Shown: positions 1 to 64,000 of the stretch, piece after piece
Position numbering within the stretch: position 1 is the stretch's first letter
How the letters are laid out: each line of letters starts with the position of its first letter
Source: Roseibium alexandrii DFL-11
Lineage (GTDB): Bacteria > Pseudomonadota > Alphaproteobacteria > Rhizobiales > Stappiaceae
Assembly (NCBI RefSeq): GCF_000158095.2
Contig: NZ_CM011002.1
Location: 1,503,228-1,567,227 of the forward strand
DNA: 64,000 bases
Reading direction: 5' to 3'
Made by a program: the position numbers and the translations under genes
Notes under the pieces: model-generated
Seen by the model: the letters and a program-made list of their open reading frames with translations, nothing else
The model's database searches: none
Told to the model about the DNA's origin: nothing

Positions 1-1092
1 TCTCCGGAACTTGCTCGGTATGGCGTGTCAGCAACGGACTGGGGTTACAACTGGGCCGTAATCGAAGATCGTTACGATGTCTCCAAGCATCCGAATGAGC
101 CGAACCGCGCCGGTTATGTTGTCGAGATCGATCCGACCGACCCGACCTCCACACCGAAAAAACGCACTGCTCTTGGCCGTTTCAAGCACGAAAACGCCGA
201 AGCCGTGGTCAACAATGACGGCCGCATTGTCGTTTACATGGGCGATGATGAACGCGGGGAGTTTGTCTACCGTTACGTTTCGAACGGCGTTTACGCGCCG
301 GGTGCTCCGACCGACGAACTCCTAAACGACGGTATTCTGTATGTTGCCAAGTTCAGCGACAACGGCACTGGGGCATGGGTGGCCCTCACCCCGGAAACGA
401 CAGGCATGGATCAGGCTGAAATCCATATCCATACACGCCAGGCAGGTTCCAAGGTCGGCGCGACCACCATGGACCGTCCGGAGTGGATTTCCGCCAATCC
501 GAAGGCACCGGAAATCTACTGCTGCCTGACCAACAACAAGAAACGTGGCGTCAAGCCGAATGCCGGCGGCGACGACACATCCGTCAACGGTCCGAACCCG
601 CGCGAGAAGAACAACTACGGTCAGATCGTCCGTTGGCGTCCGGATGGCGGCGACCATACGGCTCCTGGTTTCACCTGGGATCTTTATGTTCTTGCGGGCA
701 ACCCGACCGTCCATTCCGATGCCTATGCCGGTTCCGCGAACATCAACGAAGAGAACATGTTCAACTCGCCGGACGGGCTGGCTTTCGACTCCAACGGCCT
801 GGTCTGGATCCAGACGGATGGCAACTACAAGAACGAAGGCGATTTCGCCGGCCAAGGCAACAACCAGATGCTCGCCGGCGACCCGGTTACCGGTGAGATC
901 CGCCGCTTCATGGTTGGTCCGAACGAGTGTGAAATCACCGGTCTGACCTGGAGCCCGGACCGCCGAACCATGTTTGTCGGCATCCAGCACCCTGGCGAGC
1001 GTGGCAACAGCCACTGGCCGGCTGGCGGCGCATCCGTTCCGCGGTCCGCGATCATCGCAGTGACCCGGGAAGATGGCGGCCTCGTCGGCTAA
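1..1092 (+). CDS. PhoX-family phosphatase (DUF839), C-terminal part
   Basis: The reading frame is open from the first base, so this is the last 363 residues of a longer protein whose start lies outside the window. The sequence matches the C-terminal half of PhoX-type proteins: an 'RYGV-DWGYNW' segment, acidic Ca-binding-like stretches such as 'NADG/NDGRIVVYMGDD', 'DRPEWISANP', 'SPDGLAFDSNGLVWIQTDGN' and a final 'FVGIQHPGE' strand. In the family these form a beta-propeller that binds Ca/Fe and hydrolyses phosphomonoesters in the periplasm, usually after Tat export. The Tat signal cannot be checked here. The gene ends just before a strong terminator. The family call is firm; the exact substrate is not known from sequence. 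Confidence 0.85.
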   Translation, partial: SPELARYGVSATDWGYNWAVIEDRYDVSKHPNEPNRAGYVVEIDPTDPTSTPKKRTALGRFKHENAEAVVNNDGRIVVYMGDDERGEFVYRYVSNGVYAPGAPTDELLNDGILYVAKFSDNGTGAWVALTPETTGMDQAEIHIHTRQAGSKVGATTMDRPEWISANPKAPEIYCCLTNNKKRGVKPNAGGDDTSVNGPNPREKNNYGQIVRWRPDGGDHTAPGFTWDLYVLAGNPTVHSDAYAGSANINEENMFNSPDGLAFDSNGLVWIQTDGNYKNEGDFAGQGNNQMLAGDPVTGEIRRFMVGPNECEITGLTWSPDRRTMFVGIQHPGERGNSHWPAGGASVPRSAIIAVTREDGGLVG

Positions 1093-1114
1093 CGCGTTTC
1101 CCTGGAGCAGAAAC

Positions 1115-1143
1115 AAAAAAGGGCGCCAATCGGCGCCCTTTTC
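1115..1143. terminator. Bidirectional rho-independent terminator
   Basis: A perfect 7-bp GC stem (GGGCGCC / GGCGCCC) with a 4-nt loop is flanked by an A-run on the left and a T-run on the right. It can therefore end both the plus-strand phosphatase gene and the minus-strand DJ-1-type gene. Confidence 0.85.
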
Positions 1144-1163
1144 TATTGCCAACTATTGTTTGG

Positions 1164-1859
1164 TCATCCGAGCTTCGCGAGGATTTTTTCCGCTACAGCC
1201 TCAGAACTTGCCGGGTTCTGGCCGGTAATCAGATTGCCGTCTTCAACGGCAAATGAGGACCAGCTGGCCACGCTTTCATATACGCCACCTTTTGCCTTCA
1301 ACTCGTCTTCGAGCAGGAACGGCACTACGTTGGTGAGCCCCACAGCCTCTTCTTCATCATTGGTGAAACCGGCGACCTTGCGGCCCTTGACGAGTGGCGC
1401 GCCGTCCGGTGTTTTGGCGTTCAGCAAAACTGCCGGAGCGTGACAAACAGCCCCAACCGGCTTGCCTGAATTGAAGAAGGTTTCGATCAGGCCAATTGAG
1501 GTTGTGTCATAAGTCAGATCCCAAAGCGGACCGTGACCACCTGGGTAAAAGATCGCGTCGTAATCCGCGGCGTTCACATCATCCAGCTTCAATGTATTCG
1601 CCAGGATCTGTTGGGTTTCCGGATCAGCGTCAAAGCGGCGTGTTGCTTCGGTTGCAGCGGATGGATCGGAACTTTTCGGATCGATTGGCGGCTGGCCACC
1701 TTTTGGCGAAGCAAGCGTGATACTCGCGCCCTCATCCTTGAAGACATAATAAGGGGCGGCAAATTCTTCGACCCAGAAGCCGGTTTTCTGACCGGTGTCG
1801 CCAAGATCTTCATGGCTGGTCAGAACAATCAGAACTTTTTTGTCAGATACTTGCGGCAT
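1164..1859 (-). CDS. DJ-1/PfpI family protein (class I glutamine amidotransferase-like, Hsp31-type)
   Basis: A 231-aa protein with the DJ-1/PfpI fold signatures: a short N-terminal strand (KVLIVLTS), Glu31 in 'FWVEEFAAP', 'YDAIFYPGGHGPLWDL' (about 100-114) and the nucleophile elbow 'GAVCHAPAVLL' with Cys139-His140. This pattern resembles the Hsp31/YhbO-type branch, which has been described as chaperone, glyoxalase III or deglycase in stress. The gene is divergent from a LysR regulator across a 139-bp gap, so control by that regulator is likely. It ends at a shared bidirectional terminator. Cytoplasmic; no signal peptide. Catalytic activity cannot be decided from sequence alone. Confidence 0.85.
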   Translation of the reverse strand: MPQVSDKKVLIVLTSHEDLGDTGQKTGFWVEEFAAPYYVFKDEGASITLASPKGGQPPIDPKSSDPSAATEATRRFDADPETQQILANTLKLDDVNAADYDAIFYPGGHGPLWDLTYDTTSIGLIETFFNSGKPVGAVCHAPAVLLNAKTPDGAPLVKGRKVAGFTNDEEEAVGLTNVVPFLLEDELKAKGGVYESVASWSSFAVEDGNLITGQNPASSEAVAEKILAKLG

Positions 1860-1915
1860 CGAAATTCTCCGTTTTCAAAATTGGACGGACCATCTGTCCG
1901 GCGTGACCTTGATTT

Positions 1916-1954
1916 AATTTGCTCACCAAGTGATACCAATGGCAAATTAATTGG
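1916..1954. promoter_or_regulatory. Candidate LysR operator in the divergent intergenic region
   Basis: Two inverted repeats overlap here: AATTTGC at 1916-1922 with GCAAATT at 1942-1948, and CCAAT at 1936-1940 with ATTGG at 1950-1954. LysR regulators usually bind such interrupted dyads (T-N11-A type) between themselves and a divergent target. Binding is inferred, not shown. Confidence 0.45.
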
Positions 1955-1998
1955 CTGTAATGTCAAAATATTTGATACGTAAATGAGAGCTGGTCCGC

Positions 1999-2892
1999 AT
2001 GGAAGCGTCTATTGAACACCTCAAGAGCCTGATGGTTTTTGCGCAGGTCGCAGACAGCGGATCCTTCAGCGCAGCCGGTCGGCATCTGGGCCTCACCCGC
2101 GCCGTTGTCAGCTATCACGTGAACAAACTGGAAGACGCCTACGGGCTCAGTCTTTTTCACCGGGCACCGCGCAGTCTGAAAATCACTGAAGCCGGGGCGC
2201 AGCTGCTCGGCCATTGCCGGGTCATCATGGATGAGACCGTGGCCGCTCAGCGGGCCATTGAGCGCTACAAGCAGGAGCCGGAAGGCGTTTTGCGCATCTC
2301 CTGCCCAGTCAGTGTCGGCCTCAATCACGTGGTACCGGTTCTCGGTGACTTTCACCGGCTCTATCCGAAGATCAAGCTCAATGTCAGTTTCTCAGACACG
2401 GTTGTCGACATTCTGGAAGAGGGCTTTGATCTTGCAATCCGCGGGGCACCCCTGCCCGATTCCGACCTGAAAGCCACGCGTCTTGCAACGATTTCGACTT
2501 GCCTGTGTGCAGCCCCAAACTATTTTCAAACCCGCTCCCGGCCAAAAACCATTGATGATCTGAGAGACCATCAATGGGTGCTGCATATGAACAAGCAAAA
2601 GGTTGAGATCCTTCTCCCCGGTGGGGCCTCGAAAGTCTTCGAGCCGGAGGGAAGCATCACCACCAACAACGCCGTTGCCCGGACAGCCTTTGTGGAAGCT
2701 GGACACGGCATCGGACGCATACCGCGTTACGATGCTGACCCCAAAATTCGGGCAGGCCTTTTGGAGGAGGTTCTTCCGGGAACACGGCTGCCGGAAATCG
2801 CCATCTATGGCGTCTTTCCACCGGGTGCTGCCATGTCCAGCAACCTACGCCTCTTGCTCGATTTCACAAAACAGGCTTTTCAGACCAACTGA
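1999..2892 (+). CDS. LysR-family transcriptional regulator
   Basis: A 297-aa protein with the usual LysR length and order. An N-terminal winged helix-turn-helix lies at about residues 7-65 ('FAQVADSGSFSAAGRHLGL', 'RAVVSYHVNKLEDAYGLSLFHR'), followed by a linker helix and a periplasmic-binding-protein-like effector domain (about 90-295, with 'GVLRISCPVSVG', 'LNVSFSD' and 'FDLAIRGAPLPDSDL'). It looks like the CrgA/PA-type subgroup that often regulates a divergent oxidoreductase or stress gene. The divergent neighbour is the DJ-1-type gene, with dyad sequences between them. It converges on the multicopper oxidase gene with only about 50 bp between. The effector is unknown. Confidence 0.9.
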   Translation: MEASIEHLKSLMVFAQVADSGSFSAAGRHLGLTRAVVSYHVNKLEDAYGLSLFHRAPRSLKITEAGAQLLGHCRVIMDETVAAQRAIERYKQEPEGVLRISCPVSVGLNHVVPVLGDFHRLYPKIKLNVSFSDTVVDILEEGFDLAIRGAPLPDSDLKATRLATISTCLCAAPNYFQTRSRPKTIDDLRDHQWVLHMNKQKVEILLPGGASKVFEPEGSITTNNAVARTAFVEAGHGIGRIPRYDADPKIRAGLLEEVLPGTRLPEIAIYGVFPPGAAMSSNLRLLLDFTKQAFQTN

Positions 2893-2943
2893 TGGTCAGC
2901 CCATTCAAGAATACAGCCTGTCTCACGGCTTAAAATGCCAGAT

Positions 2944-4437
2944 CTAGGTGACAGTGAACTGTCCCATCATACCGCGATCCTCGTGTTCGAGGATGTGGCA
3001 GTGATACATATAGGGATACTGTTCTGTCGCGACGTGATCAAACCGCACCACGATCTCCGACCAGTCATCGTCATCCAGCACCGCAGTATCTTTCCAGCCT
3101 TGCTGGTCTGCTGGAACGACCTCTCCTTCCATTTGTTCGATCAGGAAAGAACATCCGTGAATGTGGAACGGGTGAGCGCCCTGATCTGACCGGATACGCC
3201 AGCGCTCCCAAACCCCAAGTCCAACACGTTCGTTGATCACCGACATATCCATGACGGCGCCGTTTATGGTCATGTCCATCTTGCCATGACCGTCATGGCC
3301 CGCGTGATTACCACCGTGATCCATTTCGAGAACAAACTCCCGAACGTTCTTGATCTCATGTTCCTCAGGATGGCTGAGAGCGGCGAGTTTTTCAGGCAAC
3401 GGCGCGTTGTTGGCAACCAAAAGAGCTTCCGGACGCAAGGTCAAAGATGCTCTTGGCGGCGCGGCATCCGACCTTCCCACCAATGTGCTCAGGCTACCAA
3501 CGATGCCCTCGCCCTCGTCATCGACCTCATCTTCAAAGAAGGTCAACAGCTCCACAGGGTTGGCGTCACCCAGATCCACGATGATCTCACATCGTTCGCC
3601 GGGTGACATTTCCATTGTTGACATGGGGACAGGTGCGCGCAGCAGGCCGCCGTCGGTCGCAATCTTGTGAAAGACGCGATTGTCCGAAAAAGCGATCACG
3701 TAGAACCGAGCATTTGCGCCGTTCAGTAGCCGCAAGCGAACCTTGCCCGCTGGGACATCTGCCACAAGCGGCGCGATGGCGCCATTGATAACGACAGTAT
3801 CTCCAAACCAACCGTCTTCATCCGCATCAAAGAGGGAATAGACGAACCGGCCCTGTGCATCGAATGTTCGATCTTGAATGATGATTGGCAAATCATCCAC
3901 ACCGTAGCGGTTTGGCAGATCCATTGCGTCGCTCTCGTCATCATCGATAATGATCATGCCAGCCAGGCCGCGGTAGACTTGGCCGCCGGTTTTGCCATGG
4001 GTGTGCGAGTGATACCAGCAGGTGGCTGCCGGTTGGACAATCGATAAGGAAGGCTGCCAACCTTCACCCGGAGCCATCTCCAGTTGGGGTCCGCCATCGA
4101 CATCACCTGGCACATGGAGCCCGTGGCCATGAATAGAGACGCCCTCGTCCAGAGTATTCAAGTAACGCAGATTGAGTTCGGTGTTCCGGCGTGTCCGGAT
4201 CGTAGGACCGAGAAAATCCTGGTTGATTCCAAGCGTCGGTGTCTTCAAACCTGCCTGGAAGGTGTGTTCACCAGCCCGAATTCTGAGATCAATCGGCTCT
4301 TCATTGGTGCCGTCAGCCTGGGGCGGTATCGGAAGTTTTTCTGGAATTGTTGTCGACCAGGCAGGGCTGATCAGGGATGCCCCGAACAAGGACGCGGAAC
4401 CGGCAAGAAGCTGTCGGCGAGATAGGCGAAGTGACAT
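2944..4437 (-). CDS. Multicopper oxidase, CueO/FtsP type, Tat-exported
   Basis: A 497-aa protein that starts with a Tat-like signal (SRRQLLAGSASLFGASLI). Copper ligands are visible in all the expected places: His103/His105 (HGHGLH), His143/His145 (HSHTHG), His422/425/427 (HPFHIHG) and the HCH segment at 479-481 ending with H485, M490 and M491. A His/Met-rich stretch at about 371-398 resembles the Met-rich insert of CueO, which binds extra Cu(I). The predicted role is periplasmic oxidation of Cu(I) or organic/metal substrates. It is divergent from a membrane-bound LuxR-type regulator. The family is certain; cuprous oxidase versus other substrates is inferred. Confidence 0.9.
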   Translation of the reverse strand: MSLRLSRRQLLAGSASLFGASLISPAWSTTIPEKLPIPPQADGTNEEPIDLRIRAGEHTFQAGLKTPTLGINQDFLGPTIRTRRNTELNLRYLNTLDEGVSIHGHGLHVPGDVDGGPQLEMAPGEGWQPSLSIVQPAATCWYHSHTHGKTGGQVYRGLAGMIIIDDDESDAMDLPNRYGVDDLPIIIQDRTFDAQGRFVYSLFDADEDGWFGDTVVINGAIAPLVADVPAGKVRLRLLNGANARFYVIAFSDNRVFHKIATDGGLLRAPVPMSTMEMSPGERCEIIVDLGDANPVELLTFFEDEVDDEGEGIVGSLSTLVGRSDAAPPRASLTLRPEALLVANNAPLPEKLAALSHPEEHEIKNVREFVLEMDHGGNHAGHDGHGKMDMTINGAVMDMSVINERVGLGVWERWRIRSDQGAHPFHIHGCSFLIEQMEGEVVPADQQGWKDTAVLDDDDWSEIVVRFDHVATEQYPYMYHCHILEHEDRGMMGQFTVT

Positions 4438-4655
4438 TCAAGTCCTCAAACCAAAGATACGACAAAGACTGTTTGCGACCATCCTGAAGACAAGCAGGAT
4501 CGCCGCCGTGATGCCTGAAATGTGTGATGATGCCGACGCTCCGAATCCATCGGACAAATGCCGGATCAAAGGGTTCAGATATCCGGCAAAGGGTCAATTT
4601 TGGGAACAAACCCGGTTTTGGTATGTTGGGCGGCCCATCGATCAAGGAAATTCAG

Positions 4656-5195
4656 ATGATAGATGCCTCGGTGCAATTCCGTTACCGGCAAACCCTGTTT
4701 GTGGTGTTTGTGCTTATCGTTTTTGGCACCAGCGTCGTCGAGATTGTCACGGAGTTCATGAATGGAGAGACGTTGACCACCATGGTCGACGACATGTCAG
4801 GTGTGGCGGTCAGCGCGCTTGTGCTAATGGGCTTTGCCTACGAGCGGCGTGCCCAACACAAAGCGTCGAAAGACCTCCGAGGCAAACTGGAAAGCGCCCG
4901 CGGGCAACTCGCAAAGCTCGATGCCCGCTCTCCTCAGCTTGCCGGACAGTATCGCGCGGTCATGCAGAAGCAGTTCGATGCCTGGAGTTTGACGGCAAGC
5001 GAGCAGGACGTTGTAATCGGTATGTTGAAAGGTCTGTCTTTCAGAGAAATCGCAGAACTGCGGCAAACCCGGGAAAAAACCGTCCGCCAACAAGCAACAT
5101 CAGTTTATCGAAAGGCTGGCGTGAATAGCCGAAACGAGCTAACGGCCTGGTTTTTCGAAGACATGTTGGATGCCCCACCAATTCACGAGCCGTAA
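4656..5195 (+). CDS. Membrane-anchored LuxR-type (GerE-like HTH) regulator
   Basis: A 179-aa protein from the ATG at 4656, which has AAGGA 6-8 bases upstream; a longer in-frame start at 4524 lacks such a site. Two hydrophobic segments lie at about 12-31 and 48-62. They are followed by a charged helical stretch (63-90) and a C-terminal LuxR-type helix-turn-helix at about 112-166 ('LTASEQDVVIGMLKGLSFREIAEL', 'VRQQATSVYRKAGVNSRNEL'). No receiver or autoinducer-binding domain is present, so any signal must enter through the small membrane part. It is divergent from the multicopper oxidase, which suggests envelope or metal-stress control. The target is inferred from position only. Confidence 0.8.
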   Translation: MIDASVQFRYRQTLFVVFVLIVFGTSVVEIVTEFMNGETLTTMVDDMSGVAVSALVLMGFAYERRAQHKASKDLRGKLESARGQLAKLDARSPQLAGQYRAVMQKQFDAWSLTASEQDVVIGMLKGLSFREIAELRQTREKTVRQQATSVYRKAGVNSRNELTAWFFEDMLDAPPIHEP

Positions 5196-5259
5196 AGCGT
5201 CATGATGGAAACGCTCGCAGCGTTCTCAACGCAGTCTAATAGACCGGGCCTCATGTTTC

Positions 5260-6456
5260 TTAGTTGTTTTTGCTCAAACACCCGATAACGACGTCTGCTG
5301 CGGCCGCACTTTGGCTGTAGCCATCCGGCAAACACATCACGTCATCAAGGCGGCCGAGTTCGGCGACCTGTGCCGCCCGTTCTGGACTGTCGGTGAGATA
5401 GCTCGTCAGAAGGGATGCAAGCACATCCGGCTGAACCTCATCATTCAGGAACTCGGGAATCGCCTTCGTGCCCAGGATGATGTTGGGGAGAACAAAGGAG
5501 TCGACGCTCGCGAATTTGAAGATCTTGTTGAGGTTATTTAACCTGCGGAAGAACCAATCCACCTTGTACGCCACGACCATCGGCACTCCGGCAAGCGCCA
5601 GTTCCAGTGATACAGTGCCGGATGCTGCTAACGCGGCATGCGCGCTCCGGAAAGCCGCCCGTTTTGCATCAAGGCCGGTCACGATTTCCGGCTGGACCTG
5701 CCAGTTGGTAACGCCCTGCCGGATCCGCTTTTCAAGATGAGCCACCGCAGGTAAGACCACCCTCACCTCCGGCATATCCGCACTCACACGTGCGACCGTC
5801 TCGCCAAAAACGTCGAGAAGTCTTGTGATTTCGCTTCCCCGGCTGCCCGGCAAGACCAACAGGACTTTCTCGTCAGCCTCCAATGGCGCACGTTCCCCCT
5901 CAGACGGGCGCAAGAGATCGGCGTTTTCACTTAACGGGTGACCGACATAATGGGTACGCGGACCGCCGAGCTTTTTGTGAACGCCCGGTTCGAACGGCAG
6001 CAGCGCCAGCAACTCGTCGACATAGACGCTCATCTTTTTTGCCCGTCCCGGCCGCCAGGCCCAGACCGATGGCGATACATAACCGACAACAGGAATGTGC
6101 GGCGCCCGTTTGCGCACACGTTTTGCAACGTTGTGGGTGAAGTCCGGACTGTCGATGATGACCAGAACATCCGGCCTGGCAGCGATGGCAGCGTCGACGG
6201 TCTGATAGACACGCTTGACGATCAAGGGCAAGCGCGCGAGCACCGCAGACAGTCCCATGACCGAGACATCGGACATGTCAAAAAAGCTGGTGAGCCCAAG
6301 AGAGGTCATGCGCTCGCCGCCGACACCGCAATACCGGACGCGGGGACCAAGCTTTTCGTTCAGCGCCTTGATCAGCTCTGACCCGAGCTGGTCGCCAGAT
6401 TCCTCACCGGCCACAATGCAAACGGTGGGCATGGCGCTGGCCGCAGGTGTAATCAT
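5260..6456 (-). CDS. lpxB: Lipid-A-disaccharide synthase
   Basis: A 398-aa GT-B glycosyltransferase (GT19 family) that joins UDP-2,3-diacylglucosamine to lipid X, giving the lipid A disaccharide on the inner face of the cytoplasmic membrane. Visible signatures are 'IVAGEESGDQLGSELI' near the N-terminus, 'GVGGERM', 'IIDSPDFTHNVAKR', 'YVSPSVWAWRPGRAKKM' and 'LVLPGSRGSEITRLL'. The ATG overlaps the stop of lpxI (ATGA), showing translational coupling. It is the last gene of the lpxD-fabZ-lpxA-lpxI-lpxB run, all on the minus strand. Length and motifs are normal for the family. Confidence 0.97.
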   Translation of the reverse strand: MITPAASAMPTVCIVAGEESGDQLGSELIKALNEKLGPRVRYCGVGGERMTSLGLTSFFDMSDVSVMGLSAVLARLPLIVKRVYQTVDAAIAARPDVLVIIDSPDFTHNVAKRVRKRAPHIPVVGYVSPSVWAWRPGRAKKMSVYVDELLALLPFEPGVHKKLGGPRTHYVGHPLSENADLLRPSEGERAPLEADEKVLLVLPGSRGSEITRLLDVFGETVARVSADMPEVRVVLPAVAHLEKRIRQGVTNWQVQPEIVTGLDAKRAAFRSAHAALAASGTVSLELALAGVPMVVAYKVDWFFRRLNNLNKIFKFASVDSFVLPNIILGTKAIPEFLNDEVQPDVLASLLTSYLTDSPERAAQVAELGRLDDVMCLPDGYSQSAAAADVVIGCLSKNN

Positions 6457-7337
6457 TCAGCCCGACCCTGAGACAAGGCAGCCTGGTCAATACCGATGAC
6501 AAACAGACCAGCCCTATCTGCTTGCGCCAGGGTTTCCTCCCGATCGGAAATCAAGGCGCCACCCGCTTCAATCGCAATGCCTGCCAGCCCCGCGGCGTCT
6601 GCCCGCTCAATTGTCCGGGGCCCAATGGTGGGCAGATCAACCCGCAAGTCCTGGTTGGGTTTGGCGGTCTTTACCAGAACACCAGTCTTGTTCTTTGCCC
6701 GGATCCGGCCGCTGCCGCGCAGATCTGCGCAGCGTTCGAGCATGGCATCGGTGCCTTCCGCGCCTTCCAATGCGACAACCCGGCCGCCAACGGCCACAGC
6801 CGCCTGTCCAATGTCGAGTTCACCCAGTTTCCGGGTCGCGGTCAAGGCAAGCTGAATATCCTGCCAATCGGTGTCGCGCGGCTGCGTCTTTCCCAAAACG
6901 CCGCTGGCTGCGAGAAGCCCGGGTGCAACATCCTTGATACCCACCACGCGAAATCCCTCTACCTCAAAGAGACCAATGACCTTGGTCAGCAGACTGTCAT
7001 CACCACCGGTGAGCGCGCGAATGATGGTCGGCAATCGGCGGAGCGTCCCCAGATCACCCAGAATGGAAGCAAAGTCCGGACGTTTGGACACACCGCCAAT
7101 CAACATTACATCCCGGCAGCCACTCTTGTTCAAAAAGGCATAGAGCCGGCCAATTTCTCCCCAGCCGAGCTCGGCAGAGGCGAGCGAGCGTGTTGCCGCA
7201 TCGGCCTCCCCGCGGATCGCGACAACCTTGCACTCCCGGCCTGCAGCCGCCAGGGCAGTGGCGACCTGCAACGGTATTCGGCCATTGCCGGCAATCAATG
7301 CGACCGGAGCATGGGAGGCGGTTTCGGCCAATGTCAT
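6453..7337 (-). CDS. lpxI: UDP-2,3-diacylglucosamine diphosphatase LpxI
   Basis: A 294-aa protein of the DUF1009/LpxI family, starting 'MTLAETASHAPVALIAGNGRIPLQVA'. LpxI cleaves UDP-2,3-diacylglucosamine to lipid X and UMP, the step done by LpxH in gammaproteobacteria. Family marks are 'LIAGNGRIP', 'GGVSKRPDFASI', 'GDDSLLTKVIGLFE' and the C-terminal 'GLAGIAIEAGGALISDRE' with 'VIGID'. I chose the ATG at 7337, 13 bp after the lpxA stop; a start further upstream would lie inside lpxA. It sits between lpxA and lpxB, as in many alphaproteobacteria, which supports the assignment. Confidence 0.93.
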   Translation of the reverse strand: MTLAETASHAPVALIAGNGRIPLQVATALAAAGRECKVVAIRGEADAATRSLASAELGWGEIGRLYAFLNKSGCRDVMLIGGVSKRPDFASILGDLGTLRRLPTIIRALTGGDDSLLTKVIGLFEVEGFRVVGIKDVAPGLLAASGVLGKTQPRDTDWQDIQLALTATRKLGELDIGQAAVAVGGRVVALEGAEGTDAMLERCADLRGSGRIRAKNKTGVLVKTAKPNQDLRVDLPTIGPRTIERADAAGLAGIAIEAGGALISDREETLAQADRAGLFVIGIDQAALSQGRAE

Positions 7338-7350
7338 GTCCAATACCCGC

Positions 7351-8139
7351 TTATGCAGGTGTGCAGAAGCGCCGGTCTTCCTCTTCAAGAATGAAGTCGG
7401 TCACTTTCTTTACCAGCGGCTGATCTTGAGTGGTTTCAGCAATTTCCTCGGCGCGCGTGCGCAAAGTGCCTTCGTTGCTCTCGAACAGCGCCTTATAGGC
7501 CGCCCGCAGAGCATGAATTTGCTCGCGCGGGAAATTTGCGCGTTTCAATCCGATCAGGTTCAGTCCACCAAGGTTCGCCCTGTTACCTGTCACCATGCCA
7601 AACGGAATAAGGTCGTTCTCCAGGCCGGCCATGCCGCCGACAAAGGCGTTGTCGCCAATCCGTGTGAACTGAATAACAGCAGACCCGCCACCGAAAATCA
7701 CATTGCTTCCGACAGTAACGTGCCCTGCGATCATTACGTTGTTGGACAAAATGACCCGATCCCCGAGGTGACTGTCATGCCCGACATGGGAATTGGCAAG
7801 AAACGCACAATTGTTGCCGATGGTCGTGCTCAGCCCGCCGCCTTCGGTCCCCGGATTGATCGTAACGCCTTCGCGGATGATGCAGCCTTCGCCGATCGTC
7901 AGGGTGGCGGCCTCACCACGGAATTTCAGATCCTGTGCCTGATGACCAACAGACGCGAACGGGAAAATGGCGGTGCCAGCTCCAATGGTCGTGTCACCGG
8001 CAAGCGCAACGTGAGATTTCAGCTCGACATTGTCGCCAAGTGTCACCTGAGACCCAATGACACAATAAGGGCCAATGCGCACGCCGGCACCTATTTTTGC
8101 ACCGTCTTCAATGATCGCTGTTGGATGGATATCAACCAT
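7351..8139 (-). CDS. lpxA: Acyl-ACP-UDP-N-acetylglucosamine O-acyltransferase
   Basis: A 262-aa left-handed beta-helix protein that carries out the first step of lipid A synthesis (3-O-acylation of UDP-GlcNAc). Hexapeptide repeats fill residues about 3-190 (for example '[26 protein letters not shown]'). The region 'LANSHVGHDSHLGDRVILSNN' contains the expected catalytic His. A helical C-terminal domain (about 190-262) completes the usual trimeric enzyme. The start lies 6 bp after the fabZ stop, so the two are co-translated. Length and order are fully typical. Confidence 0.97.
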   Translation of the reverse strand: MVDIHPTAIIEDGAKIGAGVRIGPYCVIGSQVTLGDNVELKSHVALAGDTTIGAGTAIFPFASVGHQAQDLKFRGEAATLTIGEGCIIREGVTINPGTEGGGLSTTIGNNCAFLANSHVGHDSHLGDRVILSNNVMIAGHVTVGSNVIFGGGSAVIQFTRIGDNAFVGGMAGLENDLIPFGMVTGNRANLGGLNLIGLKRANFPREQIHALRAAYKALFESNEGTLRTRAEEIAETTQDQPLVKKVTDFILEEEDRRFCTPA

Positions 8140-8145
8140 AATTCC

Positions 8146-8610
8146 TCACGCGTCTACCAGCATCGCGCTTACCTCGGCTTCGGCGACCTTTGCGCCGTCG
8201 ACCATGGCAACCGCATCGAACTTCCAGATGTTGGCACGTTGCTTGATTTTCTTGACGTGGAAATGGACCTGATCGCCCGGCTCCACAGGTTTACGGAACT
8301 TCGCCCGGTCGATGGTCATGAAATAGACCAGCTGCGGCGGTGCATCTGCGCCGCGCGCATGCACGCACAAGGCGCCTGCCGTTTGCGCCATGGCCTCAAT
8401 CAACAGAACGCCCGGGAAAATCGGCCGTTCTGGAAAGTGCCCCTGAAACTGCGGCTCGTTGATGGTGACATTCTTGATGCCGATACAGCTGTTGTCGCCG
8501 TCCATCTCGATGATCCGGTCAATCAGCAAAAACGGATACCGGTGCGGCAACAGCTTCATGACTTTCATGATATCCGCTGTTGCGAGCGTTGTTTTTTCTG
8601 TTTCGTCCAT
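8146..8610 (-). CDS. fabZ: 3-hydroxyacyl-ACP dehydratase FabZ
   Basis: A 154-aa hot-dog-fold dehydratase of type II fatty acid synthesis, removing water from 3-hydroxyacyl-ACP. The catalytic His is in '[14 protein letters not shown]' and the catalytic Glu in '[17 protein letters not shown]'. '[11 protein letters not shown]' is the usual family core. It lies between lpxD and lpxA, the common arrangement that balances 3-hydroxyacyl-ACP use between lipid A and phospholipids. Nothing unusual is seen. Confidence 0.97.
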
Positions 8611-8676
8611 TCTTCGCCCCTTGGCGGAGGTCCGCCAAAACTCTTCAAGTAATTGGATGTGTAAACTGCTGTTCGT

Positions 8677-9714
8677 TTACGATTTGCCGCCGCGTTCTGC
8701 AAGTTTTCTGACCGCAGCAACTTCGCGGAACCATTGTTTCACAGGTTTTGCGGGTGTTCCGCCGTAGCGTCCGCCAGCTTCCAGGCTTTCGCTGACAACG
8801 CTGACCGCCGCAACCTGAGCGCCCATGCCGATAGTGACATGCCCACCCACTCCGCTCTGTCCGCCAATCGCCACATAATCTTCAAGCGTTGCACTGCCGG
8901 AGATACCGACCTGCGAGACGACGACACAGTGACGGCCAATGACGACATTGTGGCCGATCTGGACCTGGTTATCGATCTTTGTGCCTTCACCAATCACGGT
9001 GTCGCGGTTGGCCCCTCGGTCAATGGTGGTGTTGGCGCCGATCTCAACGTCATCTTGAATAACGACCCGCCCAACCTGCGGCACCTTCAAGTGCCCACCC
9101 GGTCCCATGGCGTAGCCAAATCCGTCTTGCCCGCAGCACACACCGGGGTGAAAATAAACACGATTGCCCAGGATTGAATGCTGGACGGAACAATTGGCGC
9201 CGATGACACAGTCGCGGCCGATACGCACTCCAGCCCCGATCACCGCATTGCTGCGAATGACAGTCCCAGCACCAATTTCTGCACCTGCCCCGACAACCGC
9301 CCCCGGCTCAAGACACACACCGTCTTCAAGACTTGCAGTCTCATCGACCGATGCACGCTCGGATACCCCCTCGACACCAGCCTGACGCGGGACCATTGCT
9401 TCGGGAAAGAGTTGAGCCAGCACTTTGGCCCACGACCGGTAAGCATCCCTGCAGACAAGCGCGGCAACGCCTTCGGGAACCTTGTCCTTGTGGCGGGTGC
9501 TGACCAGACAGCCGGCTGCTGCAGTGGTGGTCAGCGCGTCGAGGTAGGCCGTGTTGTCGAAAAACACCAGCATGCCCGGACCGGCGTCTTCAAGCGGGGC
9601 AACTCCGGTGATTTCGGTTTCCGGTGCACCGTTCACCAGTTCGGCCTCTGCCCAACCGACGATATCGCCGAGGCGTATACCTTCTGGAAAGTGAAAGAAT
9701 TTCGGCTCGGACAT
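8677..9714 (-). CDS. lpxD: UDP-3-O-(3-hydroxyacyl)glucosamine N-acyltransferase
   Basis: A 345-aa protein from the ATG at 9714 ([12 protein letters not shown]), which has GAGG eight bases upstream. An ATG two codons earlier is possible, but a much longer start at 9834 would run through the terminator hairpin. The N-terminal domain (about 1-110) binds uridine; the middle is a left-handed beta-helix of hexapeptide repeats with '[22 protein letters not shown]', where the active-site His is expected. The C-terminal helix ends 'KLAERGGKS'. It transfers the second hydroxyacyl chain in lipid A synthesis. It follows bamA, separated by a hairpin. Confidence 0.96.
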
Positions 9715-9760
9715 CGGCATATCCTCTTTTGAACACCTGCGGTCCGGTTTGACCGTAACA

Positions 9761-9797
9761 AAAACGGCCGCCGTTTGATGCGGCGGCCGTCGGTTTT
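9761..9797 (-). terminator. Strong hairpin between bamA and lpxD
   Basis: A perfect 10-bp GC-rich stem (9764-9773 with 9781-9790) and 7-nt loop is followed on the minus strand by TTTTGTTA, so it can stop transcription after bamA. As lpxD lies about 50 bp further in the same direction, it may act as a partial terminator or lpxD may have its own promoter. Confidence 0.75.
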
Positions 9798-9814
9798 TGG
9801 GTAAAAACCGCTTC

Positions 9815-12193
9815 TTAGAAGGTGGTGCCACCACTCAGGCGGAACACCTGGGTGCGGTCAGAATCTTCTTTCAGGAGCGGGTAAGCAAAGTCTGCCTTGA
9901 GCGGACCGAATGGCGACTGCCACCGGATACCGAAGCCGACAGAGGCACGCAGGTCAAATCCATTGGACAGGATCCGGCCACCACCGTTCTCTACGATGTC
10001 AACGAGCTCATTGTCGGCATCCCACAAGGAGCCGGCATCCGCAAACAGTGCACCGCCAAGGCCGAGTTCTTTCGGAATGCCCGGGATCGGGAACTGTGCC
10101 TCGGTTGACGCTGCGAAGTACCAACGACCACCAATCGCGTCATCAGACGTCGCGTCGCGTGGGCCGATACCCCGGTTCTCAAAGCCGCGGATCAGATTGC
10201 CGCCGAGCATGAACTGCTCTGACACCCGAAGACGCTCATTGAGACCCATGATATTGCCACCCCGGAACTGAACGCTACCGACGAGGCCGTAGTCTGCGAG
10301 GATTTCCTTGTAGGCACGCGCCTGGATTTCACTCTTGATGTACTGGCTGTCGCCACCAACACCTGCAAACTCCTGCCTGAAGGAGGCGTAGATGCCATCC
10401 GTCGGGTTCAGGTTGCGGTCAAGCGTGTTGTAGCGCAGTTCATAGCCAACCAGCGAAGTGAGGTAGGTTCCAAGGGAGTCACAGACAGCCAGCGAGAGGT
10501 TGGCAGTGCTACAGTTATTGATCCCTGTCGAGCCATATTTGCCGTCGGTGTTCTTCTCTTCATAGATTGCGTAGAACAGACGGAGCGTTGTTTCGTCTTC
10601 GCGCAGCGGCAAGGTAAAGCCGAAGCCACCGCCTGTCCGCTCTTCATCAAAAGAGCGGTAGCTGTTGGCATCATTCACCTGACGGTAGACATCAAGATCC
10701 AGGGCGACCCGGCGGCCCATGAAGAACGGCTCGATGAACCGGAACTCGTAGGTCTGGGTATCTGAACCACCACCAACACCGATTTTAACGTACTGGCCAC
10801 GGCCCAGGAAGTTGCGCTCGGTCAGGGAGATATCACCAACCACGCCATCGGTCGTCGAGTAACCGATACCGAAGGAGATTTCACCTGTCGGTTTTTCTTC
10901 AACCTGCACATTCACAATCACGCGATCGGGCGCACTGCCCTGCTGCGTCGTGATGGAAACGCGCTCAAAGAAGTTCAAGTTCCGCAAGCGGCGCTCAGCC
11001 TTGTCGACCAAGGCACGGTTGAACGCATCGCCTTCAGCAACATCAAACTCGCGGCGGATGACATATTCGCGGGTCCGGTCGTTGCCGATGATGTTGATGC
11101 GCTCAACATACGCCCGCGGGCCTTCCTCAATGTAGTAGATCAGATCGATCGTGTTGTTTTCATAGTTACGGGAACCACGCGGACGCACACGAGCAAACGC
11201 ATAACCTTCTTCAGAAACGCGAAGTGTGATGTCTTCGACGGACTGCTCTACGCGCAGGGCGTTGAATGTCCGGCCGCTGCGGGTCCGCACCAGCCTGCGC
11301 AGATCTTCCGGGTCAACTTCGGCGATCGTGGAAACGACCTCAACGTTGCCGACATCGTAGCGATCGCCCTCGTCCACCGTGAAGGTCACGTAGAAGATGT
11401 TGTTCTCACGGTCGAGATCAGCACTCACAGAGACGATACGGAAATCCGCATAACCTTTGTTGTTGTAGTACTGGCGCAGCAGCTCTTCGTCCGCGGCCAG
11501 GCGATCGGGATCGTATGTGTCGGTGCTGCGCAACCAGCTAAGCAACCCACTCTCACGGGTTCGGATCACGTCCCGAAGACGGCCGTCGCTGAACGAGTTG
11601 TTGCCGATGAAGCTGATGCGCTCCACACCGGTCTTCGCACCTTCATTGATTTCAAAGACCAGATCGACCCGGTTCTGACCGCGCTCAATGATCTTCGGCT
11701 CAACGGCTGCGCCATAACGGCCGCTGCGGCGGTAAGCTTCCAAAATGCTCTGGACGTCGGACTGGACTTTAGCGCGAGAGAGCATGGACCGCGACTGGGA
11801 ACGAACAGCCGTCGCCAGAGCATCGTCCTTGATCTTCCGGTTCCCCTCAAAGGAGACGCGGGTGATCATCGGGTTCTCAGTAACGGTCACGATGACGGTG
11901 CTGCCACGCGGGGTGATTTCAACCGTGGCAAACAAACCGGTTGCATACAGCGCCTTCAAAGACTCATCGACATCAGCCGCGCCATAAGAGCGGCCGGGAA
12001 CGATGGTCATGTAGCTGATGACCGTATCTTCCTCGATGCGGCTGGTACCGCGTACTTCAATGTTGCGGGCAACAGCAGCTTCTGCCTGTGTCGCCCCCGC
12101 AAACGGCCCAAAGTTGTCCGGAACGAACGACCCGGCTGCGAGAACCGCGGTCGCCAAAATTGCGGCTCTCAAGTGTTTCTGCAATCGCTGCAT
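9815..12193 (-). CDS. bamA: Outer membrane protein assembly factor BamA
   Basis: A 792-aa Omp85 protein that inserts beta-barrel proteins into the outer membrane. The chosen ATG gives a signal peptide (about 1-40, '[17 protein letters not shown] ... ATQAEAA'); a GTG at 12247 is a less likely start. POTRA domains fill about residues 40-410 (first '[20 protein letters not shown]', last '[24 protein letters not shown]'). The 16-strand barrel follows and ends in an aromatic residue (SGGTTF). 'GIGPRD' carries part of the conserved barrel-lid loop 6 region '[14 protein letters not shown]'. Downstream of rseP and upstream of lpxD, as in many proteobacteria. Confidence 0.96.
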
Positions 12194-12366
12194 CAGTGCG
12201 CTATGCCTTTGTTTTTCAAAACCCCGTCTCGAGATTCTTCCGATCACCCTCGGAGAATCTCAAAAATCGACCCATGTTTTATAGGTTTTTACCGATAACG
12301 CAACAGCAGTTGGCCGCCGAAATCGATTTAGTCAGAGGACGTTGCGTCAATGTCACGGCTCCCCGC

Positions 12367-13503
12367 TTAAAGGCTCATTAATCGCCAGATATCGTTCCAA
12401 GTCGCGAACACCATCAGCATTAATACGAGGCCCAAACCGATGCGGAATCCGACTTCCTGCACCTTCTCATTGAGTGGTTTTCCACGGATAGCTTCAGCCG
12501 CGTAGAACACCAGATGCCCACCGTCCAGAATCGGGATCGGAAGCAGGTTGATGAACCCGATGGACACGGACAGGAAGCCCGCGAGACTGATAAGCTCGAT
12601 CAAACCGAACTGCGCGACCGTTCCGGACACCTGCGCAATCTGAATCGGGCCACCCAGCTGCTGCGGCGACTGCTCTCCGGCGAACATTTCTCCGATGAAA
12701 TTGATCGTGTCGTAGATGATCTTGTAGGTGCGTAGCACTCCTTCCCAGAGCGCGCCGCCAACACCGAGCTGCTTCAAGATACGGGTATTTTCGTCACTTG
12801 CGATTGCCACGCCAATGCGCGGCTCCCGGTACTCAACGCCGAACTGATTGACGTCGGTGACATAAACGGGAACCACTGTCGCTGTGAGCTCGGCCCCATC
12901 CCGTTCGATCCCGAGGACCAGCGGCTGGTCCGGGTTATGGCGCACTGTCCATTTCAAATCTTCAAAATAAGACAATGGTTTGTCATTGATCGACAGGATT
13001 CGGTCACCCGTCTGAATACCGGCTGTTTCGGCAGCTGATCCCTCGATAACCGTGGACACGACCGGCAAGAGCTGCGGCTTTCCGTAAGCCATGAAGATCC
13101 CGGCAAAAATGATGACTGCCAGGATGAAATTGGCAATCGGACCGGCTGCCACGATCGCCGCACGCTGCCATACGGGTTTTGCGATGAAGGCTGTTCTGCG
13201 TTCTTCCTCGCTCATACTGGCAATGTATTCCCGGTCTGGAACACTCGCGGCATTCTCGTCACCGGCAAATTTCACATAGCCGCCAAGGGGAATAAGCGAC
13301 ACTTTCCAACGCGTGCCGTGTTTGTCGTACCAGCCGAACAATTCCCGCCCAAAACCAACGGAAAAAGCGTCCACCTTCACGTTGCACCACCGCGCAACGG
13401 CAAAGTGGCCGAGCTCATGAAAGAAGACGACGATCGTCAGAACAAACAGGAACGGTGCCATATAGCCGATCAGAAGGTCGTAGGCAGAGCCAAATATTTC
13501 CAT
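12367..13503 (-). CDS. rseP: RIP metalloprotease RseP (site-2 protease; MmpA-like)
   Basis: A 378-aa inner membrane zinc protease. The zinc motif HELGH is at residues 29-33, inside the first transmembrane segment. A PDZ domain follows (about 125-215, 'SAAETAGIQTGDRILSINDKPL'). The third membrane region contains 'FINLLPIPILDGGHLVF', with the Asp that completes the metal site. The family cleaves membrane-anchored anti-sigma factors and other single-pass proteins; the Caulobacter orthologue is called MmpA. It precedes bamA in transcription and follows dxr. The specific substrates here cannot be read from sequence. Confidence 0.96.
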   Translation of the reverse strand: MEIFGSAYDLLIGYMAPFLFVLTIVVFFHELGHFAVARWCNVKVDAFSVGFGRELFGWYDKHGTRWKVSLIPLGGYVKFAGDENAASVPDREYIASMSEEERRTAFIAKPVWQRAAIVAAGPIANFILAVIIFAGIFMAYGKPQLLPVVSTVIEGSAAETAGIQTGDRILSINDKPLSYFEDLKWTVRHNPDQPLVLGIERDGAELTATVVPVYVTDVNQFGVEYREPRIGVAIASDENTRILKQLGVGGALWEGVLRTYKIIYDTINFIGEMFAGEQSPQQLGGPIQIAQVSGTVAQFGLIELISLAGFLSVSIGFINLLPIPILDGGHLVFYAAEAIRGKPLNEKVQEVGFRIGLGLVLMLMVFATWNDIWRLMSL

Positions 13504-13602
13504 GAGATTTCCGATTGTTCCCGCACAGTCCTTAAGCGCTACCTTAATAGCAATGGAATTACGGCACGTTAATGATCCAGCATTCGTTTCGCACCGGATA
13601 AA

Positions 13603-14814
13603 TTAGGCGGCGCGGCTTGAAATCCAATGCCCGGTCCAAACACGGGCTTCCTGATCCAGCGCCAGCACGTCTTCTACCGTCGCAGCTGGTGCAAGCTTTC
13701 CTTTGGCAGAAAACGCCGATAACGCCTCTTCGACAGCTGCCGGGATGTCCATAAACCCGATCGCGCCCTTCAGAAAGGCCGCAACAGCTGTTTCGTCGGC
13801 GGCATTTAGAACCGCTGGCGCTGTACCGCCCGACCGAAGCGCCTCCAGCGCGATACGCAGTGCAGGAAACCGCTTCATATCCGGTGCCTCAAACGTCAGC
13901 GATCCAAGTTTCGCCAAATCCAGGCGCTCGACAGGTGTTTGCATCCGGCGCGGATAGGCCATGCAATGGGCAATCGGCGTGCGCATATCGGGACTGCCGA
14001 GCTGCGCAAGAAGCGAGCCATCGCGGTATTGGACAAGCCCGTGAACGGCAGACTGCGGATGGACCAGCACATCCAACTGATCTGCACTCACCGGAAAAAG
14101 GTGATGAGCCTCAATAACTTCAAGACCCTTGTTCATCATGGTTGCGCTGTCGATGGAAATCCGCGCGCCCATATCCCAATTCGGGTGTTTGAGCGCTTGC
14201 TGCGGTGTCACCCGCACCATGTCTTCAAACGCCATCGTCCGGAACGGGCCGCCAGACGCAGTCAGGATGACCTTTTCAATGCTGTCCGGGTGCGATGCCT
14301 CGAAGACCTGGAATATCGCGTTGTGCTCACTGTCGACCGGCAGGATTTCGGCGTCCTCTGCCGCAATCTTGCCCATGAACAGGTCCCCAGCACAAACCAG
14401 GCACTCCTTGTTGGCCAGCGCAATCCGCCGCCCGGGCTTAATGGCAGCCATGGTCGGCAAAAGTCCGGCGGCGCCCACAATGGCGCCGATGACAAGATCT
14501 GTGTCCCGGTCAACCGCCTCAAACACAGCTTGATCTCCGGACGCGGTATCAATCCCGCTTCCCGAAAGGCGGTTTTTCAGATCCTCAAAGTTTCGTGGAT
14601 CGCACAAAACAGCAGATTTGGCGTTCAACCGGAGCGCCATTTCTGCCAAGGCGTCAGCGCTTGAATTCGCAACCAAGGCAACAACTTCAAAGCGGTCAGG
14701 ATTGCGGGCGATCAAATCTGCGACACTCTGGCCGATTGATCCGGTCGCACCAAGAACCGTAACGCGGACCGTTTTTGCCGGGTAGTCTTGCTCTTGTTCC
14801 GCCGTCAACGGCAC
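13603..14814 (-). CDS. dxr: 1-deoxy-D-xylulose-5-phosphate reductoisomerase
   Basis: A 403-aa enzyme converting DXP to MEP with NADPH, the committed step of the non-mevalonate isoprenoid pathway. The NADPH-binding loop 'VTVLGATGSIGQSVADLI' is near residue 20. Further marks are 'ALANKECLVCAGDLF', the metal site 'LPVDSEHNAIFQ' and the lid 'TASGGPFR'. 'HPNWDMGARISIDSATMMNKGLEVIEAHHLF' is the substrate-binding region. It starts 8 bp after the cdsA stop, so it is part of the uppS-cdsA-dxr-rseP run. Isoprenoid precursors feed undecaprenyl phosphate made by UppS encoded two genes upstream. Confidence 0.97.
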   Translation of the reverse strand: MPLTAEQEQDYPAKTVRVTVLGATGSIGQSVADLIARNPDRFEVVALVANSSADALAEMALRLNAKSAVLCDPRNFEDLKNRLSGSGIDTASGDQAVFEAVDRDTDLVIGAIVGAAGLLPTMAAIKPGRRIALANKECLVCAGDLFMGKIAAEDAEILPVDSEHNAIFQVFEASHPDSIEKVILTASGGPFRTMAFEDMVRVTPQQALKHPNWDMGARISIDSATMMNKGLEVIEAHHLFPVSADQLDVLVHPQSAVHGLVQYRDGSLLAQLGSPDMRTPIAHCMAYPRRMQTPVERLDLAKLGSLTFEAPDMKRFPALRIALEALRSGGTAPAVLNAADETAVAAFLKGAIGFMDIPAAVEEALSAFSAKGKLAPAATVEDVLALDQEARVWTGHWISSRAA

Positions 14815-14822
14815 TCTCCCAC

Positions 14823-15665
14823 TCAGAATAGAGCCAAGCTGTTTAAAGGATCTGCAAACGTTCCACCGGCAAACAGGCCGATCAGCACCGCAAAGATAGC
14901 AGCGGCAACAAGGCCATCAATCCGATCCATGATACCGCCATGTCCGGGGATCAGCTGGCTGGAATCTTTAACGTCAAATCGGCGTTTGATCGCAGATTCC
15001 AACAAATCACCGGCTTGTGAGGCAATTGACAAGATAGCCGCAAGCACGGCCCACGTCAGAAGCTGACTGGCTCCGCTGACCGCCGCGACGCCGACACCGA
15101 AAACGATTGCGATGGTCAAACCGCCTATTGCACCAGACCAGGTTTTCTTCGGCGACACTCTTGCCCAGAGTTTGGGGCCGCCAATTGCCCGGCCGGTGAA
15201 GTACGCAAAGATATCCGTCGCCCAAACAACAAAGAACAAAAAGAAAGTGAAAACCAAACCGCCAGTGCCTGCCCGCAAGGACAAGAGCGCTGTCAGGGCT
15301 AGGCCGCTGTAGGCGATGCCTTCCGCCCCCCAGCGCCCTTCCCTCGAAAAACCGGACAAAACCAGGGTCGCGGCCGCACCAGCAGCTACGACCAACAGTC
15401 CTTCAACATGAAAACCAAATAGCTTCAGACCACATGCACCGACGAGGGCTACCTGCCCGGCAATCGCCGGAACCGATGTCTGCTTGGTCCCGGTGATCGT
15501 GAACCACTCGGACAGGAAAAGGATGGCAGCCGCCAACACAAGGACCGCATATGCCCATCCACCCAGATAAATCAGCCCAAGAACCAGAGGCCCTAAAACC
15601 GCTGCAGACAGAACCCGCAGCTGCAGATTGCTTTTCGTTTTGGCTGGAAGGTGTTGATCAGGCAT
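14823..15665 (-). CDS. cdsA: Phosphatidate cytidylyltransferase
   Basis: A 280-aa polytopic membrane enzyme forming CDP-diacylglycerol from phosphatidic acid and CTP. About seven hydrophobic segments are present. The C-terminal CdsA signature is clear: 'VSPKKTWSGAIGGL' and 'SAIKRRFDVKDSSQLIPGHGGIMDRIDGLVAAA'. It lies between uppS and dxr in the usual order. It supplies all phospholipid head-group pathways. Nothing unusual is seen. Confidence 0.96.
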   Translation of the reverse strand: MPDQHLPAKTKSNLQLRVLSAAVLGPLVLGLIYLGGWAYAVLVLAAAILFLSEWFTITGTKQTSVPAIAGQVALVGACGLKLFGFHVEGLLVVAAGAAATLVLSGFSREGRWGAEGIAYSGLALTALLSLRAGTGGLVFTFFLFFVVWATDIFAYFTGRAIGGPKLWARVSPKKTWSGAIGGLTIAIVFGVGVAAVSGASQLLTWAVLAAILSIASQAGDLLESAIKRRFDVKDSSQLIPGHGGIMDRIDGLVAAAIFAVLIGLFAGGTFADPLNSLALF

Positions 15666-15680
15666 TACCTTTTTGCGGCC

Positions 15681-16448
15681 TCAAAGTGCCTGTGCGGTGA
15701 CACCACCGTACCGCCGATCCCGGTTACCGAAGCATTCCAGCGCTTGATCCAGCGCAGCTTCATCGAAATCGGGCCACATGAGATCCGAGAAATAGAACTC
15801 TGTATAGGCCGCCTGCCATAGGAGGAAATTCGAAAGGCGTAATTCGCCACTTGTGCGCACGATCAGATCCGGATCAGGTAGACCCACCGTGTCGAGTTCT
15901 GCGGAAATATGGGATTCCGAAATAGCACTTGGTTCAATTTCGCCGCGCGCCACCTTCTCACACAACTTTTTGACAGCAGCGGTCAATTCCTGGCGCGCGC
16001 CGTAGTTGAAGGCAACAACCAGCTCCATGCCCGTGTTGTTGCGGGTCAGTTCCTCGGCATCGAGCAAAAGTTTGAGGATCCCGGCGTCGAGATTGTCGCG
16101 TTCACCGATTATGCGGATGCGGATGTTTTCCCGGTGCAACTCGCTCAAGTCACGCTGCACGAACCGGCGCAGCAGCCCCATCAAAAATCTGACTTCAGGC
16201 TCCGGCCGGCTCCAGTTTTCCGTCGAAAAGCTGTAGATCGTTACTATCCCGACGCCCCGTAGAGCGGCATGACGGATGATTTTACGGAGTGCCTCCAGCC
16301 CCTGACGGTGACCTTCGGTACGCGGCAGGCCGCGGGAAGACGCCCACCGGCCATTTCCGTCCATGATGAACGCAACATGGTTTGGCACATGCGAAGGCGC
16401 GGCCGAAACCGGCTCTGCATTTGCCTGTCGTTCCAGGTTGCTGCTCAT
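15681..16448 (-). CDS. uppS: Isoprenyl transferase (undecaprenyl diphosphate synthase)
   Basis: A 255-aa cis-prenyltransferase. Signatures: 'HVAFIMDGNGRWASSRGLPRTEGHRQG' (with the catalytic Asp of the MDGNGRW loop), 'TIYSFSTENWSRP', and near the C-terminus 'DLIVRTSGELRLSNFLLWQAAYTEFYF'. It extends farnesyl diphosphate to the C55 carrier used for peptidoglycan and LPS O-antigen. It is followed by cdsA after 15 bp, and frr lies 32 bp upstream. The N-terminal 20 residues are variable. Typical length. Confidence 0.96.
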   Translation of the reverse strand: MSSNLERQANAEPVSAAPSHVPNHVAFIMDGNGRWASSRGLPRTEGHRQGLEALRKIIRHAALRGVGIVTIYSFSTENWSRPEPEVRFLMGLLRRFVQRDLSELHRENIRIRIIGERDNLDAGILKLLLDAEELTRNNTGMELVVAFNYGARQELTAAVKKLCEKVARGEIEPSAISESHISAELDTVGLPDPDLIVRTSGELRLSNFLLWQAAYTEFYFSDLMWPDFDEAALDQALECFGNRDRRYGGVTAQAL

Positions 16449-16480
16449 CCTAGTCCTCGACTGCTGGCTAGATGCCGCGC

Positions 16481-17044
16481 TTAAACCTGCGAAATCTCCG
16501 CCTCTTTCTTCGCAAGCATCGCATCCACTTCGCCGATCATCCCATCGGTTAGTTTTTGAACTTCGTCAGATGCAACACGGCTGTCGTCTTGAGAGATCTC
16601 GCCGTCTTTTTCTGCCTTCTTGGCGTCATCCATACCGTCGCGGCGTACATGGCGGATCGCCACCTTGGCCTGTTCGGCATATTTATGCGCAACCTTGATC
16701 AGCTCCTGACGGCGCTCCTGGTTGAGCTCGGGGATCGGAAGACGCAGCAACTGACCGTCTACCACCGGGTTCAAGCCGAGGTTTGATTCGCGAATAGCTT
16801 TTTCAACAGCGGCAACCATGGACTTGTCCCAGACCTGAATTGCAACCATGCGCGGCTCTGGTACGGAAACGGTTCCAACTTGGCTCAGCGGCATGGACTG
16901 GCCATAAGCATCGACAGAAATCGGATCGAGCATGCTTGCGGATGCGCGGCCTGTCCGCAGACCTGAGAAATCAGTTTTCAGAGAAGAAAGCGCGCCTTGC
17001 ATGCGCCGCTTCAAGTCATCCAGGTCGACACCTTCTACAGACAT
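16481..17044 (-). CDS. frr: Ribosome recycling factor
   Basis: A 187-aa protein with the two-domain RRF layout. A long three-helix bundle includes '[52 protein letters not shown]' and the C-terminal '[28 protein letters not shown]'. With EF-G it splits post-termination ribosomes. It lies after pyrH and before uppS, the standard order. No oddities. Confidence 0.98.
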
Positions 17045-17149
17045 TTTGTCCTCACTGTTCTTGTTGCTTAAGCCAAATCAGATCCGGCGCGCCAACATGG
17101 CACAACCGCACCGAAACACAAGTGCTTCAGCCTGTTAGGGGCCGAAAAA

Positions 17150-17872
17150 CTACTCGTCACCCACGACTGTGTAGGTTCCCGTTTCCTGCAACACACTGAC
17201 CAGCGCGCCCGGTGAATGGATCGAGAAGACAATGACAGGGATGGAATTGTCCCGGGCCAAGGCGATCGCAGTGGTGTCCATGACCTTCAGGTTCCGGCTG
17301 ATGACCTCGTCATAGCCGAGGGTTTCATAGCGCTCGGCATCCGGGTTGACCTTGGGGTCCTCTGAATAAACGCCGTCGACCTGCGTGCCCTTCAAAAAGG
17401 CATCGCATTTCATTTCGGCAGCACGCAAGGCCGCCCCACTGTCGGTGGTAAAAAACGGGTTTCCGGTGCCGCCAGCGAAAATGATCACATCACCGTCTTC
17501 CATGTAGCGATCCGCCACACGCTGAGAGAAGGTTTCGCAGATGGATGGAACCGCGACGGCGGACAAGACACGCGCATTGACCTTGAGACGGCGCAAGGCA
17601 TCGGCAAGGGTCAAGCTGTTCATGATGGTTGCGAGCATGCCCATGTGGTCACCGGTCACCCGGTTGCCGCCCTTGGCAGCTACCGCCACGCCGCGGAAGA
17701 TATTGCCGCCGCCAACAACCACGCCGACCTGCGCCCCAAGCGCCACAGCGTCCGCAATTTCCTTTGCAATCCTTTGCACAATCGCCGGGTCAATTCCGAA
17801 AGCCTGCGACCCCATGAGGGCCTCGCCGGAGAGCTTGAGGAGGATCCGTTTCCAACGCAAAGGAGATGTCAT
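17150..17872 (-). CDS. pyrH: UMP kinase
   Basis: A 240-aa amino acid kinase-fold enzyme phosphorylating UMP to UDP. Clear marks are 'RILLKLSGEALMG' at the N-terminus, 'VVVGGGNIFRG', 'GDHMGMLATIMNSLTLADAL' and 'GGTGNPFFTTDSGAALRAAEM'. It is hexameric and allosterically regulated by GTP/UTP in the family. It follows tsf past a terminator-like hairpin, and frr follows about 100 bp downstream. Normal in length. Confidence 0.98.
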   Translation of the reverse strand: MTSPLRWKRILLKLSGEALMGSQAFGIDPAIVQRIAKEIADAVALGAQVGVVVGGGNIFRGVAVAAKGGNRVTGDHMGMLATIMNSLTLADALRRLKVNARVLSAVAVPSICETFSQRVADRYMEDGDVIIFAGGTGNPFFTTDSGAALRAAEMKCDAFLKGTQVDGVYSEDPKVNPDAERYETLGYDEVISRNLKVMDTTAIALARDNSIPVIVFSIHSPGALVSVLQETGTYTVVGDE

Positions 17873-17901
17873 CTGTGCACCTTGGGTAAAATTAAGCCTT
17901 C

Positions 17902-17934
17902 AAAAAAAAGCGCCGGACTAACCGGCGCTTTTCT
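17902..17934 (-). terminator. Terminator downstream of tsf
   Basis: A 7-bp stem GCGCCGG/CCGGCGC extended by A:T pairs, with U-rich flanks on both sides. On the minus strand it lies just past the tsf stop and before pyrH, so it should separate rpsB-tsf from pyrH-frr at least partly. Confidence 0.8.
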
Positions 17935-17941
17935 TGGGACC

Positions 17942-18859
17942 TTACTGCCCGGAGGCTGCCGCCACTTCCGCGGCGAAATCCTGCTCTTCCTTCTCGATCC
18001 CTTCGCCAAGAGCGAAGCGGACGAAACCGGAAAGCTTGACGTCAGTGCCAAGGTCTTTGGCAAGCGCCTCAACGGCCTGCTCAACCGTCTGATCAGGATT
18101 GATCACGAACGCCTGCTTCACGAGAGTAACTTCCTCGTAGAACTTGCGCAGACGGCCTTCCACCATTTTCTCAATGATGTTTTCCGGCTTACCGGATTCA
18201 CGAGCCTGTTCGGAGAACACGGACTTTTCGCGCTCGACCACTTCCTGGTCCAGCTCTTCGGTGTTCAGAGCAAGCGGGCTGGTAGCTGCAACGTGCATGG
18301 CGATCTGACGGCCAAGCGCGTTAAGCTTGTCCTTGTCACCAGAGGATTCCAGTGCAACCAAAACGCCGATCTTGCCGAGACCATCGGCAACTGCGCCGTG
18401 GACATAGGTGGACACAACACCATCGCCGACCGACAGGATCGCGGTCCGGCGAAGGGTCATGTTCTCGCCAATGGTGGCGATCGCATCGGTGATGGAATCA
18501 GCAACAGACTTGCCGTCCAGATTGGCTGCGGTCACTGCGTCGACAGAACCGTCGGTGCCAACGGCAACAGTTGCCACCTTGCCGACCAGCTCCTGGAACC
18601 CTTCGTTGCGGGCAACGAAGTCGGTTTCGGAGTTCAGCTCGATCACTGCAGCCTTTGTACCTTCAGCAGCAACACCAACCAGGCCTTCAGCGGCCACGCG
18701 GCCTGCCTTCTTGGCAGCTTTTGCCAGGCCTTTGGTGCGCAGCCAGTCAACAGCTGCTTCCATGTCACCGCCGTTTTCAGTCAGGGCGGTCTTGCAGTCC
18801 ATCATGCCAGCGCCGGATTTCTCACGGAGCTCTTTTACCATCGCGGCGGTAATGCTCAT
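17942..18859 (-). CDS. tsf: Elongation factor Ts
   Basis: A 305-aa nucleotide exchange factor for EF-Tu. The N-terminal UBA-like domain is clear ('[42 protein letters not shown]'), followed by the core with '[21 protein letters not shown]'. A coiled-coil/C-terminal module ends near '[18 protein letters not shown]'. It is co-transcribed after rpsB, with a stable hairpin in the 150-bp gap. Typical alphaproteobacterial length. Confidence 0.98.
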
Positions 18860-18971
18860 CGATTGCCTCGTAGATGGGGGGTTTCAGATGAGACACGGTT
18901 TAGCCGATGGCTTTCCGCGCCTTTATGACGGGCCTGCAACAATTTGCACCCCGCCTTGCGAATTCAACATG

Positions 18972-19003
18972 TTTCTACCGCGCAGATCACCGCGCGGTAG
19001 AAA
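18972..19003 (-). other. Perfect 12-bp hairpin between rpsB and tsf
   Basis: Arms 18972-18983 and 18992-19003 are perfect reverse complements (TTTCTACCGCGC type) with an 8-nt loop. No T-run follows on the minus strand, so it is not a standard terminator. It may be a processing site or an mRNA-stabilising element that sets the S2 to EF-Ts ratio. Confidence 0.6.
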
Positions 19004-19013
19004 TCAGATCAAC

Positions 19014-19823
19014 TTAAGCTTGGGCAGCCGCTGCTTCAGCTTCAGCCGGAGCTTCTTCTGCAGCCGCTTCTACGATCGCTTCTTCGACCGGAGCTTCTTC
19101 AGACGCGCCGACGTCCATGCCGGACGCGCCTTGCGCACGGGAGATGCCGTCGATGGCAGCGCGTGCGATGAGGTCGCAGTACAGGGAAAGCGCGCGGCCA
19201 GCGTCATCGTTGCCCGGGACCGGGTAAGTGATGCCTTCCGGGCTGGAATTGGAATCCAGGATCGCAGCAACCGGGATTCCCAGACGGCGGGCTTCCTGAA
19301 TGGCAATCGCTTCGCGGTTGGTGTCGATGACGAAGATCAGGTCCGGGATACCGCCCATGTCCTTGATACCGCCAAGGTTCCGCTCAAGCTTTTCGCGCTC
19401 ACGGTCCATAAACAGACGCTCTTTCTTGGTCAGAGCGTTTGCAGCGTCAGAGTTCAGTGTCTCTTCCAGCTTGCGCAGGCGCTGAATGGACTGGGAAATG
19501 GTTTTCCAGTTGGTCAGCATGCCGCCGAGCCAGCGGGCGTTGACGAAGTACTGCGCGGAATTGCGGGCAGACGTTGCAACAGCATCCTGAGCCTGGCGCT
19601 TGGTGCCAACGAGCAGGACGCGGCCACCACCGGCGACAGTGTCGGAGACAGCTTTCAGTGCCTGGTGGAGAAGCGGAACGGTCTGGGAAAGGTCCATGAT
19701 GTGAACATCGTTGCGCACACCAAAGATGTACTGACCCATGCGCGGGTTCCAACGGTGTTTCTGGTGACCAAAGTGAACGCCAGCTTCCAGCAGCTGACGC
19801 ATTGTGAAATCAGGCAATGCCAT
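19014..19823 (-). CDS. rpsB: 30S ribosomal protein S2
   Basis: A 269-aa protein from the ATG at 19823 ([20 protein letters not shown]), which has AGGAG eight bases upstream; longer starts lack this. S2 marks: '[15 protein letters not shown]', '[16 protein letters not shown]', '[12 protein letters not shown]', '[19 protein letters not shown]' and '[13 protein letters not shown]'. An Ala/Glu-rich tail of about 45 residues follows the core, as seen in other Hyphomicrobiales. It is the first gene of the rpsB-tsf unit. Confidence 0.98.
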
Positions 19824-20138
19824 GCCTATAACTCCTGAGTTTTCCGGTTTTACCTCCGCAAGAGGGTGTGGGCCGGAGGAAGATCTCCTGTCGGCCACCG
19901 GATGGACCCCGATAAGCTCGGTTTCCGCCCCTTGCGTGTGGGATGGGCGCGTTATAGTGGGAGAGAAATTTTATTTCAAGAGCCGGGAGGCGGTTTTATA
20001 CGCAGAAAGTACTTCTATCAGCCGTTATCCTGCGGCATTATCGTCGTCCTTCACGGTACTGCCAGCCTGCATCCACGTCATTATAACTTATACGGTATCA
20101 CTTGCGCCGGACTGCCTCTTTTTTTCAAGGAGACCTTT
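19824..20138. other. Intergenic promoter region of rpsB and the VOC gene
   Basis: 315 bp between divergent genes. It must hold the rpsB-tsf promoter (minus) and the leader of the VOC gene (plus). I see the AGGAG site for rpsB and AAGGAG for the VOC gene but no convincing -35/-10 pair or structured leader. Confidence 0.5.
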
Positions 20139-20537
20139 TTGGTCACAATCGGCATCAATCACCTCGGCCTCACCGTCCGCGATCTGGACCAGACTACGGC
20201 CTTTTTCACAGATTGCCTCGGCTGGGCACTCTTGGCCCGCGAGGACAGTTATCCGCGCACCACCGTTTCTGACGGCACCTGCCGCTTGACTCTGTGGCAA
20301 GCGGACCGGGCACGGGCCATGACTGGATTTGACCGCAAAACAAACATAGGTCTGCATCACCTCGCCCTGGAAGTTCCAAGCCGGGATGCGCTCGACGAAT
20401 TGGCGGCAAAAGTCCGCAATTGGCCCGGCGTTCAGATGGAATTTAACCCGGAACCCATGGGCACCGGTCCGCGGATGCACACAATGTTTTCAGAACCGGG
20501 CGGCATCCGCCTGGAAATCATCTGGCCTGCCAGCTGA
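20139..20537 (+). CDS. VOC (glyoxalase/bleomycin resistance-like) family protein
   Basis: A 132-aa single vicinal-oxygen-chelate protein. The start appears to be the TTG at 20139, because AAGGAG at 20127-20132 lies six bases upstream and the protein similarity begins right there ('TIGINHLGLTVRDLDQTTAFFTDCLGW'). Two beta-alpha-beta-beta-beta units are visible, with likely metal ligands in 'NHLGLTV', 'HHLALEV' and the final 'GGIRLEIIW'. Substrate is unknown. Members near this type include glyoxalase I-like and lactoylglutathione lyase-like proteins. It is convergent with dnaE with 15 bp between. Confidence 0.8.
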   Translation: MVTIGINHLGLTVRDLDQTTAFFTDCLGWALLAREDSYPRTTVSDGTCRLTLWQADRARAMTGFDRKTNIGLHHLALEVPSRDALDELAAKVRNWPGVQMEFNPEPMGTGPRMHTMFSEPGGIRLEIIWPAS

Positions 20538-20552
20538 TTTCCAGGCGCAACG

Positions 20553-24047
<3,495 letters not shown>

Positions 24048-24296
24048 GGCGGCATACTCAATGGCTTGCGCGAATCGTCGCTTCAAAGTGAAACGCCTTG
24101 AGCGCGTTTCGTCCAGCCACCAGCGCAGTTGTCACCGCTGTTCTTTGAAGGCTGAGAAGTTCTCTGCCAGACCATGTTTTTCATGCGTCTTGGCAGTTGC
24201 CACCTCTAGCCCACCGCACCTCAAATCAGGCATCGATCTGAGGGCATGCCACCCGGCTGCCACGTGCCGGACCGCAATTCGGGGATACGCCGCAGA

Positions 24297-24395
24297 TCAG
24301 CCAGCGGAGAGAATGACGTCACCCCACACAGCCAGGGTCGCGCAAAAGGAAACAAGGGATGCAAAAGCTGCGCAGTCACGAGCGAAATAAAACAT
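24297..24395 (-). CDS. Predicted SOS-induced small membrane protein (SidA-like)
   Basis: A 32-codon gene starting at the ATG at 24395 with a strong GGAGG five bases upstream. The peptide begins MFYFARDCAAF, then has a hydrophobic stretch (about residues 9-28, 'AFASLVSFCATLAVWGDVIL') and ends SAG. It could span the inner membrane once. Thirty-seven bases upstream of the start is a perfect alphaproteobacterial LexA box. Size, single membrane span and LexA control match SidA of Caulobacter, a 29-residue SOS-induced division inhibitor acting on FtsW/FtsN. The position directly upstream of dnaE may be shared, but I recall that only from memory. Function here is inferred; expression and homology should be tested. 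Confidence 0.65.
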   Translation of the reverse strand: MFYFARDCAAFASLVSFCATLAVWGDVILSAG

Positions 24396-24431
24396 ACCAC
24401 CCTCCAACATCTTGTTCGATAATTGGAGAAT

Positions 24432-24446
24432 GTTCCATTTATGTTC
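24432..24446 (-). promoter_or_regulatory. LexA binding site (alphaproteobacterial SOS box)
   Basis: An exact GTTC-N7-GTTC direct repeat (GTTC at 24432 and 24443), equivalent to GAAC-N7-GAAC on the minus strand. This is the known LexA motif of alphaproteobacteria. It lies 37 bp upstream of the 32-codon mini-gene. It is the only such box I found in the intergenic regions of the window. Confidence 0.75.
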
Positions 24447-24578
24447 TCTTTGCAAGCCTTTTTTGTTCTCCTTGATTTGATTTGTATAAAACCCGCAGAA
24501 ATCTTTGTGTTTTTGCTTTGTTCCAACCCGCCCCAAAAAGCGACATCGTCAAAAACCGGAACGCGGAGGCTCATAGGA
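24447..24578. other. Remainder of the dnaE-lolD gap
   Basis: AT-rich DNA between the end of lolD and the LexA box. It probably carries the promoter elements of the SOS mini-gene; further GTTC tetramers occur but not with the 7-base spacing. The stretch 24048-24296 between the mini-gene and dnaE shows no gene. Confidence 0.4.
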
Positions 24579-25295
24579 TTAGCGGGGTTTTACCAGACCG
24601 TCGGCCAGCGTGATGGCGCGGTCCATGCGTCCGGCAAGTTCAAGATTGTGGGTGGCAAAGAGCGTCGCAACCCCCGAGGCCCGGACCAGCGCGGACAGCG
24701 CATCGAAGACATAGTTCGCCGTGTTTGGATCAAGATTGCCCGTCGGTTCGTCCAGAAGAAGAATACGCGGCGCATTGGCAACCGCGCGGGCCACCGCAAC
24801 CCGCTGCTGTTCACCGCCGGAAAGCTCAGACGGACGGTGGCTCCCGCGATCGGCAAGACGCATATAGGCAAGCAGCTCATCGGCGCGGTCGGCCGCCACT
24901 TTTTTCGGTAGCCCCCGGATCATCTGGGGCATCATGATGTTCTCCTGCGCGGTGAACTCCGGCAGAAGATGGTGAAACTGGTAGACAAAGCCGATGTCGT
25001 TGCGCCGGATCGCAGTCCGCTCATCATCCGACAAATCCGTGCAGTTGACACCGCCAAGATGGACATCGCCGCCATCGGGTTGCTCCAAGAGCCCCGCAAT
25101 ATGCAAAAGCGTCGATTTACCGGTTCCGGATGGGGCAACGAGCGCCACCATTTCACCGGCTTCAATGCGCAGGTTCGCACCATTTAACACATGAAGCTTG
25201 TGGTCGCCTTCATCATACGCCCGGGAAATGCCGGACAGTTCGATGGCAGCCGGTTGGAGGCCGGGAGCCCGGCGCGGATCTACAGCCTGGTTCAT
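24579..25295 (-). CDS. lolD: Lipoprotein-releasing system ATP-binding protein LolD
   Basis: A 238-aa ABC ATPase from the ATG at 25295 ([10 protein letters not shown]), ten bases after the lolC stop. Walker A '[13 protein letters not shown]', Q-loop '[21 protein letters not shown]', signature '[17 protein letters not shown]', Walker B '[12 protein letters not shown]' and H-loop 'FATHNLELA' are all present. The '[10 protein letters not shown]' Q-loop is typical of the MacB/LolD group. With the adjacent permease it extracts outer-membrane lipoproteins from the inner membrane and hands them to LolA. The pair is coupled. Confidence 0.95.
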
Positions 25296-25305
25296 CTGCC
25301 CTCTC

Positions 25306-26610
25306 CTATTCGTACCGCAGGGCTTCGACCGGATCGAGCCGGGCAGCCCGCCACGCCGGGTAAAGCGTCGCAAGAAGAGACAGGGCAAGCGCCATTAAGA
25401 GAACCGTTACAGTCTCGCCGCTGTCGATTTCCGCCGGCAGTTTCGACAGGAAATAAAGCGTTGGATCAAACAGCTGCGTCGACGTCAGCCAGGAAACGAA
25501 TTGCCGGATGCTTTCTATGTTGAGACACACGATGAGCCCAAGGAAAAACCCGGCCAGCGTGCCGACACAACCAATACTGGCGCCGGTGATCAAAAAGATC
25601 CGCATAATCGAGCCGCGTGTTGCGCCCATGGTCCGCAGGATCGCAATGTCATGCCCCTTGTCCTTCACCAGCATGATCAGCCCGGAAATGATGTTGAGCG
25701 CAGCAACCAGGACGATGAGTGTCAGGATGATGAACATCACGTTCCGCTCAACCTCAAGCGCTGAAAAGAACGTCACATTCCGCTGCCGCCAGTCTGTCAC
25801 GAAGGCCGGACGGCCAGCGGCTTCTTCGACGGCGGCCAGCATGGTCCCAACATTGTCCGGATCGACCACATAAAGCTCAATGCCGGTCGTGATGCCGTCC
25901 ATGTTGAAATAGGCTTGGGATTCGGGAAGCGGCATGAACAGGAACGTCGCGTCATATTCGCTCATGCCGATCTCGAAGATCGCCGTCACCGGATAGGCCT
26001 TGACCCGCGGGGTCACGCCCATCGGGGTCACGCTGCCACGCGGTGAAATGATGGTGACGTTGTCGCCAAGCGTGATGCCGAGCTGCTGGGCCATGCGCGA
26101 GCCGATGGCAACGCCTTGGCCAGCATCAAAACCATCAAGCGTCCCGGCGCGCAGGTTGTTGGCAACCAACGGGATCCGGCGCAAGTCACTCTCTTTCAGG
26201 CCGCGCACCAATGCTCCGAGGTTTCCTGCAGGACCGGAGACGAGGGCCTGGCCTTCCACGAATGGAATGGCGCTGATAACCTCCGGCACACCCTCAAGGC
26301 GCTTGGCGACCGGATCATAATCGGTGAGCGGCTGGTCAATCGGCTGGATCAGCATGTGACCGTTGATCCCGAGGATCTTGCCCAAGAGCTCAGAGCGGAA
26401 CCCGTTCATCACAGCCATGACAATGATGAGTGTTGCAACGCCAAGCATGATGCCTGCAAAGGAAAAACCGGCGATCACTGATATGAAGGTTTCCCGACGG
26501 CGCGAGCGTAAATAGCGGCCGGCGATCATCCATTCAAAGGGCGCAAAGGGGCGTGTCGGCTCTGCCGTCTCCCGGTCCGCGCCCTCGCGCGCAGTCTCTA
26601 CTGCTGTCAT
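25306..26610 (-). CDS. lolC: Lipoprotein-releasing ABC transporter permease
   Basis: A 434-aa LolC/E-family permease. One N-terminal transmembrane helix (about 45-70, '[27 protein letters not shown]'), a large periplasmic domain (about 75-300) and three C-terminal helices of the FtsX type ('[42 protein letters not shown]') are visible. It couples to LolD directly downstream. Only a single permease gene is seen in the operon, so it could work as a homodimer like the LolF of some bacteria, unless a second permease lies elsewhere. The LolC versus LolE name is conventional. Confidence 0.92.
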
Positions 26611-26690
26611 CTTCCATCCAATTCAGCAATGCCCCGGTGGCCGCAGTGTCATGCAGCCGAATCCCCGCCCCAGAGGATCACCGGACTGGA

Positions 26691-28019
26691 TCAGTCCGTC
26701 AATGCCGCGGTGAGCTTGTTCAAGGTCGCCTCAGGGGTCAGCATTTCCTTTTCCCCAGTTGCCCGGTCCTTGACTTCCAGCACTCCATCTTTCAGCCCGC
26801 GCGGACCGGCCACCACCTGGAACGGCAGACCGATCAGATCCATCGTGGCAAATTTCGCCCCTGCCCGGCTGTCCGTGTCGTCATAAAGGACCTCAATGCC
26901 GGCAGCTTCGAGCTTGGCGTAAAGGTCCTCACAGACCGGATCGGTCAAATCATCACCCGGACGCATGTTGATGATACCAACATGGAACGGTGCGACCGAT
27001 TTCGGCCAGATGATTCCATCCTCATCATGATTGGCTTCAATCAAGGCACCAAGAAGACGGGACACACCAACACCATAAGAGCCCATGTGGACCGGAACTT
27101 CCGTTCCTTCAGCGGTGGCAACCTTGGCGCCCATCGCATCTGAGTATTTGGTGCCGAAATAGAAGATGTGCCCGACTTCAATACCGCGGGCCGATACGCG
27201 CGTGTCCTCTTCCAATGCGCCGAAGGCCGCTTCATCATGCATTTCGTCGGTTGCAGCGTAGGGCGTCGTCCAGCTTTCGACGATCGGAGACAGGTCCGAC
27301 CAGAAATCGGTGTCCTTGGCCGGGATCGGCATTTCAAGAAGCGACTTGTCGAGGAAAACTTCGCTCTCGCCGGTTTCCGCAAGGATAATGAATTCATGGC
27401 TGAGATCGCCGCCAATCGGGCCTGTGTCGGCCTTCATCGGGATCGCCTTCAACCCCATCCGGTCAAAAGTGCGCAGGTAAGCAACGAACATGCGGTTATA
27501 GGCATGACGTGCCGTTTCCTGATCGAGATCGAAGGAATACGCGTCTTTCATCAGGAACTCGCGCCCGCGCATGATGCCGAACCGCGGACGGACTTCGTCC
27601 CGGAATTTCCACTGAATGTGGTAAAGGTTCAACGGCAGATCCTTGTAGGAGCGCACATAGCTGCGGAAGATGTCGGTGATCATCTCCTCGTTGGTCGGAC
27701 CAAAGAGCATTTCGCGCTCATGGCGGTCAGTAATCCGGAGCATCTCCTTGCCATAAGCGTCATAGCGCCCACTTTCGCGCCACAGGTCGGCAGGCTGGAT
27801 GGTCGGCATCAACAGCTGGACCGCCCCCGCCCGCGCCTGCTCTTCTTCCACAATCCGCTCAATCTTGCGAAGGACCTTCAATCCCAGCGGGAGCCAGGAA
27901 TAGATCCCGGCGGACTGCTGGCGGATCATACCCGCGCGCAGCATGAGCCGGTGGGAAACAATTTCCGCTTCCTTCGGAGTTTCTTTCAGGATGGGCAGGA
28001 AGTAACGGGACAGACGCAT
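26691..28019 (-). CDS. proS: Prolyl-tRNA synthetase
   Basis: A 442-aa class II synthetase. It begins '[53 protein letters not shown]'. Motif 2 is in '[37 protein letters not shown]'. A C-terminal anticodon-binding domain is about 345-440. It lacks the YbaK-like editing insert found in the longer E. coli enzyme (572 aa); this short form is usual in alphaproteobacteria. It precedes lolC in the same direction. Confidence 0.96.
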
Positions 28020-28261
28020 TTATGCACTCTCAAAACTGTAGCTTTGCCGGATTTGTGCGCAGTCAAACCGCAAGCTGACCCTAAACACAAGGGCAATCGC
28101 ATTTTATGGCCGAGTTTTGCAGGATTTGCAGGTAGACAGCGGTTCGCCAACTGAAATGCGGGACTTAGCCAGCTCAGTTTGCGGCCCCGTTTTTCGGGTT
28201 CCGCGTGTGTTTTTTGACGCACCGGAATTAGGCAAGCAAAAAATGTAGGCTCTCCAAGACA
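28020..28261. other. Upstream region of proS
   Basis: No gene is visible. It should hold the proS promoter (minus) and possibly that of the short plus-strand transcript that follows; a TTGACG hexamer at 28214-28219 is a candidate -35, but its -10 is unclear. Confidence 0.35.
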
Positions 28262-28496
28262 AATAGGTGACAAGGGGGAAACAATCAGTTAGGTTCCGAT
28301 CCCATAATAAGAAGGCCCTCGGCAGAAATGTCAGGAGCTTACGAACATCGCGGTCTGAGTCTTGGGAGGAAGGACACCAGGCGCGCCTTATGGCAGCAGC
28401 CGCCCCGTCAAACCGGAAAACCGGCACGCGAGGGAACGGAGTCAATTTAGACGCGGAACTTAATCAAGGCAGAGCTTCAAGCTCTGCCTTTTTTCT
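28262..28496 (+). ncRNA. Candidate small RNA or very small protein gene
   Basis: A short independent transcription unit ends in a very strong terminator (28467-28494). Within it an open frame of 40 codons runs from ATG 28329 to TAG 28449 (starting MSGAYEHRGLSLGRKD, ending GTESI); its ribosome-binding site is weak. The region also contains small hairpins (CCGG-AAAA-CCGG near 28412 and a palindromic AGGCGCGCCT near 28379). It does not match RNase P RNA, SRP RNA, tmRNA or the common riboswitches I can recognise. I cannot tell whether RNA or peptide is the product. Confidence 0.4.
28467..28496 (+). terminator. Rho-independent terminator
   Basis: A perfect 9-bp stem (AGGCAGAGC with GCTCTGCCT), 5-nt loop and a run of six T. 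It ends the short transcription unit upstream and has no annotated gene directly before it, which is why a small RNA or peptide gene is suggested. Confidence 0.9.
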
Positions 28497-28964
28497 TTGC
28501 TGCTGATGGTTCAGACACTCTGACCTTCGAGTTGCTTTGACGTTCGATACGTCTTTGCCCCCGCACAAAAAGGTGGTTTCCCTGCGATAACAGCCATATG
28601 CAGCTCTGCCATGCAGGCGGGGCATAACTGGCAAACTCAGTCACATTGCGAATTATGACGAATCGAACTTCGCCATTTCAAAAAAGCATAACAGCAGTTT
28701 AGACATCGTCCTTGTGCGCTACTATTTTCTGAAAACGAAAATCCGGCTTTCAGACTAGGACCTTACCGACAAACATACAAAATGAACTTTCCGCATAGTC
28801 CTCTCCTTAACCCTTCTTCCAACATAGTCATTTCTAACGTTACGTTTTTGTGACACAGAGCACAGTGACGCAGCCACGTGCCGGGCTACGCAGGAAGTGT
28901 GACGGCGCTCAAAGCTACCCGCGTGCCGGGACATTAATAACGAAGAACAACACTGGAGAACAAA
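28497..28964. other. Intergenic region before the VgrG/spike-like gene
   Basis: About 470 bp with below-average GC and no convincing gene. It should contain the promoter of the plus-strand gene that starts at 28965. I could not define the hexamers with confidence. Confidence 0.4.
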
Positions 28965-29996
28965 ATGGCTTTGCACGATTGGGCGCACCCGGGGAACCCC
29001 ATGGCAACGACACAAAGGCACACCCAACCTCACGAAGTTCCGCAAAGTCCATCAGAACCTTGCCTCCCTGACCATCTGAACCGGAATGTTTATTATCTGG
29101 TTCCATCTGACTCTACCGACAACACGAAAGACGACATCGGCGCTTTCTTACGGTTGGGCGAATACTCCGAGGTTGAGCGGACCGCGTTTGAGAATGACCA
29201 TCATGTTGAGCTCTTCCCGGCTCAACATATTTCCGATGAAGGCGACGATACGTCTGTCTACTCAAATGCTGCTGGCGGTTCACAAGGCATTCTTCTCGCC
29301 TGCGATGGCCGTGTGCTAATCAAAGCTGCTGAAAAGATGTATCTTGAGACTGCCGATTATCATCAGCAGGCGAACGGCGACTACACATTGGACGTCGATG
29401 GCGACTACACGGCCGCAGTCGAGGACAGTATTGATATGTCGACCGAAAATGGCGGCATAACCGTGACAAGCGGCCGGAACCAGCAGATCAAGATCAACGC
29501 GGGCGACGGCACCGGGCGCCTTGAAATCAAGTCACAGGCAGAATCGAAGAACATCCAGGGCAAGTCCGACCATACCTACCACAAATGGCACACGGTAAAG
29601 TACAAGGACTCCTACGAGAGCCATAAGTTTGGTTGGGACTTCAACAGTATCTACGGGTTTTCAATGACCACTTTTTACGGTGGGATCATGGAATCCGTTT
29701 ATGGCATCCGCATGCAGTTCGACAAGTTCAACATCATGTCCGACTGGGTGTCCTTCAATTGGAAGGGCACCCAGATCGACCTAAAGGGCATCGTGATGAA
29801 AAAACTCACAGCCAAATTCGGAATGACGGATTGTTCGGCTGAATGGGATGAAATCATGGTCGGTCTGCAGGGCATGAAGGCCGAAGCAACGCGCCTGGAA
29901 GCAAAGCGAAAGGAACTCGCCGTTCAAAGCGGCGGCGTGGACATTAAAAACCACGGCACCGGCGCCCGCCTGGTCGGGATCGAATGCGTGCTTTAA
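28965..29996 (+). CDS. Uncharacterised protein with VgrG/gp5-like beta-helix segment
   Basis: A 343-aa protein with GGAG six bases before its ATG. I do not recognise a named family. Residues about 95-190 ('GSQGILLACDGRVLIKAAEKMYLETADYHQQANGDYTLDVDGDYTAAVEDSIDM') show the short alternating repeats of phage gp5/VgrG-type beta-helices. A region rich in Tyr, Phe, Trp and Gly follows (about 200-270), then a charged helix (about 310-325) and a short end 'GVDIKNHGTGARLVGIECVL'. There is no signal peptide. No type VI or phage genes are adjacent, and it has its own terminator, so it is an orphan. It might be a spike or tip-like protein; function unknown. Confidence 0.6.
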   Translation: MALHDWAHPGNPMATTQRHTQPHEVPQSPSEPCLPDHLNRNVYYLVPSDSTDNTKDDIGAFLRLGEYSEVERTAFENDHHVELFPAQHISDEGDDTSVYSNAAGGSQGILLACDGRVLIKAAEKMYLETADYHQQANGDYTLDVDGDYTAAVEDSIDMSTENGGITVTSGRNQQIKINAGDGTGRLEIKSQAESKNIQGKSDHTYHKWHTVKYKDSYESHKFGWDFNSIYGFSMTTFYGGIMESVYGIRMQFDKFNIMSDWVSFNWKGTQIDLKGIVMKKLTAKFGMTDCSAEWDEIMVGLQGMKAEATRLEAKRKELAVQSGGVDIKNHGTGARLVGIECVL

Positions 29997-30020
29997 AAGC
30001 CAAAAAATTGACGACAAAAC

Positions 30021-30052
30021 AAAGGGGAGCAGCAACAGCTACTCCCCTTTTT
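30021..30052. terminator. Bidirectional terminator between convergent genes
   Basis: Stem AAAGGGGAG / CTCCCCTTT with a 14-base loop region and T-runs on both sides. It can end the spike-like gene (plus) and the DUF1467 gene (minus). Confidence 0.8.
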
Positions 30053-30072
30053 CCTTGGATTGAGATTGGGCT

Positions 30073-30363
30073 TTATCCGCCCGGCGTGGAGTAACTCTCG
30101 CTCGGAGGCATAAAGAACGGAATATCATCCAAGCCGAAACCGCTCGAGCGCAGCCACATGTACCCGGCGAAGAGCACACAGGTGACAACCGTTGTCATCA
30201 CCAGCACACGCAACATCCGTGGGCGTTCAGGGGCACTGGCCTCAGAGCCCGGGATCACCTGTCCCGCCTCTTCCTGTGTCCGGCGCATGCCGAACGGAAG
30301 CATCGCGAACAGTATGATCCACCACATCATGAAAAAGATTGCCAGGCTGAACGCCAACGACAT
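30073..30363 (-). CDS. DUF1467 family membrane protein
   Basis: A 96-aa protein with two hydrophobic segments (about 3-25, 'LAFSLAIFFMMWWIILFAMLPFG', and about 50-72, 'VLVMTTVVTCVLFAGYMWL') joined by a polar loop containing 'RRTQEEAGQVIPGSEASAPERP'. This pattern matches DUF1467, a family found widely in alphaproteobacteria next to the methylmalonyl-CoA epimerase and proS genes. Function is unknown. It starts just after the epimerase stop, so the two are co-transcribed. Confidence 0.85.
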   Translation of the reverse strand: MSLAFSLAIFFMMWWIILFAMLPFGMRRTQEEAGQVIPGSEASAPERPRMLRVLVMTTVVTCVLFAGYMWLRSSGFGLDDIPFFMPPSESYSTPGG

Positions 30364-30367
30364 GTGA

Positions 30368-30772
30368 TTACGCCTCTTCCAGTTCCGTCAAGGTGCCGAG
30401 AAAATCCTTCGGGTGAAGGAACAGCACCGGTTTTCCGTGAGCCCCGATTTTCGGTTCGCCGCTACCAAGGACACGCGCACCATCCGCCACCAGTTTGTCC
30501 CGCGCCGCGATGATGTCATCGACTTCATAGCAGACGTGGTGGATGCCACCGGACGGGTTCTTTTCCAGGAATTTCGCGATCGGAGAATCGTCCCCAAGCG
30601 GTTCAAGCAACTCGATCTTTGTGTTCGGCAGGTTGATGAACACGGTCGAAACACCGTGGTCCGGCTGCGCTTCCTTGGCAGAGACATCCGCACCAAGCGT
30701 ATCCCGGTAAACGGCAGTCGCCGCCTCGATATCCGACACTGCAATGGCCACGTGGTTGAGCCGACCGATCAT
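30368..30772 (-). CDS. mce: Methylmalonyl-CoA epimerase
   Basis: A 134-aa VOC-fold enzyme interconverting the (R) and (S) forms of methylmalonyl-CoA in propionate metabolism. The start at 30772 (MIGRLNHVAIAVSD) is preceded by GGAGG. Metal ligands are expected in 'LNHVAIAV', 'GIHHVCYEV' and the C-terminal 'LGTLTELEEA'; 'PKIGAHGKPVLFLHPKDFLGTL' is typical of the family. It lies downstream of RNase J and upstream of DUF1467, an order shared by many Hyphomicrobiales. Confidence 0.93.
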   Translation of the reverse strand: MIGRLNHVAIAVSDIEAATAVYRDTLGADVSAKEAQPDHGVSTVFINLPNTKIELLEPLGDDSPIAKFLEKNPSGGIHHVCYEVDDIIAARDKLVADGARVLGSGEPKIGAHGKPVLFLHPKDFLGTLTELEEA

Positions 30773-30827
30773 TCCATATCCTCCACAAACAGGCAATCCG
30801 CGCTTTGAGCACGGCTTGCGGTGTATC

Positions 30828-32507
30828 TTATAGCTGGGTCACCACAACCTTGCAGAGCGTCTTTTTGCCCCAGACATCAAGGATCTCCGACCGGGCCGCG
30901 CGGCGCGCTGCTTCGGCGATCAGGTCCTTGTCCTTTCGCCGGGCTTTCGGAATACTCGTCACTGCGCCAATTACGGCCTTCCGAACGATGTCTTCCATAG
31001 GCTCACCGTCGTCGTCGGTATCCGGCAGTCCAAGGAGCACGGCGTTCGGCTCGTCGAGCAACTCTCCGGACCGGTTGACCACCAGCGTGATGATCGCAGC
31101 ACCGGCAAACGACAGCTTCCGCCGTTCCTTGACCCCGGTGACTTCAGGATCGTCGAGGATCCGGCCATCCTTCACCAGAATACCGAACGGTGCCTCATCA
31201 ATGATTGCGGCCCGGCCGGCCACAAGGCGGATAACGTCCCCATTCTTGCCGCGAATGACTTCCGGAACACCTTGTTCCTTCGCAAACGCAGCATGAGCTG
31301 CAAGATGCAATGGTTCCCCGTGAACGGGAAGCACGACTTTTGGCTGTACCAGTTTGTAGAGCTGCTCCAGCTCGCCACGGCGCGGGTGGCCGGAAACGTG
31401 GACCAGGGCATCCTTGTCGGTGACGATTTCAACGTCCTTGTCCGCCAGGTTGTTGAGGACAGCACCAACTTCCTTTTCATTGCCCGGAATGGTGCGGGAC
31501 GAAAAGATCACCATATCGCCTTGTGCAAGCGCAATGTTCCGATGATCACCGGCGGCAATCCGTGCAAGCGCTGCGCGGTTTTCGCCCTGTGATCCAGTGC
31601 ACAACAACACGACCTTGTCACGCGGCAGGTACCCGTAGGCTTCTTCGTCATGGAAGGCCGGGAGGTCATCCATGTATTCCAGCTCGTTGGCCACCTCAAT
31701 GGCCCGGTGCATTGACCGGCCAACCACCACCACATCGCGCTCATTCGCAGCAGCAGCTCGTGCGATGGCCCGGATACGGGCAACGTTGGAAGCAAAGGTT
31801 GTGACGGCAACGCGGTGCTTGGCACGGCCAATCACTTTGGTCAGTTCCGCTGCAACATCGGCTTCGCTAGGGCTGACGCCATCACGAACGGCATTGGTGC
31901 TGTCACAGACCAGCGCCATAACCCCTTCCCGGCCCAGCTCTGCCAGCCGGTCGAGGTCGATCGGTTGGCCAATGCCAGGCGACAAATCAATTTTCCAATC
32001 GCCCGTATGCAGCACCAAACCTGCAGGGGTTCGGATGGCCAAGGCACACGGCTCCGGGATCGAGTGGGCCATGGCAACGAATTCCACGTCGAACGGACCA
32101 ATCGTGTGGCGCTCGCCTTGGCGGACCACTGTCACGGGAACCTCTTCAGCGCCCGGCTCACTCTCGGTCTTGGCTGCCAGTAAACCGGCAGTAAAGGCCG
32201 TTGCGTAGACCGGCACTTTCAGGAAGGGCCACAGGTGCAGGATGGCGCCATAGTGGTCTTCATGGGCATGGGTGATAACCATGCCGGCAATGTTGTTGAC
32301 CTCGTCTTCCAGAAACTTGATGTCCGGCATCACCAGATCGATGCCAGGAAGTTCCGGACCTGCAAAGCTGACGCCGCAATCAACGATCAGCCATTTCCGG
32401 TTGCCTTCCGGCCCGAAGCCGTAAAGGCCGAGGTTCATGCCGATTTCGCCAACACCGCCAAGCGGCAGGAACACAATGTCGTTTTCTTTATCCTTGGCCG
32501 AAGCCAT
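30828..32507 (-). CDS. rnj: Ribonuclease J
   Basis: A 559-aa metallo-beta-lactamase/beta-CASP nuclease. The zinc motif HAHEDH is at residues 80-85 ('MVITHAHEDHYGAI'). Further motifs are 'VLHTGDWKID', 'MALVCDSTNA' and the beta-CASP 'PVHGEPLHLAAHA'. RNase J degrades RNA as 5' exo- and endonuclease and matures 16S/23S ends in alphaproteobacteria. The start at 32507 follows TAGGAG; the codon before is a TTG, which is less likely. It follows birA in the same direction. Confidence 0.95.
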   Translation of the reverse strand: MASAKDKENDIVFLPLGGVGEIGMNLGLYGFGPEGNRKWLIVDCGVSFAGPELPGIDLVMPDIKFLEDEVNNIAGMVITHAHEDHYGAILHLWPFLKVPVYATAFTAGLLAAKTESEPGAEEVPVTVVRQGERHTIGPFDVEFVAMAHSIPEPCALAIRTPAGLVLHTGDWKIDLSPGIGQPIDLDRLAELGREGVMALVCDSTNAVRDGVSPSEADVAAELTKVIGRAKHRVAVTTFASNVARIRAIARAAAANERDVVVVGRSMHRAIEVANELEYMDDLPAFHDEEAYGYLPRDKVVLLCTGSQGENRAALARIAAGDHRNIALAQGDMVIFSSRTIPGNEKEVGAVLNNLADKDVEIVTDKDALVHVSGHPRRGELEQLYKLVQPKVVLPVHGEPLHLAAHAAFAKEQGVPEVIRGKNGDVIRLVAGRAAIIDEAPFGILVKDGRILDDPEVTGVKERRKLSFAGAAIITLVVNRSGELLDEPNAVLLGLPDTDDDGEPMEDIVRKAVIGAVTSIPKARRKDKDLIAEAARRAARSEILDVWGKKTLCKVVVTQL

Positions 32508-32552
32508 CAAATTCTCCTACCCCTCACATCTATAGAGGGAACTGTCCGACCG

Positions 32553-33338
32553 TCATTCGCCGGATAAAAATACATCACCGGCATAGACCGTGCGTTTCTG
32601 GCCGTTATCCAGTCTTAGGACCAAATGGCCGGACGCATCCAGATCGTCAAAAATGCCGGTTATTTCTTCCTGAGCGGCCCGGACAGTGATCTTTTGTCCC
32701 AGATGCGCCGCCCGCTTCAACCATTGGCGCCGGATACGATCAAAGCCGTCCGGTTGGTGCCAGATTGCCAAATACTTTGCCAGTGTTTCCGCCAGCGCCG
32801 CGAACAGGCTGTCCGCCGACACTTGAAAGCCAAGACCGCGCAAATCGGTAGCCTGATACATCGCCGGATCGGGATGAGAGACACAATTGACGCCAAACCC
32901 CATGACCGCAGCCAGCCTGCCGTCCTTGAGTGTCTCGGCTTCCAGCAAGATGCCGGATAGTTTTGCTCCGTCGACCAAAAGATCGTTTGGCCACTTCAAC
33001 GACACCAATTGGAGCGTACCGGCTGCCTTGTCAACGGCTTCGGCGAGCGCAACAGCCGACAAAAGCGGCAATTCGCCGATCCGGGCCAAGGGAGCCGGGT
33101 CGATCATCAGGACACTTGCAAAGAGATTGCCCTGCGGAGAGGTCCAGGCCCGCCCCCGCCGGCCCCGGCCTGCCGTCTGAACGCCAGCCCGGATCCAGAG
33201 ATTTCCAGGATGCCCCGAAACGGCCCGCTCCAGACACAGAGCGTTGGTCGAGCCGACCGTCTCATAGGCCTCATAGAGAAAATCCGGCGCTCCGGGCGCC
33301 GGACCTTTTGTCTCAAGATGTGGTGCGGGACTGTTCAA
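32553..33338 (-). CDS. birA: Biotin-[acetyl-CoA-carboxylase] ligase
   Basis: A 261-aa biotin protein ligase. The catalytic part has 'VGSTNALCLERA', 'GVQTAGRGRRGRAWTSPQGNLFASVLM', 'KWPNDLLVDGAKLSGILLEAE' and a C-terminal SH3-like domain ending 'DNGQKRTVYAGDVFLSGE'. No N-terminal DNA-binding domain is present, so unlike the E. coli protein it is an enzyme only. It begins 15 bp after nuoN and may be co-transcribed with the nuo operon. Confidence 0.94.
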   Translation of the reverse strand: MNSPAPHLETKGPAPGAPDFLYEAYETVGSTNALCLERAVSGHPGNLWIRAGVQTAGRGRRGRAWTSPQGNLFASVLMIDPAPLARIGELPLLSAVALAEAVDKAAGTLQLVSLKWPNDLLVDGAKLSGILLEAETLKDGRLAAVMGFGVNCVSHPDPAMYQATDLRGLGFQVSADSLFAALAETLAKYLAIWHQPDGFDRIRRQWLKRAAHLGQKITVRAAQEEITGIFDDLDASGHLVLRLDNGQKRTVYAGDVFLSGE

Positions 33339-33353
33339 TCGCCAAACCGCTTA

Positions 33354-34793
33354 TCAAAACAACGACTGGGCGGCAGCGGTTGCAGCCGTTACGACCGGGC
33401 CAGGCATGACCCAGAAAAAGACTACGAACACTCCGGACAGACCAAGGACAACCTTCAGTTCGGTCGGCATCGGCTGGAAGGCTTCTGCCGGCTCATCAAA
33501 GAACATCACCTTGACGATGCGCAGGTAGTAGTAACAACCCACCACGGACGCAAGCACACCAATCACAGCCAGCGGATAGAGGCCTGCCTCGACAGCGGCT
33601 GCAAACACGAACCACTTCCCGAAGAAACCGATCAGCGGCGGAATGCCTGCAAGCGAGAACATCAGCAATCCGAGGATCACCGCCATTGGCAGGTTGGTCT
33701 GCGACAGGCCCGAGAGATCAGATATCTCTTCAACCATGCCGTCCTGCCGGCGCATGGACAGGATGCAGGCAAAGACACCAAGGGTCATGCCGAGATAGGC
33801 AACCATGTAGAAGATCACGCCTTCCACACCGGTCTGCGTACCGGCTGCAAGGCCGACCAGCGCATAGCCCATATGGCCGATGGACGAATACGCCATAAGG
33901 CGCTTCAGGTTGGTTTGGCCAATTGCGGCGAACGCACCGAGCGCCATGGACGCAATCGAAACAAAGACGATGATCTGTTGCCAATCGCTGGTGACCGGAT
34001 GGAACGCATCAATGACGATCCGCACCAGCATCCCCATGGCAGCAACTTTCGGAGCCGCTGCGAAGAACGCGGTCACAGGTGTCGGCGCGCCTTCATAAAC
34101 GTCTGGTGTCCACATGTGGAACGGCACAGCTGAAATCTTGAAGGCGAGACCCGCAAGAATGAAGGTCAAGCCGATGATCAGTCCGATGGACGCGCCTTCT
34201 TGCGACAGCAGTTCGGCAATCGCGGCGAAGGAAATCTGACCGGTGAAGCCGTAAACCAGCGACATGCCATAGAGCAGCATGCCGGAGGAAAGCGCGCCGA
34301 GCACGAAATACTTCAAGCCCGCTTCCGTTGACCGGACACTGTCGCGGTTGATGGCCGCCACTACATAGAGCGACAAGCTCTGGAGCTCGAGGCCCATGTA
34401 GAGCGCGATCATGTCGTTTGCCGACAGCATCAGCATCATGCCGAGCGTCGCAAGAATGATCAGGATCGGATACTCGAAATGGTCAAACGACTGGCTTTTG
34501 GCATAGGCCCAGGACATGGCGATCGCAAAGAACGATCCGACAAGGACCACCAGTTTCAAGAAGTAGGCGTAATCATCGAGGATGAACGACCCACCGAAGG
34601 TTTCACCGAAGCTCGGAACCAAAAGCAGCACAAGGAACGTGCCGCCGAGAAGCCCCATGGCGCCGCCAAAGACCGCGTAGCTGATGTTCCGGCCGCCGAA
34701 GGCACCGACCATCAACAGCACCATCGCTCCGATCGCCAGAATGATTTCCGGCAAGGCCGGCATGAGATCTGGCAGTTGGGTCACGTCTGACAT
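33354..34793 (-). CDS. nuoN: NADH-quinone oxidoreductase subunit N
   Basis: A 479-aa antiporter-like membrane subunit with about 14 helices. Marks include '[55 protein letters not shown]', containing the conserved Lys of the discontinuous helix and the PFHMW motif. It is one of three proton-pumping modules in the membrane arm (N, M, L). It is the last nuo gene of the operon. Confidence 0.97.
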
Positions 34794-34817
34794 AGCTCTG
34801 TCTCGCCCTCGAAACTC

Positions 34818-36335
34818 TTAGTGCGCCGTGGCCGCATGCTGGGTGACCCCAGCAGCTTCAAGGGCCGCGGTATATTGATTGATGAGGTTGTCAACGGATC
34901 CCTGGGTCACATCCAGGATCGCCATCGGATAGAAACCGAAGAAGATCGTCAAGATGATCATCGGGACCAGGATGACCTTTTCGCGCAGATCCAGATCGAG
35001 GATCGACTTGAGGCTTTCCTTGTCCAGCGAACCGAAAACGACCCGGCGGTAGAGATAAAGCGCATAACACGCCGACAGGATCACGCCCAATGTCGCGAAC
35101 ACGGCAACCCATGTGTTGACCTGGAACGCTCCAATCAGAACGAGGATTTCACCGACGAAGCCAGAAGTTCCGGGCAAGCCAACATTCGCCATCGTGAAGA
35201 TGAGGAACGCGACCGCATATTTCGGCATCCGGTTGACGAGGCCGCCATAGGCCGAAATCTCCCGGGTGTGCATCCGGTCATAGATGACGCCAACGCACAG
35301 GAAGAGCGCGCCGGACACGATGCCGTGGGAGAGCATCTGGAAGATGCCGCCCTGCACACCCTGCGGCGTCATGGTGAAGATCCCCAAGGTCACGTAACCC
35401 ATGTGGGCAACCGATGAGTAGGCGATGAGCTTCTTTATGTCTTCCTGAGCCAGCGCCACAAGCGATGTGTAGATGATCGCAACCACCGAAAGTGTGTACA
35501 CCAGCGGTGCAAACATATCGGACGCAAGCGGGAACATCGGCAGGGAGAACCGCAGGAAACCATAACCGCCGAGTTTCAGAAGAACACCCGCCAGGATCAC
35601 GGATCCGGCTGTCGGCGCCTCGACGTGGGCGTCCGGCAACCAGGTGTGCACCGGCCACATCGGCATTTTCACCGCGAAACTGGCGAAAAACGCGATCCAG
35701 AGCCAGGTCTGCATCTCCGGCGGGAACTGATAAACCAGCAGCTCCTGGATATCGGTCGTGCCGGCTGTCCAGTACATCGCCATGATCGCGACCAGCATCA
35801 AGACCGATCCGAGAAGCGTGTAGAGGAAGAACTTGTAAGACGCGTAGACCCGCCGTGCGCCACCCCAGACACCGATGATCAGGAACATCGGGATGAGGCC
35901 AGCTTCGAAGAACACGTAGAAGACTACGATGTCGAGTGCGCAGAACACGCCGATCATCAAAGTTTCCAGGATCAGGAACGCGACCATGTATTCGCGCACG
36001 CGGTTCTGGACGCTCTTCCAGGAGGCCAAGATACAAAACGGCATCAGGAATGCGGTGAGCACAACGAACAGCAAGGAAATGCCGTCGACGCCCATTTTGT
36101 AGGAGATGTTGGAGCCGAGCCAGTCGCGCTCTTCGACAAACTGGAACCCTGGGTTCGAGTAATCGAAGAAAGCCCAGATGACCAGCGACAAACCAAAGGT
36201 CATGCCAGTGGTGACAAGCGCCACCATACGCATCTGACCCTTTGCCTGGTCGTCATTGCCCGACACCATCAGGACGAAGACAACACCCAACAACGGCAGG
36301 AATGTCGTGAGTGACAGAATTGGCCAGTCAATCAT
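34818..36335 (-). CDS. nuoM: NADH-quinone oxidoreductase subunit M
   Basis: A 505-aa antiporter-like subunit. Key segments: '[20 protein letters not shown]' with the conserved Glu of helix 5, '[40 protein letters not shown]' with the pumping Lys, and '[20 protein letters not shown]'. Its ATG overlaps the nuoL stop by one base (TAATG), so the two are translationally coupled. Typical length. Confidence 0.97.
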
Positions 36336-38344
36336 TAGTGTGCACCCCCGCCGGTGCCCGCACCGGTGAACATCGACCAGGTGATCAAAGCCGCCACACC
36401 GATCAGCATCGCAAATGCATAGTGGTAGAGATATCCGGTCTGCAGTTTCACGACCCAGGTCGTGACACCCTGCACCCGCGCGGCGATCCCGTTCGGCCCA
36501 TAGCCGTCAATCACGGTGCCATCGCCCTTCTTCCAAAGAACGCGGCCAAGCCACATTGCGGGACGGACAAAGATGAAATTGTAGAGCTCGTCGAAATACC
36601 ACTTGTTCAACAGGAACTGGTACAGCGCAGAATGGCGTTCGGCCAACTGTTTCGGCATTTCCGGCGAACGGATGTAGAACTGGTAGGCAACAAGCAGACC
36701 GGCTGCCATCATGACGAATGGCGACAAGCGCACCCAGGTCGGAACGTAATGCATGTCATGCAGGACGTGGCTGTCGGCAAACGCCGGCAAAGAACCGGCC
36801 CAGAAGGCTTCATAGGCCGCCTCGTCGTAGAAGAACGGGCCGTAGAAGACCATCCCGGCAAGCACTGCGCCGATGGACAAGATGAACAACGGCACGGTCA
36901 TGACCATTGGCGATTCATGAACGTGTTTCATAACATCAACAGAAGCACGTGGTTTACCGTGGAAGGTCATAAAGGTCAGGCGCCACGAATAAAACGACGT
37001 CAGCGCCGCTGCAATCACAGTCAACCAGAAGCCATAAAGCGCCATCGGGTTCGGATGGTCTCCACCCGACGCCGCAAACGCGGCTTCGATGATGCCGTCC
37101 TTGGAAACAAAGCCAGCAAAACCGATATGGGTCAGCGGGATGCCGACACCGGTCAAAGCCAGAGTACCAATCATCATGGTCCAATAGGTGATCGGAATAT
37201 GCTTCCGCAAACCGCCCATCTTGCGCATGTCCTGTTCGTCGGACACGGCATGGATCACCGAACCTGCACACAGGAACAACAGCGCCTTGAAGAACGCGTG
37301 CGTGAACAGGTGGAACACCGCGATGGAGTAAGCTCCAATCCCGAGCGCCACGAACATATACCCCAGCTGCGAACAGGTGGAGTAGGCAATCACACGCTTG
37401 ATGTCGTTTTGAACAAGACCAACGGTTGCGGCAAAGAACGCAGTCGTTGCACCGAAGAACACGATCACGGCCAGCGCGACGTCGGACAGTTCGAACAGCG
37501 GCGACAGGCGCGCCACCATGAAGACACCCGCGGTGACCATGGTCGCAGCGTGGATGAGCGCAGACACCGGAGTCGGGCCTTCCATCGCATCCGGCAGCCA
37601 TGTGTGCAGAAGGAACTGTGCCGACTTGCCCATCGCCCCCATGAACAGGAGCAGACAAATGACGGTCATCGCAGCCTGGGCATCGAGGTGATAGCCCATG
37701 AAGTTCATGACTTCGCCCTGCTCTTCAATGAAGGACGGGGCGTCGTTGAAGATCGTTGTGAAGTCGATGCTGCCGAACAGGTAGAAGACACCGAAGATGC
37801 CGAGCGCGAACCCGAAGTCACCGACACGGTTGACGACAAACGCCTTCATCGCCGCCGCATTGGCGGACGGTTTCTTGTACCAGAAGCCGATCAGCAGATA
37901 GGACGCAAGACCCACGCCTTCCCAGCCGAAGAACATCTGCAGCAGGTTATCGGCCGTCACCAGCGTCAGCATGGCGAACGTGAAGAGCGACAGATAAGCA
38001 AAGAAGCGCGGGCGGTGCGGATCGTGGTGCATGTAGCCAATCGAATAGACATGCACCAATGCGGACACCGTGTTGACAACGACCAGCATGACCGCTGTCA
38101 GCGTGTCGACGCGGATTGACCAGGCAACGTTAAGATCGCCGGCGCTTATCCAGCGGAAAAGGTGAACAACCTGGGCTTCGGAACCTCCGAGCCAGAACCC
38201 GATAAATGCTATCCAAGACAGAAGCGCTGCAAGGATCAACAGACCACTTGTAATGTACTCGGATGCTTTGGCACCAATTGAGCGTCCGAAGAGACCGGCA
38301 ATCAGAAATCCAATCAGCGGTAGGAACAGGATTGTAGCGTACAT
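36335..38344 (-). CDS. nuoL: NADH-quinone oxidoreductase subunit L
   Basis: A 669-aa distal antiporter-like subunit. Conserved parts: '[20 protein letters not shown]' (Glu of helix 5), '[37 protein letters not shown]', '[20 protein letters not shown]' and a C-terminal amphipathic lateral helix region running from about 540 to 640 alongside NuoM/N. It is one base upstream-overlapping with nuoM. A long plus-strand open frame (36311-38119) lies opposite; this is a codon-bias effect. Confidence 0.97.
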
Positions 38345-38350
38345 CAGCCC

Positions 38351-38659
38351 CTACCCTTTCATCACGTTGACGTCTTCCACGGCGATGGAGCCGCGGTTCC
38401 GGTGGAAGACCACCAGGATTGCTAGTCCAATCGCAGCTTCTGCGGCTGCGACGGTCAAAATGAGCATGGTGAAGACCTGCCCGATCAGATCGCCGAGGAA
38501 CGACGAAAAGGCGACGAAGTTGATGTTCACGGCAAGCAGCAACAGCTCAACCGACATCAAGATGACAATCACATTTTTCCTGTTCAGAAAGATCCCGAAG
38601 ATCCCGATCACGAACAGGATCGCCGCGACCGACAGATAGTGCGACAGACCGATTTCCAT
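38351..38659 (-). CDS. nuoK: NADH-quinone oxidoreductase subunit K
   Basis: A 102-aa subunit with three transmembrane helices. The two conserved membrane Glu residues are in '[18 protein letters not shown]' and '[17 protein letters not shown]'. These carry the E-channel proton path. It starts about 100 bp after nuoJ and ends 6 bp before nuoL. Confidence 0.97.
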
Positions 38660-38756
38660 GGGCGCCTCGCCGTGCTCCCCTCATTTACCCCAACCCTGAA
38701 CCGCACGGAGGAGCGTGCCGGTTGCAGGACTTATCGAACGACGCGAACGTTTCGCG

Positions 38757-39371
38757 TCAGATACCCTTGCCCGTTTCGACCTTCCGGACCTCGACAGCGG
38801 CTTCGCGTGTGCGGCCAACCTGGGTCGGAATGTCCTGACGTTTGACATTCGGCTTGTGGCGCAGTGTCAGAACGATCGCGCCGATCATGGCCACCAGCAG
38901 GATCAAACCGGCGACCTGGAAGAAATAGATGTACTTGGTGTAGAGCACCGAACCGAGCGCCTCGATGTTGGTCATCTCGGTCAGCGGCGGCGTCGGCTCC
39001 ACAGTGTTCGCAGTCAACTCCGGCAGAATCACCCAGGCACCGAAGCCCATGAGCAGCTCGACCAGAAGAATCAGGCCAACGAGGCCACCCACTGGCAGAT
39101 ACTGCAAGAAGCCTTGCCGCAGCTCCACGAAGTCAACATCCAGCATCATGACGACGAAGAGGAACAGAACCGCGACCGCTCCGACATAGACAACCACCAG
39201 CAACAGCGCCAGATACTCAGCACCAAGCAGAATGAACAGTCCCGCGGAATTCACGAAGGCCAGGATCAGAAACAAGACCGAGGTCACCGGGTTCCGGGCC
39301 GCGATCACCATGAATGCGGACGCGACTGTAACGCCTGCAAACAGGTAGAAAAAGAGGGCTTTCAGGATCAT
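38757..39371 (-). CDS. nuoJ: NADH-quinone oxidoreductase subunit J
   Basis: A 204-aa membrane subunit with five helices. The helix-3 region 'LVVVYVGAVAVLFLFVVMMLD' matches the conserved pi-bulge segment that switches during quinone reduction. It has a C-terminal cytoplasmic tail with 'RHKPNVKRQDIPTQVGRTREAAVEVRKVETGKGI', typical of alphaproteobacteria. Between nuoI and nuoK. Confidence 0.96.
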   Translation of the reverse strand: MILKALFFYLFAGVTVASAFMVIAARNPVTSVLFLILAFVNSAGLFILLGAEYLALLLVVVYVGAVAVLFLFVVMMLDVDFVELRQGFLQYLPVGGLVGLILLVELLMGFGAWVILPELTANTVEPTPPLTEMTNIEALGSVLYTKYIYFFQVAGLILLVAMIGAIVLTLRHKPNVKRQDIPTQVGRTREAAVEVRKVETGKGI

Positions 39372-39462
39372 TTCAAAGACCTGCCTGTCGTGTGGCCGTT
39401 CGGCCAGAAAATGCGGGGCCCGGCCGGATTGCCAGGCTGAACTTGGAGTGTGCGGTTAGCTC

Positions 39463-39948
39463 CTAACGGTAAGGAGCATCCATTTCAATGTTTCGAGCGA
39501 TTTCACGCTCCCACCGATCCCCATTCGCGAGCAGCTTTTCCTTGTCATAGTAAAGCTCTTCGCGGGTCTCTGTGGCGAATTCGAAGTTTGGACCCTCAAC
39601 AATTGCATCCACAGGGCACGCTTCCTGGCAGAAGCCGCAATAGATGCATTTCACCATGTCGATGTCGTAACGGGTCGTGCGGCGGGTACCATCGTTCCGG
39701 CGCGGGCCAGCTTCAATGGTGATCGCCTGAGCCGGACAGATCGCCTCGCAAAGTTTGCAGGCGATACAGCGCTCTTCGCCGTTCGGATAACGGCGCAAAG
39801 CATGCTCACCCCGGAACCGCGGGCTTACCGGGCCCTTTTCGAACGGATAATTGACCGTTGGCTTCGGTTTGAAGAAGTAGCGCATCGCAAGGAAGAATGC
39901 CGATACGAACTCTTGCAGAAACAGCGATTTTACGGTTTGTCCAACCAT
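39463..39948 (-). CDS. nuoI: NADH-quinone oxidoreductase subunit I
   Basis: A 161-aa peripheral iron-sulfur protein. Two 4Fe-4S motifs are visible: '[14 protein letters not shown]' (about 61-74) and '[16 protein letters not shown]' (about 101-116), forming clusters N6a and N6b. The N-terminal amphipathic part attaches it to the membrane arm near NuoH. It follows a small membrane protein gene in the operon. Confidence 0.97.
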
Positions 39949-39968
39949 CGCGTTAGCCTCTCTTTACC

Positions 39969-40205
39969 TCAGCCAGCCAGCAGGCTGGCGGCCCAATAGC
40001 CGATGATCGGGAAGCCGATCACCGGAATTCCAAAAATCAGTACACCAATCGGTGCCCGGTATCTGGCAACGACACCCCCGTCGCCGCCAGCTTGTTTGTT
40101 TTTCGTCTCCGCCGCCTGAAGGATGCCCTTCAGGATCTTCCAATCGAGCCAGCCGACATAAAGCCCAACGGCAGCTCCGATCACTCCGGGGAGCGACACT
40201 TCCAT
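39969..40205 (-). CDS. Small hydrophobic protein in the nuo operon
   Basis: A 78-aa protein with two likely transmembrane segments: about 6-20 ('GVIGAAVGLYVGWLDW') and about 52-76 ('PIGVLIFGIPVIGFPIIGYWAASLLAG'), separated by a polar loop 'ETKNKQAGGDGGVVARY'. It sits between nuoH and nuoI with 11- and 20-bp gaps, where the operon is otherwise contiguous. I do not recognise a family name. Its place suggests a complex I-associated or assembly role, but this is only inferred. Confidence 0.75.
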   Translation of the reverse strand: MEVSLPGVIGAAVGLYVGWLDWKILKGILQAAETKNKQAGGDGGVVARYRAPIGVLIFGIPVIGFPIIGYWAASLLAG

Positions 40206-40216
40206 AGACCGTCCCC

Positions 40217-41275
40217 TTACGCCGCGCCTGGAGCCCAGCCTGTGATCATCAGAACAGTTGCGACCACAAACACCATGGCGAGTGACAGCGGCAGGAACAC
40301 TTTCCAGCCAAGACGCATCAGCTGGTCATAGCGGTAGCGCGGGACCATCGCCTTGACCATGGCGAACATGAAGAAGCAGAGCAGACACTTCAGGATGAAC
40401 CAGATGACGCCCGGCACCCAAGTGAACGGTGCAAAGTCGAACGGCGGCAGCCATCCACCCATGAAGAAAATGGTCATCAGCGCGCACATCAGGCAGATGG
40501 CGACGTATTCGCCGAGCATGAACATCATGTACGGTGTGGAGCCATATTCCACCATGAAGCCGGCGACCAGTTCTGATTCTGCTTCGGCCAAATCGAATGG
40601 CGGGCGGTTGGTCTCAGCCAATGCCGACACGAAGAACACCACGAACATCGGGAAGAGCGGCAACCAGTACCAGTTCAGGATATTCAGCCACGGCACGCCC
40701 AGCATGTCTGCAAGGCCAGTTTCCTGCGCCAAGACGATGCCGGTCAGGTTCAAGGTGCCTGCACACAGGAGCACAGTTACGATCACAAAGCCAATGGAGA
40801 CTTCGTAAGACACCATCTGCGCTGCGGACCGGAGGGCTGACAGGAACGGATACTTGGAGTTGGACGCCCATCCGCCGATGATCACGCCATAAACTTCCAG
40901 GGAAGATACGGCAAAGACGAACAGGACACCGACGTTGATGTTCGCGATCACCCAGCCATAGTCCACCGGGATGACTGACCAGGCCGCCAGAGCGAGCAGC
41001 ACAGACACCAGTGGTGCCAGCAGGAACAGAATCTTGTTGGCCCCCGACGGGATGACAGGCTCTTTCAAGACGAACTTCAGAAGATCGGCAAAACTCTGCA
41101 GAAGTCCCCAGGGCCCGACGACGTTCGGGCCGCGGCGGATCTGAACAGCCGCCCAGATCTTGCGGTCTGCATAAAGCACGTAGGCGACGATCACCAAAAG
41201 CACGACAAGCAACAGAACGCTCTGGAATACCATCCAGAGGAACGGCCAGCCGTAGGTGGTCATGAACTCAGCCAT
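40217..41275 (-). CDS. nuoH: NADH-quinone oxidoreductase subunit H
   Basis: A 352-aa membrane subunit that forms part of the quinone chamber. Signatures: '[50 protein letters not shown]', '[39 protein letters not shown]' and '[26 protein letters not shown]', containing acidic residues for the E-channel. Eight helices expected. It is followed by the small membrane protein and nuoI. Confidence 0.97.
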
Positions 41276-41291
41276 TTCGGTCCCCTACCCC

Positions 41292-43355
41292 TTATTCCGC
41301 AGCTTCTGCGGCACGCGTTTTCGCGAGCGCCGAACACTCGGCCATCACCTTGGAGGCGCGTGCGATCGGGTTGGTCAAATAAAAGTCCCGGATCACGTTT
41401 GCAAACCCGGCGCTGTCCATTTTTGCTTTGCCATTGGCCAGCTTCTCAATACCTGCAGCATCGCCGGCCTCGATGGAATCGATCGCTGCCATATGCGGAA
41501 CGGCTTCAAAGAGCTTGGAGCGCAGCTGCGGCAGTGAATCAAATTCCAAGGCCTGACCGAGAACGGCTGACAAAGCCCGCAGGATTGCCCAGTCCTCGCG
41601 CGCATCACCTGGAGGGAAGCCAGCGCGGTCCGCCATTTGAACCCGGCCTTCCGTGTTCACGTAGATGGCGGATTTTTCTGTGTAAGCTGCGCCCGGCAAG
41701 ATCACGTCGGCACGGTGTGCGCCGCGGTCGCCATGTGTGCCCTGATAAACAACAAACGGGCCTTCCGAAACTTCAATTTCGTCAACACCGAGCAGGAAGA
41801 GAACATCCAGCGCGCCGCTTTCCAGCATGCCGCCCGTGTCCTTGCCGCCTTTGCCCGGGACAAAGCCGATGTCGAGAGCCCCGACCTGGGAAGCTTGGGT
41901 GTGGAGGATATTAAAACCGTTCCAATCGTCCTTGATCACACCAAGGGATTTTGCGGCGGCTGCAAGGTTTGCCAGAACGGCTGCGCCATCGGCCCGGTTC
42001 AAAGCGCCCTGCCCAATGATGAACATCGGCTTTTTGGCCTTGGCCGGTGCGTGTTTGACGAATTCCTTGATGCTGTCCGGACCAGCGCCCAGATAGGTGA
42101 CCGGGTAGGTCAGATCAGCATTTTCGCCGATTACACCAACGGTCAGATCGCCCTGTGCCCAACGCTTGCGGATCCGGGCGTTCAGAACCGGTGCCTCAAC
42201 GCGCGGGTTGGTGCCGATCAGCAAGATGGCGTCTGCCTCTTCAATCCCCTGAATGGTGGAGTTGAAGAGATAGCTCGCCCGGCCATTTGCCGGATGCAGC
42301 GGTGAGCCCGGGAACCGGCTGTCGATATTCGCAGAGCCGATCTTTTCCATCAGGCTTTTCAGCGCAAACATGTCTTCCACACCGGCCAACTGCCCGGCGA
42401 GCGCACCAACTTTTTCCGTGGATGTCGCTTTGATCTTGTCTGCGATAATCTGGAACGCCTGAGACCAGGAAACCGGCTGTAGTTTGCCGTCGATCTTCGC
42501 GTAAGGCCGGTCAAGACGCTGTGTCTTCAACCCGTCCCAGATGTAACGGGACTTGTCGGAGATCCACTCTTCGTTGATCTCTTCATTGAGCCGCGGCATC
42601 ACGCGCATGACTTCCTTGCCGCGTGTGTCAACGCGAATGGCGGAACCAAGCGCATCCATGACGTCGATGCTTTCGGTCTTGGTCAGCTCCCAAGGACGGG
42701 CGTGGAACTCGTAAGGCTTGTGCGTCAGTGCACCCACCGGGCAGAGATCGGCCACATTGCCCTGCATCTCCGAAGAGAGCGCGGCTTCCAGATATGTCGT
42801 GATTTCCGCATCTTCCCCGCGGCCAATCAGGCCCATATCCGACACGCCGGCAACTTCCGTGGTGAAACGGACACAGCGCGTGCAGTGGATGCAGCGGGTC
42901 ATAATCGTCTTGATGAGCGGGCCGATTTCCTTGTTTTCAACCGCACGCTTGTTCTCGTCAAACCGCGTGGTGTCGACACCATAGGCCATCGCCTGATCTT
43001 GAAGGTCGCACTCGCCGCCCTGGTCGCAGATCGGGCAATCCAACGGGTGGTTAATGAGCAGGAACTCCATCACCCCTTCCCGGGCCTTCTTGACCATTTC
43101 GGATTTGGTATCAACCACCGGCGGTTCGCCGTTCGGGCCCGGACGCAAATCCTTGACGCCCATCGCGCAAGACGCGGTCGGCTTGGGCGGTCCGCCCTTT
43201 ACTTCCACCAGGCACATGCGGCAGTTGCCGGCAATCGACAGGCGATCGTGGTAACAAAACCGCGGAACCTCGGCACCTGCCTCTTCACAAGCCTGAAGCA
43301 GGGTGTAGTCCGCCGGGACGTCTACCTCATTGCCGTCGATGATGAGCTTCGTCAT
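41292..43355 (-). CDS. nuoG: NADH-quinone oxidoreductase subunit G
   Basis: A 687-aa iron-sulfur protein. The 2Fe-2S domain comes first ('EEAGAEVPRFCYHDRLSIAGNCRMCLVEVKGGPPKPTASCAM'), then the His-ligated cluster region 'HPLDCPICDQGGECDLQDQ' and the 4Fe-4S motif 'CIHCTRCVRFTTEVAGV'. The remainder is a molybdopterin-oxidoreductase-like fold without cofactor ('GSAIRVDTRGKEVMRVMPRLNEEINEEWISDKSRY'). It carries electrons from NuoF/E to NuoI/B. Confidence 0.97.
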   Translation of the reverse strand: MTKLIIDGNEVDVPADYTLLQACEEAGAEVPRFCYHDRLSIAGNCRMCLVEVKGGPPKPTASCAMGVKDLRPGPNGEPPVVDTKSEMVKKAREGVMEFLLINHPLDCPICDQGGECDLQDQAMAYGVDTTRFDENKRAVENKEIGPLIKTIMTRCIHCTRCVRFTTEVAGVSDMGLIGRGEDAEITTYLEAALSSEMQGNVADLCPVGALTHKPYEFHARPWELTKTESIDVMDALGSAIRVDTRGKEVMRVMPRLNEEINEEWISDKSRYIWDGLKTQRLDRPYAKIDGKLQPVSWSQAFQIIADKIKATSTEKVGALAGQLAGVEDMFALKSLMEKIGSANIDSRFPGSPLHPANGRASYLFNSTIQGIEEADAILLIGTNPRVEAPVLNARIRKRWAQGDLTVGVIGENADLTYPVTYLGAGPDSIKEFVKHAPAKAKKPMFIIGQGALNRADGAAVLANLAAAAKSLGVIKDDWNGFNILHTQASQVGALDIGFVPGKGGKDTGGMLESGALDVLFLLGVDEIEVSEGPFVVYQGTHGDRGAHRADVILPGAAYTEKSAIYVNTEGRVQMADRAGFPPGDAREDWAILRALSAVLGQALEFDSLPQLRSKLFEAVPHMAAIDSIEAGDAAGIEKLANGKAKMDSAGFANVIRDFYLTNPIARASKVMAECSALAKTRAAEAAE

Positions 43356-43381
43356 CCGCTGCTCTCCAAATTCCGTTCCGC

Positions 43382-44683
43382 TTACTCAGCCGCCACCATG
43401 GTCGAAGACGTTCTCGACTTGGCGACATAGTCATCGATGCGTTGCTCGATGACCGGCCGGAAATTCTTGATCAAGCCCTGGATTGGCCATGCAGCCGCAT
43501 CTCCAAGAGCACAAATTGTATGGCCTTCGACCTGCTTGGTGACCTTGAAGAGCATGTCGATCTCTTCATAGGAGCTTTCGCCCTTCACCATGCGTTCCAT
43601 AACACGCCACATCCAGCCTGTGCCTTCTCGGCACGGCGTGCACTGGCCGCAGCTCTCGTGTTTGTAGAAGTAGCTGAGACGGGCAATCGCCTTGATGACA
43701 TCGGTCGACTTGTCCATGACGATCACCGCAGCGGTGCCAAGGCCGGAGCCCATACCGCGCAAGGTGTCGAAATCCATCGGTGCGTCCTTGATTTCGTCCG
43801 CTGTACAGCAGGGCACCGAAGATCCGCCCGGAATAACCGCCAAAAGGTTGTCCCAACCACCGCGAATGCCGCCGCAATGCTTGTCGATCATCTCGGAGAA
43901 CGGAACACCCAGCTCTTCCTCGAATGTTGCCGGCTGATTGACGTGACCAGAGACGCAGAAGAGCTTTGTACCGGTGTTGTTCGGACGGCCAAGGCTCGCG
44001 AACCAGCCGCCACCGCGGCGCAGAATTGTCGGCGCAACTGCAATCGATTCCACGTTGTTCACAGTCGTCGGGCAACCGTACAGACCAACGTTTGCCGGGA
44101 ACGGCGGCTTCAGGCGCGGTTGGCCTTTCTTCCCTTCAAGGCTTTCCAAAAGCGCGGTTTCCTCACCGCAAATGTAAGCGCCTGCGCCATGGTGAACGTA
44201 GATGTCGAAATCGTAGCCGTTCTTGTTGTTCTTTCCGATCAGACCGGCATCATATGCTTGGTCGATCGCTGCCTGCAGGCGCTCGCGCTCACGGATGAAC
44301 TCGCCTCGAACATAAATGTAAGCAGCGATCGCACCCATGGCGAAACCGGCGACCAAGCAGCCCTCGACCAGCGTGTGCGGATCGTGGCGCAGGATTTCAC
44401 GGTCCTTACAGGTGCCCGGTTCGGATTCATCGGCATTGACGACGAGGTACGCCGGACGGCCGTCGGATTCCTTCGGCATGAAGGACCATTTCAGGCCGGT
44501 CGGGAAACCCGCACCGCCGCGGCCACGCAAACCGCTGTCCTTCATTTCCTGGATTATCCAGTCGCGACCCTTGTCCAAAAGACCCTTGGTGTTGTCCCAC
44601 TGGCCGCGTTTCTTCGCGCCTTCCAGACCCCAGTCGTGAAGGCCGTAGATGTTGGTGAAGATACGATCCTTATCCTGAAGCAT
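43382..44683 (-). CDS. nuoF: NADH-quinone oxidoreductase subunit F
   Basis: A 433-aa subunit with the NADH and FMN sites. '[20 protein letters not shown]' is the nucleotide loop, '[20 protein letters not shown]' the FMN site, and '[15 protein letters not shown]' with '[19 protein letters not shown]' give the N3 4Fe-4S cluster. Nine bases separate it from nuoE. Typical length. Confidence 0.98.
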
Positions 44684-44691
44684 CTCTTCCC

Positions 44692-45948
44692 CTATTCTTC
44701 GCTCTTGGAGGAAGCGACTTCGCCAGCTTCCACACGCTTGGAAAATTCGGTTGCCTCGCCAGAGGCGAGCAGTTTGGCCTGCTCAATCCAGCCATCGCGC
44801 TCGATACGGCCCTTGAACTTCAGCCGGCTGTCGACCCAGGCGATCTCTTCTGCCCCCCAGCTGGCGACCTGATCGAAGTGGAAGAAACCAAGCTCATGCA
44901 ACGTCGCTTCCAGCTTCGGCCCAACACCCTTGAGCTTCTTCAAGTCATCGGGTTTGCCGTCGCGGGCTTGCTTCAGGGTTTCCGGTGCTTTTTCGGAAAC
45001 CGCTTCAGCAGCTTCGACCTTCGCTTCCGGCTTGGCCTTGGATACAGGTGCCGGCTCGCTTGCCTTTCCAGCTGCTTTTTCGACCTTGTCAGCTGTTTTG
45101 GCTGCCGCTTTTTTCGGTGCATCCTTCTTCGGCGCTTCAGCTTTCTTCTCAGCCGGAGCATGGGCTGTTGCTTCGGCTTTTGCCGCGAAAGCTGCCTTTA
45201 CCTTGGCAACAGCGTCTTCGGCGGGTGTCGGCACACCGTCGTAGTCATTTCCGCCGGTGTTGATGGCACCGCCTGCAAAATGATGAGACGCCTTTTCAGA
45301 CCCATCGACCACATGCGGGACAGGCAGCGTGCCCTTTGTGTCGTCCTCAATCTCGGTCAGGCTGGTTTGTCCGCCCTCCGCCATGGAGAAGCGGCGGCCA
45401 TTTTGCGGGCCTGGCGTTACGTCGTTCCCGGCATCAATATCGTCCAGAAGCTTGTTGAAGCTCTCTTCGGTCAGATCTTCATAGGTATCCTTGAAAATCT
45501 GCACCATTGGCGCGTTTACGCAGGCACCCAGGCACTCCACCTCTTCCCAGGAGAACATGCCGTCCTCGGAGATCTCGTGCATATGCTTCGCGATGCGGGA
45601 TTTACAGATCTTGATCAGATCCTCCGAGCCGCGCAGCTGACACGGGGTCGTGCCGCACACCTGAATGTGCGCTTTCTTACCGACGGGCTGCAGCTGGAAC
45701 ATGGTGTAGAATGTAGCCACTTCCAGGACACGGATATTCGGCATGTCCAGAAGATCCGCAATATAGCGGATCGCCGGCTCACTGACCCAGCCGTCGTTCT
45801 GTTCCTGCGCACGCCACAGAAGCGGGATGACCGCTGATGCTTGTCGGCCGGCGGGATAGCGGTCGATCAGCTTCTTTGCCCAGCCGAGGTTTTCCTCGGT
45901 GAACTCAAAGCTGTCAGGTTGTTCCGCCGCAAGCCTGCGAACTGCCAT
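44692..45948 (-). CDS. nuoE: NADH-quinone oxidoreductase subunit E with long C-terminal extension
   Basis: A 418-aa protein. The first about 190 residues are the thioredoxin-like 2Fe-2S NuoE, with '[10 protein letters not shown]' and '[12 protein letters not shown]' holding the N1a cluster. A low-complexity Ala/Lys/Glu/Pro linker follows (about 255-335). A C-terminal domain of about 80 residues contains '[29 protein letters not shown]', a helix-hairpin-helix-like motif also found in ribosomal-protein L21-associated and other Hyphomicrobiales tails. NuoE of E. coli is about 166 aa, so the protein is more than doubled. The extension is common in Hyphomicrobiales; its role is unknown. Confidence 0.95.
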
Positions 45949-45967
45949 GAGGTAATTCCCGTTGTTA

Positions 45968-46030
45968 TCAGCTGCCCGGCGCCGCTTCAGCGGCTGCCTG
46001 GGTCGAAATTGTGTGAAGGATGCTCTGCAT
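45968..46030 (-). CDS. Possible 20-codon ORF between nuoD and nuoE
   Basis: An ATG overlaps the nuoD stop (TGATG) and opens a 20-codon frame ([20 protein letters not shown]) ending before nuoE. Translational coupling to nuoD is possible. No conservation is known to me, and it may simply be chance. I include it with low confidence. Confidence 0.2.
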
Positions 46031-47214
46031 CAGCGGTCAACCTCACCGAAAACGATGTCCATGGATCCAAGCACCGCTGAAACGTCGGCGAGCTGGTGGC
46101 CACGGCAGACGAAATCCATCGCCGAAAGGTGGGCATAACCCGGAGCCTTGATCTTGCAGCGGTACGGCTTGTTGGTGCCGTCAGCCACGAGGTACACACC
46201 GAATTCGCCTTTCGGCGCTTCCACGGCCGCATAAACCTCGCCCGGCGGAACGTGGTAGCCTTCGGTGTAGAGCTTGAAGTGGTGGATCAACGACTCCATC
46301 GAGCGCTTCATCTCACCCCGCTTGGGCGGAACGATCTTTCCGTCAGCAGACGATACGGGACCGGTCTCCACCGTGAGCTTTTCCAGACACTGCTTCATGA
46401 TCCGGATCGACTGGCGCATCTCATCCATGCGGATCAGGTAACGGTCATAACAATCGCCGTTCTTGCCGATCGGAATGTCGAAGTCGAGTTCGGAATAACA
46501 CTCGTAAGGCTGAGACTTGCGCAAATCCCAAGGTGCCCCGGAGCCCCGGACCATGACACCGGAGAACCCCCAAGCCCAGGCGTCGTCCAGATCGACAACG
46601 CCGATGTCGACGTTCCGCTGCTTGAAGATACGGTTGTCGGTTAAAAGGCCTTCGATATCGTCCAGCGTCTGCAGGAACGGATCACAGAAGTCCCAGATGT
46701 CATCCAGAAGATCGCGTGGCAGGTCCTGGTGAACACCGCCCGGACGCACATAAGCAGCGTGCATACGCGCACCGCAGGCACGCTCATAAAAGACCATCAG
46801 CTCTTCACGCGGCTCAAAGCCCCACAACGGCGGTGTCAGAGCCCCAACGTCCATCGCTTGCGTGGTGACATTCAAGAGGTGCGACAGAATCCGGCCAATT
46901 TCCGAATAAAGCACGCGCACCAGCTGCCCACGCTTCGGCACTTCAATGCCGAGCATGCGCTCAACGGCAAGAGCAAACGCATGCTCCTGGTTCATCGGCG
47001 CAACGTAATCGAGGCGATCGAAGTACGGAATAGCCTGAAGATAGGTCTTCTGCTCGATCAGCTTTTCCGTGCCGCGGTGCAAAAGGCCAATATGCGGATC
47101 GACGCGCGTGACCACCTCGCCGTCCAGCTCCAGCACCAGACGCAAAACGCCGTGCGCCGCCGGGTGCTGCGGACCGAAGTTGATGTTGAAGTTACGAACC
47201 TGAGCCTCAGCCAT
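46030..47214 (-). CDS. nuoD: NADH-quinone oxidoreductase subunit D
   Basis: A 394-aa 49-kDa-type subunit, related to NiFe hydrogenase large subunits. It begins '[48 protein letters not shown]', with the quinone-contact His. Other marks: '[19 protein letters not shown]' and '[22 protein letters not shown]'. The C-terminus ends '[14 protein letters not shown]', as usual. It forms the quinone site with NuoB. Confidence 0.98.
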
Positions 47215-47225
47215 CGGGATCCGCC

Positions 47226-47831
47226 TTAATTCGTCGTTGCTTTTTCATCGCCCGGCAGCACGTAATCCGTGCCTTCCCATGGCGAGAGGAAATCGAAGGT
47301 GCGCATTTCCTGGTTCAGGCGAACCGGCTCATAAACAACGCGCTTCTTTTCGTCGTCATAACGGACTTCGACAAACCCGGTGACGGGGAAATCCTTGCGT
47401 AGCGGATGACCGTCGAAGCCGTAGTCGGTCAGTATCCGGCGCAGATCCGGATGGCCGGAGAACAAGATGCCGTACATGTCGTAGGCTTCCCGTTCAAACC
47501 ATTCCGCGCCCGGAAACAGGGACGTCAGTGACGCGACTGGCGTCACATCATCTGTCTCGAGTTTTACACGAATGCGTTGGTTCTGGAACGGGGACAGGAA
47601 GTGGTACACGACGTCAAAACGTTTCTCGCGCGCCGGATAGTCAACGCCGCAAATGTCCGTCAGGTTGACGAACTTGCAGGAGGCATTGTCGCGAAGATAC
47701 CGCACCACATCAAGAATATCGGACGCATTCACGACCAGTGTGAGCTCGCCATATTCGACCTTCCAGGACACGAGGGACTCTGACAAACCGAGCTCGATGT
47801 GCTCGGCGAGTTCCTTCAACGTTTCGTCCAT
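47226..47831 (-). CDS. nuoC: NADH-quinone oxidoreductase subunit C
   Basis: A 201-aa subunit from the ATG at 47831 ([13 protein letters not shown]), which has GAGGT upstream; the longer frame upstream is not needed. The family signature is '[39 protein letters not shown]'. It is separate from nuoD, not fused as in E. coli. It ends 11 bp before nuoD. Confidence 0.97.
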
Positions 47832-47918
47832 GTTCGACCTCACTCTTTCGGAGCTCTCATTCGGGCCGTTTCGGCCCACTTCCCTCAAATCCGCCGCCAT
47901 TGAAAGCAGCGAATGCAA

Positions 47919-48497
47919 TCAGCGTTCAATCGTGCCCGTGCGGCGAATCTTTTTCTGCAGCATCAAGACACCGTAGAGCAGTGCTTCGGCCGTCGGAGGA
48001 CATCCTGGAACATAAATGTCGACCGGGACCACGCGGTCGCATCCGCGGACCACCGAATAAGAATAGTGATAGTAACCGCCACCATTGGCGCAGGACCCCA
48101 TGGAGATGACATACCGTGGCTCGGGCATCTGGTCGTAGACCTTACGCAGCGCAGGCGCCATCTTATTGGTCAGCGTACCTGCAACAATCATCACATCCGA
48201 CTGACGCGGGGATGCGCGCGGGGCAAAGCCAAAGCGCTCAGCGTCATAGCGCGGCATGGACATTTGCATCATCTCAACGGCGCAGCAGGCCAGACCAAAC
48301 GTCATCCACATCAAGGAGCCTGTGCGGGCCCACTGAATCAGGTTGTCCGTAGAGGTGACGAGAAAGCCCTTATCGGCGAGCTCGTCATTAACTTCCAGGA
48401 AAAACGGATCGTCCGCGCCAACCGGCTTTCCGGTATTCGGGTCGATGATGCCTTTCGGCTGCTCCGCAATGAGCGGCTTGGCAGTGGTCAATCCCAT
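47919..48497 (-). CDS. nuoB: NADH-quinone oxidoreductase subunit B
   Basis: A 192-aa subunit from the ATG at 48497 (MGLTTAKPL), with AAGGAG about nine bases upstream; this start lies inside the last codons of nuoA. The N2 cluster ligands are in '[13 protein letters not shown]', '[37 protein letters not shown]'. N2 passes electrons to quinone. Confidence 0.98.
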
Positions 48498-48853
48498 TCC
48501 AGCGCTCCTTTTTTCCATTCGTAGATAAATCCGACCGTCAGGACGCCCAAAAACACCATCATCGAGCCATACCCATACCAGCCGAGTTCTCCAAACGACA
48601 CGGCCCACGGGAACAGGAACGCGACTTCCAGATCGAAGATGATGAAGAGGATCGCAACAAGATAGAAGCGGATATCGAATTTCATCCGGGCATCGTCAAA
48701 AGCGTTGAATCCGCACTCGTAGGCGGAGAGCTTTTCAGGATCTGGGTTCTTGTAGGCGATCAGGAAGGGCGAGATCAGCAGCGCAAGGCCAATGACCAGC
48801 GCAATGCCGATAAACACGACGATCGGAATATATTCCCGCAGAAGTTCTTCCAT
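48488..48853 (-). CDS. nuoA: NADH-quinone oxidoreductase subunit A
   Basis: A 121-aa membrane subunit from the ATG at 48853 ([13 protein letters not shown]), with AAGGA upstream. Three helices and the family core '[41 protein letters not shown]' are present. It is the first gene of the nuo operon. It overlaps nuoB by 10 bp. Confidence 0.97.
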
Positions 48854-49317
48854 GTTTTCGCGTCCTTGCATTTGGAGGCGGACCGGGAGGCGATCCGTAC
48901 CGCAGCCCTGCCCTGTCCTGCACCGGATAGTACCATCAGGTCATGCGCGGCCCGTCGGCTTTTTCACTAATCCAACATGCGAGCGCACACCTAGCCCACG
49001 TATTGCTGCAACGCAAGACCCTAACCCGGTCAAGCTATTGCCACATTTAAACCAAATCCATAACAGAACGCTACAAAGCGCGTAATTCGGCGGGTTTGAA
49101 AGGCAGGATTTTCTCTGCACAACCGACGCGGCAAATTGGCCGCACGCCATGACCAAGCAGGCCAACCCTTAGAATCGCCTGCATTTGGCATCGCTCCGGC
49201 GGAAGCCCGGCTCTTTTGGCATGATACTCAATCGCACCCGGACACCCCAAGCGCTGCCGTCGCTGGCCGACCAGTTCTAAATTGCTGTACTCTTGGAGAA
49301 AATTCGGGAACCGTGAG
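48854..49317. other. Upstream region of the nuo operon
   Basis: 464 bp between nuoA and the tRNA-Asp gene without a gene. The nuo promoter must lie here on the minus strand. A TTGACC hexamer near 49030 is a possible -35, but I cannot name a matching -10. Confidence 0.4.
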
Positions 49318-49394
49318 TGGCGCGAGTGACGGGGCTCGAACCCGCGACCTCCGGCGTGACAGGCCGGCACTCTAACCAACTGAGCTACACCCGC
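49318..49394 (-). tRNA. tRNA-Asp (anticodon GTC), copy 1
   Basis: A 77-nt tRNA with encoded CCA. The acceptor arm GCGGGTG pairs with CACTCGC, the anticodon loop reads CTGTCAC and the T arm carries GTTCGAA. It is identical in sequence to the copy 42 bp upstream. Confidence 0.95.
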
Positions 49395-49436
49395 ACAATC
49401 ACGGTATATATGCGCCACAAACCCGGTTTGGGAAAG

Positions 49437-49513
49437 TGGCGCGAGTGACGGGGCTCGAACCCGCGACCTCCGGCGTGACAGGCCGGCACTCTAACCAACT
49501 GAGCTACACCCGC
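49437..49513 (-). tRNA. tRNA-Asp (anticodon GTC), copy 2
   Basis: A second, identical 77-nt tRNA-Asp with encoded CCA, in tandem with the first and probably co-transcribed with it. Confidence 0.95.
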
Positions 49514-49966
49514 TTCGCGCGGCGACGTTATGTCGTCGCGAAGTGGCGCTGATGTACGGCGGCTGAGACATGAAGTCAAGCGCTCTGACCGGACAATTGT
49601 GTCGTTTTTTTAAAAGCCCTCTGTTTGAGCCATTCTGCCAACGCACCAAAAGCGTTCAGGTTGTGGACAACTGTTGTTACCCAACCGGAGTTCTAAGCAT
49701 TTCAGTTTGACCGCGACGTATTTTTTTACCCAGCGATTCAATGCTTTACGCCGGTGACATGACACCATTTGCAAAACAACACAGGGCATATTCGGCATCT
49801 TAATCTTTGGATGCGGGACGATTGCCGTTGACGACCCATACGCGTCCTGGATGCCTGCGTGACCCAAGACCTGCCCAAGCAAATTACATAATGCCCAATT
49901 CGAACTGGTTCAGTCGCGCTGGCGGTGACGGCCTGACAGTGCTTGCCCGGCCAGGCAGTTAGGTTT
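49514..49966. other. Gap between tRNA-Asp and the giant RTX gene
   Basis: 453 bp without a supported gene. It carries the tRNA-Asp promoter and the 3' end of the giant gene. A partial hairpin (CTTCGCG...CGCGAAG) abuts the tRNA 5' end at 49512-49543. Short open frames present look like chance. Confidence 0.4.
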
Positions 49967-52900
49967 CTATGCGAGCCCTTCTGACGTGAAGTCTGCGGTG
50001 GTTGGCGCCGAAACGCCTTGAGGCAAACCGACGAGCAGGAAATGCTCCAGGGCGCTCTCATCGCTTCCGAGACCCTGCTCTTCACGATATGCGGCGGTAT
50101 CAAAGAAGCGCGACGCGGCGCGCCCCTCCTGATCGCCGTACAGCACAAAGTGATGGTAGGCACTGTCCAGGCCACCGGACCCAACGGCGTTGGCGACATC
50201 TTCGTTTTGCGTGAGATAGTATTCACCATCAAATAGAGGATTGAGCGACCTGTTTTCTGCATAGCCGTGGAGCTGGTAATGCTCGGAGGCGGATGCAAAA
50301 ATACCTTCTGTTACCGCAGCGGCGACATCGGGATTGTCGGCCAGATAGAACTGTGCATCGAACAAAAGATCGACAACGCGTCCTTCACCTTGGCCAAATA
50401 GAGCATAGTGCTCCGCACCGCTGGCGAAAATACCGGCTGCGACCGCCGCTGCGACGTCCTGATGCGCGCCCAGATAAGCCGCTTCATTGAAGCCGTATTG
50501 CCCGGCAACCGGCGCATTATCCTGTAGCAACACGGTCACGCGGTCCTTGCCTGTCGTGTTCTCTCCAGTAAAGACAACCAGCTCAACACCGGTCAGCGTG
50601 TCGGTCCCGCCGGCATCGACAGCCGTCACCGTGCCACGGGTTCCAGAAAGTGTGACACCGTCGCTGGTCACGCCATAGAGCGCGGCATCCCGATTGGCAC
50701 CGCCGTTCAAAAGGTCGTTGCCAGCGCCGCCGAACAGAAGATCATCCCCGGCCTCACCAAAAATCTGATCATTGCCGGTGGTGCTGCCGACCGTGTCATC
50801 GCCCGCCCCGCCAAAAAGCTGATCGTCCCCCTCGCCCAGGACAATGATCTGAGCGCTGTCATCGCCCATGACATAATTCTGGCCGGATCCACCATTGATT
50901 GTGGCTTCACCAATAATCGTCGCGAACTCGATGTTCTCAAGTTGAATCACCGTGCCTGATGGCAAGGACCGGACATCGATGACGAAGGCTTCGGACTGCG
51001 TTGACCCGTCTTCGGGCGATGTGCCTGTAATCACAATCGGTTCCGACAAACCGGATTGGGTTGTGGTCGGGACGATTGTCCGCACGTCCAAGGTCGTCGT
51101 TTCCGCCAGAGTGTTCAAATATGCCTGAGCCCCGCCGATGAGCTCTGCTTCCGATGACGCGTTGCGTGCATCAATGGCAGCCACCAATGTGTTGACGGCC
51201 TGCGTTGGCGTTTGAGCCGTTTTCGGACCTGTTGAGGAGATGCTCGTATTGGCCGGCAAGGTTGCGGTGACAACGTTTCCGTTGTTGTTCGTGTTTTCCA
51301 AGATGGCGGCCGAGCCCGATCCCTCGGATCCAGTCGTCATAGTTGTTGTTGTAGTCGGAAGTCCGCTGCCGTCGTCATTGTCTTCGGTCACCACCGTAAC
51401 CGTGCCGGTCGACCCGCCTCCTCCCCCGCCGGTGGAAGGGGTGGCGACGCTCACCGTGACGGTGGCAGCCGACGAAGTTCCGCCATCGCCGTCGGACAAG
51501 GTCACGGTAAAGCCGTGCGATCCCGTTTCCACACTCGAATAGTTAAGCGCCTGTACAAGGGCCTGCACATTCGTCGGCGTCGCATTGGCGTTCAGGGTAA
51601 GCACGAGATTGTTCGCGCCCTGACCATCGGTGGTCACGCTGCCGATGTTGGTTGCACCGACCGCGATGGTCTGGCCAGCCGCAATTGTGCCGTCACCATC
51701 AGATGTGGCTTGCGCGTCATTGAGCGCAAAATTGCCCTCCAGCGCCCCGGTGCGGGTGATGGTCAGCGTACCGCCGTCCAGATCAGTGCTGTCCGGATCC
51801 GTGACCGTGGCATTGCCGCCCACATCAAACGCAAACACCGCGTTCGGCGCGCCGGACGGCGCATCTCCGTCCAGGTTTCCAAACACGGGTGCATCGTTCG
51901 CTGCGGTGATCGTCACAGTGATCGAATCGTCCGTATCAGACCCCGCCCCGCCCGATCCTTGCGTCCCTCCGTTGGCGTCATTGAACGCGTAATTGATCTG
52001 GACATTGGCTGGCGGGGTGTCGTTGCTGTTCGAATACGTGATGTTCTGCAACACACTGTCGACCAGCGCCGATGTCGCACTTGCGTTGAACGTGAGCACC
52101 AGAGTGCCACTCGAATTGGTCGTCACCGTGCCGACAGTCGTGCCGTTGTAAGTTAGATTGCCGCCTTCGGTCAGCGCTCCCAGCAGTCCGTTGTTGGCGA
52201 AGGTGTCTTCTGCATTTGCGCCGCCGTTGCGCGCCAGCGTCAGCGTTGCACCATTGTAGTTGCCATTGCCGCTGTTCAGAGCATCGAGTTCGGCATCGGC
52301 AACAGTGGCATTGCCATCCAGCACCACGGCCGCACCATCCTCGGTGAAAGCGGCCGCGTTGTCCACGCCAGCAAAGGCGGGCGCGTCATTGACGTTTGCC
52401 ACCGATACCGTGCTGGTGACACTGGACGAGGTCAGGCCGTCATTGTCGGTGAGCGTGACAGTAATGATGCGGTCTGTCAGGTCCGGTGCATCGGATGTGT
52501 TGTCGTAAAAGACGTTCTGCAAAAACGTCTGGACTTCCGCGAGGCTCGCCGTGGCGCCGGTGATCGTGACCGTGTCCTGCCGGGTGATGTCGGTCGCGCC
52601 GGTAATCCCGGTAAGGGCATTTTGGGCCGCCGCACTGACGGTGAGCCCTTCGGCTGCCCCGTCCTGATCGTTGGTCAGGCTGATGGTGATGGCCGCAATC
52701 GTCGCCCCGCCATCGGCATCGCTCACCGCAACATCACTGTCGCCGATGGCAACCGGAGTGCTTTCCGTGAAGGCGGCCGCAAACCCGCCCGATCCGGTGC
52801 CCGCGCTGTCGTCGCCGTCCAGATCGAGCGTGGGTGCATTGCCCAGCGTCATGGTGAAGTTGGCGGTGGTGTCAGCATCGCCGCCGTTGGCGGTGCCATC

Positions 52901-55900
52901 GGCATCATTCAGCGTCAGGGTGAAGGTTTGCGCACCGGACCCGGCCGCAGCGCCCCAGGAGATGTTCTGAATCAGGGTCTCGAGGCGGGCATTCGTTGCG
53001 TTGGCGCCAAGATTGATCGTGAGATTGTTGCCGCCTTGACCATCATCGGTGATATCGACCGTTCCAATGGCGACGCCGCCGACCGCAATCGTTTCGCCGG
53101 CTGACACTGAGCCGTCGCCGCCTGATGTCACCGTGGTGCCATCGACAGAGAAGTTGCCATTCGCTGTGTTGTTCGACCCGTTGTCGGTGATCGTCAGGAA
53201 CCCGCCGTTGTAATCGGCCGAATCGATGTTCGCGACCGTCGCGTTCCCCCCATTGTCGATGTTGTCGGCCGCCCCCGGTTGAAGGGCGGTGTTGTCGCCG
53301 TCCAGATTGGCGATCACGGGCGGATCGTTGACGGGGGTAAGCGAAACGGTCGAGGTCAGGTTTGGTGTGGCGCTTTCAACACCGCCGCCCGCGGTTCCGC
53401 CGCTGTCGGTTATCCCGGTGATGGTCACCACCCGATTGCCTGCCGTCGTCGGGTTCTCGGATGTGTTGCGGTAGGTCAGGCCGTCCACCAGCGTCTGCAG
53501 TTGCGCGTTGGAAAGCGTTGCACCCGTAAAGGAGACCGTTGCCGTCGTGCCGGTCACAGCGACGTTGACAGCCAAACTGTTGGTGGCGGTGGTGACCGAG
53601 TTGCCGTTAGTCAGGGCGACATCCGAGCCGTCGAAAGACAGGATCTCCGATGCACCGTCAGACACATTGGTGACAGTCAGTGTCAGCGCGGCAAAGGTTT
53701 GCCCCGTCTCGACCGTGTCGGCGCTGACGGTGTTGTAGATATCCTGGGCCCCACCGCCCTCTGTAAAAGTCGGGTTGCCCCCCGTCGCAGCGAGGGTCGG
53801 GGCGTCGTTGACATCGGTGAGCGTGACCGTGACCGAGCCCGTACCGTTGGCTGCGCCGTCAGAAAACGTCCAATCGAGCTGCGGATTCCCGGTCAGATCG
53901 TTGCTGGTATTCTCGTAGGCGACCCGCTGGAGCACCTCATCGACCAGGGCTGATGTTGCCACTGTCCCGCTGGACGTGAAAGTGATGGTCAGCGTGCCGC
54001 CGGCATTCATGAAGGTCGCGAAGGTTTGTCCACCGCTTTGCAGATTTCCGCCGCTGACCGCGAAAGACGCGCCGCCGGTGTCGAAGCCGAAACTGTCCGA
54101 TCCATTGGCCCCGCCATTTCGGGCAATGGTCAGCGATGCGCCGGAATAGTTGCCATTCCCGCCATTCAGCGCGTCCAGTTCCGCGTCCCCAACCGTGACA
54201 TCGGCATCCAGAACAACAGACGAGCCGCCCTCGGTGAATGCTGGCGTGCCGTCGAGACCCGTGAAGACGGGCGCGTCATTGACCGCGTTGACCGTGATCG
54301 AAGCGGTATCCGAGGCGGTGGAAAAGGGCGTTGCGTTGCCGGTCGTGGATGCATCGGCGGTACTGCCCGCAACCCCGGAGGATTTGTCCCAGGCATGGAA
54401 CGTAATGGCGGCGGTGCCATTGTAACCGGCATCCGGAACGAACCGGACGAGTTGTGTGCTGGCCCCGCTCAAGCTGCCATCAAGCAGCCGCGCCGTCGAT
54501 GTGATGTCGACAGAGGCGCCGGTCGTCCCGGAAAAAGCATTCCAGGACGTGCCGTTGTCGGTCGAGTACTGCCAGACGCCATTGGTGTTGTCGACAGCGG
54601 TGACGGCAATGGCCTCCACTGCGCCGCCGTCCACATCCGTGATCGACCCATCGACGACCATAGAGGCAACCGTGGTGCCTCCGTTGTTGGCGTTGTTCGT
54701 GGCATCGTCATCGCCGTCTGCGCCCGACCCGTCATCATCGCCCGCATCCTCGTCAATTGCCGCCAGAACAGGCGATTGTGCGGCGTCCAGCACCGGCGCG
54801 TCGTTCACCGCCGAAATCGTGATATTGACCGTATCCGCCGTGCCGTTGACCGTGCCGTCATTGGGGGTGACCGTGAGCACAGCCGTCGTCGTATCGTTGG
54901 ATGCGGTTGTGTAGGTAATCTTGGACGTGTCGTTGAGATACGTGTTGAGATTGGCAGCCGTGCCCTGAAGGGTCATGGATCCGGTGCCTGAATTGGCAAC
55001 CGTGACGCTGGCTGTGGTCCCGTTGCCATCTGTCGAGGCAATCGAGCCCCGGTCAACCGCCAGCGTCAGCGTGATCGTATCGCCATCTGCATCGGACACA
55101 TTGTAAGCTGACAGATCAATCGCCGTGGCGACATCTTCCGTCGCCGTATCATCGGCTGGCGTGCCGCCGAGGAGAGGCGCAGCGTTGGCCACAGTGAAAT
55201 TGATGTTGTCAAATATAGATGTTGTTTGAAGGCTTGAGTCGCTGCGACTCACTGTGAAGCTCGTTATGCCGCTCCAGATGCCGCTCCAGTTCAACGTCGC
55301 GTCTGTTGTGTCGGTTGCAGATGTGACGGTATCATTCGCAACGTTGACAACCGAATTGGCCCCCCCGGTTGGCGTGAAGACCCAATTGAAGGACCCACCG
55401 GCATTCTGATCTCCGAACGCGAGCGTTGTGAGGTCAATTGCCTGCGAGAATGTAAAAGTAATTGCCCCTGCGCTGGCATTGCCACTTACAAATGTCTGAC
55501 CGCTCGCAGTTCCCCCAGGACCGCTCAACAATTGAACATCAGTAGTGTTCGCCGTCGAGACCGTTAGCTGAACGCCGCTCACCGTTTGCGTAACGTTGGT
55601 TCCGTTATCAGCTGCTCCGCTGCCCGTTTCGAAGTCAAAAGTGGCCAAGACCCCGGAAAATTGGGCACGGGCATGCGCGGTTATGCCAAGCTCGGTCGTG
55701 ACCGCGCCTATATGGACCTCGAGAAGCCAATCCCCGCCCAAGTGGTCCGCACCAGTCCGGGTTTGCGACGCTGCGACGCTTGCCCCTGTCAGTTCCGCAA
55801 AACGCCGGACAAATGCAGCGCCTTCGGCGCTTGCGGCCACTTCGCAGCCGTACAGCAAGATATCGGCGCCGGGCGCCAATGCATCCCGGATGGTGTCCAA

Positions 55901-56161
55901 GTCTGCCGCGTGCGTTTCAAGGTCTTGAAGCCGGACGGCGCACTGGCCGAGAAAAAGCGTGCCGGGCTCACCGTGAGAGAGGATATGGAGGGCCGGCACC
56001 TGAGCGCGGCCGTTCAAAAACGCGGCGACCTGCTGAAGTCCGGGCAAGCTTGAGTTGAGTATGAAAACGTCAGCGCCAGCCGGGGCTCCCCGAACCAGCT
56101 GGTCAAACTCGGCAATTCCGCCGTCAACAATAATGACCGGCTTATATTCCATTTGCGGCAT
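49967..56161 (-). CDS. Giant secreted protein: DUF4347, cadherin-like repeats, RTX, C-terminal quadruplicated repeat
   Basis: A protein of about 2,064 aa from the ATG at 56161 (MPQMEYKPVIIVDGG), with GAGG seven bases upstream. No Sec signal; a C-terminal type I secretion route is expected. Order: DUF4347 domain (about 5-170) with 'LHILSHGEPGTLFLG' (His63) and 'ILLYGCEVAA' (Cys106); about 1,350 residues of beta-sandwich repeats joined by 'VNDAPVF'-type linkers; a Gly/Thr-rich linker; RTX Ca-binding nonapeptides (about 1763-1825, 'GGAGDDTVG'); then four copies of a roughly 43-residue repeat (about 1889-2053, 'FDAQFYLADNPDVAAAV...HYQLHGYAENR'). It is likely an adhesin or surface-layer protein. 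No transporter genes lie nearby. Confidence 0.85.
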   Translation of the reverse strand: MPQMEYKPVIIVDGGIAEFDQLVRGAPAGADVFILNSSLPGLQQVAAFLNGRAQVPALHILSHGEPGTLFLGQCAVRLQDLETHAADLDTIRDALAPGADILLYGCEVAASAEGAAFVRRFAELTGASVAASQTRTGADHLGGDWLLEVHIGAVTTELGITAHARAQFSGVLATFDFETGSGAADNGTNVTQTVSGVQLTVSTANTTDVQLLSGPGGTASGQTFVSGNASAGAITFTFSQAIDLTTLAFGDQNAGGSFNWVFTPTGGANSVVNVANDTVTSATDTTDATLNWSGIWSGITSFTVSRSDSSLQTTSIFDNINFTVANAAPLLGGTPADDTATEDVATAIDLSAYNVSDADGDTITLTLAVDRGSIASTDGNGTTASVTVANSGTGSMTLQGTAANLNTYLNDTSKITYTTASNDTTTAVLTVTPNDGTVNGTADTVNITISAVNDAPVLDAAQSPVLAAIDEDAGDDDGSGADGDDDATNNANNGGTTVASMVVDGSITDVDGGAVEAIAVTAVDNTNGVWQYSTDNGTSWNAFSGTTGASVDITSTARLLDGSLSGASTQLVRFVPDAGYNGTAAITFHAWDKSSGVAGSTADASTTGNATPFSTASDTASITVNAVNDAPVFTGLDGTPAFTEGGSSVVLDADVTVGDAELDALNGGNGNYSGASLTIARNGGANGSDSFGFDTGGASFAVSGGNLQSGGQTFATFMNAGGTLTITFTSSGTVATSALVDEVLQRVAYENTSNDLTGNPQLDWTFSDGAANGTGSVTVTLTDVNDAPTLAATGGNPTFTEGGGAQDIYNTVSADTVETGQTFAALTLTVTNVSDGASEILSFDGSDVALTNGNSVTTATNSLAVNVAVTGTTATVSFTGATLSNAQLQTLVDGLTYRNTSENPTTAGNRVVTITGITDSGGTAGGGVESATPNLTSTVSLTPVNDPPVIANLDGDNTALQPGAADNIDNGGNATVANIDSADYNGGFLTITDNGSNNTANGNFSVDGTTVTSGGDGSVSAGETIAVGGVAIGTVDITDDGQGGNNLTINLGANATNARLETLIQNISWGAAAGSGAQTFTLTLNDADGTANGGDADTTANFTMTLGNAPTLDLDGDDSAGTGSGGFAAAFTESTPVAIGDSDVAVSDADGGATIAAITISLTNDQDGAAEGLTVSAAAQNALTGITGATDITRQDTVTITGATASLAEVQTFLQNVFYDNTSDAPDLTDRIITVTLTDNDGLTSSSVTSTVSVANVNDAPAFAGVDNAAAFTEDGAAVVLDGNATVADAELDALNSGNGNYNGATLTLARNGGANAEDTFANNGLLGALTEGGNLTYNGTTVGTVTTNSSGTLVLTFNASATSALVDSVLQNITYSNSNDTPPANVQINYAFNDANGGTQGSGGAGSDTDDSITVTITAANDAPVFGNLDGDAPSGAPNAVFAFDVGGNATVTDPDSTDLDGGTLTITRTGALEGNFALNDAQATSDGDGTIAAGQTIAVGATNIGSVTTDGQGANNLVLTLNANATPTNVQALVQALNYSSVETGSHGFTVTLSDGDGGTSSAATVTVSVATPSTGGGGGGSTGTVTVVTEDNDDGSGLPTTTTTMTTGSEGSGSAAILENTNNNGNVVTATLPANTSISSTGPKTAQTPTQAVNTLVAAIDARNASSEAELIGGAQAYLNTLAETTTLDVRTIVPTTTQSGLSEPIVITGTSPEDGSTQSEAFVIDVRSLPSGTVIQLENIEFATIIGEATINGGSGQNYVMGDDSAQIIVLGEGDDQLFGGAGDDTVGSTTGNDQIFGEAGDDLLFGGAGNDLLNGGANRDAALYGVTSDGVTLSGTRGTVTAVDAGGTDTLTGVELVVFTGENTTGKDRVTVLLQDNAPVAGQYGFNEAAYLGAHQDVAAAVAAGIFASGAEHYALFGQGEGRVVDLLFDAQFYLADNPDVAAAVTEGIFASASEHYQLHGYAENRSLNPLFDGEYYLTQNEDVANAVGSGGLDSAYHHFVLYGDQEGRAASRFFDTAAYREEQGLGSDESALEHFLLVGLPQGVSAPTTADFTSEGLA

Positions 56162-56392
56162 CACAGACCTCTGTCTTGGACCAGTCGTCCAGTCTCCGGT
56201 TTGCCCCCCAGGCGGCCGTCGCGGATGCTCGCAATCACCGCGGCCGGTCCCGGCCCAGTTTGATCTGCCGGGACACCGGCATAACGCCTGAACCCGGTCT
56301 GCGGCAACCCCGTCTCCGGCATCGGCTTGGATGCAGGTCAAACCGGTCGTCTTCGCACTAGCGTGAAGGTGTCCCATTCGTGCTTTGTGTAA
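56162..56392. other. Leader between the giant gene and the AT-rich promoter
   Basis: About 230 bp of ordinary GC content. The giant gene's frame stays open upstream to 56377 but without a ribosome-binding site, so I treat it as untranslated leader. Confidence 0.5.
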
Positions 56393-56447
56393 GTGTATTT
56401 ATACACATAAATCACTTTTACAATTCACAATTGTATTTTTCTATTAT
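56393..56447. promoter_or_regulatory. AT-rich divergent promoter with inverted repeats
   Basis: This sits between the divergent giant gene and the collar gene pair. It contains GTGTA-TTTA-TACAC (56393-56406) and CAATT-CAC-AATTG (56421-56433). A plus-strand -35 TTACAA (56418) and -10 TATTAT (56442) are 18 bp apart. The dyads could bind a regulator of both transcripts. Inferred. Confidence 0.5.
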
Positions 56448-56490
56448 AGGAATAAACCGCACTTGCAACTAAATCATTAGGAGCATCGAT

Positions 56491-56856
56491 ATGACGGGTT
56501 CAGACACCGGTCCCTCGGGTCAGGCGCAGGAGGGTCTTGATCTCGGAGCTGTTTCTGCCGCCGATTTTCAAGATCATATTACCACGGAGTTTCAGATAGT
56601 TTCGCAGCACACGACTCATCCGATCGAGCTTGTGAGCGCTGAGGAAAAACCCGAGTATCATGCGGGGCTGGGTATCAAACGCACACCGTTCGTATTGCTC
56701 TTCAAGGTGTCCGGGGACTTTAGAGAGATCGCCGGAGATGGGTCCGAGGCGATCCACAAAGAGGGCTTCGGGCGCCTTAACCGGCTGCACGTAACACGGG
56801 TCGTGCCACCCACTCCGGCATCCGAAGGCGTGTTTCTAGAGGTTTGTTTCACATAG
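56491..56856 (+). CDS. DUF6916-like protein
   Basis: A 121-aa protein with TAGGAG eight bases before its ATG. It resembles DUF6916, a family of small beta-rich proteins often encoded beside phage-collar/tail-fibre genes: 'DLGAVSAADFQDHITTEFQIVSQHTTHPIELVSAEE' and later 'RTPFVLLFKVSGDF'. The name is by recognition only. It is followed by the collar protein gene and probably co-transcribed with it. Function unknown. Confidence 0.7.
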   Translation: MTGSDTGPSGQAQEGLDLGAVSAADFQDHITTEFQIVSQHTTHPIELVSAEEKPEYHAGLGIKRTPFVLLFKVSGDFREIAGDGSEAIHKEGFGRLNRLHVTRVVPPTPASEGVFLEVCFT

Positions 56857-56954
56857 GACCCTGCGCGCCGGGCCCATCGATGGCGGCTTGCCAAAGTGCC
56901 CAGCGTAAACCCAACACCCAACACGCTTCACCAGAGTCATCCGGGAGATTTCGA

Positions 56955-57572
56955 ATGGAAGATCAATATATCGGAATGCTGGCCTGTTTGGGCTTCACGT
57001 TCGCACCGCGCAATTTCGGCTTTTGCGCCGGCGGGCTTGTTGCAATCTCACAGAACAATGCCCTGTTTTCGCTCATCGGAACGATTTACGGCGGTGACGG
57101 GCGGACCACATTCGGCTTGCCGGATCTGCGCGGTCGCGCCGCGATCAGCCAAGGGCGCTTTCCCGGCTCGCAGTTCAATTGGATCGCCGGGCAAAAAATC
57201 AGCCAGGAAACCCATACGCTCAGCATTCTTGAGATGCCCTCGCACGATCACGCCGCGTCATTGGCTGGCACGAGCGTTGCCAGTTCAACTGATGTCGAAG
57301 TATCGACCACCCAGGGAACACTTTCTGTCCCGTCCAGCGGTGACTATATCGGCGCCGGCCCTCCATTCGGCGCGGCGCAGCCGGCTTATGTTCCGAGCGG
57401 CTCCGAGGGGACGACCGTTCCGCTTGGGGGCGTGAGCACCAACTCGGCCCTCGTTGGCGGAAGCGTCACGATTGGCCGGACCGGCGGCAGCCAGAGCTTT
57501 TCCATCATGCAGCCCGTTCAGGCGCTGAATTGGTGCATTTGTCTTTTCGGCCTGTACCCATCCCGCTCCTGA
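56955..57572 (+). CDS. Phage tail collar-domain protein (microcystin-dependent protein-like)
   Basis: A 205-aa protein from the ATG at 56955 (MEDQYIGMLACLGFTFAPRNFGFCAGGLV), with GGGAG upstream. The N-terminal collar domain (about 5-60) has 'IGMLACLGFTFAPRNFGFCAGGLVAISQNNALFSLIGTIYGGDGRTTFGLPDLRGR', as in MdpB and short phage tail fibres. A Ser/Thr/Gly-rich region follows, ending with 'QSFSIMQPVQALNWCICLFGLYPSR'. These proteins occur in cellular genomes outside prophages, often with DUF6916 and GNAT genes. Function is unknown. Confidence 0.85.
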   Translation: MEDQYIGMLACLGFTFAPRNFGFCAGGLVAISQNNALFSLIGTIYGGDGRTTFGLPDLRGRAAISQGRFPGSQFNWIAGQKISQETHTLSILEMPSHDHAASLAGTSVASSTDVEVSTTQGTLSVPSSGDYIGAGPPFGAAQPAYVPSGSEGTTVPLGGVSTNSALVGGSVTIGRTGGSQSFSIMQPVQALNWCICLFGLYPSRS

Positions 57573-57650
57573 CCGGATGAGCGGGTAAGCATGCGAGTTC
57601 GGGGCAGGCAAACACTCACCGGCCCCTTTTGTCCTGGTGTAAACCAGGAC

Positions 57651-58184
57651 TCAAGACAGCGGTGCGGCGTCCGTTTGCGGCGCTGCGGGAAGCCACCGCA
57701 TCAGAACCTGAACGGCATCGGGCTCTGCCTGCTCGGGTATAAACCCGGTCGTCAGCAAATAGTTCAACAACCCAATGTTCTGGGTCCAGCATGTGACGGT
57801 GAGCGGGCAGCTGGATTGAATACACGCTTGCTGAAGCGCGTGGATAATAACCTGTCCATATCCTTTTCCCTGGGCTTTTTTAATGAAAGCGAGGGAGACC
57901 ACATGGGCGCTCCCACCTTCCCAGTCGAGTGTCAGACTGCCGATCCGCTGACCGTTCTTTTCAATCACCAGATAGACGGCGTTCGGATACGCCGCGCCAT
58001 ACCCGGTACTTTGCGCGATCACCTGCATTTCCATCAGGTTTTCGTATTGATCACGCGACACGTTTGGATGGCTCTTCAGATCAGTGTAGCGGTCGTCGAC
58101 AAGCTTTCGGACAAAAGCAGCATCAGAAGTTCGCGCAGGCCGCAGAGACAGCCCCTTCGGCAGTGTTCTCAATCCTTGTAGCAC
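57651..58184 (-). CDS. GNAT-family N-acetyltransferase
   Basis: A 177-aa protein with the GNAT fold. 'LRPARTSDAAFVRKLVDDRY' is the N-terminal strand/helix; the acetyl-CoA loop is in 'VVSLAFIKKAQGKGYGQVIIHALQQAC', where a Q/R-x-x-G-x-G/A type motif is expected ('QGKGYG'). 'NIGLLNYLLTTGFIP' is motif B. It is convergent with the collar gene, which resembles clusters elsewhere where a GNAT enzyme sits beside collar proteins and may modify them. Substrate unknown. Confidence 0.85.
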   Translation of the reverse strand: MLQGLRTLPKGLSLRPARTSDAAFVRKLVDDRYTDLKSHPNVSRDQYENLMEMQVIAQSTGYGAAYPNAVYLVIEKNGQRIGSLTLDWEGGSAHVVSLAFIKKAQGKGYGQVIIHALQQACIQSSCPLTVTCWTQNIGLLNYLLTTGFIPEQAEPDAVQVLMRWLPAAPQTDAAPLS

Positions 58185-58389
58185 TAAGCCTCCTCTCGGA
58201 ACCCTTGAAACGACTATGGCTGTTAAACTTATAGTTGATAATCACGCGCATCAAAACCGTTTTCATCACTTTTGCAGGATAGCACGAAATTTTTGCGCTG
58301 GCTGTTCCTCAGCGATGCATCCCATAACTGAAATTTGCGCTCGGTTCATATATACGCTTTTTGCCAGCCCCCCCGATGACTGGAGGACA

Positions 58390-58431
58390 ATGCAATGCTG
58401 TAGACCGTTCTCACACTGGTGCGTTTGCTGA
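58390..58431 (+). other. Possible 13-codon Cys-rich leader ORF before the channel gene
   Basis: An ATG with GGAGGA four bases upstream opens a 13-codon frame (MQCCRPFSHWCVC) that overlaps the first codons of the channel gene. The channel's own GTG start has no ribosome-binding site. Translation coupling or attenuation is therefore possible. Confidence 0.35.
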
Positions 58432-58769
58432 AAGCCATTTTGCGATCGTGGAACCGGCCGCATTTCCGCTCCGGGTTTCTCCTCGCCGGGCTGATCCTGT
58501 TCTCCGGCACAGTTTTTTACAGGACAGTCGAAGGCTGGAGCTGGGTGGATGCGCTCTACTTCAGCGCCATGACGCTGGCGACTGTCGGTGTCAGCGACCT
58601 TGCACCGCAGAGCGTTGCCGGCAGGCTGTTCACGGTGCTCTACCTGTTTGTTGGTGTCGGAGTTTTTGTGGCGTTGTTTGCGCAATTCGCCCGCGCGCTT
58701 TTGCAGATCGAACAGGAAGTCGACTTGGCTGGAGATCCGAAGACCGATGGCAACGCGGATAAGGCCTGA
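58419..58769 (+). CDS. Small two-TM ion channel (potassium channel family)
   Basis: A 116-aa protein with the layout TM1 (about 17-36, 'FRSGFLLAGLILFSGTVFYR'), pore helix and filter (about 43-62, 'VDALYFSAMTLATVGVSDLAP') and TM2 (about 65-90). It matches the ion-channel-2 family. The filter reads TVGVSD where TVGYGD is usual, so ion selectivity is uncertain. The start is a GTG at 58419, because an in-frame stop at 58401 excludes earlier starts and no better codon exists. A short overlapping leader frame lies just upstream. Confidence 0.75.
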   Translation: MRLLKAILRSWNRPHFRSGFLLAGLILFSGTVFYRTVEGWSWVDALYFSAMTLATVGVSDLAPQSVAGRLFTVLYLFVGVGVFVALFAQFARALLQIEQEVDLAGDPKTDGNADKA

Positions 58770-58898
58770 TTGCGGTGTCGCTACCGAGAACGCGGAGAAG
58801 CCTCACAGGCCATCACAGCGCGTTATAACGGCGGCTATTTCTCGTTCGGGACATCGTGTGATGCCTGTTTGAACTTTGCCGGGATATAGAAGGGGGAA

Positions 58899-58974
<76 letters not shown>

Positions 58975-59163
58975 TCAACGAGGTGAAATGCCTTTTATGG
59001 GCTCCCTCTCTCCTTGGCAAGACCTATTTTCCAAAAAAATGGCATCGGCCTATCTGCCTGTGGATGACCAATTTACGGCACTCCCATTATCTTACCTTTT
59101 GCGGCTGAAATCAGGCGGCATAAGCGCCCTAGCCTGCTCTATGGCCGCTCTAAGTGCGCACAC

Positions 59164-59203
59164 AAAAAACCCCGTCCTCGACAACTCGAGAACGGGGCCT
59201 TTT
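59164..59203 (-). terminator. Terminator downstream of the HU gene
   Basis: A 12-bp stem (CCCCGTTCTCGA with TCGAGGACGGGG, one G:U pair) followed on the minus strand by TTTTTT. It ends the HU transcript. Confidence 0.88.
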
Positions 59204-59232
59204 CAGTCCATGGACCGATGTAAACTCGCAAT

Positions 59233-59508
59233 TTAAGAGTTCACAGCGTCCTTCAGGCCTTTACCAGCCTTGAATTTCGGCGTCTTAGAAGCCGGGATCT
59301 GGATCGTTTCGCCAGTCCGCGGGTTCCGGCCTTCGGTCGCTGCCCGTTCGGAAACGGTGAAGTTACCAAAACCGATGATACGGACTTCGCCGCCGCCTTT
59401 CAGCGTCTCAGTGACAGCTTCAAAGCTTGCGTCAACTGCTTCGCCTGCCTGTGCCTTTGTCAGGCCGGTCTTTTCTGCGACAGCTGCGATCAGATCGTTC
59501 TTATTCAT
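59233..59508 (-). CDS. hupB: DNA-binding protein HU
   Basis: A 91-aa HU protein from the ATG at 59508 ([20 protein letters not shown]), with AAGG upstream. The DNA-wrapping arm is in '[44 protein letters not shown]', with the invariant Pro. It lies downstream of lon, the usual neighbourhood, but has its own terminator and a separate promoter is likely, as a lon terminator lies between. Confidence 0.97.
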
Positions 59509-59640
59509 AGCAGATACCTTTCTAAGAAACGGACGTATGCCGACGATTCCTGTCAGCGCCGTTGCGCGAAACTCGCGAGATTTGAGCCGAAACGCAAGTG
59601 GTTTTTTCGCAGAAAACAGCCGTTTTGACCAATTATTCAA

Positions 59641-59668
59641 AAGAAAAGCCCCGGTTTTGCCGGGGCTT
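59641..59668 (-). terminator. Terminator downstream of lon
   Basis: A 9-bp stem (AAGCCCCGG / CCGGGGCTT), 5-nt loop and TTTTCTT after it on the minus strand, directly past the lon stop. Confidence 0.85.
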
Positions 59669-59695
59669 GACTGTTTCGCAAATGTCAAGGGCGGA

Positions 59696-62125
59696 TTAGT
59701 GGGCGACGACGCCTGTTGCATCATCGTCAGAAGTGCTCGCCTTGGTTGCATTTTCCGCGGCGCTTTCGTCCCACTCGATAGCCTCCGGCTGTCGTGTCAG
59801 AGCATGCTTGAGCACTTCGTCCATGCCGGAAACCGGAATGATCTCGAGCGAGTTTTTCACGCTGTCCGGAATGTCCGCCAGATCCTTGGCATTGTCTTCC
59901 GGGATCATCACGAGCTTGATGCCGCCGCGCAGGGCCGCAAGGAGTTTTTCCTTCAAGCCACCAATTGGCAAGACGCGGCCACGCAGGGTGATTTCACCCG
60001 TCATGGCGACATCCCGGCGCACCGGAATACCGGTCATGGTGGAGATCACGGCCGTTGCCATGGCGATGCCGGCAGATGGACCGTCCTTGGGGGTTGCGCC
60101 TTCGGGAACGTGGACGTGAATGTCCTTCTTCTCAAAGAGCGGCGGTTCGATGCCGAAGTCGATCGAGCGGGAACGGACATAAGATGCCGCAGCCGAGATG
60201 GACTCCTTCATTACGTCTTTCAGGTTGCCGGTGACGGTCATTTTGCCCTTACCAGGCATCATGAGACCTTCAATGGTCAGGAGCTCGCCGCCGACTTCCG
60301 TCCAGGCAAGACCGGTGACCACACCGACCTGGTCTTCCAGCTCAGCTTCCCCATAGCGGTACCGCGGAACACCGAGATACTCCTCGACAATCTCCTCGGT
60401 CACCGTGATGCTTTCCTTGTCGCTCATCAGGATGTCCTTGACCGCCTTCCGGGCCAGGGTCGCCATTTCGCGTTCAAGGTTCCGCACACCGGCTTCACGG
60501 GTGTAGCGGCGCACCACAAACTGCAATGCATCATCTTCGATGGAGAACTCACCGTCTTTCAGACCGTGATCCTTCTCGGCTTTCAGAATGAGGTGACGAC
60601 GGCAGATTTCCACCTTCTCCTCTTCCGTGTAGCCAGCGATCCGAATGATCTCCATACGGTCCATCAACGGGCCCGGAATGTTCAAGGTGTTCGCCGTGGT
60701 CACGAACATCACGTCTGACAGGTCGTATTCAACCTCCAGATAGTGGTCCATGAAGGACGAGTTCTGTTCCGGATCCAGCACCTCAAGCAGCGCAGATGAC
60801 GGGTCACCACGGAAATCCATGCCCATCTTGTCGATCTCGTCGAGCAGGAAGAGCGGATTGGATTTCTTAGCCTTCTTCATCGACTGAATGACCTTGCCCG
60901 GCATGGAACCGATATAGGTCCGCCGGTGGCCGCGGATTTCCGCTTCATCGCGCACACCGCCGAGCGACATGCGGACGAATTCACGGCCGGTCGCCTTGGC
61001 GATCGACTTACCGAGCGAGGTTTTACCAACGCCTGGAGGGCCGACAAGGCAAAGGATCGGGCCACGCAGCTTGTTCGCCCGGCTCTGGACGGCAAGATAC
61101 TCCACGATCCGCTCCTTGACCTTTTCAAGGCCATAGTGATCGGTATCGAGAACTTTCTCAGCAAAGCTCAGATCGTGCTTGACCTTGGACTTTTTCGACC
61201 ACGGAATGCCGATCAGCCAGTCCAGATAATTGCGCACAACGGTCGCTTCCGCGGACATCGGGCTCATCTGTTTCAGCTTCTTGATCTCGGCAGCAGCGCG
61301 TTCGCGCGCTTCCTTGGTCAGCTTGGTCTTTTTGATTTTCTCTTCGAGTTCGGCAACTTCGTCCTTGCCGTCCTCGCTGTCGCCGAGCTCCTTCTGAATG
61401 GCCTTCATTTGCTCATTCAGATAGTACTCGCGCTGGGTCTTCTCCATCTGGCGCTTGACGCGGGAGCGGATGCGTTTTTCCACCTGCAGAACGGAAATCT
61501 CGCTTTCCATCATGCCGAGAACACGCTCAAGGCGCTCAGCGATGGAGACAACGCCAAGGATTTCCTGCTTTTCCGGGATTTTGATCGCCAGGTGAGAAGC
61601 AATTGTGTCGGCTAGTTTGGAATAATCGTCGATCTGATTGACCGCACCGAGCACTTCCGGCGACACTTTCTTGTTCAGCTTCACATAGTTTTCAAACTCG
61701 GCAACCACGGAGCGGGCCAGAGCCTCGACCTCGATGTTCTCACCGTCTTTTTCAGGCAGAACGGTCGCGGTTGCTTCAAAATAGTCGGTCCGGTCGGAAT
61801 AGTCGCCGATTTGCGCGCGTGCACCGCCCTCGACTAGCACCTTCACAGTGTTGTCCGGCAGTTTCAGCAGCTGCAATACGGTTGCCAGCGTACCAACGTT
61901 GTAGATCTGGTCCGGGTTCGGATCGTCGTCGGCGGCATTCATCTGGGTCGCGAGAAGAATGTGCTTATCGGTGGTCATCACCTCTTCAAGCGCCTTGATC
62001 GACTTTTCACGACCCACAAACAGCGGAACAATCATGTGCGGGAAGACGACAATATCGCGCAGGGGCAATACAGGATACACAGACGTGCTGTCCGGATCAG
62101 TGGCGCGGATTTCTGCGTCGCTCAT
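59696..62125 (-). CDS. lon: ATP-dependent protease Lon
   Basis: An 809-aa protein from the ATG at 62125 ([10 protein letters not shown]), with AAAGGA upstream. Substrate-binding N-domain comes first ('[30 protein letters not shown]'). Walker A is '[15 protein letters not shown]'; Walker B '[13 protein letters not shown]'. The protease has catalytic Ser in '[14 protein letters not shown]' and Lys in '[16 protein letters not shown]'. Lon degrades regulators such as SciP, DnaA and CcrM in Caulobacter; targets here are inferred. It is upstream of HU and downstream of clpX. Confidence 0.98.
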
Positions 62126-62463
62126 TCTTTTTCCTTTCTCGGCGTGTTCCGGCCCCACTCACAAATAAAGGCAGCCAGAGACACTGGAAAACGGCTTTCG
62201 GCGGTTGTCTGCCGAGGGCCGGATCACAACACCCCGGATGGGCGCGTTGACGATCCGCACAAGCCGTCCTTACGTCCTATTAGGTGGCTACCTGCCCGGC
62301 TGGTGTCAAGGCGATCAAACATTAACAAAGGGACTTGTCTGTTGACGACTCACCAGCGCGGTGGATAACGCACCATGAACAAAAACAGGTGTGCAAAAAG
62401 CAAAATGCCGCTCGTTACAGAGCGGCATTTGTCTGACGATAACTTTATGCGTTTGCCGCTAGC
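62126..62463. other. Intergenic region between clpX and lon
   Basis: 338 bp holding the clpX terminator (62403-62430) and the lon promoter on the minus strand. A CTTGACA at 62304-62310 and TAATAG at 62277-62282 are candidate elements but 21 bp apart; they could also belong to a heat-shock type promoter. Confidence 0.4.
62403..62430 (-). terminator. Terminator downstream of clpX
   Basis: A perfect 11-bp stem (AAATGCCGCTC / GAGCGGCATTT) with a 6-nt loop, followed on the minus strand by TGCTTTTTG. It is about 30 bp past the clpX stop. Confidence 0.8.
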
Positions 62464-63729
62464 TTACGCACTTGTCGCTGACGTCTCTTCGCGGTCCTCG
62501 TAGATGTAGAGGGGACGCGCTTCGCCCTTGACCACTTCCGGAGAGATGACGACTTCCTTGACGCCTTTAAGGCCCGGCAGTTCGTACATCGTGTCAAGCA
62601 GGATGGATTCCAAAATGGACCGAAGGCCACGCGCACCGGTTTTCCGCTCAATCGCCCTGTTGGCAATCGCGCGCAATGCCTCTTCATGGAACGACAGTTC
62701 AACCTGCTCCATCTCGAACAGACGCTGATACTGCTTGACGAGCGCGTTTTTCGGCTCGGTCAGGATGGTAATCAAGGCATCTTCGTCGAGATCTTCCAAA
62801 GTGGCGATAACCGGAAGACGGCCAACGAATTCCGGAATGAGGCCGAATTTCAACAGATCTTCCGGCTCAAGCTCGGAGAACAGCTCCCCGATCCGGCGGT
62901 CTTCCGGAGCATGAACCTGCGCCTGGAAACCGATGGATGTCTGGGTGCCACGATCTGAGATGATCTTGTCCAAACCGGCAAATGCACCACCACAGATGAA
63001 CAGCATGTTGGTCGTGTCCACCTGCAGGAATTCCTGCTGTGGATGCTTGCGTCCGCCCTGCGGCGGAACGGAAGCCACGGTGCCTTCCATGATCTTCAAA
63101 AGGGCCTGCTGCACGCCCTCACCCGATACATCGCGGGTAATCGACGGGTTGTCGGCCTTCCGGCTGATCTTGTCGATCTCATCGATATAGACGATGCCGC
63201 GCTGTGCGCGTTCCACGTTGTAGTCCGCGGACTGCAACAGCTTGAGGATGATGTTCTCGACGTCTTCACCGACGTAACCGGCTTCGGTCAGGGTCGTTGC
63301 GTCCGCCATTGTAAACGGCACATCCAGGATTCGGGCAAGCGTCTGCGCGAGCAGTGTCTTGCCACAACCGGTCGGTCCGACCAGAAGGATGTTGGACTTT
63401 GCAAGCTCAACATCGTTGTTCTTGGAGGCGTGGTTCAGACGCTTGTAGTGGTTGTGAACGGCGACCGACAGGACTTTTTTCGCACTGCCCTGCCCGATGA
63501 CATAATCATCGAGAACATCACGAATTTCCTGAGGAGTCGGGATCCCGTCCCGGGACTTAACCAGCGAGGATTTGTTTTCCTCGCGGATGATATCCATGCA
63601 CAGCTCGACACATTCATCGCAAATGAAAACAGTCGGGCCGGCGATCAGCTTGCGGACTTCGTGCTGGCTTTTGCCGCAGAAGGAGCAGTAGAGCGTATTC
63701 TTTGAATCGCTGCCGCTGGCCTTGGTCAT
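62464..63729 (-). CDS. clpX: ATP-dependent Clp protease ATP-binding subunit ClpX
   Basis: A 421-aa AAA+ unfoldase. The N-terminal zinc domain has four Cys in '[31 protein letters not shown]'. Walker A is '[15 protein letters not shown]', Walker B '[11 protein letters not shown]', and pore loop '[10 protein letters not shown]'. The ClpP-binding loop is in the 'IGF' region near 'IGFQAQV'. It hands substrates such as CtrA to ClpP in alphaproteobacteria. clpP is expected just outside the window. Typical length. Confidence 0.98.
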
Positions 63730-64000
63730 GTAGTCAACCTCGCGTTTTTGGGGTGCTTAACCCCTTATCTCTCCGGGTGAGGCCAAATTGAGGCTCCCGG
63801 GTTGAAAGTTTCAGGCGCCTAAGGTGCCGCACTTTCCTACAGGATGTCACCATGCTTCGCCGGTAAAAATCAATATAGGTTTAAGGCGAAGGTGGAAACC
63901 TTGGAATACCCTGGTATTTTCCCGGTAAAGCCACGGATATTCAACCCGTGACTTTCCGCAGAAATCCTTAGCCTTTCGACTCGTTTTCACCACCGAGGCT
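63730..64000. other. Upstream region of clpX
   Basis: 271 bp without a gene, at the window edge. A short dyad AATACC-CT-GGTATT occurs at about 63904-63917. The clpX promoter is expected here; no confident hexamers seen. Confidence 0.35.

Follow-up and report, generated by a model that had tools for sequence, protein, structure and literature searches.

A conserved 32-residue membrane peptide gene with a predicted LexA box upstream of dnaE in Roseibium alexandrii, a very probable relative of SidA

What is the 32-codon open reading frame (ORF) that separates a lolD-like gene from dnaE in Roseibium alexandrii DFL-11, and does it belong with SidA, the 29-residue SOS-induced inner-membrane division inhibitor of Caulobacter that interacts with FtsW and FtsN (PMC4211646, in excerpt)? 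A preliminary description of the 64,000 nt stretch analysed here (hereafter the window; contig NZ_CM011002.1) had pointed out this ORF from the letters alone and likened it to SidA. Genome comparison confirms that the observation is real and supports the SidA reading. With good confidence, we take the window gene to be the Roseibium member of an overlooked, widespread SidA-type family, that is, a LexA-repressed gene for a 32-residue inner-membrane peptide that would arrest division via FtsW, FtsI and FtsN.

At the locus itself (Table 1), the mini-gene and its GGAGG motif proved to be as first described, and purine-rich sites akin to GGAGG precede the ATG in the other loci of the genus too. The LexA box claimed upstream is indeed a perfect match to the pattern, but the spacing of 37 bp given for it did not stand, the gap between box and ATG being 36 nt. 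The position between lolD and dnaE also held: the downstream gene exceeds the cut-off of its dnaE model, the upstream one is lolD-like, with LolD as its best model below cut-off, and both neighbours are kept in relatives' loci. The window dnaE is 86% identical to that of Roseibium aggregatum PHM038. The single membrane span that had been proposed agrees with AlphaFold, which predicts for this very short peptide one helix over residues 2-31 (mean pLDDT 90.6), and the R. aggregatum copy has a hydrophobic stretch per a 17-residue hydropathy criterion. Pfam returned nothing over cut-off for six peptides, Rfam no family in 23900-24700, and the plasmid collection no match to the window peptide.

Table 1. 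Features at the dnaE-upstream locus (positions in the window)
Feature	Position	Strand	Remarks
SidA-like membrane peptide ORF, 32 codons and stop	24297..24395	minus	ATG 24395-24393, TGA 24299-24297; translation MFYFARDCAAFASLVSFCATLAVWGDVILSAG
Ribosome-binding site GGAGG	24401..24405	minus	5 nt before ATG; read from sequence
Putative -10 element CATTCT	24427..24432	minus	its C doubles as the final base of the box; spacer to TTGCAA 17 nt; inferred from alignments
LexA (SOS) box GAACATAAATGGAAC, predicted	24432..24446	minus	perfect GAAC-N7-GAAC, read towards gene
Putative -35 element TTGCAA	24450..24455	minus	3 nt upstream of box; TTGC kept in genus alignment
dnaE, DNA polymerase III alpha subunit	20553..24047	minus	downstream neighbour; NF004226 1475 bits, cut-off 1002
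lolD-like ABC transporter ATPase gene	24579..25295	minus	upstream neighbour; best model TIGR02211 LolD, 246 bits, below cut-off 307.75

Conservation within the genus argues for a true gene. Searching 41 genomes with the window peptide, we found it in all 24 other Roseibium genomes (E 2.2e-8 or better), and an ATG-started ORF of exactly 32 codons is present in 25/25 genomes of the genus, the window's own included. The box starts at -51 to -61 and is perfect in 22/25, with one mismatch in the other three (L006, L022 and L025). Lack of conservation of peptide or box in relatives, which according to the preliminary description would have spoken against its reading, was looked for, and 25/25 genomes keep both. 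Among the 25 distinct coding sequences, pN/pS is 0.245 in the peptide frame, the lowest of all six frames, and pN is below pS in 300/300 sequence pairs; variable columns at codon positions 1, 2 and 3 amount to 19, 12 and 30 of 32. The other two forward frames yield 1.46 and 1.81 and the reverse frames 1.45, 0.38 and 4.05, the 0.38 frame being interrupted by stops in many pairs. It is amino acids, not nucleotides, that are conserved in this ORF. Comparison of genomes thus establishes the gene, the selection on it, its place, its box and, as detailed below, its relation to SidA.

The box pattern was rejected as evidence by itself, with five sites in the window against 2.39 expected (13/100 shuffles reach five) and 192 sites genome-wide against 267 for the reversed control. 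It is because of the genus-wide conservation, not of the pattern alone, that ORF and box are regarded as more than chance. The organism's own lexA is preceded by two such boxes in matching orientation, some 70-115 nt ahead of the HTH domain.

Around the box, the genus alignment keeps a motif close to GAACAAAAAGnGnTTGCAAnnnGAAC-N7-GAACAT, and TTGAC-like letters are found in other lineages at about the same offset as TTGCAA. In 52 other-lineage loci, chosen for a perfect box, the commonest letters before it are T, T, G and A at -9, -8, -7 and -4 (60, 50, 42 and 67%, respectively); those after it are A, T and A (94, 65 and 56%), followed two bases on by T (62%). Since such letters are shared by the genus and other-lineage alignments, the promoter is likely TTGAC(A) and (C)ATAnT, 17 nt apart, and LexA would sit over the spacer. 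A strict sigma-70 consensus scan of 24000-24640 called no promoter. Further upstream on the minus strand, another GAAC half site (24465-24468) lies 22 bp, or two helical turns, from the box and does not vary across the genus alignment; 77 bp from the box, a GAACAAAGCAAAAAC-like element (24509-24523) departs from a LexA box by at most one mismatch in 20/25 genus genomes.

The relation to SidA was assessed against the curated model NF033228 (cut-off 35 bits). Three of three Caulobacteraceae ORFs pass it (Caulobacter L084 and L089 with 55.9 and 60.2 bits, Phenylobacterium L065 with 58.0 bits), and all three sit upstream of dnaE, as the window ORF does. Their boxes are perfect in L065 and have one mismatch in L084; in L089 the nearest site, with one mismatch, begins just 28 nt ahead of the ATG. 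The window peptide returned 0 families at E up to 10, and four other non-Caulobacteraceae peptides gave no match to the model either. The window peptide is therefore, as judged by its sequence, a divergent SidA-type peptide outside NCBI's narrow SidA model.

Its N-terminal half nevertheless aligns without gaps with Caulobacteraceae SidA (M-x3-A-R-[DE]-x2-A-x2-S-x3-F), and hhalign of 17 Roseibium against 3 Caulobacteraceae peptides reports 92.3% probability (E 5.6e-7) over 20 columns, the first 20 residues. Profiles built with whole groups held out, the groups not being fully independent, gave 41/43 held-out peptides a higher score than any of the 521 null hydrophobic ORFs: 3/3 from Caulobacteraceae, 17/17 from Roseibium, 8/9 from other Hyphomicrobiales, 9/10 from the remaining lineages and 4/4 from loci found by sequence. 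Scores range from 22.0 to 28.3 bits for Caulobacteraceae SidA (null maximum 9.8) and from 21.5 to 35.1 bits for the 17 Roseibium peptides (null maximum 9.7). Homology of the window peptide to Caulobacteraceae SidA is thus above background for the wider family as delimited here. A Roseibium-only model is weaker: of the three Caulobacteraceae SidA, two outscore every null ORF and one falls behind a single null ORF, and several distant peptides (e.g. L096, L100, L112, L116) do not stand out from the null.

Altogether, the window gene and SidA of Caulobacter are alike in their place upstream of dnaE, LexA-type box, single hydrophobic span and the register of A-R-[DE]-x2-A-x2-S-x3-F, with dnaE downstream on the same strand in the window, the genus and Caulobacteraceae. 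They differ in length (32 residues against 29) and in the C-terminal half, which contains W-G-D-V in the window peptide and has its Trp at 24 in Roseibium and at 19 in Caulobacteraceae. Site, box type, gapless N-terminal alignment and held-out scores all speak for the likeness first proposed, and the peptide is very probably a relative of SidA.

Direct searches beyond the genus extend the picture. Among the six matches listed for the window peptide, four loci were fetched and two (L026 and L029) lie upstream of dnaE; of eight loci fetched for matches to the SidA model, two (L112 and L116) do so, and the remaining fetched loci are not upstream of dnaE. Boxes are perfect in L026, L112 and L116, and L029 has one-mismatch boxes.

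Another survey started from 80 dnaE loci of named alphaproteobacteria, 77 of them with at least 400 bases upstream, and asked for a box and, beginning 25-95 nt from the box start, a hydrophobic ORF of 22-45 residues with a ribosome-site-like motif. Perfect box and membrane mini-ORF occur together in 21/77 loci, or 26/77 with one mismatch allowed; controls (perfect / one mismatch) gave 0 / 1 on the opposite strand, 0 / 0 in 20 rounds of dinucleotide shuffling and 0 / 0 at the far end of the loci. The combination is seen in Roseibium, Aureimonas, Bradyrhizobium, Neorhizobium, Ahrensia, Ancylobacter, Devosia, Rhodobiaceae and the PS1 clade, as well as in Caulobacter, Phenylobacterium, Maricaulis, Hellea, Robiginitomaculum, Aquisalinus and three unplaced records (L041, L046, L102). 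It was not found in the Mesorhizobium, Xanthobacter, Bartonella and Hyphomicrobium (L111) loci, nor in the Rhodobacteraceae and Rhodospirillales records with enough upstream sequence.

NF033228 reaches its cut-off in 0/289 genomes of the class and in 1/14 control genomes, presumably Caulobacter vibrioides. Relatives in the order, which the preliminary description had suggested seeking, did emerge: a 24-row family alignment gives matches at E <=0.01 in 144/297 order genomes and 55/117 genera, a few of them probably by chance. We inspected 84 order loci (27 from the top list and 57 hand-chosen); dnaE follows on the same strand in 71/84, with 56 perfect boxes, seven with one mismatch and eight loci with none within one mismatch. 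The other 13 comprise two beside lolD (L168, L189), six extra copies in one genus (g292) and five weak matches (L184, L187, L193-L195), which are probably chance. Peptide lengths in the family are mostly 26-38 residues, and the distance to dnaE in the inspected loci goes from overlap to several hundred nt. Where the peptide stop comes close to or overlaps the estimated dnaE start (L121-L126, L191, L196, L204), the arrangement suggests that both genes share a transcript and that the SOS response may control the replicative polymerase as well.

What is new, as far as sequence comparison reaches, is a family extending well beyond the curated SidA model. That it was missed in annotation may follow from the extreme shortness of the ORFs and from a curated model without match to the five non-Caulobacteraceae peptides. 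In the literature searched, which was not exhaustive, no SOS division inhibitor was found named for Hyphomicrobiales and no SidA beyond Caulobacter; the original SidA description (Modell 2011), outside that search, may mention conservation. A recognisable sidA-type gene in this order (examples being Bradyrhizobium, Neorhizobium, Devosia and Ancylobacter) provides a candidate list of very short genes, and the family variants are a natural set for mapping the way in which a peptide of this size might hold FtsW.

Other SOS-induced division inhibitors, namely YneA (Bacillus), SosA (Staphylococcus), SulA (gamma-proteobacteria), ChiZ and DivS, are larger than SidA-type peptides, and SulA acts on FtsZ. 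We set them apart by description, as unrelated genes (PMC4211646, in excerpt), even if YneA resembles SidA in a reported interaction with FtsW (PMC13396833, in excerpt). DidA of Caulobacter likewise inhibits division, is small, crosses the membrane once and is produced upon DNA damage (PMC4211646, in excerpt), but it has 71 residues, is SOS-independent (DriD) and binds FtsN, which again sets it apart.

In Caulobacter, FtsW and FtsI mutations relieve the lethality of SidA (PMC4211646, in excerpt), and models from a recent study, whose confidence is stated there not to be high, place SidA at helix 7 of FtsW (PMC13396833). Carrying this system over to Roseibium, we infer LexA binding, SOS induction, membrane topology and an FtsW target for the window peptide. 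LexA on the box, which fills the -35/-10 spacer, would block the promoter; upon DNA damage, RecA-driven LexA cleavage would release a burst of peptide. The peptide would insert as one helix with its N-terminal Arg-Asp end inside and hold the septum-building FtsW/FtsI/FtsN complex inactive, delaying division until repair. Its partner might also be another protein of the divisome or the membrane.

The same box could instead serve dnaE: damage would then raise the level of replicative polymerase, with the ORF reduced to a leader or coupling peptide that does nothing by itself. Such an arrangement would suit the lineages in which no more than about 22 nt separate the peptide stop from the dnaE start, or the two overlap (e.g. 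L121-L126, L191, L196, L204; start extrapolated from the dnaE alignment), and the gap between peptide and dnaE in the window, where only one weak terminator-like site (24105-24093) compares with an average of 0.8 in shuffles of the region. We nonetheless regard it as unlikely, given that amino acids rather than nucleotides are conserved, that the distance to dnaE is so variable, that the peptides lack the single-residue runs typical of attenuator leaders, and that in Caulobacter the SidA gene by itself inhibits division (PMC4211646, in excerpt). Just as improbable, in our estimate, is a LexA-controlled family peptide with a target other than FtsW (membrane potential or another envelope protein), as is reported for DinQ of E. 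coli (PMC3567139). Divergence of the C-terminal half from lineage to lineage would allow for different partners, and some genomes hold extra copies away from dnaE; set against this are the N-terminal half, place and promoter held in common with SidA, which interacts with FtsW and FtsN (PMC4211646, in excerpt). A chance ORF beside a chance box, for which the lack of enrichment of the pattern in window and genome might plead, has next to no probability left and is already refuted by the conservation data, because fixed length, coding-type selection, box and position are kept in 25/25 genus genomes and the arrangement is recovered across the order.

Going beyond the division-arresting SidA-type peptide preferred here, we can speculate, quite tentatively and with more doubt than belief, that SidA, rather than being peculiar to Caulobacter, is an ancient alphaproteobacterial checkpoint gene fixed between lolD and dnaE. 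One LexA promoter would there serve both purposes in turn, giving a peptide that arrests division and, through transcription reading on, additional replicative polymerase; the extra copies of some lineages, in prophage-like surroundings, would look as if phages had acquired the peptide for stopping division of their hosts.

Those extra SidA-like peptides away from dnaE (L170, L173, L175, L177, L179 and L180) all belong to genus g292 of family f200. Genes near them include one for Erf-like ssDNA annealing (L177), an SSB gene (L179), and a phage-type regulator together with a gene that matches a RusA-like PHROG (L175); these neighbours suggest prophage-like surroundings for some of the copies. 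One paralogue searched against a phage collection gave no match. The dnaE-adjacent copies of the same genus (L171, L172, L174, L176 and L178) are without a box within one mismatch; the promoter that they keep, CTTG...GAACAAAAC...ATACATAAT-like, may represent a LexA operator in degenerate form.
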